A stretch of 64,000 bases of DNA, taken from positions 1 to 64,000 of the forward strand of contig DYJN01000014.1 in NCBI GenBank assembly GCA_020723085.1, written 5' to 3'. The DNA comes from Arcobacter sp. (lineage in GTDB: Bacteria; Acidobacteriota; Terriglobia; Bryobacterales; Bryobacteraceae). The notes under the pieces are model-generated. The model was not told where the DNA came from. It did no database searches and worked only from the letters and a program-made list of their open reading frames with translations. Below are positions 1 to 64,000 of the stretch, one piece after another; within the stretch, counting starts at the first letter, position 1, and the number at the start of each line of letters is the position of its first letter. A program made the position numbers and the translations under genes.

Positions 1-52
1 GGCGGCCACTGCTCTCCATTATGCGGCGCTGAACGCCAGCCCCGGCGGATGA
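1..52 (+). CDS. 3' end of an upstream gene (partial)
   Basis: The frame beginning at base 2 is open and ends with TGA at 50-52. It would encode a 16-residue tail, AATALHYAALNASPGG, with the GC-rich third positions typical of this genome. It stops 36 bases before the M16 peptidase start on the same strand, so it is probably the end of the preceding gene in one transcription unit. The fragment is too short to assign a family, and the call rests only on codon use and spacing. Confidence 0.35.
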   Translation, partial: AATALHYAALNASPGG

Positions 53-88
53 GACAATGGAAACAGACCGGCCTTCACCGCCAACCGC

Positions 89-1372
89 ATGCGTTTCAAC
101 TGCCCGGAAAGAACCATCGACGTCTCCCGCCTGTCCAATGGCATCACCGTGATCACCGAGCGCGTGGACTCCGTCCGCAGCGTCGCCGCCGGCGTCTGGG
201 TGGAAGCCGGCTCGCGCTACGAGACCCCGCAGGAATGCGGCATCTCGCATTTCATTGAACACATGCTCTTCCAGGGCACGGAGACGAGGTCCGCGCAGGA
301 CCTGGCCCGCCAGATGGATGCGCTGGGTGGAGTGACCGATGCCTTCACCGGCCGCGAGCTGGTCAGTTACAGCTTCAAAGTCCTGGACGAACACCTGCCG
401 GAAGCGCTGGAGATCCACGCCGATCTCGTGCTCCATCCGCGCTTCGACGAGGCGGCGATCGAAAAGGAAAAGAGCGTCATCCTGGAAGAGGTCAAAATGG
501 ACGCCGACAACCCCGAGGCTCACGTCGGCGACATCTTCGTCAAGCACTTCTGGGGGCGGCATCCGCTCGGCCGGCCCATCCTCGGCACGAGGAAAACCAT
601 CCGCTCCTTCACGCGCGGCCACGCGCGCGCCTTCCACAGCCGCTACTACAGGCCGGAAAACCTCACGCTGGCTGCCGCGGGGCGGGTGGAGCACGAGCGG
701 TTTCTGGAGCTGGCCGAGCGGCTCTTCGGCAGCCTCCCGCCGGGTGGCGCAAGGCCCGTGGCGCGTCCGCCCAAGCCCGAGGCGCCGCTGATCCTCAAGA
801 GCCGCCGCAGTCTTCAGCAGGTTCACCTGTGCCTGGGCGCCCCCGCCGTCGCCGCCCGCGACGAGCGCACCTACACGGCCTACCTGCTGAACATGATCCT
901 CGGCGCCACCATCAGCTCCCGCCTGTTCCAGAACATCCGCGAACGGCTCGGGCTCGCCTACACGATCGCCTCCGACATCGTGCAGTACGCCGATGCGGGA
1001 TGGCTTGGCATTTATGCGGGAGCTTCGCCGGAATCGGCGCGGCGGCTTCTCCAGAGCGTCATGGAAGAGCTCAGGCGCCTGAGAGAAGAACCGGTTCCGG
1101 AAGAGGAGCTCCGCCACGCCCGGCAAACGGCCAAGAGCTCGATGCTGTTGTCCCTGGATTCGATGAGCACGCGCATGTCGAACCTGGCGCGGCAGTGGCT
1201 GACCTACGGGCGGTTTTACAGCCTGGAGGAGATCGCCGCCGGCGTGGATCGCGTCACCGCGGAAGACGTGCGGGCGCTCGCCCGCGAAATGTTCGCTCCC
1301 GGCCGGATCGGCCTCGCCATGCTCGGGCGCGTGGAGGAAGCGCGCATCGAACCCGGCGATTTACAGTGTTAA
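89..1372 (+). CDS. M16 family zinc metallopeptidase (pitrilysin/processing-peptidase type)
   Basis: A 427-residue single-unit M16 peptidase, the usual length for the bacterial processing-peptidase-like group. The inverted zinc motif HFIEH is at residues 54-58 (His54, Glu57, His58), with the distal acidic stretch VILEEVKMDADNPEAH near 130. The C-terminal M16 half follows (LGLAYTIASDIVQYADAGWLGIY). There is no signal peptide, so it is presumably cytoplasmic, where such enzymes degrade short peptides. ATG 89 is the first start available after the in-frame stop at 50-52; no clear ribosome site precedes it. The next gene begins immediately after the stop, which suggests co-transcription. Confidence 0.93.
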   Translation: MRFNCPERTIDVSRLSNGITVITERVDSVRSVAAGVWVEAGSRYETPQECGISHFIEHMLFQGTETRSAQDLARQMDALGGVTDAFTGRELVSYSFKVLDEHLPEALEIHADLVLHPRFDEAAIEKEKSVILEEVKMDADNPEAHVGDIFVKHFWGRHPLGRPILGTRKTIRSFTRGHARAFHSRYYRPENLTLAAAGRVEHERFLELAERLFGSLPPGGARPVARPPKPEAPLILKSRRSLQQVHLCLGAPAVAARDERTYTAYLLNMILGATISSRLFQNIRERLGLAYTIASDIVQYADAGWLGIYAGASPESARRLLQSVMEELRRLREEPVPEEELRHARQTAKSSMLLSLDSMSTRMSNLARQWLTYGRFYSLEEIAAGVDRVTAEDVRALAREMFAPGRIGLAMLGRVEEARIEPGDLQC

Positions 1373-2167
1373 ATGATGCCGTCCGCCGCCGGCGCCCTGC
1401 TGTTCTGTCTCGCCGCGACTGCGGCCGCCGCCGACTTCGGCGCGCTGAAGCCTCAGGGCTATGCCAACGACTTCGCCGGCGTGCTCAGGCGGGAGGCGGT
1501 CGAAGAACTGAACGAGGCCTGCGCGCGCGTGGAGAAGGCCACCGGAGTCCAGATGGCGCTGGTCATCGTGCCTTCGCTCGAAGGCGAACCCATCGAGGAC
1601 GTGGCGAACCTGCTGTTCCGGAAATGGGGCATCGGCCGGAAGCAGAGCAACGAAGGGCTGCTGCTGCTCGTCTCGGTGAGGGACCGCCGCACGCGGCTGG
1701 AAGTCGGCTACGGGCTGGAACCGGTCATTCCCGACGGGTACGCGGGCTGGATCCTGCGGGAGATGCGGCCCTCCCTGCGGGCCGGCGACTACCGCGGCGC
1801 CCTGCTGGCGGCGGTGGACACGCTGGCCGCGCGCATCGCCGAAGCCAAGGGCGTGCAGGTGCCTTCGCCCGCCGGGCGGCGCCGGCCGGTCTCTCCGCCT
1901 GAGGCGCCGGTCCCCTGGTGGCTGGCCGCGGCCGGCGGAATGGGTTTCCTGCTCTTCGTCTCCGCGCTGGCCCGGGCGCAGCGAGCCGCACGCCGGCGCC
2001 GCTACTATGGCGACATGCCCGCCGCCTTCTGGCTGCCCGCGCTCTGGCGCGATGCGGGCTTCCCGGCGCGCTCCAGCGGCGGCTTCGGGGGCTTCGACTC
2101 CGGGGACAGCTTCGGCGGGTTCGGCGGCGGGGATTCGGGCGGCGGCGGCGCGTCGAGCGATTGGTAG
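1373..2167 (+). CDS. TPM-domain membrane protein (YgcG-like)
   Basis: A 264-residue protein with an N-terminal secretory leader (about residues 1-20, ending AAAADFG). A TPM domain follows at about 28-150, with characteristic blocks FAGVLRREAVEELNE, GVQMALVIVPSLEG and LEVGYGLEPVIPD. A Pro-rich linker leads to one hydrophobic segment near 180-200 (WWLAAAGGMGFLLFVSALA), and the tail is Gly/Ser/Phe-rich. This is the arrangement of YgcG-type envelope proteins. TPM proteins are often encoded beside lemA, as here (lemA starts at 2917). Biochemical role in this organism is unknown. Confidence 0.85.
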   Translation: MMPSAAGALLFCLAATAAAADFGALKPQGYANDFAGVLRREAVEELNEACARVEKATGVQMALVIVPSLEGEPIEDVANLLFRKWGIGRKQSNEGLLLLVSVRDRRTRLEVGYGLEPVIPDGYAGWILREMRPSLRAGDYRGALLAAVDTLAARIAEAKGVQVPSPAGRRRPVSPPEAPVPWWLAAAGGMGFLLFVSALARAQRAARRRRYYGDMPAAFWLPALWRDAGFPARSSGGFGGFDSGDSFGGFGGGDSGGGGASSDW

Positions 2168-2179
2168 GACGGTACGGCC

Positions 2180-2917
2180 ATGGCGCAGGAGATCGTGGAC
2201 AAGCTGTTGGACGAACTGACGGGCAGGCTCGAGAAGTCCTACGGAAAGGAGCTGGTCTCCGTCATCCTCTACGGCTCCGCCGCGGCAGGCGACTGGCACG
2301 CGGGCTACTCCGATCTCAACGTGCTCGCCGTGCTTCAGCGCATCGGCGTCGAGCAGTTGCAGCGGGCGGAAAAGATCTTCCAGTGGTGGCGCGAGCAGGG
2401 CAACCCCTCCCCGCTGCTGATGTCCGAGAACGAGGTGCGCGCCGCCACCGACTGTTTTCCCATCGAGTTCCACGACATGGCGGAACGGCGCCGCGTGCTG
2501 TTCGGCGACGATGTGATCGCCGGCCTCGTCATCGACGACCGGCACTACCGGGCGCAGATCGAGCACGAGATCCGCGCCAAGCTGCTCCGGCTGCGCCAGA
2601 AGGCCGGCGGGGTGCTGAATGATCAGCGCCTGCTGATGCGGCTCATGCTCGATTCCGTCTCCACGTTCGTGCTGCTCGGCCGCCATGCCCTCCGGCTCGC
2701 CAGGGGCCAAGCCCCATGGCGCAAGCACGAAACCGTGCGCGCGCTGCGCGAGGAGTTCGGCATCCCCGGCGAGTCCTTCGAACGCCTGTTGCGCCTGCGC
2801 GAAGGCAGCGGGAAGGCGCGCCCGACGGAGGCGCCCATCCTGTTCGCAAAGTATCTGGAAGAAATTTCCCTGCTGGCGGACTCGGTCGACCGCCTGGAAA
2901 CTGGAGGAAGCGATTGA
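2180..2917 (+). CDS. Nucleotidyltransferase-fold protein of unknown specificity
   Basis: 245 residues. The N-terminal part resembles the DNA-polymerase-beta nucleotidyltransferase fold: SVILYGSAAAGDW gives the GS motif at residues 32-33, and YSDLNVL supplies Asp45. The second residue of the usual DxD metal pair is Asn47, so metal binding or catalysis may be altered. The remaining 150 residues are mostly helical and not recognised. It lies between the TPM gene and lemA; its stop overlaps the lemA start (TGATG), so the three genes are probably one operon. No antitoxin-like HEPN partner is adjacent, which argues against a MNT/HEPN module. Confidence 0.7.
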   Translation: MAQEIVDKLLDELTGRLEKSYGKELVSVILYGSAAAGDWHAGYSDLNVLAVLQRIGVEQLQRAEKIFQWWREQGNPSPLLMSENEVRAATDCFPIEFHDMAERRRVLFGDDVIAGLVIDDRHYRAQIEHEIRAKLLRLRQKAGGVLNDQRLLMRLMLDSVSTFVLLGRHALRLARGQAPWRKHETVRALREEFGIPGESFERLLRLREGSGKARPTEAPILFAKYLEEISLLADSVDRLETGGSD

Positions 2918-3483
2918 TGAAAGCCTTGGCCATCCTGCTCGGCATCCTGCTGCTGGCCGGCCTCTTCGTGGGCGGCAAGGCAGCCAGTGTCAACAACCAG
3001 CTTGTGTCCCAGCGCGAAGCCGTTCAGGCTGCCTGGGCGCAGGTCGATGTCGCGCTCCAGCGGCGCGCCGATCTCATCCCGAACCTCGTGGAGACCGTCA
3101 AGGGCTTCGCCGCGCAGGAGCGGGCGGTGCTGGAGGAGGTGGCCCAGGCACGCGCCGCGCTGCTCAACGCCCGCACGCCCGGCGAGAAGATCGCCGCCAA
3201 CCAAGGCCTCGACACCGCCATCGGCCGCCTGCTCATGGTTGTGGAGAACTACCCGCAGCTCCGCTCGAACGAAAACTTCCTCCGGCTCCAGGACGAACTG
3301 GCCGGCAGCGAGAACCGCATCGCCGTCGAGCGCCGCAAATACAACGAAGCCGTGCAGCGTTACAACACCACGCTTGGACTCTTCCCGAACAACCTGTTCG
3401 CCGGCGTTCTCGGCTTCCAGCGCATCGACGACTACTTCCGCACGGACCCCGGCGCCCGCACGGCGCCGAAGGTAAAGTTCTGA
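2917..3483 (+). CDS. lemA: LemA family protein
   Basis: 188 residues, normal for LemA. One N-terminal membrane helix (about 3-22, LAILLGILLLAGLFVGG) is followed by the conserved long-helical domain, with blocks VNNQLVSQREAVQAAWAQVD, RRADLIPNLVETVKG, and a C-terminal YNTTLGLFPNNLFAGVLGF. The ATG at 2917 overlaps the stop of the nucleotidyltransferase gene (TGATG); a longer open frame upstream is not needed. LemA proteins are envelope-anchored and of uncertain role, and commonly pair with TPM proteins. Confidence 0.9.
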   Translation: MKALAILLGILLLAGLFVGGKAASVNNQLVSQREAVQAAWAQVDVALQRRADLIPNLVETVKGFAAQERAVLEEVAQARAALLNARTPGEKIAANQGLDTAIGRLLMVVENYPQLRSNENFLRLQDELAGSENRIAVERRKYNEAVQRYNTTLGLFPNNLFAGVLGFQRIDDYFRTDPGARTAPKVKF

Positions 3484-3498
3484 CGACCGGGAGGCACT

Positions 3499-4944
3499 AT
3501 GAGCGCACCTCTGTTCCCCAACTACATCAACGGCGAATGGGTGGAAGGATCCACGTTCGACAACCGCAATCCGGCCGACACGGATGAAGTGGTCGGCCGT
3601 TTCGTCAATGGCGCGCCCGCCGACATGGCGCGTGCGGTGGAAGCCGCAAGCGCCGCGCTGCCGGGCTGGGCGTCGATGAACGGTCCGGCGCGCGGCGCGC
3701 TGCTGTTCAAGGTGGCCGATCTGCTCGAGAAGCGCTTCGATTCCATCAGCGCGGACATGACCCGCGAGGAGGGCAAGACGCTGCCCGAGGCCAAGGGCGA
3801 GGTGCGCCGGTCGATCAACATCTTCCGCTACTTCGCAGGCGAAGGCTCGCGCCTGGGCGGCATCGTCGCACCCAGCGAGCGGGAGCGCGTCCACATGTTC
3901 GCCATCCGCAAGCCCATCGGCGTCTGCGGGCTCGTCACGCCGTGGAACTTCCCCAGCGCCATTCCGGCGTGGAAGCTCGCGCCCGCCCTCATCTGCGGCA
4001 ACACCGCCGTGCTGAAGCCCGCCTCCGCCGCGCCGCTCAGCGCCTGGCGCATCGTGGAAGCCTGTCATGAAGCGGGCATTCCCCGCGGGGTCGTGAATTT
4101 CGTGGCTGGTCCGGGCAAGGCGCTCGGCGAAGCGCTTGTGGAGGCGCCGCCGCTGCGCGCCATCAGCTTCACCGGCTCCTGCGGGGTCGGCGCATGGCTC
4201 CACGAGCGCGCCTCCCGGCGCAGGCTCCGCATTCAACTGGAAATGGGCGGCAAGAACCCCGCCATCGTGCTCGCCGACGCCAACTTCGAGGCGGCGGTCG
4301 AGAACGTCGTCAACGGGGCGTTTTTCTCCACCGGCCAGAAGTGCACGGCCACGTCGAGGGCGATCGTCGAGGAGTCCATCTATGACCGTTTCCTGGAGGC
4401 TCTGGTCGGGCGCACAAAGAAGCTCAAGGCCGGAGACGGCATGCAGCCCGGCATCGACATCGGTCCCTGCATCGACGAAGCGCAGATGAACACGATCCTG
4501 CGGTACATCGACATCGGCCGCAGGGAGTGCGGCGAGCCGGTCTGCGGCGGGCGGCGCCTTACCGGCGGCGCCTTCGACAAAGGCTGGTTCGTCGAGCCGA
4601 CCATCTTCGCCGGAGTCACGCAGGAGATGACCATCGCCCGCGAGGAGATCTTCGGCCCCGTGCTCGCCGTCATGAAGGCGCGGGATCTCCGGCACGCCCT
4701 GGAACTCGCCAACGCGAGCGAATTCGGCCTCTCGGCCTCGCTGCAGACTTCGAACGTCTCGCGCATGTTCGACTACATCTACGGCATCCAGGCAGGCCTC
4801 GTCACGGTGAATCTCCCCACCGCGGGCGTCGAGTATCAGCTTCCCTTCGGCGGGACCAAGGATTCCAGCTTCGGCCCCAAGGAGCAAGGCCCCGCCGCCA
4901 TGGAGTTCTACTCGGATTTCAAGACCGTATATGTGAAATACTGA
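3499..4944 (+). CDS. Aldehyde dehydrogenase, probable alpha-ketoglutarate semialdehyde (2,5-dioxovalerate) dehydrogenase
   Basis: 481 residues, full-length NAD(P)+-dependent ALDH. Catalytic residues are visible: Asn150 in TPWNFPSA, Glu248 in LEMGGKNPA and the nucleophile Cys282 in GQKCTAT. A GGGAGG ribosome site precedes the start by a few bases. The gene directly downstream encodes an FAH-fold protein resembling 2-keto-3-deoxy-pentonate dehydratase. That pairing, known from the oxidative (Weimberg-like) pentose pathways, is why 2,5-dioxovalerate to 2-oxoglutarate is the preferred reaction. The ALDH assignment is firm; the substrate is inferred from context. Confidence 0.88.
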   Translation: MSAPLFPNYINGEWVEGSTFDNRNPADTDEVVGRFVNGAPADMARAVEAASAALPGWASMNGPARGALLFKVADLLEKRFDSISADMTREEGKTLPEAKGEVRRSINIFRYFAGEGSRLGGIVAPSERERVHMFAIRKPIGVCGLVTPWNFPSAIPAWKLAPALICGNTAVLKPASAAPLSAWRIVEACHEAGIPRGVVNFVAGPGKALGEALVEAPPLRAISFTGSCGVGAWLHERASRRRLRIQLEMGGKNPAIVLADANFEAAVENVVNGAFFSTGQKCTATSRAIVEESIYDRFLEALVGRTKKLKAGDGMQPGIDIGPCIDEAQMNTILRYIDIGRRECGEPVCGGRRLTGGAFDKGWFVEPTIFAGVTQEMTIAREEIFGPVLAVMKARDLRHALELANASEFGLSASLQTSNVSRMFDYIYGIQAGLVTVNLPTAGVEYQLPFGGTKDSSFGPKEQGPAAMEFYSDFKTVYVKY

Positions 4945-4967
4945 GCAGGGTTTCCGGAGCCACAGCC

Positions 4968-5810
4968 ATGAAGTTAGGACAGGTGTATTGGGACGGGCGG
5001 CTGACCGCGGCGGTATTCCGCGATGGCGAGGCCCATCCCATCCCCGGATACACGGTGCTGGCGCTGATCGAAAGCGCCCCGCGCAAGAACCTCACTTTCG
5101 CCCAGATGGCCGCCGAGTACGCGGCGAAGGGCGGCGAGCGCCTGGAACCCGCCATCCCGGTGCAGCCCCGCGAGGTCTGGGCCTGCGGCTGCACGTACGA
5201 GATGAGCGCCTCTTTCCGCGACGCCGAACACGGCACGCGCGAAGGATTCTACCGCCACGTCTATGAGGCCCCGCGGCCTGAGATCTTCTTCAAAGGCACG
5301 GCGCGCGTGTGCGTCGGCCCTGGCGCCCGCATCGGCATCCGCAGCGACGCGAAGTTCACCGCGCCCGAGCCCGAACTCGCCGTACTGCTCGGCCAGGGCG
5401 GCCAGGTGCTGGGCTACACGCTTGCCAACGATGTCTCAGCCTGGGACATCGAGCGCGAGAACCCGCTGTACCTGCCGCAATCCAAGGTGTACTCGGCCTG
5501 CTGCGCTCTCGGCCCCTGGTGGGTGACGCCGGACGAGCTGGCCAACCCTTACGCGCTGGAGATGGCGTGCACCGTCCGCCGCGGCAGCGCCACGATTTTC
5601 GAAGGCAGCGTCTCCACCTCGAAGCTCAACCGCAGGATCGAAACGCTCATCGAGTACCTGCTGCGGTCGAATCCCGTCCCCGCCGGCAGCGTCCTGCTCA
5701 CGGGCACGGGCATCATCGTGCCGCAGGAAGCGGCGCTCGCCCCCGGCGACACCGTCACCATCCGCGTGGAGGAGATCGGCGTGCTCGAGAACCAAGCCGC
5801 TCTCGTGTGA
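4968..5810 (+). CDS. FAH-family protein, probable 2-keto-3-deoxy-arabinonate/xylonate dehydratase
   Basis: 280 residues with the fumarylacetoacetate hydrolase C-terminal fold. Metal ligands are Glu134 and Glu136 (PEPELAVLL) and Asp155 (NDVSAWDIE), and KGTARVCVGPGARIGI leads into the core. ATG 4968 has a GGAG site about eight bases upstream and gives a typical N terminus (MKLGQVYWDG). Adjacency to the aldehyde dehydrogenase (24 bases apart) matches the archaeal D-arabinose and related bacterial pathways. There the FAH-type dehydratase makes 2,5-dioxovalerate for the dehydrogenase to oxidise. Other FAH activities remain possible; no sugar dehydrogenase, lactonase or transporter is in the window. 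Confidence 0.82.
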   Translation: MKLGQVYWDGRLTAAVFRDGEAHPIPGYTVLALIESAPRKNLTFAQMAAEYAAKGGERLEPAIPVQPREVWACGCTYEMSASFRDAEHGTREGFYRHVYEAPRPEIFFKGTARVCVGPGARIGIRSDAKFTAPEPELAVLLGQGGQVLGYTLANDVSAWDIERENPLYLPQSKVYSACCALGPWWVTPDELANPYALEMACTVRRGSATIFEGSVSTSKLNRRIETLIEYLLRSNPVPAGSVLLTGTGIIVPQEAALAPGDTVTIRVEEIGVLENQAALV

Positions 5811-5827
5811 GCGCCGCGGGGATCGCG

Positions 5828-6364
5828 TCACTCAGCCGGCGAATCCGGCTCCAATCCCTCAAGCTGTTCCGCCTGTTCGGAAAAACGCCGCAGAACGCGG
5901 ATCGCCGCTCCCGATGAGAAGCCCGCATGGCGCAGGCGCCGGTACACGCCCGCCAGCTTCGCCGGCTCGGCCAGCAGCGCCGCCAGATCCTGGTTGCGGT
6001 ACTTGCGTTCGAGCCATGCGCGCACCAGCTGCTCCTCGTCGAGACCCTGAAATGCCTCCCGCACCGCCTTCTCGGCCACCTTCGCGGCGACCTTGCGCTT
6101 GGCCAGTTCAGCCAGCACGCGGCGGCGTCCGAACTGCCCCGAAGCGGCGCGCGAAGAAGAGAAAGTCTCGGCAAAACGGCGGTCGTCCAGCGCGCCGTAT
6201 TCCTTGAGCTGCGCCACAATGCCCTCCACGCTCGCCGGCTCGGCGGCGCGGCGCCGCAGCCTCTCCTTGAGCTGCGCCACAGTGAGCGCACGCCCGGCGA
6301 GCAGGCGCAGCGCGTAGTCTTTCAGTTCCGCCTCGCCGAGCTTCCCCGCGGCGTTCTTTTTCAT
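5828..6364 (-). CDS. recX: RecX-like regulatory protein
   Basis: 178 residues, the usual size for RecX, the small helical protein that binds RecA filaments and limits recombinase activity. Tandem three-helix repeats are visible: LKDYALRLLAGRALTVAQLK, IVAQLKEYGALDDRRFAETF and FGRRRVLAELAKRKVA. recA itself is not in the window. It is convergent with the FAH gene and divergent from the YtxH gene, whose start lies 50 bases away, so the short space at 6365-6414 must hold both promoters. Confidence 0.85.
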   Translation of the reverse strand: MKKNAAGKLGEAELKDYALRLLAGRALTVAQLKERLRRRAAEPASVEGIVAQLKEYGALDDRRFAETFSSSRAASGQFGRRRVLAELAKRKVAAKVAEKAVREAFQGLDEEQLVRAWLERKYRNQDLAALLAEPAKLAGVYRRLRHAGFSSGAAIRVLRRFSEQAEQLEGLEPDSPAE

Positions 6365-6414
6365 CGCCTGCTTTTATTGTGAGTGGAGTACACTGAAGTC
6401 AGCAAGGAGCAGCC

Positions 6415-6741
6415 ATGGCAAGCGACAATAAATTCTCGTATTTCTTCCTCGGCCTCGGCATCGGGGTGGCCGTGGGCATCCTGTTCGCTCCGAAATCCGG
6501 CGAGGAGACGCGTGAACTGATCAAAGAGAAAGCCAGCGAGGGGAAAGAATACCTCAAGCGGCGCAGCGAGGAGCTGAGGGAAAGCGCCGTGGAGGCGTAC
6601 GAGAAGGGCAAGCAGGCGGTCGTCCGGCAGAAGGAGCAGCTCGCCGCCGCCGTGGAAGCGGGCAAGACCGCCTACCGGGAGAAGGTGGAGTCGGCGCGGG
6701 CAGAGGCGCCGCCGGCTGACGACGCGGCGCAGGGCATCTAG
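6415..6741 (+). CDS. YtxH domain protein
   Basis: 108 residues. An N-terminal hydrophobic segment (FSYFFLGLGIGVAVGILFAP, residues 7-26) is followed directly by the YtxH signature KSGEETRELIKEKA, then a charged coiled-coil region rich in Glu/Lys/Arg. YtxH proteins are small envelope proteins linked to general stress in Firmicutes. The ribosome site AAGGAGC lies just upstream of the ATG. The DUF948-like gene 11 bases downstream is a common partner, supporting a two-gene envelope operon. Confidence 0.85.
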   Translation: MASDNKFSYFFLGLGIGVAVGILFAPKSGEETRELIKEKASEGKEYLKRRSEELRESAVEAYEKGKQAVVRQKEQLAAAVEAGKTAYREKVESARAEAPPADDAAQGI

Positions 6742-6752
6742 GCGGGGGCGTG

Positions 6753-7259
6753 ATGCAGTCGGAAACGGCCCTCGTCCTGCTGTCGATCGCCGTCGCGGTG
6801 TCCAGCCTGTCGCTGCTGGTGCAGGCGATCGCTTCCTGGCGCATCTACCAGTCCGTCCGCAAGTTGCAGGAGGAGGTTTCCCCTCTCATCCCGCGCGTTA
6901 AAGCCGCCATCGAGCAGGCGGAGACTACTTTCAGGCAGGCAGCCACGGAGCTCCATGAGACCGCCGAGGTCGCCAGGAGCCTGATTGAGGCGGTGCAGGA
7001 GCAGGTCAATGGCATCGACCGCGCGCGCCAGGAAGTGGCCGCACAATGGCGCGTGCAGAGCGAGCGCATCGACCTCGTGCTGGAGGACATCCTTGGCCGC
7101 GTGCAGGAAGTGGTGGGCGTGCTCCATGGCACGGTGATGCGCCCGGTGCGCGAAGTCACCGGCATGGTGGCGGGCGTCAAAGCCGCCCTGCAGACTCTGC
7201 TGCTGGCGCGGCGCCCTACGGTAGACCGCGCCACTCACGACGACGAGATGTTTATCTGA
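6753..7259 (+). CDS. DUF948-like membrane-anchored coiled-coil protein
   Basis: 168 residues. One N-terminal membrane helix (about 6-30, LVLLSIAVAVSSLSLLVQAI) is followed by long amphipathic helices with heptad-like spacing. The C-terminal block VMRPVREVTGMVAGVKAALQTLL resembles the end of DUF948 proteins. ATG 6753 is preferred over the GTG just before it at 6750. It follows the YtxH gene and probably forms a membrane-tethered pair with it. Function unknown. Confidence 0.7.
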   Translation: MQSETALVLLSIAVAVSSLSLLVQAIASWRIYQSVRKLQEEVSPLIPRVKAAIEQAETTFRQAATELHETAEVARSLIEAVQEQVNGIDRARQEVAAQWRVQSERIDLVLEDILGRVQEVVGVLHGTVMRPVREVTGMVAGVKAALQTLLLARRPTVDRATHDDEMFI

Positions 7260-7337
7260 CGCGCCCTGGGAGCATCCCTCAAGGGGCGTTCCCGTTCCGC
7301 CGCAACCGGGCAATAGACGCAGGGGAAAAACTCTGGC

Positions 7338-7362
7338 CGGAGGCTCCCGCCCGCAGCCTCCG
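7338..7362 (+). terminator. GC-rich hairpin after the YtxH operon, possible weak terminator
   Basis: Eight-base stem CGGAGGCT / AGCCTCCG around a nine-base loop, about 80 bases after the DUF948-like stop. Only CCGTTTGG follows, so there is no strong U run and intrinsic termination is uncertain. The rest of 7260-7533 shows nothing else recognisable. Confidence 0.3.
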
Positions 7363-7533
7363 CCGTTTGGAACCGGCAGATCTAACAGGTCGCTGAAAGG
7401 CGCATCGTGAGATGAAAATCTGGCCGCAAGTTGCCGAAACATCGGTGCTGAATCTTCGGAATCGCGCCCACATCAGCGGCCTGCTAAAGCGTAGAGGCTG
7501 GCCGCCGCGCTCGGGCCCGCATACACTGGAAGC

Positions 7534-9936
7534 GTGAAGGCGGGCCGTGCTCTTTTCTTGCTCCCGGGGCTGCTGTGGCTCACTGCCTCCGGTCAAACCG
7601 CAGCCTCGCTCGCCGAGCGGCTCCGGCGCCTGGAACTCGATCCGGATCAGTGCTACCGCGTCCGCGACCTGGAACTGCACCGCGAGGACATCCGCATCTT
7701 CCTCAACGACGGAGTGCTGATCTTCTCCCAGCCGCTCCATGACAGGCGGGTGGCCGCCATCTTCCGCGCCATCGACGCTGGCGACGATGCCGAGCTGATT
7801 TTAAGGCCGCCCGACCGCGGCGAGCGCGCCTCGCTCGCCCGCGCCACCGGCTCGGCAAACCTGGACGAGCACTTCAAGACCGCCTTGTTCATCTTCGGAG
7901 ACGGAGGCGGTGAGGAGTTGCTGGAATCCGTCCGCAAGGCTTCGTCGAAGCCTCAGCCCGAAGAAGGTCTCCTGCTGGCCAGCCGCCAAGGGGAGGCCGT
8001 GCGCAACTTCGCCCAGAGCTTTCAGGTGCGCCTGCTGCGCGACGTGCTGTCCGGCGACCGGCGCAACGGCCTGTTCTATGCCGCCATCTCCAGCCCGGCG
8101 CGGGGGAACTTCGACGTCCTGCACGATCCGGCGCTTCCCGAGCAGGTCATCATCGGAGAAGTGCCGCCCGGCTCGCCCGGCAGGTTCAACGTCTGGGCCA
8201 GCTTCCCCAGCCGCAGCCGGAGGCAACAGGGGGGAAATGGGCCTGAAGAGTTCTTCGTCGAAGATTACCGGATCGAGGCTGCCGTGAATCAGGATCTCCG
8301 GCTCGAGTCGCGCGTAGAGGCCACCCTGAAACCCCTGCGCCCGTTGCGTGGCGCCGTCTCCTTCGAACTGTCCCCCGATATGGAAGTCCAGGCAGCGCGC
8401 CTGGACGGGCAGCCCGTGGAGATCTTCCGCCGCGAGAGCCTGCGGGCCAATCTCATCGGCGGGCAGGCCAACGAGTCCTTCCTGCTCGTGCTGCCCCGCC
8501 CGCTCGAACCGGGCGGCAACCATAAAGTCGAGTTCGAACTCGCCGGAAACGTGATCCGCCGCGCGGGCAACGGCGTCTATTACGTGGGCGCACGCACGAA
8601 TTGGTACCCGAGCCGCGGCTTCCACTTCACCCGCTTCGACATGACCTTCCGCACGCCGAAGGACCTGCGCGTGGCCGCTTCCGGCGATCTCGAGGAGGAG
8701 ACCGTGGAGGGCGGGACGCGCATCGCGCGCTTCCGCACATCGGCCCCGGTGCGGCTGGCAGGCTTCAACATCGGCAATTTCGAAGCGGTCACAACACAGG
8801 CCAAAGGGCTGCGCGTGCGCGTTTACGCCAACCGCACCGTAGAGCCTTCGCTGGCTCCGCCGCCGCGCCAAATCGTCATGCCCCCCGGCGCCGCTCCGCG
8901 AATATCCGGGCGCGGCCCTACGCAGATCATCACGCTCACGCCGCCGCCCCCAAACCCGCAGGCGCGCATGAAGGAAATCGCCGGCGAGACCGCCGCGGCG
9001 ATGGAGTGGATGGCCTCGCAGTTCGGTCCGCCGGCGCTGCCTGCCGTCACCGTCTCGCCCATCCCCGGCAACTTCGGCCAGGGATTTCCCGGCCTGGTCT
9101 ACCTCTCCACCATCGCCTATCTGCCCGAAAAGGACCGTCCCCCCTCCGTCCGGACTTCACGGCTCGATGTGTTTTACTCCGAACTCCTGCTTGCGCACGA
9201 AGCGGCGCATCAGTGGTGGGGAAACGTGGTGGCATCCGCCAGCTACCGCGATGAGTGGCTGCAGGAGGCTCTCGCCAACTACACGGCGCTGATGCTGCTG
9301 GAACGGCGGCGCGGCGCGCGGGCGCTGGAGTCGGTCCTCGAGGAATACCGCGCCGACCTGCTCCGGGAAACCGGCGATCCCCGGCAGCCGGTGGAAGCCG
9401 CCGGCCCCATCATCTGGGGCGCGAGGCTGCGCGGCGCCGAGGGCGTCGATCCCTGGCGGATCATCACCTACTGCAAGGGTTCCTGGATCCTGCACATGCT
9501 GCGGCGCCGGCTCGGCGATGGGCCGTTCCTGAAGATGCTCGGCGAACTGCGCCGGAAGCATGAGTACAAGACGATCACGACGGAAGAATTCCGGGCTCTC
9601 GCCTCGCGCTACACCGCGAAGGACGATCCCGACCGCACACTGGAAGGCTTCTTCGACACGTGGGTCTACGGCACCGGAATCCCGGTGATCGAGACCGCCG
9701 TGCGCACGCGCGGCAAGCCGCCCGCAGTGAACGTCACGGTGACGGTCAGGCAGAGCGGCGTGCCGGACGACTTCGCCGTCGAGCTGCCCGTTGCAGTGAC
9801 GCCGGCCCGAGGGGCGCGGCCGGTCATCAAGTGGCTGCGCACCGGCGGCGAGGCCGCCGTGCAATTCCACCTCCGGGCGGCTCCCGTCCGCGTCGAGGCG
9901 GCCCCGGGCGCCGCCGTGCTGGCGGTAAGGAAGTAA
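7534..9936 (+). CDS. Exported M1-type zinc metallopeptidase
   Basis: 800 residues from a GTG start, with a signal peptide (ALFLLPGLLWLTASGQTAA). The gluzincin motif HEAAHQWWG begins at His555 (His555, Glu556, His559), and the third zinc ligand is Glu578 in DEWLQEALANY, matching the HExxH-x18-E rule of M1 peptidases. A beta-rich N-terminal half of about 500 residues precedes it. The usual GxMEN aminopeptidase motif is not seen; GQGFPGLVYLS occupies the corresponding place, which suggests altered N-terminus recognition. It probably acts in the periplasm or outside the cell and appears monocistronic. Confidence 0.88.
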   Translation: MKAGRALFLLPGLLWLTASGQTAASLAERLRRLELDPDQCYRVRDLELHREDIRIFLNDGVLIFSQPLHDRRVAAIFRAIDAGDDAELILRPPDRGERASLARATGSANLDEHFKTALFIFGDGGGEELLESVRKASSKPQPEEGLLLASRQGEAVRNFAQSFQVRLLRDVLSGDRRNGLFYAAISSPARGNFDVLHDPALPEQVIIGEVPPGSPGRFNVWASFPSRSRRQQGGNGPEEFFVEDYRIEAAVNQDLRLESRVEATLKPLRPLRGAVSFELSPDMEVQAARLDGQPVEIFRRESLRANLIGGQANESFLLVLPRPLEPGGNHKVEFELAGNVIRRAGNGVYYVGARTNWYPSRGFHFTRFDMTFRTPKDLRVAASGDLEEETVEGGTRIARFRTSAPVRLAGFNIGNFEAVTTQAKGLRVRVYANRTVEPSLAPPPRQIVMPPGAAPRISGRGPTQIITLTPPPPNPQARMKEIAGETAAAMEWMASQFGPPALPAVTVSPIPGNFGQGFPGLVYLSTIAYLPEKDRPPSVRTSRLDVFYSELLLAHEAAHQWWGNVVASASYRDEWLQEALANYTALMLLERRRGARALESVLEEYRADLLRETGDPRQPVEAAGPIIWGARLRGAEGVDPWRIITYCKGSWILHMLRRRLGDGPFLKMLGELRRKHEYKTITTEEFRALASRYTAKDDPDRTLEGFFDTWVYGTGIPVIETAVRTRGKPPAVNVTVTVRQSGVPDDFAVELPVAVTPARGARPVIKWLRTGGEAAVQFHLRAAPVRVEAAPGAAVLAVRK

Positions 9937-9952
9937 CATGCCGGCGCGCCCT

Positions 9953-9978
9953 CCGCGGCTCTGGAGGCGGAGCCGCGG
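9953..9978 (+). terminator. Nine-base-pair hairpin after the M1 peptidase gene
   Basis: Perfect stem CCGCGGCTC / GAGCCGCGG with an eight-base loop, 17 bases after the peptidase stop. No T tract follows, so it may be a Rho-assisted 3' end or an RNA-stabilising hairpin rather than a classical terminator. Confidence 0.4.
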
Positions 9979-10092
9979 GAACCGGATCCGCCGACCCGCC
10001 GCCGGCAGGACGCGCCACGGCGGAAACCCGTTTCAGCCGCGGCGTGGCCGCTTCCTCCCGGGCATGATAGCGTCGTAACTGAGGGGCCGGGG

Positions 10093-10758
10093 ATGAGGGA
10101 CAGTCTGGGAAAGCTGGAACGCGAAATCGTCGCCTGCGGGCGCTGTCCGCGCCTGCGCTCCTGGTGCGGGCAGGTGGCTCGCATCAAGCGCCGGGCTTAC
10201 CAAGACTGGGAATACTGGGGACGCCCGGTGCCCGGCTTCGGCGACCCGCAGGCCCGCATTTACGTGCTTGGCCTCGCGCCGGGCGCCCATGGGGCCAACC
10301 GAACCGGACGCGTCTTCACCGGCGACAGCTCCGGCGACTGGCTCTACCGCGCCCTGTGGGAAGCCGGCTTCGCCAACCGGCCGGAGAGCGCGCACCGCGG
10401 AGACGGACTCCGCCTCAGCGGCGTCTGGATCGGCGCCAGCGTGCGCTGCGCCCCGCCCGGGAACAAGCCTTCGCCGGAAGAGTTCGCCGCCTGCCGCGAG
10501 TTCGCCGCACGCGAGCTTGCGCTGCTGAGGCGCGTCCGGGTGGTGGTGGCGCTCGGGCGCCTCGCGCACGACAACTTTCTCGCGCTCCGCGGGCTCCCGA
10601 GGAGCCGCTTCCCTTTCTCCCACGGCGCCGTGCACGCGTGCGCGCCGCTGGCGCTGCTGGACTCCTACCACCCCAGCCGCCAGAACACGCAGACGGGAAG
10701 GCTCACCCGCGAGATGCTCCGCGCGGTGTTCGAAGAGGCACGGAGGCTCGCGCAGTGA
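10093..10758 (+). CDS. Uracil-DNA glycosylase, type 5 (UdgB-like)
   Basis: 221 residues. It carries four candidate Fe-S cysteines in the family-4/5 pattern (CGRCPRLRSWC near the N terminus, and CAPP further on). Motif A reads GLAPGAHGANRTGRVFTGD, and the C-terminal motif is HPSRQNT. The alanine-rich motif A without an Asp or Asn at the catalytic spot, plus RTGRVFTGD, points to the type-5 (UdgB) class, which removes uracil and other deaminated bases. Its stop overlaps the GTG start of the TenA gene. Confidence 0.88.
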   Translation: MRDSLGKLEREIVACGRCPRLRSWCGQVARIKRRAYQDWEYWGRPVPGFGDPQARIYVLGLAPGAHGANRTGRVFTGDSSGDWLYRALWEAGFANRPESAHRGDGLRLSGVWIGASVRCAPPGNKPSPEEFAACREFAARELALLRRVRVVVALGRLAHDNFLALRGLPRSRFPFSHGAVHACAPLALLDSYHPSRQNTQTGRLTREMLRAVFEEARRLAQ

Positions 10759-11504
10759 AACGGTTTCCGCTGATTCTGTTTTTCACCGCAGCGGCTCTCT
10801 CCGCTCAGGACGGCCGCTTCGCCGCCGAGTGCCGCCGCCGCGCCGAACCCGTCTGGCGGAAAACCCTGGAACATCCCTTCCTGAAGGCCCTCTCGGATGG
10901 AACTCTGCCGCGTGAGAAATTCCGGTTTTACCTGGAACAGGACCTGCTTTACCTGCGGGAGTTTTCCCGCCTGCTGCTGGAACTGGCAGCCAAGGCGCCG
11001 CGCCCGGACCATGCGCGCACCCTCGCCCGCCATGCCGGCGAGGCCATCGCGGAAGAAGCGGCGCTGCACGGCTCGATTCTGGGCTTGCGCGGAGCGGCAT
11101 CCGGAGAACTTTCTTTCGTGATGGCGCCGTCGAGCACGGCGTACGTGAACCATCTCAAGGCAAGCGCCGGACGCGGCCCGTTCCTGGAAGGGATGGCAGC
11201 CGTGCTGCCCTGTTACTGGATTTACCTGGACGCGGGGAAGTCGCTCGCGGCAAAAGGCTCCCCCGTGGAGGAATACGACCGCTGGATCCGGCAATATGCC
11301 GGGGCGGCTTACGAGAAGAGCGTGCGCGAGGCTCTGGAAGTTTTCAACGCCGCGGCGGAGCAGGCAGCTCCGGAAGTCCGCGCCCGCGCGCTGGAGGCCT
11401 TTGAGCGGAGCGCCCGCTACGAGTGGATGTTCTGGGAGATGGCCTGGCGCATGGAAGCCTGGCCGCCCCCGGTAAAGACAACGGAGCCGCCAGTCCTAAA
11501 ATAA
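10755..11504 (+). CDS. TenA/thiaminase-II family protein with a signal peptide
   Basis: 249 residues. The core is a full TenA fold: WRKTLEHPFLKALSDGTL, FRFYLEQDLLYLREFSRLL, Cys153 in LPCYWIYLDAG (position of the TenA catalytic cysteine), and YEWMFWEMAW near the end. Unusually, it starts with a secretion leader, MKRFPLILFFTAAALSAQDG. The GTG at 10755 has GGAGG eight bases upstream, so the leader is likely translated. TenA enzymes are normally cytoplasmic and salvage the thiamin pyrimidine; here the activity would be exported. No TPP riboswitch or other thi gene is nearby. The start overlaps the UDG stop. Confidence 0.87.
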   Translation: MKRFPLILFFTAAALSAQDGRFAAECRRRAEPVWRKTLEHPFLKALSDGTLPREKFRFYLEQDLLYLREFSRLLLELAAKAPRPDHARTLARHAGEAIAEEAALHGSILGLRGAASGELSFVMAPSSTAYVNHLKASAGRGPFLEGMAAVLPCYWIYLDAGKSLAAKGSPVEEYDRWIRQYAGAAYEKSVREALEVFNAAAEQAAPEVRARALEAFERSARYEWMFWEMAWRMEAWPPPVKTTEPPVLK

Positions 11505-11508
11505 AGGT

Positions 11509-11757
11509 ATGGCACGCGGCTGGGAGAGCAAGTCCGTGGAGTCGCAGATGGAGGATGCGGCGGCACGGCGCGCGAAGGCCGGGGCCGCTTCCTCTCAGCA
11601 GCCGGATCCGATACGGCAGGCGAAGCGCCGTGCGCTCGAACTCGATCTGTTGCGCGTGCGCGGGGAGTTGAGCCGCTGCCGGAATGAGAGGTTCCGGGCG
11701 CTGCTGGAAGCCGAGCTCAAACACCTGGAAACGGAGATCGGCAAGCGCCGGGCATGA
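11509..11757 (+). CDS. Small conserved-looking hypothetical protein
   Basis: 82 residues, highly charged and predicted helical, beginning MARGWESKSVESQMEDAAAR and ending LKHLETEIGKRRA. There is no membrane segment or signal. It starts four bases after the TenA stop, and its own stop overlaps an ATG of the downstream permease frame, so it is probably translated with its neighbours. No family is recognised. Confidence 0.65.
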   Translation: MARGWESKSVESQMEDAAARRAKAGAASSQQPDPIRQAKRRALELDLLRVRGELSRCRNERFRALLEAELKHLETEIGKRRA

Positions 11758-11810
11758 TTCAGCCTGGCGGACGCCGCGCCGGCGCGGGGATTCTGTATCC
11801 TGTCAGGGAA

Positions 11811-13118
11811 ATGCGCGCCGCGCTCGAATCTTATTTTCAGTTCCGCGAGTTGGGGACGGACTGGCGCACGGAAGTGCTGGCCGGGTGCACCACGTTCGTC
11901 ACGATGGCCTACATCATCTTCGTCAATCCCTCCATCCTCGGCGAAGCCGGGATGCCCCGGCAGGCGGTCACCGCCGCCACCTGCCTCGCTTCCGCCGTCG
12001 GCTGCTTTCTGATGGGCGTGCTGGCGCGCTATCCCATCGCGCTCGCGCCCGGCATGGGCCTGAACGCATACTTTGCCTACACCGTCTGCCTTGGCCTCGG
12101 CGTGCCGTGGCAGACGGCTCTCGGCGCCGTGTTCCTCAGCGGCATCATTTTTCTGGTTCTGATCGCCGCCGGCATCCGGCAGCTCATCCTGGAATCCATT
12201 CCCCGCGAACTCTACAGCGCCGTCGCCGTCGGCATCGGGCTCTTTATCGCCCTCATCGGCATGCGCAACGCGGGCATCATTCAGGCGAGCCCGGCCACTA
12301 TGGTCACGCTCGGAAATCTCCGCGACCCGAAGACACTGCTCGCGCTTGGCGGGCTGCTGCTGATCTGCGCGCTGCTTGTGCGGGGCGTGCGCGCAGCCAT
12401 GCTGATCGGCATTCTGGCCACAGCCGGCGCCGGCGCGGCGCTCGGCTTCTTCGACTGGACCCCGCAGACCTACTCGCCCAGGGCGCTCGGCGCCACATGG
12501 CTGGCGATGGACATCCGCGGCGCGCTCCGTCTCGGGCTGCTCGAGATCATCTTCGTGTTCCTCTTCGTGGATGTCTTCGACAACGTCGGCACGCTCGTGG
12601 CGGTGGGCACGCGCGCGGGTCTGATCGGCAGGGATGGCCGCATCCCGCGGGTCAACCGCATTCTGGCCTCAGCCGCCGCCGCTTCTTCCGTGGGCGCCGC
12701 CTGCGGCACGTCGACGGTGGTCAGCTACATCGAAAGCGCGGCGGGCGTGGTGGCAGGCGGCCGCAGCGGCGTCACGGCTGTCGTCTGCGGGCTGCTGTTT
12801 CTGGCGGCCCTGGCGGTGGCGCCGCTTTTCGGCGCGGTTCCCGCCCAGGCGACCGCCCCCGCCCTGATCGTCGTCGGGGCGCTGATGCTGGTGCATACCG
12901 GAGAGATCGAGTGGACGAAGCCCGCCAGCTCGATCCCCGCGTTCCTTACGCTGGCGGCCATTCCGATGACGTTCAGCATCGCCAACGGGCTGGCGTTCGG
13001 TTTCACCGCCCACACGCTGCTGCGCGTGCTCGCCGGCGAGTGGCGCCGCGTCCATTGGCTTGTTTACCTCCTTGCCGCGCTGTTCCTGCTGCGCTTTTTC
13101 TATCTCGGCCAGGGCTGA
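11811..13118 (+). CDS. NCS2/AzgA-type purine (guanine/hypoxanthine) permease
   Basis: 435 residues with about 12-14 membrane helices. AzgA hallmarks are the N-terminal FQFRELGTDWRTEVLAGCTT, TMAYIIFVNPSILGEAGMP, ALAPGMGLNAYFAYTV, LFVDVFDNVGTLVAVG and CGTSTVVSYIESAAGV. It is a proton-coupled uptake carrier for hypoxanthine, guanine or adenine in the inner membrane. ATG 11811 puts the family N terminus in place; an earlier in-frame ATG at 11754, overlapping the upstream stop, would add 19 residues. The next gene, a nucleosidase, follows after four bases, suggesting linked purine salvage. Confidence 0.9.
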   Translation: MRAALESYFQFRELGTDWRTEVLAGCTTFVTMAYIIFVNPSILGEAGMPRQAVTAATCLASAVGCFLMGVLARYPIALAPGMGLNAYFAYTVCLGLGVPWQTALGAVFLSGIIFLVLIAAGIRQLILESIPRELYSAVAVGIGLFIALIGMRNAGIIQASPATMVTLGNLRDPKTLLALGGLLLICALLVRGVRAAMLIGILATAGAGAALGFFDWTPQTYSPRALGATWLAMDIRGALRLGLLEIIFVFLFVDVFDNVGTLVAVGTRAGLIGRDGRIPRVNRILASAAAASSVGAACGTSTVVSYIESAAGVVAGGRSGVTAVVCGLLFLAALAVAPLFGAVPAQATAPALIVVGALMLVHTGEIEWTKPASSIPAFLTLAAIPMTFSIANGLAFGFTAHTLLRVLAGEWRRVHWLVYLLAALFLLRFFYLGQG

Positions 13119-13122
13119 TCTC

Positions 13123-13911
13123 ATGATCCGGAGAAGAACATTTCTGGCGAGCTTTGTCTCTTCGGCCGGCGCCGCACGCTCCTCCGGCCCGCTCCTGATT
13201 CAGGGCGCGGTGGATGGCGAGCTGGGCCCGATCCTCGGCGCTCTCAGCCCGCGCGCCCGCCAGACGCGCATCGGGGGCTGGAGCTTCTGGCTCGGCCGGA
13301 TCGGCAGGCGGGATGTGGCCGTCAGCCGCACGGGGGTCGGTCCCATCAACGCCGCCGCTTCCACCGCCCTCGCCATTCGGGAATTCCGCCCCTGGGCCGT
13401 CATCAACCAGGGCACCGCCGGCGGCCACAACCGCGCCCTGAAACTCTGGGACATCGTGCTCGGAGAGAAAACCACCGACTACTCCTCCTTCGAAGCCCCG
13501 CATGGCGATGCCGGCTCAGGCGCCGATACGCGCGCCTGGAAACCCAAGCCCCATGTGATCCGCACGCCGGCGGGCGAACCCCGGACCTTCGCCGCCTTCC
13601 CCGGCGATGCGGAACTCCTCCGCGCCGCGGAAAAGATCTCCAATCCCCGCGGCCGCGTCCTGCGCGGCAACATCGGTTCCGCGTTTCAATACAACCGGCA
13701 GCTTGACCACATCGACTGGCTCCACCGCGCTTACGGCACCGACACGGAAGACATGGAGAGCGCCTTCGCCCACGGGGCTGCCACCGGCCTCGGCGTACGC
13801 TTCCTCGCCATCCGCATGGTGTCCGACACCGAGTGGGAGCACCCCGTGTTCGAGCGCATCGCCGGACGCTACTGCGCCGAGTTTGTGCTGGAATTGATCC
13901 GCTCCCTCTGA
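13123..13911 (+). CDS. MTA/SAH nucleosidase-like phosphorylase-family protein with a twin-arginine-like leader
   Basis: 262 residues in the purine nucleoside phosphorylase (PNP_UDP_1) superfamily: GVGPINAAASTALAI near 71-85, INQGTAGG near 94-101, DMESAF with Glu212, and Asp235 in MVSD, matching the catalytic Asp of MTA/SAH nucleosidases. The N terminus IRRRTFLASF resembles a Tat signal, which would place it outside the cytoplasm. ATG 13123 is chosen because the leader begins there; a longer frame upstream overlaps the permease. It probably hydrolyses nucleosides so that the adjacent permease can take up bases (inferred). Confidence 0.8.
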   Translation: MIRRRTFLASFVSSAGAARSSGPLLIQGAVDGELGPILGALSPRARQTRIGGWSFWLGRIGRRDVAVSRTGVGPINAAASTALAIREFRPWAVINQGTAGGHNRALKLWDIVLGEKTTDYSSFEAPHGDAGSGADTRAWKPKPHVIRTPAGEPRTFAAFPGDAELLRAAEKISNPRGRVLRGNIGSAFQYNRQLDHIDWLHRAYGTDTEDMESAFAHGAATGLGVRFLAIRMVSDTEWEHPVFERIAGRYCAEFVLELIRSL

Positions 13912-14110
13912 CCGCCGCGAGGTCGCGCGAGGGCCGCGGCGAAGGGCTCCTTCACCTGGGCGCTTGCGGATTTCGCGGTGCGGCACTCCTGGGAAACGAG
14001 CAGACGTTGGCCCCCGCGCAGCGCCTACCGGTCCCTTCACGCCGCAACGCCGCGCCCGCCCGGCTGCGATGGCGCCGGGCAGGAGCGGCAGGCGCTGAGT
14101 TCAGGACGTG

Positions 14111-14776
14111 TTACTGGTTTGTCTGCTTGCGGAAGCGGCGGGACAAGAGGCCAAGTCCGATGAGTCCTCCACCGATGAGAGCGGAAGTCGCCGGCTCCGG
14201 AATCGGAGGGGGAGGCTCCGGGGATTCAGTCGAAATGAGGAAGAACTCTTCGCGCCCGTCGTTGACCACCGGCATCGTCACCTTGAAGTACACCTCGTCT
14301 GTCGGCTGGTACCCGCTAAGGCTGAAGCCCGTCAGTAGATAATCCGCCCAGCCGTTGCCGTTGCCGCCGCCGCTGGTGGGCGGAACCGGCGTTGGCGAGG
14401 CGGGTGAATAGTCCGCCACCAGAGCACCGTTGACGTACATGCCGAAGAAGCCCAAGGTCTGAACATCGTTCGTCTGGTTGACGTCGACTCCGATCATAAA
14501 CGATGTGGAGCCCACGACCCCCTGGATCTGGCCGACCGTATAAGTCGGGGACACCACGTCGGTGTAACTGCTGGCGCCTGCTTCGAAAACCGTCCACCCC
14601 CAACCTGCCGGCGCCTGGCAGGACGGATCGCCGATGACACACGGGTTGTTGGTTGTCTGCTGGTAGTACGGTCCGGGATCAACGACCGGCGTCAAGCTCA
14701 GCGGTGTCGCCGTGGCGGTGCATGCCAACAGCAAAGTGAGACAGGACAGCATCAAGACCGTCCGGTTGTTCTTCAT
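14111..14776 (-). CDS. PEP-CTERM sorting-domain protein
   Basis: 221 residues. A cleavable signal peptide (VLMLSCLTLLLACTATATP) is followed by a secreted beta-rich domain. The C-terminal PEP-CTERM signal comprises the motif IPEPATSALI, a short hydrophobic helix (GGGLIGLGLL) and basic RRFRK. Exosortase recognises such tails and processes the protein at the envelope; no exosortase gene is in the window. ATG 14776 is fixed by an AGGAGGAG ribosome site just upstream, so longer versions are rejected. Codon use is less GC-rich than its neighbours. It is divergent from another PEP-CTERM gene. Confidence 0.88.
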   Translation of the reverse strand: MKNNRTVLMLSCLTLLLACTATATPLSLTPVVDPGPYYQQTTNNPCVIGDPSCQAPAGWGWTVFEAGASSYTDVVSPTYTVGQIQGVVGSTSFMIGVDVNQTNDVQTLGFFGMYVNGALVADYSPASPTPVPPTSGGGNGNGWADYLLTGFSLSGYQPTDEVYFKVTMPVVNDGREEFFLISTESPEPPPPIPEPATSALIGGGLIGLGLLSRRFRKQTNQ

Positions 14777-15172
14777 TGATTCTCCTCCTCTTGCCGGAAG
14801 CTGAATTCGGCCAGGGGCTGCCCCTCTGCCAGCAGAATCCCGAAGCCACTTCAAGGCTAGTTCATTTCCTGGAATAAAGCCATCATTCTTGGCGACTAGA
14901 AGCGCTGTTTTGTACTGGAACCGACCAGATGAAATTTTGCACTTTGTACTAGGACCTCTACGCCGGTCTACCATAAATCAGCATCCCGCAGGGCCAGGGT
15001 CGATATATAATATGTTTATAATGAATAACTTACAGAGCAAAGGGGGAATTAAGACTCTGCGGCGAAGTACTGGTACTGAACCGGCCGATTTTTCCAGGCA
15101 ATCAGTCCAGAGTGCTAATTCCTGGGACGAATTCGCCTTGCTCCTCAAGCCGATAATGTAAAGACTCAGGGC
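14777..15172. promoter_or_regulatory. Lower-GC divergent spacer between two PEP-CTERM genes
   Basis: About 396 bases without a convincing gene. It is clearly more A/T-rich than the rest of the window, especially near 15000-15055, and contains two TATAAT hexamers on the plus strand (15006-15011 and 15017-15022). No good -35 sits 16-18 bases before either, so an activator-dependent promoter is possible. The spacer must hold the promoters of both flanking genes. A 90-codon open frame inside was considered and rejected. Confidence 0.45.
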
Positions 15173-15892
15173 ATGCGGGAGAAATGCATCAGCGTACCCT
15201 TCCCGTCAGTAAGGAGAGTGCTCTCCCGGCTGGCGGCTGTAACAATCGTTCTGAGCAGCGTAGTCTTGGCCACGCCTGTCTACAACACAAGTGTCGATTC
15301 CATGGATTGGTCTGGCTCCAGGACAGTGGGATCGCCGGTCGGGGGGTTGGGTTCCACTGGAGGGGTTTTCCCCGAGGGCAGCGGCATCGCCTGGCTCATC
15401 TTGAACAACGGTGACGGCACCTTAACTTACACCTACAGGTTCTTTTCACCAGGAGTGGAGGGACAAGAGGTTCAGCTGGAGCTCTCCCACTTCATCCTGG
15501 AACTCAGTCAAGGCTGCAACGATGAAGGCTCTGGATGTGTTCAGGGGTTCAATGGCGACGTTGAATACAATTCCGCATGGGGAAGTTCACCGAGTAACCC
15601 GGGCATTCCCGGTTCGATCTATGGGATCAAGTTCGATGAGGGACAGGCAGAATACACTTTTGTCTCCAACCGCATGCCCGTCTGGGGCCACTTCTATGCG
15701 AAGAAAAGCGACGACGGGATGTGGAACCTGGCTCTCACAGGACTAGAGGAGTACCAGGAGGACACTCTGTATTTCATCCCTCGCCCGGATACGGATCAGC
15801 CTGCCCCGCCGATTCCAGAGCCCGGCACGATGGCGCTGCTTGGGGCGGGCGTGGTTGCAATGGGCTTGCTTCGCAGCAGGAGAAGGGCGTAG
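15173..15892 (+). CDS. PEP-CTERM sorting-domain protein
   Basis: 239 residues. The leader is long (RRVLSRLAAVTIVLSSVVLATP, about 14-35). The secreted middle domain has blocks NNGDGTLTYTYRFFSPG and YGIKFDEGQAEYTFVS. The C-terminal signal is IPEPGTMALLGAGVVAMGLL followed by RSRRRA. The PEP motif and basic tail indicate exosortase-dependent sorting. A strong intrinsic terminator follows 26 bases after the stop. The mature domain is not recognised and is different from that of the divergent neighbour. Confidence 0.87.
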   Translation: MREKCISVPFPSVRRVLSRLAAVTIVLSSVVLATPVYNTSVDSMDWSGSRTVGSPVGGLGSTGGVFPEGSGIAWLILNNGDGTLTYTYRFFSPGVEGQEVQLELSHFILELSQGCNDEGSGCVQGFNGDVEYNSAWGSSPSNPGIPGSIYGIKFDEGQAEYTFVSNRMPVWGHFYAKKSDDGMWNLALTGLEEYQEDTLYFIPRPDTDQPAPPIPEPGTMALLGAGVVAMGLLRSRRRA

Positions 15893-15918
15893 CGCTCACA
15901 AGCAACGCCCGTTCGGAC

Positions 15919-15948
15919 AAGCGGGCTGCGACACCAGCCCGCTTTTCT
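15919..15948 (+). terminator. Intrinsic terminator of the PEP-CTERM gene
   Basis: Ten-base perfect stem AAGCGGGCTG / CAGCCCGCTT with a six-base loop, followed by a T-rich run (TTCTTATTCT). The position, just after the stop at 15892 and before the convergent ABC-F gene, fits transcription termination. Confidence 0.85.
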
Positions 15949-15988
15949 TATTCTGAGGGGGCTGGCCAGCATCAACGCCGCCCCGCTC

Positions 15989-17925
<1,937 letters not shown>

Positions 17926-17929
<4 letters not shown>

Positions 17930-19497
17930 GGCTGCAGGGGCTCAGGGCGGTGGCGCAGGATGCGCCCGCCGCGCGCGCCGGTCAGCGCGCCGTTGTCGAC
18001 CATCACCACGCCGTTGACGAGCACATAGTCAAAGCCTTCGCTGTACTGATGCGGCTGCGTGTAGGTGGCCCTGTCCTGGACGCGCGCGGGATCAAAAACG
18101 AGCAGGTCCGCGGCGAAGCCCCCGCGCACCAGACCCCTGTCTCGGAACCGGAATGTCCGCGCCGGCAGCGACGTCATGCGGCGGATGGCGTCTTCCAGCC
18201 TGAGCACGCCGCGCTTGCGGACATACTCGGCGAGCACGCGCGCGTTGGTTCCGTAAGAGCGCGGATGCGGCATGCCCTCGCCGAAGACGCGCACGCCGCC
18301 GTCGCTGGCGATGGCGGTGTTCGGATAACGCAGAATGCGCTCGATGTCGATGTCGCTCATCGAGTGGTAGATCATCTGCGCGCCGCCATTCGACAGGATG
18401 TGGAAGATCGTCTCGATCTGGTTGTCGAGCGTGGGCTCAAGCCCGCGCAGGCGCGAGATCTCGACGAGGTTCTTTCCTTCCCAGGAGTGGTCCTTTTCAA
18501 AGTAGGCGACGATGGCGTAGGTGTAATCCGCGTGACCCAGGCTCTGCAGCCGCTGCTTCATTTCGGCGGCGATGCGCGATCGCGTCTCCGGGTTCGAGAG
18601 CCGCTCCCGCAGCGCTTGCGCGCCGCCTGCGAGCGCCCAGGCGGGCAGCGTGATGCCGAGATTGGTGGAGGAGTGGTCGTAGGGGTACTGGTCCACGGCC
18701 ACATCGACGCCGCGGCGGCGGTACTCTTCCACAAGAGCAAGGGCCTTTTCGCTGAGGCCCCAGACGCGCGGGGTGTCGATCTTGAAGTGCGAGATCTGCA
18801 CCGGCATGGCCGCCTGCTCGCCCACGCGCGCGGCTTCGTGGATGGCCTCGAGAATCTGCGCGCCCTCGTCGCGCATGTGCGTGGCATAGACGCCGTCGTA
18901 CGCGGCTGCGGACTTGGCCAGCTCGACCACCTCTTCCGTGGGCGCGTACGTCCCGGGAATGTAGATGAGCCCCGTCGATAAGCCCACCGCGCCCTGAGCC
19001 ATGGCGGCATGGACCAGCTCCTTCATGCGCGCAAGTTCCTCGGGCGTGGCGTGGCGGTTCTCCGTGCCCATGACCTGGCGGCGGACCGTGTTGTGCCCGA
19101 TCAGCGTGGCGACATTCACGCCCACGCCCAGCTCCTCCAGCCGCGCCAACCACCGGCCAATGCTGGAGGCGGAGCCGCCGCAGTTTCCGGTGACGATGGT
19201 GGTGACGCCATTGAGCAGGAAATTGTCCGCGCGCGGGACCTTCTCGATGGCGCCCTCCACGTGCGTGTGCACATCAATGAAACCGGGGGTGACGGCGCGC
19301 CCCGCGGCGTCAATGACGCGCGCGGCGGCGGCGCCTTCGAGCCGCCCGACGGCGGCGATGCGCCCGTCTTTCACCGCGACGCTCGCATGGAACCACGGGT
19401 TGCCCGTGCCGTCGATGACGCGGGCGTTGCGGATCAGGATGTCGTACTGCGCGGAAGCGGGATACAGGGCGAGCGCGAGAAGGAGCGCGAGCCTCAT
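17926..19497 (-). CDS. N-acyl-D-amino-acid deacylase-like amidohydrolase, exported
   Basis: 523 residues. A signal peptide (MRLALLLALALYPASAQ) precedes an amidohydrolase-superfamily D-aminoacylase: YDILIRNARVIDGTG, metal-binding His77 and His79 in FIDVHTHVEG, GNCGGSASS, THMRDEG, VQISHFK and the C-terminal ADLLVFDP. It is expected to release D-amino acids from N-acyl or dipeptide forms, possibly from cell-wall material, outside the cytoplasm. ATG 19497 overlaps the accD stop (ATGA), and the leader supports this start over a longer frame. Exact substrate unknown. Confidence 0.88.
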
Positions 19498-20351
19498 TTC
19501 TGGAGCGTACCGCAGAAGAAGTCGAGCGCGCGGGCGATGAAGGCGCGCATCTCGCCGCGCTTGACCACCGCATCCACAAAGCCGTGCTGGCACACGAACT
19601 CGGCGCGCTGGAAGCCCTCAGGCAGCTTCTGGCGAATGGTCTGCTCGATGACGCGCGGACCGGCGAAACCGATGAGCGCGCCCGGCTCGGCGATGTTCAG
19701 ATCGCCCAGCATGGCGAAGCTGGCGGTGACGCCCCCGGTGGTCGGATCGGTGAGCACGCTGATGAAGGGCACGCGCGCCTCATCCAGACGCATCAGCATG
19801 GCGCTGATCTTGCCCAGCTGCATCAGGCTCACCGCCCCTTCCTGCATGCGCGCTCCCCCGGAAGCGCTGATGATGATGAGCGGGTCGCGCGTCTGGATCG
19901 AACGCTCAATGGCGCGGGTGATCGCCTCGCCCACGACGGCGCCCATCGAGCCGCCGATGAATTTCAGCTCGAGCGAACAGGCGTGGACTCTTCGTCCGGC
20001 GAGGCAGCCCGTCACCGAAATGATGGCGTCGCGCAGCCCCAGCTCGCGCTGCATCGAAGCGAGGCGGTCTTTGTAAGGCTTGGAATCGACAAACTCGAGC
20101 GGGTCGGTGGAAACCAGGTTCGCGTCGTGCTCCTGCCACGCCGGTTCGGGGTCCAGCAGGTATTTCAGGCGCGTGCGCGCATCAATGCGGAAGTGGAAGC
20201 CGCACTTGGGGCAGCAGTGCAGGTTGTCTTCGATCTCCTTGCGCCAGATGATCTGGCGGCAGGAGTCGCACTTCACCCAGAGCCCTTCCGTGCGGACGTG
20301 GCGCTCCTCGCCGCCGGCTTTCTCGATCTTCTTCGCCTTGAACCAATCCAT
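19494..20351 (-). CDS. accD: Acetyl-CoA carboxylase carboxyltransferase subunit beta
   Basis: 285 residues, normal length. An N-terminal zinc ribbon (Cys28, Cys31, Cys47, Cys50; KCDSCRQIIW and CCPKCGFHF) precedes the carboxyltransferase crotonase-like fold, with GGSMGAVVGEAI, SASGGARMQEG and DPTTGGVTASFAMLGD. With AccA it transfers CO2 from biotin to acetyl-CoA, giving malonyl-CoA for fatty-acid synthesis. ATG 20351 gives the usual MDWFKAKK start. accA is not in the window. Confidence 0.96.
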   Translation of the reverse strand: MDWFKAKKIEKAGGEERHVRTEGLWVKCDSCRQIIWRKEIEDNLHCCPKCGFHFRIDARTRLKYLLDPEPAWQEHDANLVSTDPLEFVDSKPYKDRLASMQRELGLRDAIISVTGCLAGRRVHACSLELKFIGGSMGAVVGEAITRAIERSIQTRDPLIIISASGGARMQEGAVSLMQLGKISAMLMRLDEARVPFISVLTDPTTGGVTASFAMLGDLNIAEPGALIGFAGPRVIEQTIRQKLPEGFQRAEFVCQHGFVDAVVKRGEMRAFIARALDFFCGTLQK

Positions 20352-20431
20352 GGCGGGGCCTCGCGGCCATCTCTCACCGTAACAGGATTGCCGCAATGGA
20401 CTCAAGGGCGGCGCCAAGCGATACTGTGGGC

Positions 20432-20851
20432 GTGAAGCTCTGGCTGCTGTACATAGGCCGGGCGCGCGACGAGCATGCCAACGGGCTGGCGCGCGAATAC
20501 CTGAAGCGCAGCTCCCGCTATATGCAGTGCGAGATGCGCGAGATCGACCCGCGCCGCTACGATCCCTTCTCGCGGCACGCCGGGGCGCGCAAGGCGCTGC
20601 TCGATCCGGCTGGGCGCGAGATGGATTCGCAGGAGTTTGCGGCGCTGGTAGGGGCGGCGGAACGCGAGGCGCGGGACCTGGTGTTCGTGGTGGGCGGGCA
20701 CGAGGGCTTGCCGCCGGAGTGGCGCGAGACGGCTGACCTGCTGATGTCTCTGTCCCGGCTGACCATGCCGCATGAGCTGGCGCGGGCGGTGCTCGCCGAA
20801 CAGATTTACCGCGCGCTGACGATGCTGCGCGGGCATCCTTACCCGCGGTGA
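20432..20851 (+). CDS. rlmH: 23S rRNA (pseudouridine1915-N3)-methyltransferase
   Basis: 139 residues, a SPOUT-class methyltransferase. MKLWLLYIGRARDEHANGL starts the family. The knotted SAM site reads VFVVGGHEGLP, and the C-terminal SLSRLTMPHELARAVLAEQ with YRALTMLRGHPY is diagnostic. It modifies helix 69 of 23S rRNA. GTG 20432 is preferred because family members begin with this MKL segment; a GTG two codons earlier (20426) is possible. It ends seven bases before the convergent amine-oxidase gene. Confidence 0.92.
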   Translation: MKLWLLYIGRARDEHANGLAREYLKRSSRYMQCEMREIDPRRYDPFSRHAGARKALLDPAGREMDSQEFAALVGAAEREARDLVFVVGGHEGLPPEWRETADLLMSLSRLTMPHELARAVLAEQIYRALTMLRGHPYPR

Positions 20852-20858
20852 TCCCGCG

Positions 20859-22385
20859 TCAGGCGCCGGAGCGGGAAGCCAGCCGCAGGACGTGGCGGGC
20901 GGCGGAGACGCCCCGGTGCAGGGCTTCCTCGAACAGAGACAGGGCGCTGAGGTCGCTGTTCGCGTACACGAGCGAGCCGGAATGCCGCGCCCGGCGCTGG
21001 CGCTCCGGGTGGAAGATGGCGCCCGGGGCGGGCCGCGGCATGGCGTGGCCGATGCGGAAGATGTCAAGCCTTCGCACGCAACGGCGGATGTCGGGATGCG
21101 CCCGCTCCAGGTCCGAAAGCACGATCTCTTTCCAGTACGCGTAGTCGCCTCCGAGCAGCAGGCGGCGCTGATCGGCGGCGCGTCCGGAGGAGAGCGCCAT
21201 GTACCAGGTCCAGACAGTCTGGGGCTGATGGGTGTTGAGGTTCTGGTGCGTGGCGATCACATAGCCGAGCGAAGGCGAGCGGAAGATGACGTTGTCCCAG
21301 GCGTACTCCAGGCCGCGGTTTTCCGGCCACCGCCGGAGCGTGAGATTCGCCACCACCCACGGGGCATAAGCGAAGGGCCAGCGGGGCGGCACGGGATCGA
21401 CGACCCAGGAAGCGAGCCAGGTGGGCGCGGCGAAGATGACGAAGGCGGCGTCGTACCGCGTGTCGCCCGCCACCACCTGCCAGCGCGCGCCCGCCCGGCG
21501 GATGGCGCGCACCATCGCTCCGGTGCGCACGCGCGCGCCGATGCGCTCCAGCAGCCGGCGCACCAGCCAGCCGTTGCCCTCAGGCCATGTCAGAGGGCCG
21601 AGTTCGTGCGGCTCCCGCGCGGCGAAGTAGTGCAGACCCGCCCACGCCGAGATGCCCTCGAGCGGCGTGCCGTAGTCGTCGCGCGTCGAGTAGTCGAGAA
21701 GCCAGAGCAGGTAGGGCGAGGTGAAGCCGCGCTGTTCGAGCCACTGCTGGAAGGAGATTCTGTCCAGAGCGGTGATGGCGGGCGTGGAGCGGGCCAGCCC
21801 CTCCTCCATCGGAATGCGGAAGGCGCCGGTCTGGCGCAGTTCGCCGATGATGTCCTCGAAACGGCTGTACTGGCGCGCATCTTCGGGCGTGAGCCCGACG
21901 GCAGGCTCGATCCCCTCCTGCCAGCGGCCATGGAGGAAGAGCCGTTCGCGGGGTTCGTGGCAGAGATGGCGCTCGTTCCAGGTCCCGCCTTCCAGCAGGC
22001 CGAGTTCGCGGCAGAGTTCGCGCGTGAGCTGCTGCCGGGCATCGGGCACCGGCAGATAATGAGCGGCCCAGGGATAGGCGGAGACTTCATTCCGGCCGGA
22101 GCGGGCATTGCCGCCGGGTTCGCGCTCCATTTCGAGAAGCAGGAAATCCGTGTAGCCCCGGCGGTGCAGATGCCAGGCGGCTGACAGCCCGGCGGCGCCT
22201 GCGCCGACGATCACCGTCTCCACGCGCTCCGCCCGTTGCGAGGCAGGGAATGCGGAGTGGTCCCGCAGCTTGTGGCCGAGATCCAGGCCTTCAGTGGCGG
22301 ATTCGAAGACGAAGCCGCCTTCGATTCGGGGTTCGGACTTGGGCAGAATGCCGATGATGGCGGGAAGGTCGCGGCGGCGGATCAT
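20859..22385 (-). CDS. FAD-dependent amine oxidase-family protein (last gene of the polyamine/SPFH operon)
   Basis: 508 residues. A Rossmann dinucleotide site VIVGAGAAGLSAAWHLHRRG lies near 57-76, followed by EREPGGNARSGRN, a monoamine-oxidase-like FAD contact region. A long substrate domain and the C-terminal FAD loop (SGSLVYANSDLSALSLFEEA) follow. The start ATG overlaps the stop of the spermidine-synthase-like gene (ATGA), so the two are translationally coupled. No cleavable leader is clear, although the N terminus is Arg-rich (MIRRRDLPAIIG). By context it may oxidise the aminopropylated product made by its neighbours; the substrate is unknown. Confidence 0.82.
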   Translation of the reverse strand: MIRRRDLPAIIGILPKSEPRIEGGFVFESATEGLDLGHKLRDHSAFPASQRAERVETVIVGAGAAGLSAAWHLHRRGYTDFLLLEMEREPGGNARSGRNEVSAYPWAAHYLPVPDARQQLTRELCRELGLLEGGTWNERHLCHEPRERLFLHGRWQEGIEPAVGLTPEDARQYSRFEDIIGELRQTGAFRIPMEEGLARSTPAITALDRISFQQWLEQRGFTSPYLLWLLDYSTRDDYGTPLEGISAWAGLHYFAAREPHELGPLTWPEGNGWLVRRLLERIGARVRTGAMVRAIRRAGARWQVVAGDTRYDAAFVIFAAPTWLASWVVDPVPPRWPFAYAPWVVANLTLRRWPENRGLEYAWDNVIFRSPSLGYVIATHQNLNTHQPQTVWTWYMALSSGRAADQRRLLLGGDYAYWKEIVLSDLERAHPDIRRCVRRLDIFRIGHAMPRPAPGAIFHPERQRRARHSGSLVYANSDLSALSLFEEALHRGVSAARHVLRLASRSGA

Positions 22386-23878
22386 CGCAGGATCTCGTGC
22401 CATTCCCGGTCGTAGTAGCGGACCAGGACCTGATCGAACAGGCGGTTCGGCTCGGCGGGCACGGGGGCGAGATCGGGAGGGAAGTCGAACAGGGAGGCCA
22501 CATTGTCCGGCGTGAGGAAACGCAGGCCTGAAGGGAGCCGCTCCGGCGGGCGCCACTCGGCGTGGGCGCCCAGAACGTATCCCCATTCGCCGAAGGACGG
22601 CACATAGGCGTGATAGGCGTAGGTGCGGAAGCCCGCCGTTTTCATCGTCTCGTGGATGCACCAGAAGGACTGGCGCGCGAACATCGGCGACGTCGCCTGC
22701 ACCACCGCCACGCCGCCGGCGGCGAGCGAGCGTTTCAGCAGGCGGTAGAACGCCGTCGTGTACAGCTTGCCGAGAGAGTAACTGTTCGGATCGGGAAAAT
22801 CGACGGCGATGAAGTCGAAGGAGCCGCGGGAGGTTTCGAGCCACGGGAAGGCGTCGGCGTTGACGATGCGGACGCGCGGGTCTTTCAGCGAGTGGTTGTT
22901 CAGCTCAGCCAGCATGGGGTGGCTGCGGAACAGGCGCGTCATCTCGGGGTCGAGGTCGACCAGCGTCACGGATTCCACGGACCGGTAGCGGAGAATCTCG
23001 CGCACGGCGAGCCCGTCGCCGCCGCCGAGCACGAGCGCGCGACGCGGCAATGGCACGGAAGCGAGCCCGGGATGGATCAGCGTTTCGTGGTAGCGGTATT
23101 CGTCGCGCGAAGAGAACTGCAGATGCCCGTTGAGGTAGAGGCGGATGTCGTCTTTCCAGCGGGTGACAGCAATGCGCTGGTAAGGCGTGGTGCGGGCGAG
23201 GATCACTTCGTCGGCGTAGAGAGCCGCGTCGGCGGTGTCCGTGATGCGGTCGCCGAGAGCCAGCCCCGCGCCCAGCAAGAACACCACCGCGGCGGAAGCG
23301 GCGCGCTGCACCAGCGGCTGCGCCAAGTGATGGCGGAAGAGCCACGTCGACCACAGCGCCACCAGCGCGTTCACCAGCCCGAACAGCATCGCTCCGCGCA
23401 CCAGTCCCAGGCGCGGCACCAGGAACAGCGGAAACAGCAGCGACGCCCCCAGCGCCCCCAGATAGTCGAAGGTGAGCACGTTGGCCACCAGCTCCCGCAG
23501 CTGATACCTTTCGCGCAGGATGCGCATCAGCAGCGGGATCTCCAGCCCGACGAGGATTCCGATCAGCAGCACCACCCCGTACAGCAGCAGCCGGAACCCC
23601 TGCGCGTAAGCGAAGGCGAAGAACAGCAGGGTCGAGGAGAAGCCGCCCAGCAGTCCCACCATGAGTTCGATGGAGATGAAGCGCGCCACCAGCCCGCTGG
23701 TGATGTAGCGCGAGAGCCACGAGCCGATGCCCATGGCGAACAGGTAAGTTCCGATGACGGTGGAGAACTGCAGGATGCTGTCGCCGAGCAGATAACTGGC
23801 CAGTGCGCCGGCGATCAGCTCATAGACGAGACCGCAGGCGGCGATCAGAAAGACCGAAAGGAACAGGACAAACGCCAT
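22382..23878 (-). CDS. Membrane-embedded spermidine synthase-like aminopropyltransferase
   Basis: 498 residues. Roughly the first 210 form about six or seven membrane helices (FVLFLSVFLIAACGLVYELI, LLLYGVVLLIGILVGLEIPL and others). The rest is a polyamine-synthase-type Rossmann domain: HETLIHPGL, LVLGGGDGLAVREILRY, VDLDPEM, NADAFPWL, and AVDFPDPNS with the catalytic-type Asp residues. The enzyme would transfer aminopropyl groups from decarboxylated AdoMet to an amine near the membrane. It shares an operon with speD and is 16 bases from the DUF350 gene. The acceptor is not known. Confidence 0.88.
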   Translation of the reverse strand: MAFVLFLSVFLIAACGLVYELIAGALASYLLGDSILQFSTVIGTYLFAMGIGSWLSRYITSGLVARFISIELMVGLLGGFSSTLLFFAFAYAQGFRLLLYGVVLLIGILVGLEIPLLMRILRERYQLRELVANVLTFDYLGALGASLLFPLFLVPRLGLVRGAMLFGLVNALVALWSTWLFRHHLAQPLVQRAASAAVVFLLGAGLALGDRITDTADAALYADEVILARTTPYQRIAVTRWKDDIRLYLNGHLQFSSRDEYRYHETLIHPGLASVPLPRRALVLGGGDGLAVREILRYRSVESVTLVDLDPEMTRLFRSHPMLAELNNHSLKDPRVRIVNADAFPWLETSRGSFDFIAVDFPDPNSYSLGKLYTTAFYRLLKRSLAAGGVAVVQATSPMFARQSFWCIHETMKTAGFRTYAYHAYVPSFGEWGYVLGAHAEWRPPERLPSGLRFLTPDNVASLFDFPPDLAPVPAEPNRLFDQVLVRYYDREWHEILR

Positions 23879-23894
23879 CGGCGTGCAGGCGGCT

Positions 23895-24110
23895 CTAATG
23901 AACCGCGGCGGCGACGATGATGGCGATTCCCAGCGCCATGAATCCGGCGAAGATCGCCAGCGCCGTGTTGTGCTTCTCGATGATCTCCTTCCACAGATCG
24001 TACGGCGTGATCTTGTCCCAGAGCATGAAAGAGACGACGAGGATCAGAACGCCCAGCACGGCGAAGATCAGGGCGCTGAGAAGGGCATCGAAGTGGACGA
24101 TGGGGGTCAT
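23895..24110 (-). CDS. DUF350 (YjfL-type) small membrane protein
   Basis: 71 residues with two hydrophobic helices (ALIFAVLGVLILVVSFMLW and ALAIFAGFMALGIAIIVAAA) separated by the charged loop DKITPYDLWKEIIEKHN, typical of half-length DUF350 proteins. DUF350 proteins occur next to polyamine-modifying genes and PspA-like genes in other bacteria (established gene-neighbourhood knowledge). Here it sits between the aminopropyltransferase and another tiny membrane protein, only a few bases from each. Function unknown. Confidence 0.85.
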   Translation of the reverse strand: MTPIVHFDALLSALIFAVLGVLILVVSFMLWDKITPYDLWKEIIEKHNTALAIFAGFMALGIAIIVAAAVH

Positions 24111-24113
24111 CGG

Positions 24114-24302
24114 TCATTTACCTCCAAACCAGCGGGGCAGCCAGGAGTAGTGCGAGCGGTAGACGCCCGGGTTTTCACGGATCGATTTGGGCACGTTCTT
24201 GATCTCCGTGGCTGAGGAGGAGAACCAGCCCATGCGCCCGGCGCCGAAACTGGAGCCGAGCACCAGCAGACCGTACAGCAGATAAGGCAGCGACAGCTTC
24301 AT
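24114..24302 (-). CDS. Small membrane or exported protein of the polyamine/SPFH operon
   Basis: 62 residues. The N-terminal hydrophobic stretch (SLPYLLYGLLVLGSSFGAG) is followed by a short polar tail, KNVPKSIRENPGVYRSHYSWLPRW. The start overlaps the end of the DUF4178 gene (ATGA) and the stop is three bases from the DUF350 start, so it is certainly within the operon. The tail looks like a short conserved peptide motif, but I recognise no family. Confidence 0.7.
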   Translation of the reverse strand: MKLSLPYLLYGLLVLGSSFGAGRMGWFSSSATEIKNVPKSIRENPGVYRSHYSWLPRWFGGK

Positions 24303-25627
24303 TCGTCATCCTCCGAGGAGGAGCCGAGCGCAACGCCGTAGTCGCTTTCCGACCACCGCGCCGTCTCAAATCCGATGGCCCGGAACGTGTGCCGCAACGG
24401 GGCGATCAGCAGCAGCGGCAAAGCGAGAAACAGCAGCCAGAAGCGCGGCACGTCGTTGCGGACAACGACCTCGTAGTTCATGCTCATGCCAGCCGAAGAC
24501 CGCGCGGAAGCCTGCACGTCCATCTCCGGCTCGATGCGCAGGTAGTATGTTCCCGCGGGCACCCTGCCCAGCAGGGCGGAGTCCGACCGGCTGCCCTCGC
24601 TCCAGGAACCGTCGGAGTCCCAGCCATGGTAATAGCTGATCTCGCGGCCGAAGTCGAACCCCCGGGCGCCGTCCTCGCGCAGCAACGCCAAGTTGAAGTA
24701 GGCCCAGTTGTTGTTGAGATCCGTGCGGATTTCGACCTTGACATTGCCATCGCGCGGGATCTGAAAGACCGGGGTCACCAATGACGTCTCGCCCGGCGAG
24801 CCGCTGACGAAACGGTAATTGCCGCGGAAGACCTCGCGGTTGCCCGCCACGGCTACGGAGGCGATCAGAAGAACCGCCCACGCCGCCAGCAGCAGCAGGA
24901 ACGTCCACCAGGACCGCTTCGCATTCTCCTTGTGCGGGTTGGGCTGGTTGAGATACACGCCCTGAGCGGCGGGCGGCGAGCCCTTCAGTCCGAACGCCCT
25001 CCACACCGCTTCGCCTGAGACGTAGACGCCCTGCGACCAGTTGATCTCCTTCTCGTCCCGCTCGCTCGAGAGCCCATAGGGCGGCGAGACATAGTCATTG
25101 GCCTCCACTTTCTCGCCAACCCGAACCGCCCAGGGAAACTCGCCCATGACGAACGTCGTCACCGCCTCAGCCTGCTGGAAGTGCGAATACACCCTCCCTT
25201 CAAACGACGCCGCCTTGCGCCCTTTCCACGTCGTGGATGCAGGCAGCGCCCGCACCGTGCGGATCAGGCTCCAGTGGCCATCGTAAAACGTGAGGTAGCG
25301 GAAGCCGGCGTAGGGATTGAAGAGGAGATACTCATGCCAGCTGTAAGGAGTCCCGTCCACGTAGATCGTGCGCACCTGGAAGCCGATCGCTTCCCACGTC
25401 TTGCCCTCGAATTTGCCGCGCGACCCCAGAGGCAGGACGGGGCGCTCGCGCTGGGCATGGTCGAATTGCTGCAGGATCTGCAACGACGGCGTGGAGGTGT
25501 CAATGATGGTGCAGCACTGGATGCAGACAGCCGAGCGCGTGTGCGCGAAGCCGCGAAGTTCGATCCGCCCGCCGCAGTTGGGGCAGGAGATCGGCTTGGG
25601 CGCGGGCACCCGGTTCTGCGTCACCAT
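24299..25627 (-). CDS. Zinc-ribbon DUF4178-like membrane protein (large)
   Basis: 442 residues. An N-terminal zinc ribbon CPNCGGRIEL with CIQCC (C-x2-C, C-x2-C) is followed by a DUF4178-like domain (GKFEGKTWEAIGFQVRTIYV, WHEYLLFNPYAGFRYLTFYD). A membrane helix lies near 245 (WWTFLLLLAAWAVLLIASVA), then an extracytoplasmic beta-sandwich-like region, and a second helix near 405 (FWLLFLALPLLLIAPL). It overlaps both neighbours by a few bases. It probably anchors the complex in the inner membrane, with the ribbon in the cytoplasm. No enzymatic motif is seen. Confidence 0.78.
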   Translation of the reverse strand: MVTQNRVPAPKPISCPNCGGRIELRGFAHTRSAVCIQCCTIIDTSTPSLQILQQFDHAQRERPVLPLGSRGKFEGKTWEAIGFQVRTIYVDGTPYSWHEYLLFNPYAGFRYLTFYDGHWSLIRTVRALPASTTWKGRKAASFEGRVYSHFQQAEAVTTFVMGEFPWAVRVGEKVEANDYVSPPYGLSSERDEKEINWSQGVYVSGEAVWRAFGLKGSPPAAQGVYLNQPNPHKENAKRSWWTFLLLLAAWAVLLIASVAVAGNREVFRGNYRFVSGSPGETSLVTPVFQIPRDGNVKVEIRTDLNNNWAYFNLALLREDGARGFDFGREISYYHGWDSDGSWSEGSRSDSALLGRVPAGTYYLRIEPEMDVQASARSSAGMSMNYEVVVRNDVPRFWLLFLALPLLLIAPLRHTFRAIGFETARWSESDYGVALGSSSEDDE

Positions 25628-26253
25628 CCTTCAAACTCCCTGAGGTTCGAAAGCCGCAGCTCGTCGAACGTGACGAAACGTCCGGCGAACAGCAGCGGCG
25701 GGCTTTCCGAGTAGTCGATGGTGGCGAAGCGCGCGTCGTGCGTGCGCAGATCCGCGGTGAGAAACTCGGAGCGGTCCGTGGTCGTGAACGGCAGCTCGCC
25801 TTCGAAGCCGATGTACCGCACGGGCGTGAGATGCGTGACGTAGAAGGGCTCGCCGGAGATCTTCCGCATCCTGCCGGGCTTGAGCTGGTCCGGCAGGGGC
25901 AGCGGCGCCGGCGGCTTGGCCAGAAAGCTGACCGCGTATTCAGCCTGAGCATCGGAAAGCCACCCGCTCGTCTGGTCCTGGAGAAGGATGTGCCACTCGT
26001 TCCAGCCGCCCTGCTCCCATTCGTAGCGGATGCGCCCAATGACGGTGAAGCGGCGGTTGTCGAAGATGCCTTCCGTCATGAGCTGAATGGGGCTTGCATC
26101 CGGCGGAAGATCGGCGACGATGCCCACCTTCTCCAGATTCACGTCGTGACGGACAAGGATCGAGTGACAGTAAGGACAGGCGGTCTGAACCGCGGACGAC
26201 CACGCGAACTGCACCGGCGCACCGCAGGAAGGACAGTCCGCCGTGCGCCTCAA
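25621..26253 (-). CDS. Zinc-ribbon DUF4178 protein (small, soluble)
   Basis: 210 residues with an N-terminal zinc ribbon [10 protein letters not shown] with CPYCHS (C-x2-C, 16-residue gap, C-x2-C). DUF4178 strands follow: [31 protein letters not shown] and TYIGFEGE-like repeats. TTG 26253 is proposed as the start because it gives [10 protein letters not shown] and overlaps the speD stop (TTGA); no ATG precedes the ribbon. It is soluble, unlike its larger paralogue downstream. Two DUF4178 genes in tandem suggest paired subunits. Confidence 0.75.
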
Positions 26254-26597
26254 GGCAGGCTCCTTTCCAGGCTCCGGACGCGCACGCCGGCGGCGCCGAA
26301 GCGGCTGCGGAGTTCGCCCTCGAAGTCCCACGCCGGGCGGGGACTGCAGCAGTAGAGGTTGAGAGCGAGGAAGCCGTGCTCGGGCCAAGTATGAATGGTG
26401 AGGTGCGACTCGCTGAGCAGCACCACGCCCGTCATGCCGCCCGTGCCGGGAAACTCCCGCCACACCGCCGGCGCGGCGGGGTGCAGATCGAGGGCCTCGA
26501 TCAGCGAAGCGAACAACGACTCCAGCGCCTCCCGCGACGCAAGAGCCTCGGCGCGGCAGCCGCCCGCATCGACCACCCACTCATAACCGGTTGTCAT
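26250..26597 (-). CDS. speD: S-adenosylmethionine decarboxylase, prokaryotic class
   Basis: 115 residues, the short bacterial form. The self-cleavage site is in [16 protein letters not shown]: the Ser before His becomes the pyruvoyl group, with the downstream His and Cys (LNLYCC) also conserved. It makes decarboxylated AdoMet, the aminopropyl donor for spermidine-synthase-type enzymes. It is the second gene of the operon, 27 bases after the SPFH gene, and its stop overlaps the next start. Some SpeD homologues decarboxylate arginine or ornithine instead, but the adjacent aminopropyltransferase favours AdoMet. Confidence 0.9.
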
Positions 26598-26624
26598 GGC
26601 ATTCCGAGCATGCCCATTCTATCG

Positions 26625-27695
26625 TCATGCCTGCGGCTTGCCGCATTCCGGGCAGAACTTTGCCGCCCGGGGAATCTGCTGCCCGCACTCCATGCAGAAC
26701 TTCATGGCGGCCGCGGCGGCGGCGCCGGCGGCCACGGGAGCGGCGGGAGGCGCGGCCGGCGGCGTGCCGGAAGGCGGCTGAGGAGCGGCCGGAGGCGGCC
26801 CCTGCGGCGGTTGCTGCGCCTGCGGATTCAGCGACTGCGCGAACACCTGTCCGAGGCCGACGCCTGCGCCGAGGCCGACGCCGAGCCCTGCCAGCCCGCC
26901 GCCGCCTTCATTGGCCGCGGCGATGGGCAGGGATTGCGCCGCCTGGAACTGCGTGTACTGCTGCATGTTGCCGATCATGTTCATGCCCACGCGCGTGTCG
27001 AGGAACTTCTGGAGTTCTTCCGGCAGCGAGAGGTTTTCGACAGCGAACTGATCGAGAGCCACGCCGAGTTCAGCGAACACCGGGGTCACCGAAGCCTTGA
27101 TGCGCTCTCCGACTTCGATGTAGTTGGCGGCCATATCCAGGAACGGCAGACCGCTTTCGGCGAAGGCGTCGGAGATGTGGGAGACGATGACCTGGCGCAG
27201 TTGCGGCTCCACCTCTGCCAGCGTGTAACGCTCCCCGAAGCCGCTCACCTTGGTGAGAAACTGCCTGGGATTCTCGATGTGCCAGGAGTAGACGCCATAG
27301 CCGCGCAGGCGGACCGCGCCGAAGTCCTTGTCGCGGATCGTGACCGGTTGGGCGGTGCCCCAGCGCTGCCCGATCTGTTGCCGCGTGCTGAAGAAATACA
27401 CGTCGCTCTTGAACGGAGACTGAAAGAGCTTGTCCCAGTTCATGAGGTTGGTCAGCACGGGCAGCGTTTGCGTGTTGAGAGTATAGAGCCCCGGGCCGAA
27501 GATGTCGGCGCAGCGGCCCTCGTTGACGAACATCGCCGCCTGGGATTCGCGGACGGTGAGCTTGGCGCCGTTCTGGATCTCCATGTCCTGCATGGGATAC
27601 CGGTAGGTGAGGACGCCCTCCTCCTGGTCCGTCCACTGAATGACGTCGATGAACTGTTTCTTGATGAACGAGCGAATCTGGTCGCCCAGGGCCAT
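26625..27695 (-). CDS. SPFH/virion-core-type protein with C-terminal zinc ribbon
   Basis: 356 residues. The SPFH-like (YdjI/virion core) domain spans about 1-235: QEEGVLTYRYPMQDMEIQNG, LTVRESQAAMFVNEGR, FGPGLYTLNTQTLPVL and YSWHIENPRQFLTKV. A Gly-rich then Pro/Ala-rich linker (about 265-325) leads to a zinc ribbon, CMECGQQIPRAAKFCPECG. ATG 27695 is set by GGAGG five bases upstream. SPFH proteins scaffold membrane-associated assemblies. It is the first gene of the eight-gene operon, divergent from the rpiB-like gene, so the promoter must lie in 27696-27765. Confidence 0.88.
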   Translation of the reverse strand: MALGDQIRSFIKKQFIDVIQWTDQEEGVLTYRYPMQDMEIQNGAKLTVRESQAAMFVNEGRCADIFGPGLYTLNTQTLPVLTNLMNWDKLFQSPFKSDVYFFSTRQQIGQRWGTAQPVTIRDKDFGAVRLRGYGVYSWHIENPRQFLTKVSGFGERYTLAEVEPQLRQVIVSHISDAFAESGLPFLDMAANYIEVGERIKASVTPVFAELGVALDQFAVENLSLPEELQKFLDTRVGMNMIGNMQQYTQFQAAQSLPIAAANEGGGGLAGLGVGLGAGVGLGQVFAQSLNPQAQQPPQGPPPAAPQPPSGTPPAAPPAAPVAAGAAAAAAMKFCMECGQQIPRAAKFCPECGKPQA

Positions 27696-27765
27696 GTGCA
27701 CCTCCGTTCGCCTCAGTATACGGGATCAGGGGGCCGGTTGTTCCGCAAATCGGAGCCGGTGTGCG

Positions 27766-28413
27766 ATGATCGAGGCGATGCGGCGCGTGGTCACATCGGC
27801 GGACATCCCGCTCTCCGGCGCCTTCCGCGTGGAGCGGGGGGCGGTGTGGACGCCCTCGGCGCGCGATCTGGCGCAGGAGCGCGGCATCGAGGTGATCGAG
27901 ATGGCGCCGGAGGAGCTCCAGGCGCTGGCCGAGCCGGCGCGGACGGTCGCCGTGGGCGCCGACCACGGCGGATTCGCTCTGAAAGAGCGGGTCAAAGCGC
28001 TGCTCGAAGAGCTGGGCTGGCGGGTGGAAGACGTCGGCGTATTCGAGGAAAAGCCGGCGGATTATCCCGACATCGCGCATGAAGCGGCGCTGCGGGTGGC
28101 GCAGGGACGGGCGGCGCTGGCGATCATTGTGGACGGCGCAGGCATCGGCAGCGCGATAGCCGCCAACAAGGTGCCGGGCATCCGCGCAGCCATGTGCTAT
28201 GATAGGGCTTCCGCGCGCAACAGCCGAGAGCACAACCACGCCAACGTGCTGGCTCTGGGCGGCCGCATGCTCACCTGGAGCCAGGCGGAAGACATCGTGC
28301 GCACCTGGCTGGCCACCCCGTGCGGAGGCGGGCGTCACGCCGCGCGCGCCGCCAAGATCGCGGAAATTGAACGGCGGTATTCATCGTGGAACCCGCACAA
28401 CTCGCCAGAATAG
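27766..28413 (+). CDS. RpiB/LacAB-family sugar isomerase with an N-terminal extension
   Basis: 215 residues, about 60 more than ordinary RpiB. Residues 7-45 carry an extra segment, [20 protein letters not shown] then [15 protein letters not shown]. The RpiB core begins with [16 protein letters not shown] and continues with [16 protein letters not shown] and [14 protein letters not shown]. The usual catalytic Cys motif CGTGIG is DGAGIG here, so Asp123 replaces Cys. That may change the substrate or mechanism. Its 3' end overlaps the deoC start by 28 bases, suggesting coupled expression. ATG 27778 is an alternative start. Confidence 0.8.
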
Positions 28414-29270
28414 CGGCCGAAATCGCCGGTGAATTGCTGTCCGGAACGGCGGAGGCCGGCGGGCGCGAGGGGCTCAACCACTCCGCGGAGGTCTGTCCGG
28501 GATGCGTCCAGCGCTGCGTCCAGATGTGCGCCACCAAGACGCGCGCCATCGTCGAGGCGGGCGCCGACCGCGTTTCCGCGAGCGAGCACATCACAAAGGT
28601 CGACCCCGCGCTCGCCGGGCTGATCGACCACACGATCCTCAAGCCGGAGGCCACTGCCGACGACGTGCGGAGGGTATGCCGCGAAGCGCGCCGGTACGGC
28701 TTCGCCAGCGTCTGCGTGAATCCTTACTGGGTGCCGCTCGTGGCCGCCGAGCTCCGCGGCTCGCCCGTCCGGGTCTGCACCGTCGTCGGCTTCCCTCTGG
28801 GCGCCACTTCCACCGCCGCCAAGGTCTGCGAGACTGAACTCGCCCTGCGCGACGGAGCGCAGGAGATCGACATGGTGATGAATGTCGGCGCGCTGAAAAG
28901 CGGCGACTATGCCGCTGTGGAGTCCGACATCCGGCTGGTGGCGGAAACCTGCCACCGCCATGGCGCCCTGCTGAAGGTGATCCTGGAGACGGCGCTGCTC
29001 GACGAGACGGAAAAAGCGGTTGCCTGCGCCTTGGCCAAGCTCGCCGGCGCGGATTTCGTCAAGACCTCCACCGGGTTCTCGAAACACGGCGCCACCGCCG
29101 CCGACGTCGCGCTGATGCGGCGCGTGGTGGGACCGCAGATGGGCGTCAAGGCCTCCGGCGGCATCCGGACCCTGGAGGATCTGAAAGCCATGACGGCGGC
29201 GGGCGCCACGCGGATCGGCGCCAGCGCCAGTGTGAAAATCGTCGAAGCGGCGGCACGGCAGGAGCCATGA
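28386..29270 (+). CDS. deoC: Deoxyribose-phosphate aldolase with an N-terminal four-cysteine extension
   Basis: 294 residues from GTG. The class I aldolase core starts near residue 78 ([20 protein letters not shown]), and continues with [28 protein letters not shown], the Schiff-base lysine in FVKTSTGFS, and [10 protein letters not shown]. It splits 2-deoxyribose 5-phosphate into glyceraldehyde 3-phosphate and acetaldehyde. The 75-residue leader holds Cys37, Cys40, Cys44 and Cys48 ([12 protein letters not shown]), which may bind metal or a cluster. Such leaders are reminiscent of encapsulated enzymes in bacterial microcompartments, but no shell gene is in the window. Confidence 0.88.
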
Positions 29271-31018
29271 CGGAGACCCGAAAGAGCCGCGTCCGATTCC
29301 GGGACCGCGCCGAACTGCTCGATTTCCTGCTGGAAGTGTCCACCGTCGCCAGCGAGACGCTCGACCTGAACGAGCTGATGGCGAGCGTCGCCGCCATCGT
29401 CCGGCAGGTGATCCCGCACGAGCTGTTCGCTATCCTGCTGTACAGCGAACGCCGGCAGGGGTTGCGCATCCGCTACGCGGTGGGCCACCGGCGCGAGATC
29501 GTGCAGAACCTCGTGGTGAAACTCGGGGAAGGCCTGACGGGCGCGGCGGCGGCGGAGCGCAAGCCGATGGTTGTGGGCAACGTGCTCGAAGACAGCCGCT
29601 ATCTGAACGCCATGGACGCCGTGCGCAGCGAACTGGCAGTGCCGATGGTGCTGCAGCAGAAGCTGGTCGGCGTGATCGACCTGCAATCCACGCTGCCGGA
29701 CGCCTTCACCCAGCAGGACCGCGCGCTGCTGCAATTGATCGCTTCGCGCGTGGCGGCGGCGGTCGAGAACGCCCGCCTGTACCGCCGCATCGAGCGGCAG
29801 AGCCGCACCCAGCGCACTCTGGCGGCGATGGCGCAGGAGTTTTCTTCGATCCTCGACCTGGACCATCTGCTGGAGAAGATCGCGCTCAGCATCAAACGGC
29901 TGATCAACTACGACGCCTTCATGGTCATGGTGGTCGATGAGGCGGCGGGCATGCTGCGCAACGTCCACAGCCGGCGCTTCGACGAAACGCAGGCGCGCGC
30001 CTCGCTGCCCCTCGGTCAGGGGATCACCGGAGCGGCGGCGCAGTCCCGCCAGCCGGTGCTCGCCCCCGACACGGGCGCCGACCCTCGTTACGTGGAGTGG
30101 CACCCGGGCATCCGCAGCGAACTCGCCGTGCCCCTGATCGTCAAAGACCGCGTCATCGGCGTCGTGGATCTGGAGAGCCGGCGCCTGAACTACTTCAACG
30201 AGGACCACGTCCGCCTGCTTTCGTTGATCGCGCCGTCCATCGCCATCGCGATCGAAAATGCGCGGCTGTACGAAGAGCTGGCGCAGCGCGAACGCGAGAT
30301 CCAGCAGGACCTGCAGGCGGCGCACGATCTGCAGTCCGTGCTGCTGCCGCAGTCCCCGCCGCCCTTGAAGGGCTTGCAGGCGGGCATGCGCATGAAGCCG
30401 GCGCGGCTGGTCAGCGGGGACGTGTACGAATTTTTCGATTACGGCGACGACAGCACGATGATCGCTTTCGGCGACTCCAGCGGGAAGGGCGCCGCGGCGG
30501 CTCTGTATGGCGCGCTGTTCACCGGCCTGCTGCGGGGCGAAGCGCCCCGCCGCCGGAGCCCGGCGGAGCTGCTGCGGTCGCTGAACGATACGCTCACCGA
30601 GCGGCAGGTGCCGGCGCGCTATGTCTCCCTGCTGCTGTTGCTGTGGCGGGCGAAACAGCGCGAGTTCGTCATGGCCAATGCCGGCTCGACAACGCCCCTG
30701 GTCTGCCGCGCGGGGCAGATCCTGCAGCCGCATGCTGCGGGCGTTCCCGTCGGGCTCCTGGAAAACGTCGATTACGACGAAACGCATTTCGAAGCGCAGC
30801 CCGGCGACGTCGTCGTGCTCGTCAGCGACGGCGTTCAGGATCAGCCGAACCCGGCGGGCGAGGAATACGGGCGCCGGCGCCTGCGCCGGTTCCTGGAAGC
30901 GCATTGCGCGGACACGGCGCAGCAGATCGCCGACGGAATGCTCGACGACCTCGAGCAGTTCCGCGAAGGGCGCGCCGTGCACGACGACCAGACCGTGATC
31001 GTATTGAAGGTGGATTGA
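29267..31018 (+). CDS. GAF-GAF-SpoIIE (PP2C-type) serine/threonine phosphatase
   Basis: 583 residues. GAF domain 1 spans about 18-165 ([19 protein letters not shown]) and GAF domain 2 about 190-345 ([19 protein letters not shown]). A short coiled coil ([20 protein letters not shown]) leads into a RsbU/SpoIIE phosphatase with [28 protein letters not shown] and [11 protein letters not shown], the metal-binding Asp residues. It is cytosolic. Such proteins dephosphorylate anti-sigma-antagonists in response to small ligands or redox signals. The start overlaps the deoC stop (ATGA). Its partner anti-anti-sigma factor is not in the window. Confidence 0.9.
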
Positions 31019-31029
31019 CAGGGAAGGCA

Positions 31030-32277
31030 ATGACCGGGGCGTTCGAGTATCGCGGCGGCGCGCTGCACTGCGAGCAGGTGAATCTGGCCGAAGTGGCCGG
31101 GCGCGCAGGCACTCCGTGCTACGTGTATTCCGCCGCCGCGCTGCGCCGGGCCTTCCGCTTGTTCGAAGAGAGGCTGGCCGGCGCGCCGCATCTGGTCTGT
31201 TTCGCGGTCAAGGCCAACGGGAACCTCGCCGTGCTCCGGCTGCTGGCCGAGGCGGGCGCCGGGTTCGACATCGTCAGCGGCGGCGAGCTGTTCCGGGTGC
31301 TGAAAGCCGGCGCGGATCCGGAGAAGGTGGTTTTCTCGGGCGTCGGCAAGACGCCGGAAGAGATCGAGGCCGCCTTGCAGGCGGGCATTCACTCCTTCAA
31401 CTGCGAGAGCGAGGCCGAGCTGCTGCTGCTGAGCTCGCTGGCGCAGCGGATGGGCAGGACCGCCCGCGCGGCCATCCGTGTCAATCCGGACGTGGACGCC
31501 GCCACGCACCCTTACATCTCCACCGGCCTCAAGCGGCATAAGTTCGGCATCGACATCGCCGGGGCGGAAGACCTCTACGCGCGCGCCGCCGCGCTGCCGG
31601 GGCTTGCGCTGGAGGGCGCGAGCTGCCACATCGGCTCGCAACTGCTCGACGTGGCGCCGCTGATCGAGGCGGCTGAGCGCATGGGCGCGCTGGTGGAACG
31701 GCTCCGGGCGCGGGGCATCGGGTTGCGCTTTCTGGATCTGGGCGGCGGGCTTGGCGTGCCCTACCGCAAGGAGGACCCGTGGCCTGATGTGACGCGCTAT
31801 CTGGCTGCCGTGCGCGGGATCGCGGAGCGGCTCCATGTGGAGCTCCTGCTCGAGCCGGGGCGCTTCATCGCCGGACCCGCCGGCGTGCTGCTGTCACGGG
31901 TGCTGTACCGGAAGAGCGGCAGCGGCAAGGAATTCCTGATCGTCGACGCCTCCATGACCGAACTGATCCGCCCCGCGCTCTATGAAGCCCACCATGAGAT
32001 GCTGCCGCTGCGGCGGACGGAAAGAGGCACGCTGGTCGCCGACGTCGTCGGTCCGGTGTGCGAGAGCAGCGACTTTCTGGCGGAAGAGCGGGAGATTGAG
32101 AACCTCCTGCCGGGCGATTATCTGGCGGTGATGACGGCGGGCGCGTACGGATTCGTCATGGCGTCGAACTACAACGCGCGGCCGCGGCCGTGCGAAGTCC
32201 TGGTGGACGGCGCCACATGGCGCATCGTGCGCCGGCGTGAATGCCACGAAGATCTGGTGCGCGGCGAAGAGGCGTAA
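31030..32277 (+). CDS. lysA: Diaminopimelate decarboxylase
   Basis: 415 residues of a fold-III PLP decarboxylase. PLP-lysine is Lys61 in CFAVKANGN. Other motifs are GFDIVSGGELFRVLKAG, GLKRHKFGID, CHIGSQLLD, GGGLGVPY, EPGRFIAGPAG and the active-site CESSDFLA. It converts meso-diaminopimelate to lysine, the last step of that pathway. ATG 31030 has GGGAAGG just upstream; a longer frame reaches back but overlaps the phosphatase gene in another frame. It ends ten bases before the convergent TlpA-like gene. Confidence 0.93.
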   Translation: MTGAFEYRGGALHCEQVNLAEVAGRAGTPCYVYSAAALRRAFRLFEERLAGAPHLVCFAVKANGNLAVLRLLAEAGAGFDIVSGGELFRVLKAGADPEKVVFSGVGKTPEEIEAALQAGIHSFNCESEAELLLLSSLAQRMGRTARAAIRVNPDVDAATHPYISTGLKRHKFGIDIAGAEDLYARAAALPGLALEGASCHIGSQLLDVAPLIEAAERMGALVERLRARGIGLRFLDLGGGLGVPYRKEDPWPDVTRYLAAVRGIAERLHVELLLEPGRFIAGPAGVLLSRVLYRKSGSGKEFLIVDASMTELIRPALYEAHHEMLPLRRTERGTLVADVVGPVCESSDFLAEEREIENLLPGDYLAVMTAGAYGFVMASNYNARPRPCEVLVDGATWRIVRRRECHEDLVRGEEA

Positions 32278-32286
32278 ACGCGCGCG

Positions 32287-32760
32287 TCAGAGCAGCTTCT
32301 TCAGGACGGCTTCCAGTTGCTTCAGGTTCACCTCGCCGGGGAAGACGTGCGCTTTCCTGCCCGCGCGGTCGTAGACCACCGTGAAGGGCAGACCGCCGGA
32401 CCACCGTGGGTCGACCTGCGAGATGAACTTCTCGTCGCTCTTGAAGTTCTTGATGAAGGTGGGCGGGGGCGCCTTAGTCCTGTCGAGGAACTCGGCTACC
32501 GCCTTGCGGTCCCTCTCTTCGTCGATGGCGACAGTGACGAATTCGAGGCCTTTGGCGCGGTACTTCCCCACGAGCGCGACGAGATCCGGCATCTCCTTGC
32601 GGCAGGGAGCGCACCACGTTGCCCAGAAGTTCACCACCAGAACCTTGCCTCTGGAGGAGGCGACAAGGCGGCTGTAGCCGGACTCGTCGATCGGCTTCAG
32701 GTTCGCCGCCGAGGCGAGTCCGGCTGCCAGCGCCAGCAGAACGGGAAGCAGTTGTTTCAT
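32287..32760 (-). CDS. Thioredoxin-like (TlpA/ResA-type) secreted protein
   Basis: 157 residues with a signal peptide (LLPVLLALAAGLASA). The redox motif is WCAPC, with Cys50 and Cys53 in VVNFWATWCAPCRKEMPDL; DPRWSGGLPFTVVYDRAG carries the cis-proline. It should act in the periplasm, reducing or oxidising disulfides. Its start overlaps the stop of the redoxin gene (ATGA), so the minus-strand operon 34315-32287 is probably co-translated. Confidence 0.88.
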   Translation of the reverse strand: MKQLLPVLLALAAGLASAANLKPIDESGYSRLVASSRGKVLVVNFWATWCAPCRKEMPDLVALVGKYRAKGLEFVTVAIDEERDRKAVAEFLDRTKAPPPTFIKNFKSDEKFISQVDPRWSGGLPFTVVYDRAGRKAHVFPGEVNLKQLEAVLKKLL

Positions 32761-33308
32761 GTGCTTTTCTTGACCCTCTTGATGGTGCAGCCGAATGCCT
32801 TCGTCTCGGTGACAGGCAGCGGCTTGCCTGCCAGCGCCGCACCGAGCACATCTTTCAGGTAGGTCTTCGTCACCTTGTCTGCGGGACGGGAATCATCGAT
32901 GGCGCCACGATAGATCACCTCGGAGTTCTCCCCGATGACGAACACATGCGGCGTAAACTCCGCCCCAAAACGGTCCGCTTCCACGTTGTTCGCATCCTTC
33001 AACACGTGGAACGGGAAACCGTTTTTGCGGGCATGCGCGGCGGCATCGGCGGAGGACTCCGTCGAGTTCGCGTTCAGGAACACAAACTGCACGCCGCGCG
33101 GGCTGAACTCGTTGTACAGCGCCTTCATCCGCTCGTTGTAATCGTTCGAGATGGGGCACTGCGTGGAGATGAAGATCACTGCGGTGACCTTCCCCGAAGT
33201 CTGGACCTCCACGGGCTTGCCGTCGAGATCGGTTGCTTTGATGGACTCCACCTTGCCCGGCGCGCCGAGCAGGAACAGGGCGGTTGCGAATGCGGCGATC
33301 GCCGTCAT
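32757..33308 (-). CDS. Single-cysteine redoxin-like exported protein
   Basis: 183 residues with an N-terminal leader (MTAIAAFATALFLLGAPGKV). An AhpC/TSA-like thioredoxin fold carries the motif ISTQCPISNDYNERM (Cys51). No second cysteine follows at +3, so it resembles the CPIS group of peroxiredoxin-like proteins often found in Acidobacteria. Also visible are FVFLNANSTESS and TPHVFVIGENSEVIYRGAID. Probably periplasmic. It overlaps both neighbours by four bases. Confidence 0.82.
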   Translation of the reverse strand: MTAIAAFATALFLLGAPGKVESIKATDLDGKPVEVQTSGKVTAVIFISTQCPISNDYNERMKALYNEFSPRGVQFVFLNANSTESSADAAAHARKNGFPFHVLKDANNVEADRFGAEFTPHVFVIGENSEVIYRGAIDDSRPADKVTKTYLKDVLGAALAGKPLPVTETKAFGCTIKRVKKST

Positions 33309-33715
33309 GGCTTGCTTCCCTCTTTCCCTTCTGACTTGGATGATTCGCGTTTCCGTTCCAGTTTCAGGTTCACCACGGCGTCGAGCCGGGTGTCGAAGAT
33401 CGTGAGCCTCCGCTTCGGGCTGACCATATCGTGGTACGTGGCGGTGAGCTCGTAATCAATGCTGGTGGACAGATTCTGGAACTGGTACTTCCCATCCTCG
33501 TGGGTGATGAATGACCGGATCTGAAGCGTCTTGAGGTTCTTGAGCTGCACCACGGCGCCAGAAGCCGGATTGCCGTCTGGCAGCGTCACCACGCCGGATA
33601 CGTTCCGGATGTTCGGATCCCTGCCTTTTTCCTTCTTCTGGTTGGTCCACTGCATGCCAGAGACGAGCAGGGCAAAGAGAGGAAGAAGAAGCGTGATTCG
33701 GCGTGTCAGAGTCAT
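33305..33715 (-). CDS. Exported carboxypeptidase-regulatory-like (beta-sandwich) protein
   Basis: 136 residues. The signal peptide ITLLLPLFALLVSGMQW is followed by one CarboxypepD_reg-like domain (VSGVVTLPDGNPASGAVVQL, then FITHEDGKYQFQNLSTSIDYEL). The C-terminal tail is charged (ERKRESSKSEGKEGSKP). Domains of this kind bind protein or polysaccharide in the envelope and precede TonB-dependent receptors. It overlaps the next start (ATGA). Confidence 0.78.
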   Translation of the reverse strand: MTLTRRITLLLPLFALLVSGMQWTNQKKEKGRDPNIRNVSGVVTLPDGNPASGAVVQLKNLKTLQIRSFITHEDGKYQFQNLSTSIDYELTATYHDMVSPKRRLTIFDTRLDAVVNLKLERKRESSKSEGKEGSKP

Positions 33716-34107
33716 TTGTCGGCGCTCCCAGCAGGCTTCAGGGTCAGGTAGACATCTAGGCGTTCAGGACCGCCGGAAAGTTTCACAATCCGCTCTTCCG
33801 GCAGAAATCCCTTAGCCTTGGCGGTTACTCTATATTCTGCCGGACCGGGCGGAACCTGGAAAGAAAATTCGCCCCGCGCGTCCGCCCGCGTCAGGGCGGG
33901 CTTCGGCTTCCTGCGCCCCGGCGCAGGCGATAACAGAAGCAGCTCCACCTCAGCGCCGGGCAGCGCGAAGCCGGGATCGCGAAACACGGTTCCGGCGATC
34001 ACGGCGGGTTCGGGTTTTTGCCCAGCCAGGCCCGTCAGAGCGAGGCAGAGTGCCAGGAAGAGCCGGAAGAGGCTAGCGCCAGTCTTCCTCGTCCTCTTCC
34101 TCCTCAT
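33712..34107 (-). CDS. Second exported carboxypeptidase-regulatory-like protein
   Basis: 131 residues. ATG 34107 is preferred: AGGAGG lies upstream and the frame opens with basic residues and a leader (LFRLFLALCLALTGLAG). The domain reads VIAGTVFRDPGFALPGAEVE, ADARGEFSFQVPPGPAEYRV and LSGGPERLDVYLTL. The first 35 bases overlap the end of the upstream acidic zinc-ribbon gene in another frame; a longer version of this frame further upstream would be an Arg/Ser/Thr shadow of that gene's acidic codons. Probably periplasmic and coupled to the redoxin genes. Confidence 0.7.
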   Translation of the reverse strand: MRRKRTRKTGASLFRLFLALCLALTGLAGQKPEPAVIAGTVFRDPGFALPGAEVELLLLSPAPGRRKPKPALTRADARGEFSFQVPPGPAEYRVTAKAKGFLPEERIVKLSGGPERLDVYLTLKPAGSADK

Positions 34108-34315
34108 CCTCTTCTTCCTCCTCGTCGATCTCTTCCTCGTCCTCGTCGAAGTCCTCGTCGAGGTCGAAGTCCTCGTCCTCAGGCTCGAGTTCGAGCGGAT
34201 CGAGAGAAACCACCGTAAAACTTCGCCCGCACTCGCTGCAAAGCAGGGTTTCGCCCTCGGCCAGTTCGTCCTCGTCCTCTTCAAAGGGGGCGCCGCACTC
34301 GGGACAATCGATCAT
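34073..34315 (-). CDS. LysW-like acidic zinc-ribbon protein
   Basis: 80 residues. A zinc ribbon (MIDCPECG and LLCSECG) is followed by FTVVSLDPLELEPE, which closely matches amino-group carrier proteins LysW/ArgW. It then adds a run of about 35 mostly Asp/Glu residues and ends EEDWR. Classic LysW ends EDWGE, where the last Glu carries the growing amino-acid intermediate; here that Glu is absent. It leads the operon of redoxin and CarboxypepD-like genes. A LysX/ArgX ligase was not found. The LysW resemblance is seen in the sequence; the role is unknown. Confidence 0.72.
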   Translation of the reverse strand: MIDCPECGAPFEEDEDELAEGETLLCSECGRSFTVVSLDPLELEPEDEDFDLDEDFDEDEEEIDEEEEEDEEEEDEEDWR

Positions 34316-34404
34316 GACCGGTTCACCTCATCCCAAATCGGGGTGTTCGATGCGCTCAGTGTGAATTGTCGCCAAAGAAGGCGGTCGAATGCAATCGCAT
34401 AGTG

Positions 34405-34788
34405 CTAGCGGAGAGCCGAAAGCCGCTCCCGCTGGTCTTCTTCGGCGACGGCCGCACTGTGCAGGACCAGGATGGCGTAAGGGACCGTAACGAGAACCTT
34501 GTCCATGTCCTCCCAGGTGGAGATCATGCGGCGGACGTGGCAGCCGGCGAGGCGGATCACCCAGGGATCGCTAAGCTGGCGGCCGCGCTCGGAGGCGAGT
34601 TTCAGCAGATCGGGGTGCCGGAGAGCCACCACCAGCTCGCGCTTCTCTCCGCCGCAGGAGACGTAGTACTTGCAGTCAATGGCATCGGCGTGGCGGATGG
34701 AGATGGCGTTCTGCTGCCAGCGAAACTCGACGTCCCACGTCCTGCCGAACGGGTCCTGCACCTGAAAATGCCGGAGATCCTGGCTCAT
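34405..34788 (-). CDS. Conserved-looking hypothetical protein
   Basis: 127 residues, soluble and beta/alpha mixed. Visible blocks are FQVQDPFGRTWDVEFRWQQN, AIDCKYYVSCG and KVLVTVPYAILVLHSAAVAE. ATG 34788 has GGTAGG upstream; an ATG four codons earlier is possible. It lies alone between folE and the acidic zinc-ribbon gene, and the 34316-34404 space after it contains nothing obvious. No family recognised. Confidence 0.6.
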   Translation of the reverse strand: MSQDLRHFQVQDPFGRTWDVEFRWQQNAISIRHADAIDCKYYVSCGGEKRELVVALRHPDLLKLASERGRQLSDPWVIRLAGCHVRRMISTWEDMDKVLVTVPYAILVLHSAAVAEEDQRERLSALR

Positions 34789-34837
34789 GCTACCTACCAT
34801 CGTAGCCGAACCGCGGACGGCGCCTCCGCGCAGAGAC

Positions 34838-35458
34838 CTACCAGCCCGCCAGCCCCTGATGGCGCACGTGCGACAGAAACTCGTCGCGCGTTTCCTTCCG
34901 GTGGCGGAACTCGCCCAGCATGGCTGAGGAGGTGGTCGAGCTATGCTGTTTCTCCACGCCGCGCATCATCATGCAGAAATGACGCGCTTCCGTGATGACC
35001 GCCACGCCCTGCGGATCCAGAACCTCCTGGATGCAGGCGGCGATCTGCTGCGTCATGCGCTCCTGCACCTGCAGCCGCCGCGCAAACACGTCCACCAGCC
35101 TGGGGATCTTGCTGAGCCCGATAATCTTGTTCTTGGGGATATAGGCCACGTGCGCCCTGCCATAGAAGGGCAGCAGGTGGTGCTCGCAGAGGGAGAAGAA
35201 CTCGATGTCCTTCACCACCACCATCTCGTCGCAACGCTCGTTAAAGATGGCGCCATTGATGATTTTGTGGATGTCCGCCGTGTAGCCGCTCGTCAGATAG
35301 CGTAACGCTTTCTCCGAGCGCATGGGCGTGGAAAGCAATCCCTCGCGCGAGGGATCCTCGCCGAGCGCGCGCAGGATTTCCCTCATGTGCTCGGCGATGG
35401 GGCCCTCTTCCCGGCGGTGCTCAAGAATCTTGATGGCGGCTTTCGATGAGGATTTCAT
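34838..35458 (-). CDS. folE: GTP cyclohydrolase I
   Basis: 206 residues of the FolE family: [13 protein letters not shown], the zinc and catalytic motif [38 protein letters not shown] and [16 protein letters not shown], with Cys and His ligands all present. It converts GTP to 7,8-dihydroneopterin triphosphate, the precursor for folate, biopterin or queuosine. Its start overlaps the end of the PTPS gene by 38 bases, so this three-gene cluster is one pterin operon with two tandem PTPS paralogues that act on FolE's product. Confidence 0.94.
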
Positions 35459-35936
35459 TTTGCGTGGCTTCCTGCGTGTCCGTGTTCGCCACGAACACTT
35501 GAAAGATGTTCCTGGGCGTTTCCCAGATTCTTACCTTCTCGAGCCTCACGGGGCGCCCGCGGAACCAGTGCGGCCATGCTTCGGCCAGCCGCTTCGCCGC
35601 AGCGAGTGCCAGGTTCTCCGTCGTCGGCACGATTGCGGCGAACTCCGCCAGATCGAGGTTCAGATTGCGGCGGTCCACCTGATCCAGCCAGACGCGCCGG
35701 ACGAAGTGATCGAGCATGTCGAGCGGCGCCAGCCGTCCCTCAGCCGGGTCCACGGTCCCCACAAGGGTGATCTCCATGAGGTAGTCATGTCCGTGTCCGT
35801 ACGGGTTGTTGCACTTGCCGAACACTTCCCGGTTCCGCTCGGCAGACAGGAGATCCGTGTGCAGCCTGTGGGAGGCCGAGAAGCGGTAGCGGCGCCCGAG
35901 GCGCACCTCGGGCTGATGGGAATCAGCGCCCCGCAT
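35421..35936 (-). CDS. 6-pyruvoyl-tetrahydropterin synthase/QueD family protein with catalytic Cys
   Basis: 171 residues. Zinc ligands are His23 (SASHRLHT) and His48/His50 in [10 protein letters not shown], and Cys42 lies in [11 protein letters not shown], the C-x5-HGH spacing of PTPS-II/biopterin-type enzymes. Also visible are [20 protein letters not shown] and [13 protein letters not shown]. The likely reaction is dihydroneopterin triphosphate to 6-pyruvoyl-tetrahydropterin, or a carboxy-tetrahydropterin. ATG 35936 gives the family N terminus. It overlaps both neighbouring genes. Confidence 0.85.
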
Positions 35937-36333
35937 ATTCCACGTACAGATCCTCGGTTTCGTAGAGGCGCACAGTCCGGATCCGCGCAGCGCCCCCGTG
36001 GAATCGCGGCTCGAGCCGCCGCCAGATCTCCACGGCAAGGTTCTCGGTGGTCGGCACAATGCGGTCGAAAGGAGGGACTTCCGCGTTGAGGTGGCGATGA
36101 TCCATGGGTCCGACGACTTCCTGCTCGAGAATCGCCTTGACCTCCTTCAGGTCCACCACCATCCCCGTCGCCGGGTCGGGGTCGCCTTCCAGCGTCACTT
36201 CCAGAACATAGTTGTGGCCATGACCGCGCGGATTGGCCTCATCGCCGTACACGGCGCGGTTTTCGGCTTCCGGCCAGTCGGGGCGCCGGCACGTGTGGGA
36301 GGCGGAAAACTCGATTCGGCGTGTCAGCAGCAT
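35923..36333 (-). CDS. PTPS-III-like pterin lyase (Glu replaces catalytic Cys)
   Basis: 136 residues. Zinc His13 (FSASHTC) and His38/His40 are present, but the aligned Cys is Glu32 in GDEANPRGHGHNY. In Plasmodium and some bacteria this Glu-type PTPS cleaves the side chain of dihydroneopterin triphosphate to 6-hydroxymethyldihydropterin and so replaces FolB in folate synthesis (established). ATG 36333 gives MLLTRRIEFSASH; a longer upstream reading is not supported. It is the first gene of the pterin operon, divergent from the TlpA-like gene 65 bases away. Confidence 0.85.
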   Translation of the reverse strand: MLLTRRIEFSASHTCRRPDWPEAENRAVYGDEANPRGHGHNYVLEVTLEGDPDPATGMVVDLKEVKAILEQEVVGPMDHRHLNAEVPPFDRIVPTTENLAVEIWRRLEPRFHGGAARIRTVRLYETEDLYVEYAGR

Positions 36334-36397
36334 TGTCCCCGTCAGAAGGTAGGATGCGGCTCCCCCTTCCCTCGATACAATTATAAGTTCCAGCCCT

Positions 36398-36919
36398 ATG
36401 ACCAAACCCAAGCTGCTCGTGTCCATTCAAACGGCGGCGGCGCTGATCCTGGTGGCGCTGTGCTTCATCGTGGCCGATTCGCTGCGCGAAAAGGTGGTCG
36501 GGGTGGGCGACCGCGCTCCCTCATTCGCCGTCGTCACAGACGACCGGCGGCAGATCTCCACTCAGGAATTCGGCGGCAAAGTGCTGGTGCTGAACTTCTG
36601 GGCCACGTGGTGTCCGCCGTGCATCGACGAGATCCCGTCGCTGGATGCCATGGCGAGGCAGCTCGCCCCAAAAGGCGTGGTCGTGCTGGGCATCAGCGTG
36701 GACCGCAACGCTGCGGCGTACGAGCGGTTCCTCAAGCAGGCGCGCATCGGCTTCCTCACGGCGCGCGATCCGGAGGCGCGCATCAGTTCCAGCTATGGAA
36801 CGTTCAAGTACCCCGAAACTTATGTGATCGACAGCCGCGGGCGCGTGCGCCAGAAGCATATCGGGCCGCGCAACTGGCTGGAGCCGGAGATCCTTCAAAG
36901 CATCGAAGCCCTGCTGTAG
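36398..36919 (+). CDS. TlpA/ResA-like membrane-anchored thioredoxin
   Basis: 173 residues. One N-terminal helix (LVSIQTAAALILVALCFIVA) anchors the protein. The thioredoxin motif is WCPPC (Cys72, Cys75) in VLNFWATWCPPCIDEIPSLD. The C-terminal cis-proline region reads YGTFKYPETYVIDSRGRV. Such proteins reduce cytochrome-c or other envelope disulfides. It opens a plus-strand run of genes with glcD and a UroD-family gene. There is no helix-turn-helix or other regulatory feature. Confidence 0.88.
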   Translation: MTKPKLLVSIQTAAALILVALCFIVADSLREKVVGVGDRAPSFAVVTDDRRQISTQEFGGKVLVLNFWATWCPPCIDEIPSLDAMARQLAPKGVVVLGISVDRNAAAYERFLKQARIGFLTARDPEARISSSYGTFKYPETYVIDSRGRVRQKHIGPRNWLEPEILQSIEALL

Positions 36920-36944
36920 TCTGCAGGGCAGGGAGAGGCGCCTT

Positions 36945-38375
36945 ATGGACGGCTGGAAAGAGGAGCTGATCCGCATCGTCGGCGCGCGGGGCTATCTGGA
37001 CCGGCCGGAGGATCTGCGCCTGTATGAATACGACGCCGGCGTGGACAAGGGCCGCCCGGACATCGTGGTTTTCCCGCAGTCGGCGCAGGACGTGAGCGCC
37101 ATCGTGAAGGCCGCGCGCCGGCACGGCATCCCCATCGTGGGCCGCGGGGCGGGCACCGGTTTGAGCGGAGGCGCCATCGCCCGTCAAGGCGGCATCCTGA
37201 TCTCATTCGCCCGCATGAACCGCATTCTGGAGATCGATCCCCTGAACGAGCGGGCCGTCGTCGAGCCGGGTGTCGTCAACCTCGATATCAGCGCCGCCGC
37301 CGCTCCTTACGGCTATTTCTTCGCCCCGGATCCGTCGAGCCAGCGCGCCTGCACCATCGGCGGAAACGTCGCCGAAAACGCCGGCGGGCCGCACACCTTG
37401 GCTTATGGAGTGACGGCGAACCATGTGCTCGGCGTGGAAGTCGTCCTGCCGGACGGCGAGATTCTCCGCACCGGCGCTTTCTGGCCCGACTCACCGGGCT
37501 ACGACCTCACGGGGCTGATGACAGGCAGCGAGGGTTCGCTCTGCCTGGTGACCAAAGTGATCGTGCGGCTGATGCGCAAGCCGGAAGCGGTGGAAACATT
37601 TCTGGCGATTTATGGCACGGTGGAGGATTGCGCCACGACGGTAAGCGAGATCACGGCCCGCGCCATCACTCCTGCCGCTGTGGAGATGCTGGACGGCTCG
37701 ATGCTCCAGATGGTGGAGGAAGCTGTCCACGCCGGTTACCCGCTCGACGCCGCGGGCGTGCTGCTGATCGAACTCGAAGGCGTCCGGGAAGCCGTGGCCC
37801 ACCAGGCTGAGCAGGTGCGCCAGGCGTGCGCCGCCTGCCGCGCGCGTGAGATCCGGCAGGCGCGCAACGAGCAGGAACGCCAACTGCTCTGGAAGGGCCG
37901 CAAGAACGCCTTCGGCGCCATCGGCCGCGTGAGCCCGTTTTACTACGTGCACGACGGCGTGGTGCCCCGCACCAAGATCGCACCGACGCTGCGCTACATC
38001 GAAGAGGTCTCCCGCCGCAGCGAACTCGCCATCGGCAACATTTTCCATGCCGGCGACGGCAATATGCATCCCATCATCCTGTTCGACGCCCGCCGTCCCG
38101 GTGACATCGGCAAGGCGCAGAAGGCCGGCTTCGAGATCCTCGGATATTGCGTGGATGCCGGCGGCTCCATTACCGGAGAGCACGGCATCGGAATGGAAAA
38201 GGTCCACTTGATGGATCGCCAGTTTTCCGAAGAATCGCTGGAGATGATGCGCCGCATCAAAATGACGTTCGATCCGGCGCGGCTCTTCAACCCCGGCAAG
38301 CTCCTGCCGGACCGGCAGCCTTGCGCCGAACTGCGGCAGCCGCCGCTCATACCCGGCAGCAGCCTGCCGTCATGA
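36945..38375 (+). CDS. FAD-linked oxidase, GlcD-like (glycolate/D-lactate oxidase subunit)
   Basis: 476 residues. The PP-loop FAD domain reads IVGRGAGTGLSGGAIA, with AVVEPGVVNLDISAAAAPYG and GGNVAENAGGPHTLAYGV. The C-terminal FAD-oxidase domain has FHAGDGNMHPIILF and GEHGIGMEK, where His residues line the active site. It oxidises glycolate or D-lactate to keto acid and passes electrons to a membrane partner. The companion GlcE/GlcF subunits are not in the window, so it may act alone, as D-lactate dehydrogenase-type members do. Confidence 0.88.
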   Translation: MDGWKEELIRIVGARGYLDRPEDLRLYEYDAGVDKGRPDIVVFPQSAQDVSAIVKAARRHGIPIVGRGAGTGLSGGAIARQGGILISFARMNRILEIDPLNERAVVEPGVVNLDISAAAAPYGYFFAPDPSSQRACTIGGNVAENAGGPHTLAYGVTANHVLGVEVVLPDGEILRTGAFWPDSPGYDLTGLMTGSEGSLCLVTKVIVRLMRKPEAVETFLAIYGTVEDCATTVSEITARAITPAAVEMLDGSMLQMVEEAVHAGYPLDAAGVLLIELEGVREAVAHQAEQVRQACAACRAREIRQARNEQERQLLWKGRKNAFGAIGRVSPFYYVHDGVVPRTKIAPTLRYIEEVSRRSELAIGNIFHAGDGNMHPIILFDARRPGDIGKAQKAGFEILGYCVDAGGSITGEHGIGMEKVHLMDRQFSEESLEMMRRIKMTFDPARLFNPGKLLPDRQPCAELRQPPLIPGSSLPS

Positions 38376-38397
38376 CGCCGGCCACTGGAGGAACTGC

Positions 38398-39357
38398 ATG
38401 GAAAACAGGCGCGAGTTCCTGATGCAAGCCGCGGCTTTCGCCATGCAGTCCGGCAAGGCGATGTCCCCCAGGGAACGCGTGGACCGGGCGCTCGCCCGCC
38501 GCGCGCCGGACCGCCCGCCCTTCTCCTTCTGGCGCCACTTCCACGATGAGGACCAGCCCGGACGCAGGCACGCCGCCCTGACGCTCGATTTCGCGCGCCG
38601 CTACCATCTCGACATCGTCAAGGTGATGAGCGACTACCCGTACCCGAAGGGCGGCGGCGCGCAGTGGCACGAGCTGAAGCCGCTCGACAACCCGTTCCCC
38701 GAGCAGGTGAAGGCGCTCGAACTGATCCGCGACGGGCTCGCCGGGCAGAAGCATTTCGTCGAGACGGTCTTCAACCCGTGGAACCAGGCAACGAAGGTCT
38801 CCTCGAAGGAGTCGGTGATGGGACTGATGCGGACGCGCCCGCAGGCGCTGCTCGATACGCTCGAGGCCATCGCCCGCTCGGAAGCCAGCCACGTGAGGCG
38901 TGCTCTGGATGCCGGCGCGTCGGGCATTTTCCTCGCCGTCGACAATGCGCGGCGCGAAGTACTGGGGCTCGACGATTACCGCCGCTTCAGCGAGCCCTTC
39001 GACCGCATGGTGCTCGAAGCGGCCAAAGACGCGCCGCTGAACATCCTCCACCTGCACGGCGCCAAAGTCTATCTCGATCACTTCTGGCAGGGCTGGCCCG
39101 TGAAGGTCATCCATTATTCGGCTCATGAGACCGGCGTGACGATGGCCGCGGCGCGGAAGAAGACCCCCGCCGTGCTGATGGGCGGGCTCGATCACCGCAA
39201 TGTGGCGGGTGCTTCCGCCGGAGCCGTGCGGGCCATGCTGCGGGAGGCGCGCGCCGCCGGACCCGGGTGGATCTGCGCGCCGGGCTGCTCGGTGCCCGAC
39301 GATTCCCCTCCGGCTCAACTCCTGGAGCTGAGCCGGCTGCTGCGTGAGGCGCGATGA
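38398..39357 (+). CDS. Uroporphyrinogen decarboxylase-family protein with a Tat-like leader
   Basis: 319 residues. The (beta/alpha)8 URO-D family is shown by MSPRERVDRALARRAPDRPP, VIHYSAHETGVTMAAARKK and PAVLMGGLDHRNV. In front of it lies MENRREFLMQAAAFAM, a twin-arginine-like N terminus. GGAGG seven bases upstream supports this start over the Met22 that begins the family domain. URO-D homologues of this kind include methyltransferase-like and uncharacterised enzymes; a heme role is not assumed. It overlaps the methyltransferase start (ATGA). Confidence 0.75.
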   Translation: MENRREFLMQAAAFAMQSGKAMSPRERVDRALARRAPDRPPFSFWRHFHDEDQPGRRHAALTLDFARRYHLDIVKVMSDYPYPKGGGAQWHELKPLDNPFPEQVKALELIRDGLAGQKHFVETVFNPWNQATKVSSKESVMGLMRTRPQALLDTLEAIARSEASHVRRALDAGASGIFLAVDNARREVLGLDDYRRFSEPFDRMVLEAAKDAPLNILHLHGAKVYLDHFWQGWPVKVIHYSAHETGVTMAAARKKTPAVLMGGLDHRNVAGASAGAVRAMLREARAAGPGWICAPGCSVPDDSPPAQLLELSRLLREAR

Positions 39358-39965
39358 GCTGGCACATCCGGCGCTGGGATCTCTACGCCCCGCACTACGA
39401 CCGCTTCATCTCTTTCGACCGCCACCGGATGAGATCGCTCGCTTTGGCCCGCATCGGCGCGGCCGGACGCGTGCTCGTCTGCGGCTGCGGAACCGGCCAG
39501 GATCTGCCGTTGCTGCCCGCCGGCCTCGAAGTCGTCGCAGTGGACGCGAGCCGTCAAATGCTCGAGCGGGCACGGCGCCGCCCGTGCCCTTCCACCGTGC
39601 GGTTCTGCCTCATGGACGCGCAACGGCTGGCGTTTCCCGATGCCTGCTTCGACTGCGTGATCCTGCACCTCATCGTAGCCATCGTTCCGGATCCGCTCGC
39701 CTGCCTGCGCGAGGCCGCGCGTGTGCTCAAGCCCGGAGGGCGCATCGCCCTCTTCGACAAGTATCACGACGGCATTGGCAAGCCGCGCTTCCTCCGGCGG
39801 GCGCTGAACCCGCTGATGCGCCTGCTGGCTACGGATCTCAACGTCCCGCTGCCGCGGCTGGCGCGGCAGGCGGGCCTCAGAATCGTGCACGAGGAGCCCG
39901 CCATGATGCGCGGGCTGTTCCGCGTGGCGTGGCTCGAGCACGCGCGGACCCTCAAAGAACCGTGA
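39354..39965 (+). CDS. Class I SAM-dependent methyltransferase (UbiE/Methyltransf_11-like)
   Basis: 203 residues. SAM motif I is VLVCGCGTGQDLPLLPAG; VVAVDASRQMLERARRR and LMDAQRLAFPDACFDCVILH follow; and the post-motif AARVLKPGGRIALFDKYH fits the Methyltransf_11 group. Substrate unknown. The start overlaps the UroD-family stop. The last 14 bases overlap the convergent gene at 39952. Confidence 0.85.
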   Translation: MSWHIRRWDLYAPHYDRFISFDRHRMRSLALARIGAAGRVLVCGCGTGQDLPLLPAGLEVVAVDASRQMLERARRRPCPSTVRFCLMDAQRLAFPDACFDCVILHLIVAIVPDPLACLREAARVLKPGGRIALFDKYHDGIGKPRFLRRALNPLMRLLATDLNVPLPRLARQAGLRIVHEEPAMMRGLFRVAWLEHARTLKEP

Positions 39966-41601
39966 ATTCCAGCCTGTGATCGAACGGAGTGAAGGCGCAG
40001 AGATAGACGCTCTGCCCGGGCGGTTTCGGCTCGGCTCCGCGCACCTGCGTGTACTGGTGATGGCAAACCCCTGGCCCGAAGCGGAATCCCCTTCCCTGGC
40101 AGCGCGCCTCGGCAAAACCATTTCTGAGCAGGAATGATCCGGGACCGGCAGGCGCCGCATCCATCCCGCGCAGCTCGGTCCCATCGCGCAGGATCACCTC
40201 CACCGCCAGCGGGACGTTCGCCGTTCCCGAAGCCCGGATGCGCACCGCCATGCCGCGCCCGGTCTCCGTCACCGTCGCCTCGTAGTCCATGCGTTGCACT
40301 TCGCTCAGCTTCCGCCGGGCTCGAAGCGCTTGAAAGTTCTCCACCGTCGCCTGGACAGGCGCGTCCAGCGGCTGGTAGTACACCCCTTCCAGCGATTGCG
40401 ACAGGCGATAGCCGCCCGCCTCGGACCACCACCGCGAGGCGCGGAACTGGCCCTTGCCGAAAAACGCCGAAGCGAACCGCACGCCCTCCACCACGCAGCC
40501 GCCGTGACGCAGCGTGAGAAATCGGCTGTTGCCGTTCAGCAAAACGGTGGCGTCCCAGTCTCCGCGGCGGATGCGCGCGATGCGCAATGCCTTCATCAGC
40601 CTGTGATAGTCTCCCGGCAGCGGCGCATCCGGCGGCAGTGCGCGCCTCAGTTCCGGAAACCGCAGATAGTCGCTCACTGACCCGCCCCGCTCCTCCGTCT
40701 CCCTCGCCAGCGCCGCCCACTGCCCGTTGCCGTCGAGGATCGCCAGATAGCGCAGCGGAAGCCAGTATCGCTCCATTGTGGCGCGCGTGTATTGATCCTG
40801 CCGCCTGGAAAACTCTGTGACCACCTCCCCGTCGGGATGCAGCAGCCACAGCATCGACTCAAGGTTCCGGCGCACCGGATCGAGCAGCTCCCACTTGCCC
40901 GCCCGCAGCGCCGTGATGAGCAGCGCCCGGTTGACCACTGCATTGTACACGCCGGTGGAACGCTCCGAGTACTGCCCGTCCTCGTCGATATCGATACCCT
41001 CCGCCAGCCATTGATCGATCCGGCGCGGGCAGCGCTCGTCGGGATAAAGATGATGCAGCTCCGCCAGTGCCTGGCAAATAACCCAGCGGTGGTTGGGGGT
41101 GTGGACTCCGCCCCGCAGCAGCGCTTCTTTCCCCTTCCGGCAGAACGGCTCGAGCGCCGCTTCGCTGTCGCGCGCGCCCGCCATCCGCGCCAGCTCCACG
41201 GCTGCCGTGACGCCGTGCATCACGAACCCAAGATCCGGCGGCGAGTGGAAATTCGTCGTCAGCAGGTCAATGGCGCCGTCTTCGTGCTGATGCTTCCTCA
41301 GGAACCCGGCTGCGGCGAGCGCGCGTTGGATCATCAACCCGTCGCGGTGAAACCGCGAACCCTCGCACGCAAACGCCGCGAGGAAGCCTTGCGCCAGCCC
41401 GGCTGCCGCCCTTGCATGGAACAGCCCGAACTCATCCGGGAAATTGCCATAGCCGTACTGCTGCGGATCCGTGATCTGCCTCTTCAGCCACTGCTCCACT
41501 GTCTCATCGTGCCGGCGCACCAGCACCGCGGGCGTCACGCCCGGCGCCGCCTGCGCCGCCACCCATCCAGCCGCCAGTTCCCTTCGTGAAATTCCGGACA
41601 T
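39952..41601 (-). CDS. Hypothetical protein, possible alpha/alpha-toroid enzyme, Tat-like leader
   Basis: 549 residues. The N terminus SRRELAAGWVAAQAA resembles a twin-arginine leader, although its hydrophobic part is weak. The N-terminal two thirds look helical with repeated Trp/His/Arg-rich blocks (FLRKHQHEDGAIDLLTTNFH, YSERSTGVYNAVVNRALLIT, RYWLPLRYLAILDGNGQW), in the style of alpha/alpha-toroid glycoside hydrolases or polysaccharide lyases. The C-terminal third is beta-rich. No specific family is confirmed. It lies between a methyltransferase and a serine hydrolase. It is probably exported if the leader is functional. Confidence 0.6.
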   Translation of the reverse strand: MSGISRRELAAGWVAAQAAPGVTPAVLVRRHDETVEQWLKRQITDPQQYGYGNFPDEFGLFHARAAAGLAQGFLAAFACEGSRFHRDGLMIQRALAAAGFLRKHQHEDGAIDLLTTNFHSPPDLGFVMHGVTAAVELARMAGARDSEAALEPFCRKGKEALLRGGVHTPNHRWVICQALAELHHLYPDERCPRRIDQWLAEGIDIDEDGQYSERSTGVYNAVVNRALLITALRAGKWELLDPVRRNLESMLWLLHPDGEVVTEFSRRQDQYTRATMERYWLPLRYLAILDGNGQWAALARETEERGGSVSDYLRFPELRRALPPDAPLPGDYHRLMKALRIARIRRGDWDATVLLNGNSRFLTLRHGGCVVEGVRFASAFFGKGQFRASRWWSEAGGYRLSQSLEGVYYQPLDAPVQATVENFQALRARRKLSEVQRMDYEATVTETGRGMAVRIRASGTANVPLAVEVILRDGTELRGMDAAPAGPGSFLLRNGFAEARCQGRGFRFGPGVCHHQYTQVRGAEPKPPGQSVYLCAFTPFDHRLEFTVL

Positions 41602-41645
41602 GATTCAGCGGTTCCTTACTATAATGCCCAGTTGAGAACCCTCCC

Positions 41646-42875
41646 ATGAACCGCAGAACCGCAGCTTCCCTCCTGCTCGTTTCTTTCGCCCTTGCCGCCG
41701 CTCCACCCGCCCCCGATCCCGCTCGCGCCGGCATGGACGCCGGGCAATTGGCGCGCATCGCCCCCGTGATGAAAGAGTTTGTGGAGCGAGGCCAGATCAG
41801 CGGCGCCGTGACCCTGGTCATGCGCCGGGGCGTTCTGGCTCACTTCGAAGCCGCCGGCTGGCAGGATGCCGATGCGAAGAAGCCCATGCAGAAGGACTCG
41901 ATTTTCCAGATCATGTCCATGACGAAGCCCTTCACCGGCGCAGCCATCATGATGCTCGCCGAAGAGGGCAAGCTGCGGCTGCATGACCGCGTCGAAGACC
42001 ACCTGCCGGAATTCCGCGGCCAGATGGTGATTGTCAGCGAAGACAACGGCGTCCGCACGCTCCGCAAGCCTTCGCGCCCCATCACGATCCGCGATCTGAT
42101 GACGCACACTTCCGGGCTCGGTCCCGCCGCGCCCGGCATCGCCGACATCATGGTGCGCATGGACCGCACGCTCGCCGAGGCGTGCCTCATCTATTCGCAG
42201 CAGCCGCTCCTGTTCGAACCCGGCACGCGGTGGATGTATTCCAACACCGGCCTCGCCGTGCTCGGACGCATCGTCGAAGTCCGCTCCGGCATGAGCTTCG
42301 AGAAATTCCTCGAGACGCGCATCTTTCAACCGCTCGGCATGACGGACTCCCACGTGTTCCTTCCCGCGGGCAAGCGCTCCCGTCTCGCGCCCGTATTTGC
42401 CGTGAAAGACGGCAGGCTTGTAAAAGCCGGCGCGGAGATTCTCGGGGGCGATCCTCTCCAGTTTCGCGAGGGGGCGAAATACTCCGGCCCCGAGCACTCC
42501 CTGTACTCCACCGCCTGGGATCTGGCTCAGTTCTACCAGATGATGCTCAACGGAGGCGTGCTCAACGGCAAGCGCCTTCTGTCTCCGGCGAGCGTGCGCA
42601 TGATGACGCAGCTCCACACCGGCAGTCTCCCTGCCGGGCACAACCCGGGCACCGGCTTCGGTCTCACGTGGGAAATCACAAAAGAGCCGGCGGGCACGCT
42701 CACCGGCCAGAGCATCGGCGCCTTCGGCCACGGCGGCGCGTTCGGCACCTATGGCTGGGTGGATCCCCATCAGCAGATCGTCGGCGTGTTTCTCATCCAG
42801 CTCACCGGACGTCCTCAGCCCATGCGCGACGCGTTCATCACCATCGCGAACACCGCCGTGCGGGAGGCGCCATGA
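41646..42875 (+). CDS. Exported serine hydrolase (class C beta-lactamase family)
   Basis: 409 residues with a signal peptide (MNRRTAASLLLVSFALAAAP). The SxxK motif is SMTK (Ser91, Lys94), the YxN-type motif is YSN with Tyr198 in RWMYSNTGLAVLG, and a late GHGGAFGTYGWVDPH gives the third element. These enzymes include esterases, D-Ala-D-Ala peptidases and beta-lactamases; this one is more likely an esterase or peptidase. Its stop overlaps the MarR start (ATGA). Confidence 0.85.
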   Translation: MNRRTAASLLLVSFALAAAPPAPDPARAGMDAGQLARIAPVMKEFVERGQISGAVTLVMRRGVLAHFEAAGWQDADAKKPMQKDSIFQIMSMTKPFTGAAIMMLAEEGKLRLHDRVEDHLPEFRGQMVIVSEDNGVRTLRKPSRPITIRDLMTHTSGLGPAAPGIADIMVRMDRTLAEACLIYSQQPLLFEPGTRWMYSNTGLAVLGRIVEVRSGMSFEKFLETRIFQPLGMTDSHVFLPAGKRSRLAPVFAVKDGRLVKAGAEILGGDPLQFREGAKYSGPEHSLYSTAWDLAQFYQMMLNGGVLNGKRLLSPASVRMMTQLHTGSLPAGHNPGTGFGLTWEITKEPAGTLTGQSIGAFGHGGAFGTYGWVDPHQQIVGVFLIQLTGRPQPMRDAFITIANTAVREAP

Positions 42876-43303
42876 TCAGTCCCGCGCCCCCTGAGCAGGA
42901 GGCTTTCGTCGCGCTCCAGCGCGCCGCCACCCGCCTAATGGACGGCGTGGCGGAGGCGCTCAAACAGTACGGCTTGCGCCCGGCGCAATACAACCTGCTG
43001 CGCATCCTCCGCGGCGCCCATCCCGAATCTCTCAACTGCCGTCAGCTCGCCTCGCGCATGATGACGCGCGAGCCGGACCTCACCCGCCTTGTGCAGCGGC
43101 TGGCAAAGGCAGGTCTCGTCCGCCGCGCGCGCCAAGCCTCCGACCGGCGCGTGGTCCGCATCGGCATCACGGCGGAAGGGCTCGAACTGCTCGACCGCAT
43201 CGACGAACCCATGCTCGCGCTGCACCGCCTCCGGTTCTCCGTGCTCAGCCCCAGGCAGACGGCGATGCTCGCCCGCTTCGCGCGGCGGCTCTTCGAATCC
43301 TGA
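42872..43303 (+). CDS. MarR family transcriptional regulator
   Basis: 143 residues of a winged-helix MarR regulator. Helical N terminus (EAFVALQRAATRLMDGVAEA), recognition region LNCRQLASRMMTREPDLTRLVQRL, wing RRARQASDRRVVRIGITAEG, and the C-terminal dimer helix are visible. No sensing cysteine pair is present, so ligand sensing is unknown. It is translationally coupled to the serine hydrolase upstream. The pirin gene lies 57 bases downstream, with a palindrome in the gap that may be its operator. Confidence 0.88.
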   Translation: MISPAPPEQEAFVALQRAATRLMDGVAEALKQYGLRPAQYNLLRILRGAHPESLNCRQLASRMMTREPDLTRLVQRLAKAGLVRRARQASDRRVVRIGITAEGLELLDRIDEPMLALHRLRFSVLSPRQTAMLARFARRLFES

Positions 43304-43332
43304 GCCGCCGCCGGACCATCCAACCAGATAAT

Positions 43333-43342
43333 TGTTGCAACA
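43333..43342. promoter_or_regulatory. Perfect 10-base palindrome between MarR and pirin genes
   Basis: TGTTGCAACA at 43333-43342 lies 18 bases before the pirin start. Palindromes with a TTGCAA core are common MarR-family targets, so this is a candidate operator for autoregulation or pirin control. The A/T-rich flank (GATAATTG) distinguishes it from surrounding GC-rich DNA. Confidence 0.45.
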
Positions 43343-43359
43343 GACAACCGGAGGGTCCC

Positions 43360-44058
43360 ATGGTCCGTCTCCGCCCCGCCGCCGAACGCGGCGTCACGCA
43401 AACCGGCTGGCTGGACAGCCGTCACACCTTCTCCTTCAACCGCTACATCGACCCCGCCTGGACCAGCTTCCGCTCCCTGCGCGTGATCAATGAGGACCGC
43501 ATCGCCGGCGGCGGCAGGTTCGACTGGCACGCGCATCGCGACATGGAAATCCTCACCTGGATCCTTTCCGGCGCGCTCGAACATGAAGACTCCACCGGCG
43601 CGCGCGGCGTCCTGCGCCCCGGCGATCTGCAGAAGATGAGCGCCGGCACGGGCATCTGCCACAGCGAGGCGAATGCTTCGCAGACCGAACCTCTGCGCCT
43701 GCTCCAGATCTGGATCCTCCCCTCGCAGCGCGGGCTCGAGCCGGATTACGTGGACAAGCACTTCCCTCCAGAGGAGCGCCGCAACCGGTTGCGCCTGCCG
43801 GCTTCGCCCGGGGGGCGGGACGGCTCCCTCCCTGTGCATCAGGAGGTTGAGCTCTGGACCACGGTGCTCGACGAGGGACGGACCGTGAAACACCCGCTCG
43901 CGGAAGACCGCCACGGGTGGCTCCAGGCCGCATCCGGCGAACTGCATCTGAACGGCGTCACTCTGCGCTCCGGCGACGGCGCCGCGGTGAGCAGCGAGCC
44001 TTCGCTCGAGATCACGGCAACACAGAACACGGAGATCCTTCTGTTCGATCTCGGGTGA
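43360..44058 (+). CDS. Pirin family protein (YhhW-like)
   Basis: 232 residues, bicupin. The N-terminal cupin metal site is His57 and His59 (FDWHAHRDMEIL), with His101 and Glu103 in GICHSEANAS, all four pirin iron ligands. The opening segment TQTGWLDSRHTFSFNRYID is also diagnostic. Bacterial pirins include quercetin dioxygenases and redox-linked regulators. The gene follows a MarR regulator, which likely controls it. Confidence 0.92.
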   Translation: MVRLRPAAERGVTQTGWLDSRHTFSFNRYIDPAWTSFRSLRVINEDRIAGGGRFDWHAHRDMEILTWILSGALEHEDSTGARGVLRPGDLQKMSAGTGICHSEANASQTEPLRLLQIWILPSQRGLEPDYVDKHFPPEERRNRLRLPASPGGRDGSLPVHQEVELWTTVLDEGRTVKHPLAEDRHGWLQAASGELHLNGVTLRSGDGAAVSSEPSLEITATQNTEILLFDLG

Positions 44059-44280
44059 AGCCCCGGAGCCGCCCCTCCAGTCTCTTCACGGCAGACCGCA
44101 GTGATATCTTCCCGGTCGCCTGACACGCGGGCCAAGGCGCCTCGCATCCCGCTGGTATACTTCCATTCATCGGAGAACCTGCTTCTCCTTTGGATCCGCG
44201 CAGGAACTTGCGCCGGATTCCGATGCGGTTCTGCGGTTCAAGAATGAGCGCCCTTCCGCCGAATGAACTGGAAGCGAACC

Positions 44281-45810
44281 ATGACTGCGCCGGCATCCCC
44301 CGCCGAAGGCTTGAGACTCAATTGGTGGCAGCGCACGCTGATGCCGAACCTGCCTGTGATCGCCGCGCTAGCTGTTCTGTATCTGGCCGTCGTTGTCATG
44401 GGTCCTGAGGGACTCCTGAACGATTCCGACACCGGCTGGCACATCGTCACGGGCGAGCGGATTCTCGACACGGGCGAGCTTCCGGGAACGGATCCCTACT
44501 CCTTCTCGAAGCCGGGCGAGCCGTGGTTCGCCTGGGAATGGCTGGCGGACGTCATCCTCGGCGCCGCTCACAAGTGGATAGGACTGGCGGGCGTGGCGTT
44601 ACTGGCATCAGTGGCAATCGCAGGAACGGCCTGGATGTGGTGCTCTTTCGCGCTTTGGCTGGGCGGCAGTCCGTTCGTCGTGGCGGCGCTGATGGCCGTA
44701 GCGATATCTTTGTCCACCGTGCACTGGCATGCCCGGCCGCATGTGTTCAGTTGGCTGTTCCTGATCGGCTGGCTTTGGCTTGCGGAGAAGACTCCGGCCA
44801 GGCTCCGCCCTGCACGGCTTGCGGGTCTGTTTCTGATGATGGCTGTGTGGACAAACCTCCACGGCAGCTTCTTCCTGGCGTTCTTCGTCACAGGCGCCTA
44901 CGTGATCCAGTTCTGGTTCGAGGACAGAAAGTGGGCCTTGACTGCGGTTCTCGAGTCATCTGCCGCCTTCGCGGCCACATTCTGCAATCCATATGGCTGG
45001 CTGCTCCATGTCCATCTGGTTCGATATCTCACAAACAGCGAGTTGCTGGCGCAGATCAGCGAATTTCAGAGCCCAGACTTCCACGGCGCCGGCATCTATT
45101 TTCTTCTGCTCTTCCTGCTCGCTGTTTCCGGCGCCGCGCTCAGCTTCGTAAACGGCAGGTATGCGCGCGCCCTCGTGGCGCTCATGTTCGCCGCGATCGC
45201 TCTGCGTTCCGCGCGGGGCATTCCCGTGGTCGCATTCGTTGCGCTGCCGCTGGTCGCGGACTCGCTGAGCGGGGCCCTGGGATCCATCAAGAAGTTGCAA
45301 GGGTTGAGTTCTGAAGCCGCCGGTTTTCAGTGGATCGAGCGGCAGTGCAACGGTATTGCGGTGATCCTTTCTGCGCTCTTGGTGTTGCTGGGTTGGTTCT
45401 CAACCGCTGGAGCTCGGGACGCGGCTCAATTCCCGGCGAAGCGATTCCCTGTGGATGCTTCGCGTGAGGTCGCCAAACTGGATTCCGCCGCCCGGATCTT
45501 CGCGCCGGACCAATATGGGGGCTACCTGATCTACAGATTCGGCGGGGCGAGGAAAGTGTTCTTCGATGGGCGAAGCGACTACTACGGGACACGGTTCGTC
45601 AAAGACTATGTGGATCTGATGGCCTTGAAGCCGGGATGGAGAAAGCATTTCGCCCGCTACGGCTTCACTCACTCCCTGCTGCCGGAAAACCATCCGGTGC
45701 GGGAAGCGCTCGAGTGCGCCGGCTGGCGGCGGATCTACGCGGACAAGACCGCCGTTCTGCTCGCACGTCCCCCCGCGCCGCCACCCGCGCCGGTTTGCCC
45801 GATGCCCTGA
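44281..45810 (+). CDS. Multi-spanning membrane protein, GT-C/ArnT-like
   Basis: 509 residues from ATG 44281 (GGAAG lies upstream); an ATG at 44263 would add six residues. About ten hydrophobic helices are present. The first loop after helix one holds LLNDSDTGWHIVTGERIL and TDPYSFSKPGEPWFAWEW, a conserved acidic loop like that of GT-C glycosyltransferases. The C-terminal part is a soluble domain (FAPDQYGGYLIYRFGGARK, FFDGRSDYYG). Probably a lipid-linked sugar transferase or related membrane enzyme; specificity is unknown. The preceding 44059-44280 space shows no gene. Confidence 0.7.
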   Translation: MTAPASPAEGLRLNWWQRTLMPNLPVIAALAVLYLAVVVMGPEGLLNDSDTGWHIVTGERILDTGELPGTDPYSFSKPGEPWFAWEWLADVILGAAHKWIGLAGVALLASVAIAGTAWMWCSFALWLGGSPFVVAALMAVAISLSTVHWHARPHVFSWLFLIGWLWLAEKTPARLRPARLAGLFLMMAVWTNLHGSFFLAFFVTGAYVIQFWFEDRKWALTAVLESSAAFAATFCNPYGWLLHVHLVRYLTNSELLAQISEFQSPDFHGAGIYFLLLFLLAVSGAALSFVNGRYARALVALMFAAIALRSARGIPVVAFVALPLVADSLSGALGSIKKLQGLSSEAAGFQWIERQCNGIAVILSALLVLLGWFSTAGARDAAQFPAKRFPVDASREVAKLDSAARIFAPDQYGGYLIYRFGGARKVFFDGRSDYYGTRFVKDYVDLMALKPGWRKHFARYGFTHSLLPENHPVREALECAGWRRIYADKTAVLLARPPAPPPAPVCPMP

Positions 45811-45819
45811 CGGCAGCTC

Positions 45820-46764
45820 TCAAGCCCGGAGTGCAGCCCACATCGGCGTCAGCTCGAAATCCTGCCGCAGCGCCTCCGGCGGCTCGCCGCGCTGCTCAAT
45901 CCATCTTGGATCCACCGGTCCCAGGTGGCTGGACATCTCGAGGAACCGCACCCGTTCAGGCGAGATCCCCATCAGCCGGCAGCAGGTGGCGTCGACCGCA
46001 GGCAGATTCGCGCCGGCCACGATCACTCCCGCCTGCCGCGGCTTCCCCTGAATGGGTCCGTTGCCTTCCATGCCCACGATGCCGTCCACAATGGCCACCG
46101 TCTTCGCGGCGAACGTCTCGGCCAGCTTCACGATCGAGCGCTCGATGCCGTAGTGATGCAGCACGTTCTTCGGCCATCCGTAGAGCGAGCCAGGCACGGC
46201 GCCGAAGAGGTTCTTCATCGACAGCGTGACGCCCGCCCAGTGGTGCGTCTTCATCTTGGGCAGGCTGACGATCAGGTCCGCGGCGAGCACCGAACGCGGC
46301 GCCCACAGCGGTCCCCACTCGCCCAGCTCTCCCGCCTGCTCCACATCGTCCCGGTTCAGATCCACGAAAAGGTCTTCGAAGCGGGGAACCGCCTCGAAGT
46401 AGCCCGCTTCCTCGGCGAGCGTCCAGGTGTCCCGGCGGTGCCCCGGTCCTTCGCCGATCCGCACCTCCGCGGCGCCCAGCTTCAGAAGCGCCTCCCGCAC
46501 CGCCGCAACGAACGCCGGATGCGTGTTGATCGCCGTGGCGCGGCTGAACTCCACCAGGTTTGGTTTCAGCAGCACCCGCCTGCCACGCACCGCAATGCCT
46601 GCTTCCTCCACCGCGCGGCGGATGCCGTCCGCCAGCTCCCGTTCGTAGCTCTCGGCGCGGAGCACGAAAACCGGCTCCCGGCGATGCCACCGCGCCTGCC
46701 TGCGTTTCGCGCACGCCGCGCCCGCCGCAGCCAGCCCGCCAGCCATCCACTCGCGCCGGTTCAC
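45820..46764 (-). CDS. DUF362 domain protein with a Tat-like leader
   Basis: 314 residues. It starts at GTG 46764, overlapping the upstream stop (GTGA), and reads VNRREWMAGGLAAAGAACA, a Tat-type leader with a Cys near its end. The DUF362 core has GRRVLLKPNLVEFSRATAIN, IGEGPGHRRDT, LIVSLPKMKTHHWAGVTLSM and GIVGMEGNGPIQGKP. DUF362 proteins are exported and sometimes carry ferredoxin domains; none is seen here. It is the last gene after the prenyltransferase-like gene and the tadE genes. Confidence 0.8.
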   Translation of the reverse strand: MNRREWMAGGLAAAGAACAKRRQARWHRREPVFVLRAESYERELADGIRRAVEEAGIAVRGRRVLLKPNLVEFSRATAINTHPAFVAAVREALLKLGAAEVRIGEGPGHRRDTWTLAEEAGYFEAVPRFEDLFVDLNRDDVEQAGELGEWGPLWAPRSVLAADLIVSLPKMKTHHWAGVTLSMKNLFGAVPGSLYGWPKNVLHHYGIERSIVKLAETFAAKTVAIVDGIVGMEGNGPIQGKPRQAGVIVAGANLPAVDATCCRLMGISPERVRFLEMSSHLGPVDPRWIEQRGEPPEALRQDFELTPMWAALRA

Positions 46765-47630
46765 GCGGCTTCCCCTTTCCACAGCCGCCACGCGCCGTCC
46801 GGCTCTCCGATCAGCGCCAGCGCCAGCACCGTGGTCTCGGTCCGCCCATTCACTTCCACGGGACGGTCTTCGAACGCCACGCCATGCATGCGGAACGCCA
46901 CCCGCAGCAGCGCCTGCGCCAGCCCTCGCGGGCGGCGCCGCCAGTGATCCATCGCGCACCGAATGCCGCGCTCCACCTCCGGTCCTTTGCCCCCGCACAG
47001 CCCGATCAGCGCCAGCGCCGTGCATTCCGGGAACGACTCCAGATCCTCGCCGAGCACCCGCTTGTTGCCGTAGTTCCAGCCGCCGTCACGGCACTGCCGG
47101 TCCAGGATCATCCGCCTTCCCAGTTCGATCCGCTCACGGAGCCGCTCTCCCCCATGTTTCGGGAAGCTCAGCTCCAGCGCCCGCACCGCATGGACTGTCG
47201 GCTCGATCCACGCAGCCGTTCCCGGAGTCCATGGCCAAGCTGTCAGGCTGGCATCGAGCTCGTTGACAGGCTCTCTCCTCAGCAGGCGGTCCAGCCAGCT
47301 TTGCGTGCCGGTGCGCCGCGCCTCGGTGCGGACCAGCCACTCCAGCGCCCGCCGCCAGCCGTTGTCCCATTCCCCCCGCGCACACTTCACAACCACTACG
47401 AGCGATGTCGCCCAGCCCGGTTGCCGCGTCTCCGGGCAAGTCACCCAGGCCCCATCGGGCCCTTGCCATCCCCGCAGAAGATCCAACGCCCGCCGGGTCG
47501 CGTGGCTTCCAGCCAAGGCCAGCGCGGCATACGCGGTTGGCTCGAGCCACGAAGACTGCCCCGCCCGGAAGCCCCACCCCCCGTCGGGATTCTGACGGGA
47601 CAACAGCAGCGTCCGCGCCTCAGCCCCCAT
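46761..47630 (-). CDS. Prenyltransferase/squalene-cyclase-like repeat protein
   Basis: 289 residues. Repeats of the alpha/alpha-toroid type with QW-like motifs: LSRQNPDGGWGFRAGQSSWL, LRGWQGPDGAW and ILDRQCRDGGWNYG. The fold occurs in terpene cyclases and in non-catalytic peptide-binding proteins. No DDTAE/DxDD acidic motif is visible, so a cyclase role is doubtful. It lies ten bases after the last TadE gene and overlaps the DUF362 start. Confidence 0.68.
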   Translation of the reverse strand: MGAEARTLLLSRQNPDGGWGFRAGQSSWLEPTAYAALALAGSHATRRALDLLRGWQGPDGAWVTCPETRQPGWATSLVVVVKCARGEWDNGWRRALEWLVRTEARRTGTQSWLDRLLRREPVNELDASLTAWPWTPGTAAWIEPTVHAVRALELSFPKHGGERLRERIELGRRMILDRQCRDGGWNYGNKRVLGEDLESFPECTALALIGLCGGKGPEVERGIRCAMDHWRRRPRGLAQALLRVAFRMHGVAFEDRPVEVNGRTETTVLALALIGEPDGAWRLWKGEAA

Positions 47631-47639
47631 GGCGGTGCA

Positions 47640-48134
47640 TCAGTTCCAGTTCCAGCAATTTCCGGTCGACACCTGGCACTCCATCGGCTGAATCGAACTG
47701 ATCGGCTGGCCGGTAAACGCGCCGCTGAAACCGGGAATGAAGTGCCGGATCTGGTAATCCTGAACGGTCACACGGACGTAATAGCGCGTCACAGCCGGAA
47801 ACGTGCCCGTCGGATCGATCTGATCCTGCATCGGGAAATGCTGGATATCAATATTGCCAACCGAGTAAAAAGAGTTGGACGTCGATCCGCACGCCGCCGT
47901 CGTCCCGCACATGACAATATTCCGGATCGTGGCAGTATCATCAGCCCGATTGGCGGCTGCCCAGCGGGCGGCGTCGGACACCCGCCAGGTGATCGTCTGA
48001 TGCTGGAAAAACGCCCACGCCCAGCTCATGACGCCGAAATAGAGCATGAAGAACGCCATCGCGCCAAGAGCGAATTCGACGAGCGATGCGCCGCGTTCTC
48101 CTTTCCTGTGAACCACAATCTGGAAGCAGTGCAT
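47640..48134 (-). CDS. TadE-like pseudopilin
   Basis: 164 residues. A TadE-type segment, GASLVEFALGAMAFFMLYFG, with Glu-5-type spacing after Gly precedes the membrane helix and an extracellular domain with several Cys (VMCGTTAACGST, MECQVSTGNC), likely disulfide-bonded. TadE/TadF are minor pseudopilins processed by the prepilin peptidase and needed for Flp pilus assembly. It directly follows another TadE gene, 15 bases apart. Confidence 0.85.
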   Translation of the reverse strand: MHCFQIVVHRKGERGASLVEFALGAMAFFMLYFGVMSWAWAFFQHQTITWRVSDAARWAAANRADDTATIRNIVMCGTTAACGSTSNSFYSVGNIDIQHFPMQDQIDPTGTFPAVTRYYVRVTVQDYQIRHFIPGFSGAFTGQPISSIQPMECQVSTGNCWNWN

Positions 48135-48149
48135 AGGCTCTCCTCCGCG

Positions 48150-48593
48150 CTACGGCATGTACAGCCCCAGGAACGGCACTTCCAGCGCCGGCTTCCCGTT
48201 CAATGTGATCGTCCCGATGAATGGGGACAGCACGCCATTGTAAGTCCAGCCGTTGATTGCCACGCGGATCCGGTCCGGCCGCCCCGTGGCTGCGTCGAAA
48301 ACATAACTCACGCTCACCCGGTTGGGATCCAGACCGGTCACGAGCGCCGTCGTAGAGTTTGGCGATCCATATGCCGTCACTTGTTGAATCACGGACGTGA
48401 AGGAACCGGCATTCACGAATGTCCGGCTCGCCGCATACCGCGCCCCGTCGCGGACGCACTTCTCCAGCGCGTTGTACAGGTAAAACAGGTAGCCGAAATG
48501 GATGGCGCCCAGCACCAGCGAAACCAGAAGCGGCGCCAGAAGCGCCAGCTCGACCAGCACCGCGCCGCTTCTGCGGCGTTCCGCGCGTCTCAT
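48150..48593 (-). CDS. TadE-like pseudopilin
   Basis: 147 residues from ATG 48593. The N-terminal region SGAVLVELALLAPLLVSLVLGAIHFGYLF carries the TadE-like Glu and helix, and an extracytoplasmic beta domain follows. A longer reading reaches into the TadG gene and is rejected. It lies five bases after the TadG stop, so the two are co-expressed. Minor pseudopilin role, by family. Confidence 0.85.
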   Translation of the reverse strand: MRRAERRRSGAVLVELALLAPLLVSLVLGAIHFGYLFYLYNALEKCVRDGARYAASRTFVNAGSFTSVIQQVTAYGSPNSTTALVTGLDPNRVSVSYVFDAATGRPDRIRVAINGWTYNGVLSPFIGTITLNGKPALEVPFLGLYMP

Positions 48594-48598
48594 GGTCT

Positions 48599-49765
48599 TC
48601 ACCTCACCAGCCGGATCTCGTACACCCCGTCCTGATTGACCGTGTCTCTGCCGGACCCGTATTGGCATCCGCCCTCGAACACCGCGCACCAGTTGGCGTT
48701 GCCGCTGCTCGAATAGGACTCGAGCACGCGGAAGCAGTAGAACCCCAGCACCTCGCCAGTGATCGGATCCACGATCGGAGCATAGACGATGTTGCCCGGG
48801 TACGGCATTGCACCCCGGTCTTCCAAAGCCTTGGCGATGGAGGAGATCTGCGGAGGACCGGTATCGAAGCCGGGCAGGTTCTCATCCACTTCCACCGGCT
48901 CGCCCTGCCAGCCGCTGATCATCTCGGCGTAATTGTTCGCGTTTCCCGCCACCTGATCGCTCGACCAGAAACCGGTCTTGTTCTGGAGGAGCTGCGAATC
49001 GTACTTCCAGACCTCCAGCAATTGGTTGGGGTACTGTCCGCCGTTCGCCGCCACGTCCCCCTGGCACCAGGAACTCAGCTCCGAAGTCTGAAGCTCATTG
49101 TTCTTGAATGTCTGCTGAAACGTGCTGGCGCCCCAGCGGAGAGTGTACTCCTGGCCTTCCACAAAGCCCAGGAAGGGGTCGGTGCATGCCGGCAGTCCGC
49201 CTGGAATGGGCGTACCCATCGTGCAATGGGCGAACGGCGCGAAGGGCACCAGCCCCTGATCCATCGTCGTCATCTTCACCTGCGCAGCCACGGCGGAAGC
49301 CGCCGCCGTCCCCGTAGACTGCCCCGTCAGAATCGGCGACAGGTACATCGGAACCTGTCCCGAAGCCGTCACGCGAACAAACCGGTATCCTGCGCCATCC
49401 GTCGGGTTCTGCGTCCAGTCCCCGCTTGCCGGGTTGGAGGCTACATACTGCGTGGCAAACTCCACCGTCACATTCTGGAACTGCGTGTTCTGAAAATGAT
49501 AGGCCTTCCAGGCCCCCGTCGAGGCGTAATACTGCCCGGTTTGTGCCGCGGAGCGTGCTGCAGTGATGCCGTTGATCGTCCCGTTCAGCATCGACGCCGC
49601 CGCCAGCGCCGCCGCATCGCAGTACCCCTGCGCCTCGTTCCGAACGATGTACAGGCGCCCCAGATCGAACGCCAGCCCGATGAACCCGAAGATCACCACC
49701 GCGCTGATGGCGAACAGAATCAGCACCACGCCTCGCCTTTTCCAGCTCCCCGCTCCTGCTCTCAT
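48599..49765 (-). CDS. TadG-like pilus assembly protein
   Basis: 388 residues. The ATG at 49765 has AGGAGG upstream. A TadG/TadE-like N terminus (RRGVVLILFAISAVVIFGFIGLAFDLGRLY) includes the membrane helix, and VRNEAQGYCDAAALAAASML is the conserved helix following it. The large extracytoplasmic domain is Gly/Ser/Asn-rich with several Cys (SSWCQGDVAANGG, CQYGSGRD). TadG localises to the envelope and anchors the Flp pilus machine. Confidence 0.85.
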   Translation of the reverse strand: MRAGAGSWKRRGVVLILFAISAVVIFGFIGLAFDLGRLYIVRNEAQGYCDAAALAAASMLNGTINGITAARSAAQTGQYYASTGAWKAYHFQNTQFQNVTVEFATQYVASNPASGDWTQNPTDGAGYRFVRVTASGQVPMYLSPILTGQSTGTAAASAVAAQVKMTTMDQGLVPFAPFAHCTMGTPIPGGLPACTDPFLGFVEGQEYTLRWGASTFQQTFKNNELQTSELSSWCQGDVAANGGQYPNQLLEVWKYDSQLLQNKTGFWSSDQVAGNANNYAEMISGWQGEPVEVDENLPGFDTGPPQISSIAKALEDRGAMPYPGNIVYAPIVDPITGEVLGFYCFRVLESYSSSGNANWCAVFEGGCQYGSGRDTVNQDGVYEIRLVR

Positions 49766-49853
49766 CACGTCCTCCTTCCGGGCGGAATCCTGCTTGCCCC
49801 GATCTTCAGGCTTTTCCCTGAAAATAGCAAGATCCATAACCTCACCCCCGCGC

Positions 49854-51818
49854 CTATGGTACCGGCAGCGGCGGAATCACCAGCAGAACCTCGATCTCCA
49901 CCGGCGCCCTGCTCCGCGTCGCCGGCCGGAACTCCCAACGGCTGAACGACTTCAGCAGTCCGTCCGCCCGGGTGCCGGCGCGTACGGCGGTCACCCGGTC
50001 CAGCCTTCCCCGGGCCGTGATGTAGCCGTGAAACACCTGGTACCGGACCGACTTCCACTCCTCCGCCGGCGGCAGTTCCGCCCGCTGGATGTAAGGCGCA
50101 TGCAGAGGCGGCGGGTCCTCGAGCGTCACCACCATGCTGTTCTGCTGCGCCTCCTGGCGTTTCTCCGCCACGCAGTAGTGCAGCGTCCACTCACGGCCCG
50201 CGCCTACATCCAGATACGCCGTGTAGACAGGACGCCCGGAGAGCCGCTTCGCCAGATCCGAGAGCGCCTCCGGAAACGCGCTCTCCACCACTACGACGTC
50301 AAACTTGCCGTCCTTCGGAAAGATCAACACCACGGTCCCGTCCGGCCACTGTTCCATCTTCACAAGTTGTCCACCCAGCCGCAGTTGGCGGACGTAAGGG
50401 CTCCCGCTCCTCGTTCCTCCTGACCCGGCGCCTGATGGTCCTGTCCCGGCCGCTGAGCCGGCGCCCGTGCCCGCGGCAGAACTTCCCGAACCTCCGCCTC
50501 CCCCAGCCCTTGTCCCTGTTCCTCTCTGCCGCATGCCGGGGCCGACGCCGTCTGCGATCCCCGTACCGGCTATGGCTGAACCCCGCCCCCCCGGAGCGCC
50601 GCCGCCAGGGTTGCCACGCCCCCCGGCCACACCCTCCGCACCGCCCGGTCTCGATCCGCCGGCGCCGGCGCTCGATGCCGTGCTGGAAGCACCGCCGGCC
50701 GTTCCGCCTTCGCCGCCGCCTCCTGCGCCGCCGCCGCCGGCTCGCCCTTCCTCCAGCGGCCCGCCTGCCTGCGTCACTTCCGGAATCTGCACCGCTTGGC
50801 CGGGTTCCAGCGGAGTCGGCGAAACCGAAATGACCGACACCGGCTCGCCCGGAATCAGAATCCCGCTACCCGGAACGGAACCACCCGCGGGTGGCAAGTC
50901 CACCGGCACGCCCGGCGGGGGCAGAGCCAGCTTCGGCTCCTCCACGCTCGGAGCAGAGGCGCGGACCGGCAAGCCCGACGGGAACGGCAGCACCGGCCGC
51001 CTCGGCGGCGCAGCGGCGGCCAACATCCCGGGAAGCGCCGAGCCGGGCACCGTCTGCGGGGACGGCACTTCGGGAACCTTGCCCGTCCAGGCCGCAAAGG
51101 CCGGCAGTTCCACCACCTCTCTCCGCGCCGCCGGCCGCCGCGGCTGCAGCAGCGTCGTTGCCGATACCGTCCGGTATGCCCGCTGCGGACGAGGCGCGCG
51201 GATCTGTTCTGCGGCCGAAGGAAGCCCCGGAGCGGGCAGAGACTCCACGGCTGCCTCCAGCTTGGGAATCGCCGGCTCCGCCAGGCGCCGCGGCCGCGGC
51301 GCCGCTGCAGCCTGCGGGCCAGGCTTCCGTGTCGGCGCGGACGGCTCCCTCTTCGCAATCACGACCCGCCGCGCATCCGGCAGACGCAGCGTCAGCGGAA
51401 CCCGGATGGCATTGTCCAGCCGCACCACCAGCCGCTGCTCTGCATCCAGCGCCCTCGAGATCCAGAGGAACGCCTCCGGCCCCGTCGCCAGCAATGCGGC
51501 ATGGAAACTCACCGATGCCAGCAGCGCGGGCGCCATGCGCCCCGTGCGCCGCTCACAGAGCTGGAACTTCGGGGGTTGAATCGAACTCCGCGCCTCAGCA
51601 TCCTGAGCCGTCCTTGCCGGCTTCTCCAGCACCCCGCCGGGGAGAGCGGGCCACTCGGCCAGCCCGAGTATGCCGCCCGCCGGACCGCCCTGCTCCTCCT
51701 CTCGCGGGTAATCCAGCCGCAGCCTCACCTGCCGTGCCCGGATCGACTGGCGCAAGAAAGAAAGGCTCGCCACCAAGCTCCCGCCGGCGAGGAGGACTGC
51801 GATCAGGCTGGCGTCCAT
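49854..51818 (-). CDS. TonB-like envelope protein with a long Gly/Ser linker
   Basis: 654 residues. Helix one is at 6-22 (IAVLLAGGSLVASLSFL), with another hydrophobic stretch near 95-115 (MAPALLASVSFHAALLATG), as in TonB/TolA proteins. A Pro-rich middle is followed by a very Gly/Ser/Ala-rich linker (about 365-490) and a C-terminal domain like TonB-C (VFHGYITARGRLDRVTAVRA, SRWEFRPATRSRAPVEIEV). The linker is low-complexity. It heads the tad minus-strand group, and GGGAGGAAG lies before ATG 51818. It may deliver force to, or sense, the outer-membrane secretin; that role is inferred. Confidence 0.72.
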   Translation of the reverse strand: MDASLIAVLLAGGSLVASLSFLRQSIRARQVRLRLDYPREEEQGGPAGGILGLAEWPALPGGVLEKPARTAQDAEARSSIQPPKFQLCERRTGRMAPALLASVSFHAALLATGPEAFLWISRALDAEQRLVVRLDNAIRVPLTLRLPDARRVVIAKREPSAPTRKPGPQAAAAPRPRRLAEPAIPKLEAAVESLPAPGLPSAAEQIRAPRPQRAYRTVSATTLLQPRRPAARREVVELPAFAAWTGKVPEVPSPQTVPGSALPGMLAAAAPPRRPVLPFPSGLPVRASAPSVEEPKLALPPPGVPVDLPPAGGSVPGSGILIPGEPVSVISVSPTPLEPGQAVQIPEVTQAGGPLEEGRAGGGGAGGGGEGGTAGGASSTASSAGAGGSRPGGAEGVAGGRGNPGGGAPGGRGSAIAGTGIADGVGPGMRQRGTGTRAGGGGGSGSSAAGTGAGSAAGTGPSGAGSGGTRSGSPYVRQLRLGGQLVKMEQWPDGTVVLIFPKDGKFDVVVVESAFPEALSDLAKRLSGRPVYTAYLDVGAGREWTLHYCVAEKRQEAQQNSMVVTLEDPPPLHAPYIQRAELPPAEEWKSVRYQVFHGYITARGRLDRVTAVRAGTRADGLLKSFSRWEFRPATRSRAPVEIEVLLVIPPLPVP

Positions 51819-51860
51819 CCCGGCTTCCTCCCGGCCTCCCGGCTCGCCGCCGGCCCCGGA

Positions 51861-52568
51861 TCAGGCGCTGAGCCGCGCACGGGCTTCGCCTGGATCCTGC
51901 GGGCGGATCACCAGCGACCGCAGGCGCGCCGGCGTCTCCGCCCCCTGCTGCCGGGCGCCGTCCCCGTCGCCGTTGAATGACAGGTTCCGCAGCCCGAATA
52001 ACGCCAGTTCAAACCGGTCCTTGGCGCCGACCTTCTGGAAAAGCTTGCAGAGATACACCTTCACCGTCCCCTCGCTCAGTCCGAGCGCTGTGGCGATCTC
52101 CTTGTTCTTCATGCCCTGCACCAAAAGGCAAATGAGATCGCTCTCCCGGCGCGTCAACCGGATGCGGCGCGTGCCGCGCGGCCATTCGACGCCATGATCG
52201 AAAACGAACTCGCCCGCGCGGATCCGGCTCACCGCTTCCATCAGCTCCCCGGGCGTCGCCTGAACGCTCAGGGCGCCCGCCGCACCCGCTTCGCGCGCCT
52301 GGAACACCGCCTCCGGCGTCAAATTCCTGAGCAGGAGCAGAATGCGGCATTGCGGCGCCGCCCGGCGCAGCTCCTCCACCGGATTCCACTCCCCGCTTCC
52401 GCTCCATTCGAGCACGGCGATCTCCGGGCGCCATCGCCCCGCCTCCCGGCTCAACTCCTCCTGGACAAGCGCAATGCCTTTGGCTTCAAATCCCTGGCAT
52501 CCGCCCAACACCACCTCGAGCCCCGCCCCCAGCAAAGGCTGCTCTGAAGCGAAAAGAACTTTCACCAT
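51861..52568 (-). CDS. LuxR/NarL-type regulator with a degenerate receiver domain
   Basis: 235 residues. Residues 1-115 have a response-regulator fold, but the phosphoacceptor Asp is Glu54 (EIAVLEWSGSG), and the acidic pair and Lys are not conserved (VKVLFASEQPLL, GALSVQATPG). A LuxR-type helix-turn-helix follows at about 138-190: LTRRESDLICLLVQGMKNKE, then SEGTVKVYLCKLFQKVGAKD. It may be a phosphate-independent or ligand-driven regulator of the Tad genes, which surround it. GGAGGAGAGGGAA precedes the start. Confidence 0.82.
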   Translation of the reverse strand: MVKVLFASEQPLLGAGLEVVLGGCQGFEAKGIALVQEELSREAGRWRPEIAVLEWSGSGEWNPVEELRRAAPQCRILLLLRNLTPEAVFQAREAGAAGALSVQATPGELMEAVSRIRAGEFVFDHGVEWPRGTRRIRLTRRESDLICLLVQGMKNKEIATALGLSEGTVKVYLCKLFQKVGAKDRFELALFGLRNLSFNGDGDGARQQGAETPARLRSLVIRPQDPGEARARLSA

Positions 52569-52894
52569 TTCCCTCTCCTCCGTCAGTCCAATTTGCTACG
52601 CCTGAGAACACAGCTGCTCTCGTACGGCTGGTACTTTCCCGGGAATTCCGCCTTCGGCCTCTGCCATTCGCCTCCGGCCGCGTTCCATAGGCTCCGGTTC
52701 CTCAAGTGCCTACCATCGTACGGCCTTTTATTTACAGAGGCAAGGAAAAGTTATCCAGTGGCGGTACCAGAACATAAGGTCCATGACTGAGAAGAGCTTG
52801 CAGCCCCCGGGTGGATGCTAACCATGGTTATGCTAACCAAAAGGATTCTTGCAGGCGCCGGCCGGTTGACCTTAAGGTGAAACTCGGAAACGAA
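52569..52894. promoter_or_regulatory. Divergent regulatory region between LuxR-type and PilZ-like genes
   Basis: About 326 bases without a convincing gene, less GC-rich than neighbours around 52730-52760 (TTTTATTTACAGAGGC). It should contain promoters for the minus-strand tad group and for the plus-strand PilZ/flp group. The nearby palindrome and direct repeat at 52815-52838 are its clearest site. No strong -10/-35 pair is evident. Confidence 0.45.
52815..52838. promoter_or_regulatory. Palindrome with flanking direct repeats, candidate regulator site
   Basis: TAACCATGGTTA at 52819-52830 is a perfect 12-base palindrome, and ATGCTAACC occurs at 52815-52823 and again at 52830-52838, giving a 15-base-spaced direct repeat. 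Its place between the divergent regulator and the pilus genes suits an operator, perhaps for the LuxR-type regulator at 51861-52568. Confidence 0.5.
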
Positions 52895-53341
52895 ATGGGA
52901 GCCAAACCTCAGCCGGCCAAGGAAACACGCCCTAAGGCTCTCCAGTGTCTGCTGAGTCTTCCCGCCAGCGGTGTGGAGGGCGTTCCGGGCGTGATCCGTT
53001 CTCTGGACCGCTGGGGGGCGGTGCTCCGGTTCCGTCAATTGGTGTCAGCCGGTCCAGTGATCCCGGAGGCGCCCGTGTCCATCGACCTTGCGCTGCCGGG
53101 GGGGCGCTCCCGCGCCGGACGCGCGCTGCGGTGTGACGGGACGGTGACCAACGTCTCGACAGCCGCCGACGGGCACTGCTGGCTGGTCGTCCGGTTCCAT
53201 CAGGTTCAGTTTTCCCGCTCGAGCCTCGCCGCCCTGCGGGAATCGGTTAGTGCGCCCCTCGCGGGGTGCGGCCGCGATCCGGCGATCGTGGAGGAGAGTG
53301 GATCGGGTCCGCAAGGACCCATAGCCGGCCGCTCGAAATAG
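52895..53341 (+). CDS. PilZ-like domain protein upstream of the pilin gene
   Basis: 148 residues from ATG 52895. The domain resembles PilZ: GVIRSLDRWGAVLRFRQLV, PVSIDLALPGG, LRCDGTVTNVSTAADG and WLVVRFHQVQF, but the RxxxR and D/NxSxxG residues for c-di-GMP are not clear. A GTG at 52811 opens the frame 28 codons earlier; that part has weaker GC third positions and carries the palindrome, so it is more likely untranslated. It precedes the flp gene by 37 bases. PilZ function is inferred from fold only. Confidence 0.6.
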   Translation: MGAKPQPAKETRPKALQCLLSLPASGVEGVPGVIRSLDRWGAVLRFRQLVSAGPVIPEAPVSIDLALPGGRSRAGRALRCDGTVTNVSTAADGHCWLVVRFHQVQFSRSSLAALRESVSAPLAGCGRDPAIVEESGSGPQGPIAGRSK

Positions 53342-53347
53342 CGGCCG
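53305..53347 (+). other. Two tandem hairpins at the end of the PilZ-like gene
   Basis: First hairpin GGGTCC-GCAA-GGACCC (53305-53320) has a GNRA tetraloop. The second, CGGCCGCT / AGCGGCCG (53326-53347), has a six-base loop and spans the stop codon. They lie 31 bases before the pilin start, so they may protect or separate the pilin mRNA from upstream sequence. Confidence 0.45.
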
Positions 53348-53378
53348 CTGAATCTCAAGCCAAAGGAAGGAAAAGCAA

Positions 53379-53552
53379 ATGAAACTGCTCAAGAATTTCT
53401 GGAAAGAGGAAGAAGGCCAGGACCTGGTCGAATACGCGCTGCTGCTCGGGTTCATCTCCCTGGCGGTCGTGACCGCCTTGGGGGTCATGCGGGGTGCCCT
53501 GAATGGCGTTTACAACAACACGGCATCACAGCTCACAAGCGCAGCGAGCTAG
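53379..53552 (+). CDS. flp: Flp-type pilin (major Tad pilin)
   Basis: 57 residues. The sequence has a short basic leader (MKLLKNFWKEEEG) followed by the Flp motif QDLVEYALLLGFISLAVV, with cleavage expected after the Gly and the conserved Glu/Tyr pair near the start of the mature part. The hydrophobic helix is followed by NGVYNNTASQLTSAAS. AAGGAAGGAAAAG lies before the ATG. This is the pilus subunit, processed by the prepilin peptidase (60841) and assembled by the TadABC/CpaF machine encoded downstream. Confidence 0.93.
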   Translation: MKLLKNFWKEEEGQDLVEYALLLGFISLAVVTALGVMRGALNGVYNNTASQLTSAAS

Positions 53553-53621
53553 GGCGGATCGAGCGGATCCTAGTCAGGCCAGGTTGGACGCAATCCACCG
53601 CAATGGCCGGAGACTATAGGG

Positions 53622-53648
53622 GGGCAGCCGCCCACGGGGCGGCTGCCC
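53622..53648 (+). terminator. Strong hairpin between flp and cpaB (partial terminator or mRNA stabiliser)
   Basis: A perfect 12-base stem, GGGCAGCCGCCC / GGGCGGCTGCCC, with a three-base loop, 70 bases after the pilin stop. Only two T residues follow, so transcription probably reads through in part. Such a site could allow high pilin and lower assembly-gene expression. 53553-53795 contains no gene. Confidence 0.55.
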
Positions 53649-53795
53649 TTCATCCGGAACCGTTTTCGGCACGCGGTGAGTTTCCGCCCGGCAGCCGCGG
53701 TAATGGCTGGGATGGGGCTGTATGAGCAGGCGCAGGAACAGGCCGCATGCTGGGGGGCGAAAACAGGGCCCCGTCGCCGGAGGTGAGAATTCAAG

Positions 53796-54683
53796 ATGCA
53801 AAACCGTCTCATTGGAGTGATCGTTTTCGCCGTACTGGTAGCCTTGGGTGCCAGCATCGTGCTGTATCAGGTGCTGATCCGCCGCTTGGGCACGGGTCCC
53901 GGCGGTTCCGCCACAATGGTGCTGGTCGCCACCCGCGACCTGCCGGTGGGCTCGGTGGTCGGTCCTCAGGACGTGGAAACGGTGAAGTGGGGCGGTCCCT
54001 TGCCTGTGGGCGCCATCCAGAAGCCCGAAGAAATCACCGGCAGGGCGGCGGTGGTGCCCACCTACCGGGGAGCGCCCATCCTGAATGCAAACTTCGCCCC
54101 GAAGGGCGCCGGAGCGGGGCTCGCCGTGACGGTCCCGCCGGGCAAACGGGCGGTGGCTGTGAAAGTGGATCAGGTGGTGGGTCTGGCGGGATTCGTGCTG
54201 CCCGGCATGCGCGTGGACGTCATCGCCACCGGAGAGCCGCCGGACAAATCGAAGGAGGTGCTGGGGACTCAGGCGCGGACCATTCTTCAGAATATCGAGG
54301 TCCTTTCGGCGGGACAGAATTTGCAGCCGGATCGCGAAGGCAAGCCCGTGCCCGTGCAGGTGGTCAACCTGCTTGTGACGCCGGAGGAGGCGGAGATCCT
54401 CAGCCTCGCGGGCAATGAAACGCGCATCCAGCTCGTGCTGCGCAATCCGTTGGACCATGAAAAAGCCGAACCGCCGGGCACCGCCACCGCCTACCTGTTC
54501 TCCGGGCGTCCTGCGGGCAAGCAGATCGTGCCGCCCAAGCCGCGGGGCTACAAGCCGCCGCCGCCCAAGATGCAGACCGTGGTGGTTCCCGTGAAGATGG
54601 AGATCATCGCCGGCGCCAAGAAAGAAGAGGTCAAGGTGGGCGAGATCGTCGAGGAGCGTCCCGCTTCGGAGGCCAAGAAATGA
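53796..54683 (+). CDS. cpaB: Flp pilus assembly protein CpaB/RcpC
   Basis: 295 residues. One N-terminal helix (GVIVFAVLVALGASIVLYQV) is followed by an SAF-type domain (TMVLVATRDLPVGSVVGPQDV), then CpaB blocks GAPILNANFAPKGAGAGLAV and GMRVDVIATGEPP. The C-terminal tail is Pro/Lys-rich (PKPRGYKPPPPKM). It is periplasmic and interacts with the secretin. Its stop overlaps the cpaC start (ATGA). Confidence 0.93.
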   Translation: MQNRLIGVIVFAVLVALGASIVLYQVLIRRLGTGPGGSATMVLVATRDLPVGSVVGPQDVETVKWGGPLPVGAIQKPEEITGRAAVVPTYRGAPILNANFAPKGAGAGLAVTVPPGKRAVAVKVDQVVGLAGFVLPGMRVDVIATGEPPDKSKEVLGTQARTILQNIEVLSAGQNLQPDREGKPVPVQVVNLLVTPEEAEILSLAGNETRIQLVLRNPLDHEKAEPPGTATAYLFSGRPAGKQIVPPKPRGYKPPPPKMQTVVVPVKMEIIAGAKKEEVKVGEIVEERPASEAKK

Positions 54684-56173
54684 ATCGCCGTTACGCATTC
54701 GCCAGCCTGGCATTGGCTGCATGCCTTGCCGCAGTCCCGTTGTTCGCGCAGCCCGGTCCCGCCGCGCCACGGGAATTGAACCTGATCACCGGCAAATCGC
54801 TGGTGCTCGACAGCCCGGTCGAGGTCATCCGCGCCTCCGTGGCGGACCCGAACGTGGTCGAGGCGGTGGGCGTTTCCGCCACTGAGGTGCTGCTGAACGG
54901 CAAAAATCCCGGGCAGACGAGTGTCATCCTCTGGCAGAAGTCGGGCAACCGGCTGTTCTTCGACGTCACCGTGCGTCCCCGCCCGCAGGGGGAGGACCGG
55001 CGGATTGACATCCTCCAGCGCGAACTCGACAAGGCGCTGCCTGGGCATCAGATCGAGTTCCAGTTGGAGGGCGACGCGGTGTACCTGCACGGCGCGGCGA
55101 ACAGCCTCCACGACGCCGAACGCGCCGCCGCCATCGCCGCCAGCCTGCTGGGCAAGGATGCCAGGATCGTCAACCTGCTCCAGGTGGCGGTGCCGGAGAC
55201 CGACCCGCAGGTGCTGCTCCGCGTCCGGTTCGCCGAAGTGGACCGCAACGCCGTCCAGGAATTGGGCGCCAACTTCATTTCTACTGGCGCCGGGAATACG
55301 TTCGGCAGCGTGACGACGGGGCAGTTCACCCCGCCCCGGTTCACCGGCAATGTCGAATCCGGGAATTTTACCCTGTCGGATGCCCTTAACGTATTTTTGT
55401 TCCGCCCGGATATCGACATGGCAGCCACCATCAAGGCTCTTCAGCAGAAGAAAATGATCGAAATTCTGGCTGAGCCGAACGTCCTTGCCGCGAACGGGAA
55501 AGATGCCGCATTTCTCGCCGGCGGCGAGTTCCCCTACCCGGTGGTGCAGGGCGGGGGCGTGGGCGGCAATGTCTTCGTGACAATTCAGTTCCGCGAGTTC
55601 GGCGTCCGGTTGGGCTTTACGCCGTTCATCACCTCGCGCGGCAGCATCAAGCTTCGCGTGGAGCCCGAGGTGAGCGCGTTGGACTTCGCCAACGGCTTGC
55701 TGTTCCAGGGCTTCAACATCCCCGCTCTTTCCGTGCGCCGCGTGAGTACGGAAATCGAGCTCGAGGACCGGCAGGGGTTCGCGATCGCCGGTTTGCTGGA
55801 CAACCGGCTGACGGAAACCGTCAGCAAGATCCCGGGGCTGGGCGACATTCCCCTGCTCGGCTTGCTGTTCCGTTCCCGCTCGATGAACAAGTCCAAGACG
55901 GAGCTGCTCGTGCTGGTGACCCCGGAGATCGTGCAGCCCATCCCGCAGGGACAGAAGCCTGCGGATCTCAGCTTCACCGGCAGGTTCCTCAAAGAAGGGG
56001 CGTCGGAAGCGCCTCGAACGCCGGCAGTGGAGGTCACGGGCAAGACTGCGCCCCAGAAGAAGATGGTTCCGGTGGAGGTTCTGAAAGAAGAACAGCGGCT
56101 GGAGAAGGAGCAGCAGGAGAAGCGCCGGGCGGCGCCGGCGTCCGGAATGGGCTTTAGCGTTCGGGGTCAATGA
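54680..56173 (+). CDS. cpaC: Tad secretin CpaC/RcpA
   Basis: 497 residues with a signal peptide (YAFASLALAACLAAVPLFAQ). The N-terminal secretin-associated domain starts LNLITGKSLVLDSPVEVIRA, followed by a BON-like segment (DIAILQ-like repeats) and the C-terminal secretin domain (FLAGGEFPYPVVQGGGVGG, FGVRLGFTPFITSRGSIKL, LVLVTPEIVQPI). It forms the outer-membrane channel for the Flp pilus. Directly coupled to cpaB. Confidence 0.94.
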   Translation: MNRRYAFASLALAACLAAVPLFAQPGPAAPRELNLITGKSLVLDSPVEVIRASVADPNVVEAVGVSATEVLLNGKNPGQTSVILWQKSGNRLFFDVTVRPRPQGEDRRIDILQRELDKALPGHQIEFQLEGDAVYLHGAANSLHDAERAAAIAASLLGKDARIVNLLQVAVPETDPQVLLRVRFAEVDRNAVQELGANFISTGAGNTFGSVTTGQFTPPRFTGNVESGNFTLSDALNVFLFRPDIDMAATIKALQQKKMIEILAEPNVLAANGKDAAFLAGGEFPYPVVQGGGVGGNVFVTIQFREFGVRLGFTPFITSRGSIKLRVEPEVSALDFANGLLFQGFNIPALSVRRVSTEIELEDRQGFAIAGLLDNRLTETVSKIPGLGDIPLLGLLFRSRSMNKSKTELLVLVTPEIVQPIPQGQKPADLSFTGRFLKEGASEAPRTPAVEVTGKTAPQKKMVPVEVLKEEQRLEKEQQEKRRAAPASGMGFSVRGQ

Positions 56174-56209
56174 GGGCGGGGCAGGCACAGGGAAGTGCAG
56201 GAGCGCTGA

Positions 56210-57385
56210 ATGTCGGGTAAGGGACCGCTGGACGTCGGAGTGGTTATCGGCAATGCCCGGCTCTGGGAGGAGTCGCAGGCGCTGCTGCGCCTGATGCCTG
56301 TCCGCCTCGTCTTCGAGACGGCGCAGGCAGCCACGGAAGACGCCCTCTTCGCCCGCATCGACCGCTTCAAGCCCGACGTCCTGTTGATCGATCCTGGCGC
56401 CTTGCCTCTCCCCCTGGCGGAACTGATCCCGCTCATCAAGGAGCTGCCTTCCGCCCCGTTCGTCGTGGTGGTGCAGGCGAGCGCCACCCCGGAAGAGATC
56501 ATCCGCGCCCTGCGTGCGGGCGCCGACGAGTTCGTTTTCGCTCCGCTCGAAAGCAGCATGAAGGAGGCGCTGGCGAGGCTGGCGAAGCAGGCGGCGGCGC
56601 GGCAGACGGCGTCCGCCCAGCCCGCCGGCAAGTCGGTTGGCTTCCTCTCCGCCAAGGCGGGCTGCGGCGCCACGACCATTGCCTGCCATGCCGCGGTGGA
56701 ACTCGCGGGAGCTTCCGGCAAGACGACGCTGCTTGGCGATTTCGACCTCGCCGCCGGAACGGTGCGCGTGCTGATGAAAGCCGACAGCCGGTACTCCGTG
56801 CTGGATGCCGCCCGCAACACCGCGGATCTCGACGAGCGTTACTGGCGCGCCCTCGTCTCCAACGGCATTCCGGGCGTGGAGGTGCTGGCGGGAGTCTCCA
56901 CCGACCTTTACCGGGAGTATCCGCAGCCGGAGGACGTCCGCCGGGTTTTGGAATTCGCGCGGCAGCGCTACCCTTACGTGGTGGCGGATCTTGGGGCGGG
57001 TCTGGACGCCGCCGTCCTGTGCTCGCTTCAGGAAGTGGAGGAACTGGTCCTGGTGACGACGCCGGAGATGCCCGCGCTCCACATGGCGAAGCTTCTGCTG
57101 CAACGCCTGTGCGCCGCAGGCTTCCGGCGCGCCAACATCCGGGCCGTGCTCAACCGCGTCTCCCGCCGCGTGGAGCTGACGCCGGCTGAGATCGAAAAGG
57201 CGCTCGACGTGGAGTTGTACGCAACTCTGCCGAACGAATATGGCGCGCTCGACCGCGCCTTCACCGCGGGCAAGCTCCTGCCGGAGAACAACCATCTCCG
57301 TGTGGCGATCAGCCGGATGGTCCAGAGCCTGGCTGGGCTGGAACCGCCGGAAGGGAAGCGCCGGTTTTCCCTGTTCAATTTCTGA
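56210..57385 (+). CDS. cpaE: CpaE/TadZ-type MinD-like protein
   Basis: 391 residues. An N-terminal receiver-like domain ([14 protein letters not shown] with Asp61) precedes a MinD/ParA-type P-loop domain. Walker A is atypical, KAGCGATT at 149-156: the signature Lys149 is present but the usual P-loop Lys is Ala. This is known for TadZ proteins. The C-terminal half includes [18 protein letters not shown]. TadZ localises the pilus machine to a pole or site. Confidence 0.9.
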
Positions 57386-57404
57386 GGAGGATGAGGAGGG
57401 GTGT

Positions 57405-58766
57405 ATGGCTTCACCATTGCGATTTGATTCGAGCGTCCCCGCAAAACGGGATCCCGGATGGGTCAGCCGCCTGTTCAGCCGGCAGTCGTTTTCGCCGCAC
57501 CTGCAGGAACTGAAGTTCAAGCTCCACAAGGAACTGATCGGCCGGGTCAATCTGGAGGCGCTCTCGTCCCTGCCCGAGCCGCAGGTGCGCGCCGAGATCC
57601 GGCAGGCGGTGGAAAAGCTCGTCGATGAGCAGGACGTGCCGCTCACCATGCAGGACCGCGAGCGCGTCTGCTCGGAAGTGCTCGACGAGGTCTTCGGACT
57701 CGGACCGCTTGAGCCGCTCCTTGAGGACCACACCATCTCCGACATTCTGGTCACCACGCCGCGCCTGGTCTACGTGGAGCGCGCCGGCAAGCTCTATCGG
57801 ACTCCCGTCGAGTTCAAGGACAACCAGCACCTGCTGCGGATCATTGAGAAGATCGTGTCCGGCGTCGGACGCCGCATCGACGAGTCCTCGCCGATGGTGG
57901 ACGCGCGCCTCCCGGACGGCTCGCGCGTGAACGCCGTCATCCCGCCAGTGGCCGTCGATGGGCCGTGCCTCTCCATCCGCCGGTTCGGCCGGAACCCGCT
58001 TCAGATGAAGGATCTCATCGAGAACCTCACGCTGACGCCGGAGATGGCGAAGTTCCTGGAAGCCTGCGTGGCTGCCAGGCTCAACCTGATCGTCTCCGGC
58101 GGCACCGGCGCCGGCAAGACGACGCTGCTCAACGCCCTCTCGGCGTTCATCCCGGAGACGGAGCGCATCGTCACCATCGAGGACGCCGCCGAGCTCCAGC
58201 TCCAGCAGACTCACGTGGCGCGCATGGAAGCCCGCCCGGCGAACATTGAAGGCAAAGGCGCCATCAAGATCCGGCAGCTCGTCATCAACGCCCTCCGCAT
58301 GCGCCCGGACCGCATCATCGTCGGCGAGGTGCGCGGCGAGGAGGCGCTGGACATGATGCAGGCGATGAACACCGGCCACGATGGCTCGCTCACCACGATC
58401 CACTGCAACAGCCCCCGCGACGCCATCTCGCGCCTCGAGGTGATGATGGGCATGGCCAACGCCAACATGAGCATCCAGTCCATCCGCCAGCAGGTCGCCT
58501 CCGCCATCGACCTCTTCGTCCATGTCTCCCGCTACAGCGATGGCACGCGCCACATCTCCCATGTGACCGAGTGCGTAGGAATGGAACGCGACATCGTCAC
58601 GACCCAGGATATCTTCCTGTTCGAAAAGACCGGGATCGCTCCCGACGGGCGCGTGCTCGGACGCTTCCGCGCCACCGGCATCCGCCCGAAATGTTACGAA
58701 AAGCTGAAGACCGCCGGATTCCACTTCCCGCAGGAACTGTTCCAGTCGGTCACCGAGATTTTCTGA
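57405..58766 (+). CDS. cpaF: Tad secretion ATPase CpaF/TadA
   Basis: 453 residues. A VirB11/GspE-type ATPase: Walker [10 protein letters not shown] at 232-240, Walker [18 protein letters not shown], and the C-terminal [19 protein letters not shown]. The N-terminal domain reads [29 protein letters not shown] before ATG 57405 fixes the start. It powers Flp pilus assembly in the cytoplasm. Confidence 0.95.
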
Positions 58767-58773
58767 GGCTGCC

Positions 58774-59751
58774 ATGCCCTCGACTCTGTTTCTCGTCCTG
58801 TTCGCCGTGCTGCTGGTCGTGATCGGCGGCGCCGCCTGGTTCGCCTGGGAGGTGCTCACTTCCTCGAGAAAGAAGGAACTCCTGGCGCAGCTCGGCTCTG
58901 GTGACACCAGCCCGGAGGCCTTCAACTACGGCCGTCCGGACGTCTTCATCCCCCGCCCGGAGGTCAAACGCCGGCCACGGCTGCACTTTCTCACAGGTTT
59001 TCTGGAGCGGCTCGACAAGAAGATCGCCGCCGCAGGTCTGGACTGGTCCAGCGGCGGGCTGGTGCTGGGAGCGGTGGCGCTGGCCGTCGCCGGCGCCATC
59101 GTGGGATTTCTCTACCCGGTGCTGTTGTTCCGTTGGCTGACGGCAGCAACGCTTGCCCTGGTTCTCGGCGCACTCCCCTTCCTGCATGTCGGATATCAGG
59201 CAGCGAAACGGCTGCGGCAATTCGAGGAGCAGTTCCCGGAAGCGCTGGATTTCATCGCCCGGTCGCTTCGCGCCGGACACGCTTTCTCCGCCAGTCTGGA
59301 AATGCTGGCCAATGAGGCTCCGGAACCGCTCAGCACCGAGTTCCGCCGCGTCTTCCAGGAACAGAACCTGGGCATGCCGCTGGAAAACACATTGGCCGGG
59401 CTGGCGCAGCGGGTGCCGCTGGTCGATGTGAAGTTCTTCGTCTCCGCGGTGCTGCTCCAGCGCGAAGCCGGCGGCAATCTCAGCGAGATCCTCGAATCTC
59501 TGGCGCACACCGTCCGGGAGCGCTTCCGGCTGAAGGGGCATGTCATGGCAGCCACCGCATCCGCCCGGATCACAGCGATGATCCTTTCGCTGATCCCCCT
59601 GTTTGTGTTCGTCAGCCTCCAACTGCAATCCCCGGATTACATCGGTGTCCTCGCCAAGGATCCGGTGGGCCCCTGGCTCCTGTTGTTCGCCGTTTGCGGG
59701 CAATTCGCCGGCTATTTCCTGATGCGCAAAATGATCAACTTCAGGTTTTAA
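58774..59751 (+). CDS. tadB: Tad inner-membrane protein TadB
   Basis: 325 residues with an N-terminal helix (FLVLFAVLLVVIGGAAWFAW), a cytoplasmic T2SSF-type helical domain (RSLRAGHAFSASLEMLANEA, LGMPLENTLAGLAQRVPLVD, QREAGGNLSEILESLAHTVR) and further C-terminal helices. It is an inner-membrane platform protein, paired with TadC. The gene starts seven bases after the cpaF stop. Confidence 0.92.
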   Translation: MPSTLFLVLFAVLLVVIGGAAWFAWEVLTSSRKKELLAQLGSGDTSPEAFNYGRPDVFIPRPEVKRRPRLHFLTGFLERLDKKIAAAGLDWSSGGLVLGAVALAVAGAIVGFLYPVLLFRWLTAATLALVLGALPFLHVGYQAAKRLRQFEEQFPEALDFIARSLRAGHAFSASLEMLANEAPEPLSTEFRRVFQEQNLGMPLENTLAGLAQRVPLVDVKFFVSAVLLQREAGGNLSEILESLAHTVRERFRLKGHVMAATASARITAMILSLIPLFVFVSLQLQSPDYIGVLAKDPVGPWLLLFAVCGQFAGYFLMRKMINFRF

Positions 59752-59753
59752 GT

Positions 59754-60680
59754 ATGCTGCTCACGGTCACTGTCGCATTTTTTGCGGCGCTCGCCTGCGC
59801 CATCGTCTGGTTCGGCTACCGCACGTATGTCAGACCTGGCGAGGCTTACCGGCAGCTCGCCACCGCAACGCCCGTTGGCGGTGTGGGGGAGCAGAGTGCG
59901 GCGCAGCAGACGTTCAGGGTCCGCCAATTCCTCCAATGGGTAGGCGAGAAGCTGCCCCAGGATCCGATGTCCGCCTCGCTGACCCGCCGCCAGCTCATGG
60001 TGGCAGGGTACCGGTCCGATGCGGCGTTGCCCGTCTTCATCGGCATCCGGACCCTGCTCACGATCGGCGCCGCGGCGTTGGCATGGCTGATCGTGCCCGC
60101 GTTCGATTGGCCCTTGTTACTGAAAGCCGGAGTCGTCCTCGTGGCGGGCGTCCTGGGCCATATGCTCACGAACCTCGGGCTCGACATTCTGGGGGAGAAC
60201 TACCAGGAGAAACTCCGCCTTGGTCTGCCCGACGCGCTCGATCTGATGGTCGTCGCTGTCGAGGCGGGTCTGGGGCTCGACCAGGCCATCATGAAAGTGA
60301 GCGAGGAGCTGGCTCCCACCCATCCGGAGCTCTGCCGGGAATTCTCGCTGGTCTCGCTCGAAACCCGCGCCGGTGTCAAACGCGCTGACGCTTTACGCAA
60401 TATGGCTGACCGCACCATGGAGCCGGAGCTGCGCAAGCTGGTGGCGGTGCTCGTTCAGACCGACCGCTTCGGCACGAGCGTCGCCGACGCCCTGCGCACC
60501 CACGCTGAATTCATGCGCGTCCGGCGGCGGCAGATCGCCGAGGAGAAGGCCAACAAGCTGCCGCCGAAGCTCACGGTCGTGATCTTCTTTACCATTCTCC
60601 CCGCAATCCTGATCGTTGCAGGCGGACCCGCGATTCTGATGATATACCGTCAGTTGTTGCCCGTCATGGGTGGACAGTAG
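59754..60680 (+). CDS. tadC: Tad inner-membrane protein TadC
   Basis: 308 residues. N-terminal helices (TVTVAFFAALACAIVWFGY) precede the T2SSF domain (LPDALDLMVVAVEAGLGLDQ, LETRAGVKRADALRNMADRT, VQTDRFGTSVADALRTHAEF), and a C-terminal helix (TVVIFFTILPAILIVAGGPA) closes it. ATG 59754 lies two bases after the TadB stop. With TadB it forms the pilus assembly platform. Confidence 0.92.
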   Translation: MLLTVTVAFFAALACAIVWFGYRTYVRPGEAYRQLATATPVGGVGEQSAAQQTFRVRQFLQWVGEKLPQDPMSASLTRRQLMVAGYRSDAALPVFIGIRTLLTIGAAALAWLIVPAFDWPLLLKAGVVLVAGVLGHMLTNLGLDILGENYQEKLRLGLPDALDLMVVAVEAGLGLDQAIMKVSEELAPTHPELCREFSLVSLETRAGVKRADALRNMADRTMEPELRKLVAVLVQTDRFGTSVADALRTHAEFMRVRRRQIAEEKANKLPPKLTVVIFFTILPAILIVAGGPAILMIYRQLLPVMGGQ

Positions 60681-60719
60681 ACGCCTTGATCAAGCATGAT
60701 TTCTCAAGGAGCGAATCTT

Positions 60720-60833
60720 ATGGATCAAACTTGGCTTCCCGTAATCACCGGAATTGGCGCTCTCATTTGCCTGATTCTTTACCTGCGCCGCCGCCGCGCG
60801 CGGAAGTTGCGGGAGTTCAAGCAGCAGCGCTAG
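60720..60833 (+). CDS. 37-residue membrane microprotein in the Tad locus
   Basis: MDQTWLPVITGIGALICLIL then a basic tail YLRRRRARKLREFKQQR. One membrane helix with an Arg/Lys-rich C terminus suggests an in-out or in-only small membrane protein. AAGGAGC lies nine bases before the ATG. It begins 39 bases after the TadC stop and ends seven bases before the convergent prepilin-peptidase gene. No family recognised; a role in Tad assembly is only implied by position. Confidence 0.6.
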   Translation: MDQTWLPVITGIGALICLILYLRRRRARKLREFKQQR

Positions 60834-60840
60834 TCCGCCT

Positions 60841-61431
60841 TCACTTCGCCAGAGCCGCCGCCCTCCACCACGCAAGAGCCAGGATGGCGGCGGTTCCCGC
60901 GGCAATCGAGACCCCATGCGGCAGGCGTAGTGTGTCCGGATTTTTCACGTCCAGATTTCCATGCCGCATCCACGGGGCGCGGAATGAGGCCAGTTCGCGG
61001 GCGAGATACGCCACATTCCACAGCGTTCTTCCGAGCCGCCCTCTGACCAGCGCCAGCCCGATGGCTGCGATCATCCCGAAAATCGACGTCGCGGCGAAAA
61101 TCGCCGCCCACGTCCACAGCCCCGCCACCGCTCCCACGGCGCCCATCAGCTTTACGTCTCCTGCCCCCATCGCATGCAGCATGTAGAGCACGAAGTAAAG
61201 CCCGAACCCCACCGCAAATCCGGCGAGCGAGCCCTTGAGCCCAGCCCATCCTCCCAGCGCCGCATTCGCCGCCACCCCGGCGAGCAGTCCCGCCACGCAC
61301 AGCCAGTTCGGAATCCGCCGCGAGCGGAAATCGAAAACCGCCGCCGACAGAACGAGTACAATCAAAAGGAATTGGAGGAGAGGGTGCAAGGGCGGCGGAA
61401 TCAGTGCGATCACGAGTCGTCGGCTCCTCAT
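60841..61431 (-). CDS. cpaA: Prepilin peptidase (A24, CpaA/TadV-type)
   Basis: 196 residues with about six membrane helices. Catalytic Asp34 is in AVFDFRSRRIPNWL and Asp92 in GAGDVKLMGA. There is no N-methyltransferase cytoplasmic domain, so it is the short TadV/CpaA class that cleaves Flp and TadE-type leaders. A GTG six codons in is an alternative start. It is encoded convergently with tadC and the microprotein. Confidence 0.9.
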   Translation of the reverse strand: MRSRRLVIALIPPPLHPLLQFLLIVLVLSAAVFDFRSRRIPNWLCVAGLLAGVAANAALGGWAGLKGSLAGFAVGFGLYFVLYMLHAMGAGDVKLMGAVGAVAGLWTWAAIFAATSIFGMIAAIGLALVRGRLGRTLWNVAYLARELASFRAPWMRHGNLDVKNPDTLRLPHGVSIAAGTAAILALAWWRAAALAK

Positions 61432-61473
61432 CCATCATAAGGGCAGCGTGGCATTCCGCATCGGAGGCAGGAC

Positions 61474-62094
61474 ATGGAAGCCAGCAAGTTCGTCGACTTC
61501 TACGAGCTGATGCAGATCAGCCCGAACGCCGAGCATGACACCATTGTGCGCGTCTATCGCATTCTCGCCGCGCGCTTCCATCCCGACAACCCGCACACGG
61601 GAGACCCCGAAAAGTTCCAGCTCCTCACCAAGGCGTACCACACACTCAGCGACCCGCAGCGCCGCGCCGGCTACGACTCGGAACTCGCCGTCATGCGCAT
61701 GCAGCCCATCGGCGTCTTCAGTCTCAAGGATTTCGCCGTCGGCATCGACGGCGAGGCGAACCGCCGCATGGGCATCCTCTGCCTCCTTTACAACCGCCGC
61801 CGCAGCGATCCGGAAAAACCCGGCGTCTCCGTGCTCGAACTCGAGCAGACGATGACCTTCCCCCGGGAGCACCTGCTCTTCACGCTCTGGTACCTGAAGG
61901 AGAAGGACCTCGTCCGCCAGGACGGCTCCAGCGACTTTATCATCACCTCCGCCGGCGTCGATTGGGTGGAAGAGCACCTGCCCAAAAACCGCATCCTCTA
62001 CCACCTGCTCAAGGCTGCCGAAACCGGGCAGACCCGCAGCGATGTTCCCGAGGACCTCGCCGAGTCCGCCGGGGAGATGCCGCAGGAGCCCTGA
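61474..62094 (+). CDS. J-domain (DnaJ-like) protein with a C-terminal non-chaperone domain
   Basis: 206 residues. The J domain (about 6-68) contains His-Pro-Asp at 36-38 in ARFHPDNPHTGD, and AYHTLSDPQRRAGYDSEL. The following region is not a DnaJ zinc or substrate domain but looks like a winged helix (LEQTMTFPREHLLFTLWYLK, DLVRQDGSSDFIITSAG). It probably recruits DnaK to an unknown client. It is divergent from the prepilin peptidase gene with 42 bases between, and convergent with comM. Confidence 0.8.
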   Translation: MEASKFVDFYELMQISPNAEHDTIVRVYRILAARFHPDNPHTGDPEKFQLLTKAYHTLSDPQRRAGYDSELAVMRMQPIGVFSLKDFAVGIDGEANRRMGILCLLYNRRRSDPEKPGVSVLELEQTMTFPREHLLFTLWYLKEKDLVRQDGSSDFIITSAGVDWVEEHLPKNRILYHLLKAAETGQTRSDVPEDLAESAGEMPQEP

Positions 62095-62106
62095 GCCGGC
62101 CGTCTC

Positions 62107-63627
62107 TCAGCTCCAGTAGCTCCGATCCAGGCTGCGGTACTGCACCGCCTCGGCTACATGCTTGGCCTGGATCTCCTCCACTCCAGCCAGGTCCGCGATC
62201 GTCCGCGCTACCTTCAGAATCCGGTCGTGCGCGCGCGCCGACAGCGCCAGGCGCTTCACCGCCTGCTCCAGCGTCCGCTCGCCCGCCGCGTCCAGCGGGC
62301 ACAGCTCGCGCAGCCGCCCCGGAGGGATCTCCGCATTCACAAAGCCCCGCGCGCGCTGCCGCTTGCGCGCCTCGAGCACCCGCTGCCGCATCTCCGCCGA
62401 CCCCGCTCCCCCGTTGCGCGTGCGGAGCTCCTGGAACGGCACCGCCGGCACTTCGATGTGCAGATCGATCCGGTCGAGCAGCGGCCCGCTGATCTTGCTC
62501 AAGTATTGCTGGATCTGCGCCCCCGTGCACCGGCATTCCCGCGTCGGATCCCCAAAGTAGCCGCACCGGCACGGGTTCATCGCCGCCACCAGCGTGAACC
62601 CCGCCGGAAACCGCACAGTCATCTGTGACCGCGCGATCACTACCGCCCGTTCTTCCAGCGGCTGCCGCAGCAACTCCAGAACATTTCTGGGGAATTCCGG
62701 CAGCTCGTCCAGAAACAGCACGCCGTGATGGGCCAGGCTCACCTCGCCCGGGCGTGGCATCCCTATCCCGCCGCCCACCAGCGCCGCATCGGAAATCGTG
62801 TGATGCGGCGCCCGGAACGGACGCGAGCGCAGCAGCCCCTGCCCGCCCGGCAGCGCGCCCGCAACGGAGTGGATCCGCGTCGCCTCCAGCGCCTCTTCCA
62901 GCGTCAGCGGCGGCAGGATCCCCGCCAGGCGCCGCGCCAGCATCGTCTTTCCCGAACCCGGCGGTCCGATCAGCAGCACATTGTGCCCGCCCGCCGCCGC
63001 CACTTCCAGCGCCCGCTTCGCCGTCGTCTGACCGCGCACGTCGCGGAAATCCAGATCTTCGCCCTCAGTCCCCGGCGCCGCCGCCGCGCTCGGCAGGTCC
63101 GGTTGAAACCGCGCCGGGTCGGTCAGCAGTCCAATCACTTCGCTCAGGTGCCCCACGCCGTACACTTGCAGGCCCTCTACCACGGCAGCCTCCGGGGCGT
63201 TCTCCTTGGGCACGATCACCGCCCGCGCCCCCTGCTCCCGCGCGCATGCCGCCACCGGCAGCACTCCTCGCACCGGACGCACGCTCCCGTCCAGCGACAG
63301 CTCGCCCACCAGCACTTGATCGTGCCGGGTGGGCGCGTGCCCCAGCGCACCCAAAATCGCCACCGCAATGGGCAGATCGAAGCCCGCCCCCTCCTTCCGC
63401 AAGCTCGCCGGCGCAAGGTTCACCGTCACCGTCTGGCTGGGCACGTGAAAACCGCTGTTGGCCAGCGCTGAGCGGATCCGCTGCCGGCTCTCCTTCACCG
63501 CCGTGTCCGGCATCCCCACCACGATGAAATCCCGCTCCGTCCCCCCGGGATAGACGTCGACCTCCACATCCACCGGTTGGGCATCGATGCCCACCAGCGC
63601 GGCGCTCAGCGTGCGGAACAGAGCCAT
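62107..63627 (-). CDS. comM: YifB/ComM family Mg-chelatase-like ATPase
   Basis: 506 residues. N-terminal Lon-protease-like fold (GIDAQPVDVEVDVYPGG, VVGMPDTAVKESRQRIRSAL, LAPASLRKEGAGFDLPIAVA) is followed by the AAA+ ATPase: Walker A GPPGSGKT (221-228), Walker B HGVLFLDELPEF, and the C-terminal CRCGYFGDPTRECRCT. ComM is a hexameric helicase that extends branch migration during natural transformation. ATG 63627 gives the usual length. Confidence 0.93.
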   Translation of the reverse strand: MALFRTLSAALVGIDAQPVDVEVDVYPGGTERDFIVVGMPDTAVKESRQRIRSALANSGFHVPSQTVTVNLAPASLRKEGAGFDLPIAVAILGALGHAPTRHDQVLVGELSLDGSVRPVRGVLPVAACAREQGARAVIVPKENAPEAAVVEGLQVYGVGHLSEVIGLLTDPARFQPDLPSAAAAPGTEGEDLDFRDVRGQTTAKRALEVAAAGGHNVLLIGPPGSGKTMLARRLAGILPPLTLEEALEATRIHSVAGALPGGQGLLRSRPFRAPHHTISDAALVGGGIGMPRPGEVSLAHHGVLFLDELPEFPRNVLELLRQPLEERAVVIARSQMTVRFPAGFTLVAAMNPCRCGYFGDPTRECRCTGAQIQQYLSKISGPLLDRIDLHIEVPAVPFQELRTRNGGAGSAEMRQRVLEARKRQRARGFVNAEIPPGRLRELCPLDAAGERTLEQAVKRLALSARAHDRILKVARTIADLAGVEEIQAKHVAEAVQYRSLDRSYWS

Positions 63628-64000
63628 CGGGCGCGGCGGCCTCCTCCCGTGTAGTGGTCAGGCAGCCGCTTTCCTCTCACCCTGCATCGCACGGTGGACG
63701 CCTTCCGGGTTCTTCGGTGATTCCCCAGCAGGAGTGCTTGCCTGACCTTTCGGCATCGTCTGGCGGTCCGCGCCCAGCCATCGCTTCCCACTCCGCCCTG
63801 CTGCCTTTTACAGAAGCTCTCTTGTTTCAGCACGAGCCCCTGTGAGACACTTTCAAGCCAGGAGGGCCCGGGTGCCTGACTTTCCCGGAGGAGCCTGGCT
63901 GTCCTGGCCAGGAAACGGCAAATCCCGTGTGCTTCTGCTCCCGGACGGATCATCGGTTTCCGGCGCCGGACTCCTGGATCGGGCAGAGCGGGCCGCACGC
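63628..64000. other. Window-end region without a recognised gene
   Basis: 373 bases. Open frames here have no recognisable family, no clear ribosome site and reduced coding character. The region holds several self-complementary stretches, including AGCCAGG (63857) pairing with CCTGGCT (63894), and copies of TGCCTGAC. It could hold a promoter for comM or the edge of a feature continuing beyond the window. Confidence 0.4.
63656..63747. repeat. 9-base inverted repeat pair
   Basis: GGTCAGGCA at 63656-63664 and its reverse complement TGCCTGACC at 63739-63747 bracket 74 bases. A third copy, TGCCTGAC, occurs at 63873-63880. They may be ends of a short mobile element or a non-coding RNA hairpin. No transposase is present, and the length is too short to classify. 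Confidence 0.35.

Follow-up and report, generated by a model that had tools for sequence, protein, structure and literature searches.

The W gene, encoded on the minus strand of the 64,000-nucleotide stretch of DNA that was analysed (the window), very probably specifies a paralogue of LysW that is independent of LysX and does not carry amino groups. It heads a compact gene unit that continues with CpReg1 and CpReg2, which encode small, basic, secreted proteins of β-sandwich fold, and the reading tentatively favoured here is that W is an acidic zinc-ribbon docking or holding protein coupled to the making of these basic secreted partners. In the window the genes run in one direction, in the order W, CpReg1, CpReg2, redoxin and TlpA, with 4-nt overlaps from CpReg1 on. 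The features of the region are as follows.

34073–34315, minus strand: W, a LysW-like zinc ribbon (residues 1–46) and a polyacidic tail (residues 47–80) ending EEDWR.
34073–34107, minus strand: the 35-nt overlap of W and CpReg1, in which the codons of the W acidic tail double as the start and basic n-region of CpReg1.
33712–34107, minus strand: CpReg1, a secreted CarboxypepD_reg-like protein (PF13620, 37.1 bits) with the signal peptide MRRKRTRKTGASLFRLFLALCLALTGLAGQ.
33305–33715, minus strand: CpReg2, a secreted transthyretin-like β-sandwich protein and the most conserved partner, overlapping CpReg1 by 4 nt.
32757–33308, minus strand: AhpC/TSA redoxin, an optional operon member with a 4-nt overlap.
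32287–32760, minus strand: TlpA/ResA-like thioredoxin, an optional operon member with a 4-nt overlap.
34405–34800, minus strand: a conserved 131-aa protein upstream of W, with no Pfam or NCBIfam family.

W is an 80-residue protein with an ATG start, shortly 5′ of which lies a GAGGTG, and its sequence runs from MIDCPECGAPFEEDEDELAEGETLLCSECGRSFTVVSLDPLELEPED to EEDWR. The ribbon is of the C4 type, VVSLDPLELEPE, and is followed by ∼ 34 residues, nearly all D or E, that lead to the EEDWR end. Against PF21344 (Zn_ribbon_LysW, the LysW globular domain) W scores 32.7 bits, above the cut-off of 27, and this family matches all 26 aligned W members; the score against the lysW equivalog TIGR01206 is 36.8 bits, below its cut-off of 53.2. 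The W open reading frame is real and the PF21344 match is not due to chance. With the ribbon also kept in relatives, the preliminary description of W as a LysW-like zinc ribbon with an acidic tail holds. The AlphaFold model has a pLDDT of 87–90 over residues 1–40 and of 53–58 in the tail. The top six Foldseek matches are all LysW chains, several of them in complexes with LysX/ArgX, LysY or LysZ, and the probability is 1.00 for the first five, with no E-value passing 0.001. A profile search of PDB sequences matched W to Thermus thermophilus LysW at 3.3e-12. W is predicted to bind zinc, and it may plausibly bind metal or a partner.

W shares with LysW/ArgW (TIGR01206, PF21344) the zinc-ribbon fold, the four Cys residues and a DPLELEP segment, as well as, in Bryobacteraceae, an EDW near the C-terminus. 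However, the window protein lacks the terminal GE and carries ∼ 25 extra, mostly acidic residues. The acceptor in LysW/ArgW is the C-terminal Glu, an E54A change giving an arginine auxotroph, and experiments in Natrinema showed that the homologous carrier cannot do without its C-terminal Glu (PMC10433800). None of the 26 aligned W members ends in Glu, and the absence of this residue had been correctly recognized beforehand. Nor did a profile search find LysX/ArgX over cut-off in the window genome or in 40 relatives: the best TIGR02144 score in the window genome is 30.5 bits against a cut-off of 275.6, whereas in the control for this search LysX was over cut-off in 4 of 14 genomes. A diaminopimelate-route lysA (TIGR01048, 483.7 bits) ends at 32277, 1.8 kb from W, which together with the lack of a LysX over cut-off upholds the earlier proposal that a lysine AAA pathway is not required.

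LysX is over cut-off in 34 of the 297 genomes of the phylum sample and has a neighbouring LysW gene at 17 of the 20 loci that were examined; the GSWGR motif is present in LysX of all 20. These LysX-linked LysW proteins are 53–61 aa long, carry a net charge of –10 to –17, and every one has EDWGE or EDWGQ at its C-terminus. Some genomes (G293, G081, G147 and G253, among others) carry a separate acidic-tail copy in addition to a LysX-linked LysW. In a tree of the ribbon core, which has only 48 columns, the 14 LysX-linked rows form a clan of their own apart from the other 122 rows (support 99/93), and across these 48 columns W does not group with them. W therefore differs from the LysX-linked kind in lacking LysX, in belonging to a separate clan and in its gene context, and it is the ending, tail, ligase and phylogeny together that tell the two kinds apart. 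This distinction is of practical consequence, as W-type proteins match LysW domain models and could mislead as evidence of a lysine pathway that these bacteria lack.

With neither an acceptor Glu nor the ligase present, it is unlikely that W carries amino groups. The notion of a ‘repurposed carrier’ put forward earlier survives in that W is a repurposed LysW-type protein, but not as regards carriage. A true carrier could still be envisaged, with an unknown ligase charging either its C-terminus or some other acidic residue, and the retention of EDW in Bryobacteraceae and of the LysW fold would fit this; yet the residue that is the acceptor in LysW/ArgW (PMC10433800) is absent, no LysX is over cut-off in the genome and lysA is present, which makes this the most improbable of the readings considered.

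A W homologue is present in 26 of 41 genomes (the window genome and 25 of 40 relatives), with one match each. Invariant in the alignment of these 26 members are the four Cys residues, G21, V35 and P40. The tail varies in length while its acidity is kept, net charge ranging from –25 to –48, and a Trp lies within the last two residues in 24 of the 26, usually as DW[RKHQ]. The C-terminal EDWR, the conservation of which had been raised in the preliminary description, is retained as EDW(R/K/H) in Bryobacteraceae, whereas in Terriglobales the protein has GDYS, EEE or the like at its end; the EDW ending is therefore a feature of the family Bryobacteraceae and not of the whole group. The named W loci come from Bryobacteraceae/Bryobacterales, Terriglobales/Acidobacteriaceae and Candidatus Acidiferrales MAGs. 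One contig titled ‘MAG: Bordetella parapertussis’ (L096) bears an acidobacterial W gene set, and this title looks wrong. W was not found in the 14 genomes of a sister family, nor in two Terriglobales genomes, G281 and G321, in which CpReg2 is present. Sampling was confined to the phylum itself (Acidobacteriota, 297 genomes), and the W family may be wider. A literature search, with subscription journals mostly outside its reach, returned no description of an acidic-tail LysW paralogue.

The most consistent neighbour of W is CpReg2, which the window shares with 74 of the 77 named loci. With coordinates paired by hand, it is adjacent downstream of W in all 26 W-bearing genomes of the close sample and adjacent to W in 30 of 31 W-bearing Terriglobia of the phylum sample, the exception being G161, where a TatA-like ORF comes after W. 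At 1e-15, CpReg2 was detected in 33 of 33 sampled Terriglobia and in 0 of 264 other genomes. Its model is a β-sandwich, with a pLDDT of ∼ 97 in the core, that matches transthyretin-like domains of carboxypeptidases and related folds; matches of the CpReg proteins to NikL were far below cut-off. Further out, the neighbours of W differ by clade and include FolE/PTPS, DinB, a rhomboid/M28 peptidase with an S1 protein, pyruvate dehydrogenase E1 and UppS/NUDIX. As genes both upstream and downstream change between clades, the W–CpReg2 pair is kept while its surroundings change. No promoter or terminator was picked up by pattern scans of the operon's surroundings, a result of little weight in an organism of this kind.

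The linkage is strong, though not obligate. In the W-less sister family CpReg2 is found in 13 of 14 genomes, and CpReg1 is present too in all ten loci read. Strict co-occurrence of W and CpReg was accordingly rejected and, since CpReg persists in this family and CpReg2 in G281 and G321, W is not essential to CpReg1 and CpReg2. In the loci of the sister family (L182–L191) the CpReg1–CpReg2 pair is often accompanied by a TlpA-like gene.

W had initially been tied to the redoxin operon. This link was abandoned: the redoxin and TlpA genes are absent from many W loci, whereas a secreted carboxypeptidase-regulatory-like gene is nearly always adjacent, and the redoxin, being optional across loci, was rejected as a conserved partner. 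Another reading is that W is a redox-regulated holdase. Ruc (Rv0991c), an FmdB-type redox-regulated chaperone, consists of a four-Cys zinc ribbon and a disordered hydrophilic tail, and on oxidation it releases zinc and becomes a chaperone (PMC7448276). W resembles it in being a small zinc ribbon with a disordered hydrophilic tail, the architecture described for Ruc (PMC7448276), and redoxin and TlpA genes come next in part of the W loci. However, the W ribbon belongs to another family by HMM score (11.2 bits against a cut-off of 31.3 for TIGR02605 FmdB, and 13.9 against 34.4 for PF09723), its tail is uniformly acidic, no chaperone genes were seen near W and the redoxins are not conserved partners. 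A Ruc-like mode of action, with zinc release on oxidation producing a chaperone, is therefore considered unlikely.

The CpReg1 ATG at 34107 lies 35 nt inside W in the +1 frame, and no ATG, GTG or TTG occurs between this start and the end of the hydrophobic core. The GAN codons of the W tail read in +1 as ANG, which gives M, K, R or T and suits a signal-peptide start and n-region. An overlap of the same kind is common to all five genus members (the window and the other four), and a signal-peptide-like ORF start at least 11 nt inside W was counted in 31 of 77 named loci, 30 of the 31 in +1, by a start-finding rule that is the author's own heuristic. Because the W tail codons so often overlap the CpReg1 start, the W and CpReg genes are probably translationally coupled. 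It might be argued that W serves chiefly as a translational device, the GAN-rich codons of its tail providing both a Shine–Dalgarno-like tract and the start of the CpReg1 signal peptide, so that the protein itself matters little. The +1 overlap in 30 named loci and the M, K, R or T yielded by GAN codons would agree with this, but the individual residues of the W ribbon are conserved and W is kept also at loci where CpReg1 is missing or does not overlap it, and such an explanation appears improbable.

The tentative docking and holding model, placed ahead of the Ruc-like, metal-buffer, translational-device and hidden-carrier readings, draws on the predicted fold, the tail, the absence of LysX, the separate clan, the adjacency, the overlap and a charge complementarity. 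The pI exceeds 8 in 70 of 75 CpReg2 and 29 of 32 CpReg1 proteins, and the median charge of W is –37; the two redoxin groups are also basic, and a basic pI is common among secreted proteins. In the model the LysW globular domain is a module that docks onto partner proteins, a role that W would retain, and the added, disordered acidic tail would bind a basic partner. The likeliest client would be the freshly made basic CpReg preprotein, which zinc-bound W, coupled to its synthesis and in physical contact with it, might hold in the cytoplasm before export.

Outside Terriglobia the relatives of W adjoin larE and not CpReg. Acidic-tail relatives lie within 1.2 kb of larE (TIGR00268), by hand-paired coordinates, in 26 sampled genomes of nine non-Terriglobia families, often with a 4-nt overlap. 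These paralogues share with W the ribbon, the acidic tail, the lack of an adjoining LysX and, often, the position of first of two overlapping genes; they differ in that the partner is the sulfur transferase LarE and in that some tails end DWDE or DWEDE. Acidic-tail paralogues directly upstream of larE are seen at L054:1501–2552, L056:1501–2555, L209:1815–2794, L212:1954–3008 and similar sites, with no LysX at the site. At a third group of acidic-tail LysW paralogues (L202–L205, L210, L059, L065 and L074) no LysX, larE or CpReg2 was found nearby.

The larE linkage would accord with a metal buffer or metallochaperone, in which ribbon and tail bind Zn, Ni or Fe for delivery to an enzyme and the linkage elsewhere may stem from an ancestral involvement in making the nickel-pincer cofactor; larE and larC are, moreover, both present in the window genome. 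Against this, larE of the window genome lies on another contig than W, all 14 genomes of the W-less sister family have larE, and larE was not found in two W-bearing genomes, G113 and G161. The idea that LarE needs W within Terriglobia was rejected on account of the W-less family, and the metal-buffer reading is regarded as quite doubtful.

A CxxC...C pattern is present both in the larE-linked LarE proteins and in LarE of the window genome, as in the Thermotoga [4Fe-4S] LarE, which its authors likened to TtuA; the partner of TtuA, TtuB, ends in a thiocarboxylate (PMC9283937). By this analogy, the linkage suggests that LysW-fold proteins may partner ATP-using enzymes other than LysX. A broader and more speculative proposal than the docking model is that the LysW fold has been repurposed across Acidobacteriota as a non-carrier partner: of LarE in several classes, where it might carry sulfur or a metal in the way TtuB serves TtuA, whereas in Terriglobia it would be a cytoplasmic partner dedicated to a class-specific secreted β-sandwich pair, with an acidic tail that shares its DNA with a signal peptide. 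Two conserved partnerships, with CpReg in Terriglobia and with LarE elsewhere, would give the LysW fold a role beyond amino-group carriage.

Upstream of W in the window, the 131-aa protein encoded at 34405–34800 lies between folE and W; it has relatives in 25 other loci and is replaced by other genes in other clades. Beyond it, positions 34838–36426 hold two 6-pyruvoyl-tetrahydropterin-synthase-like genes and then folE, with a divergent ResA/TlpA-like gene at 36398. This block is conserved with W in part of Bryobacteraceae.
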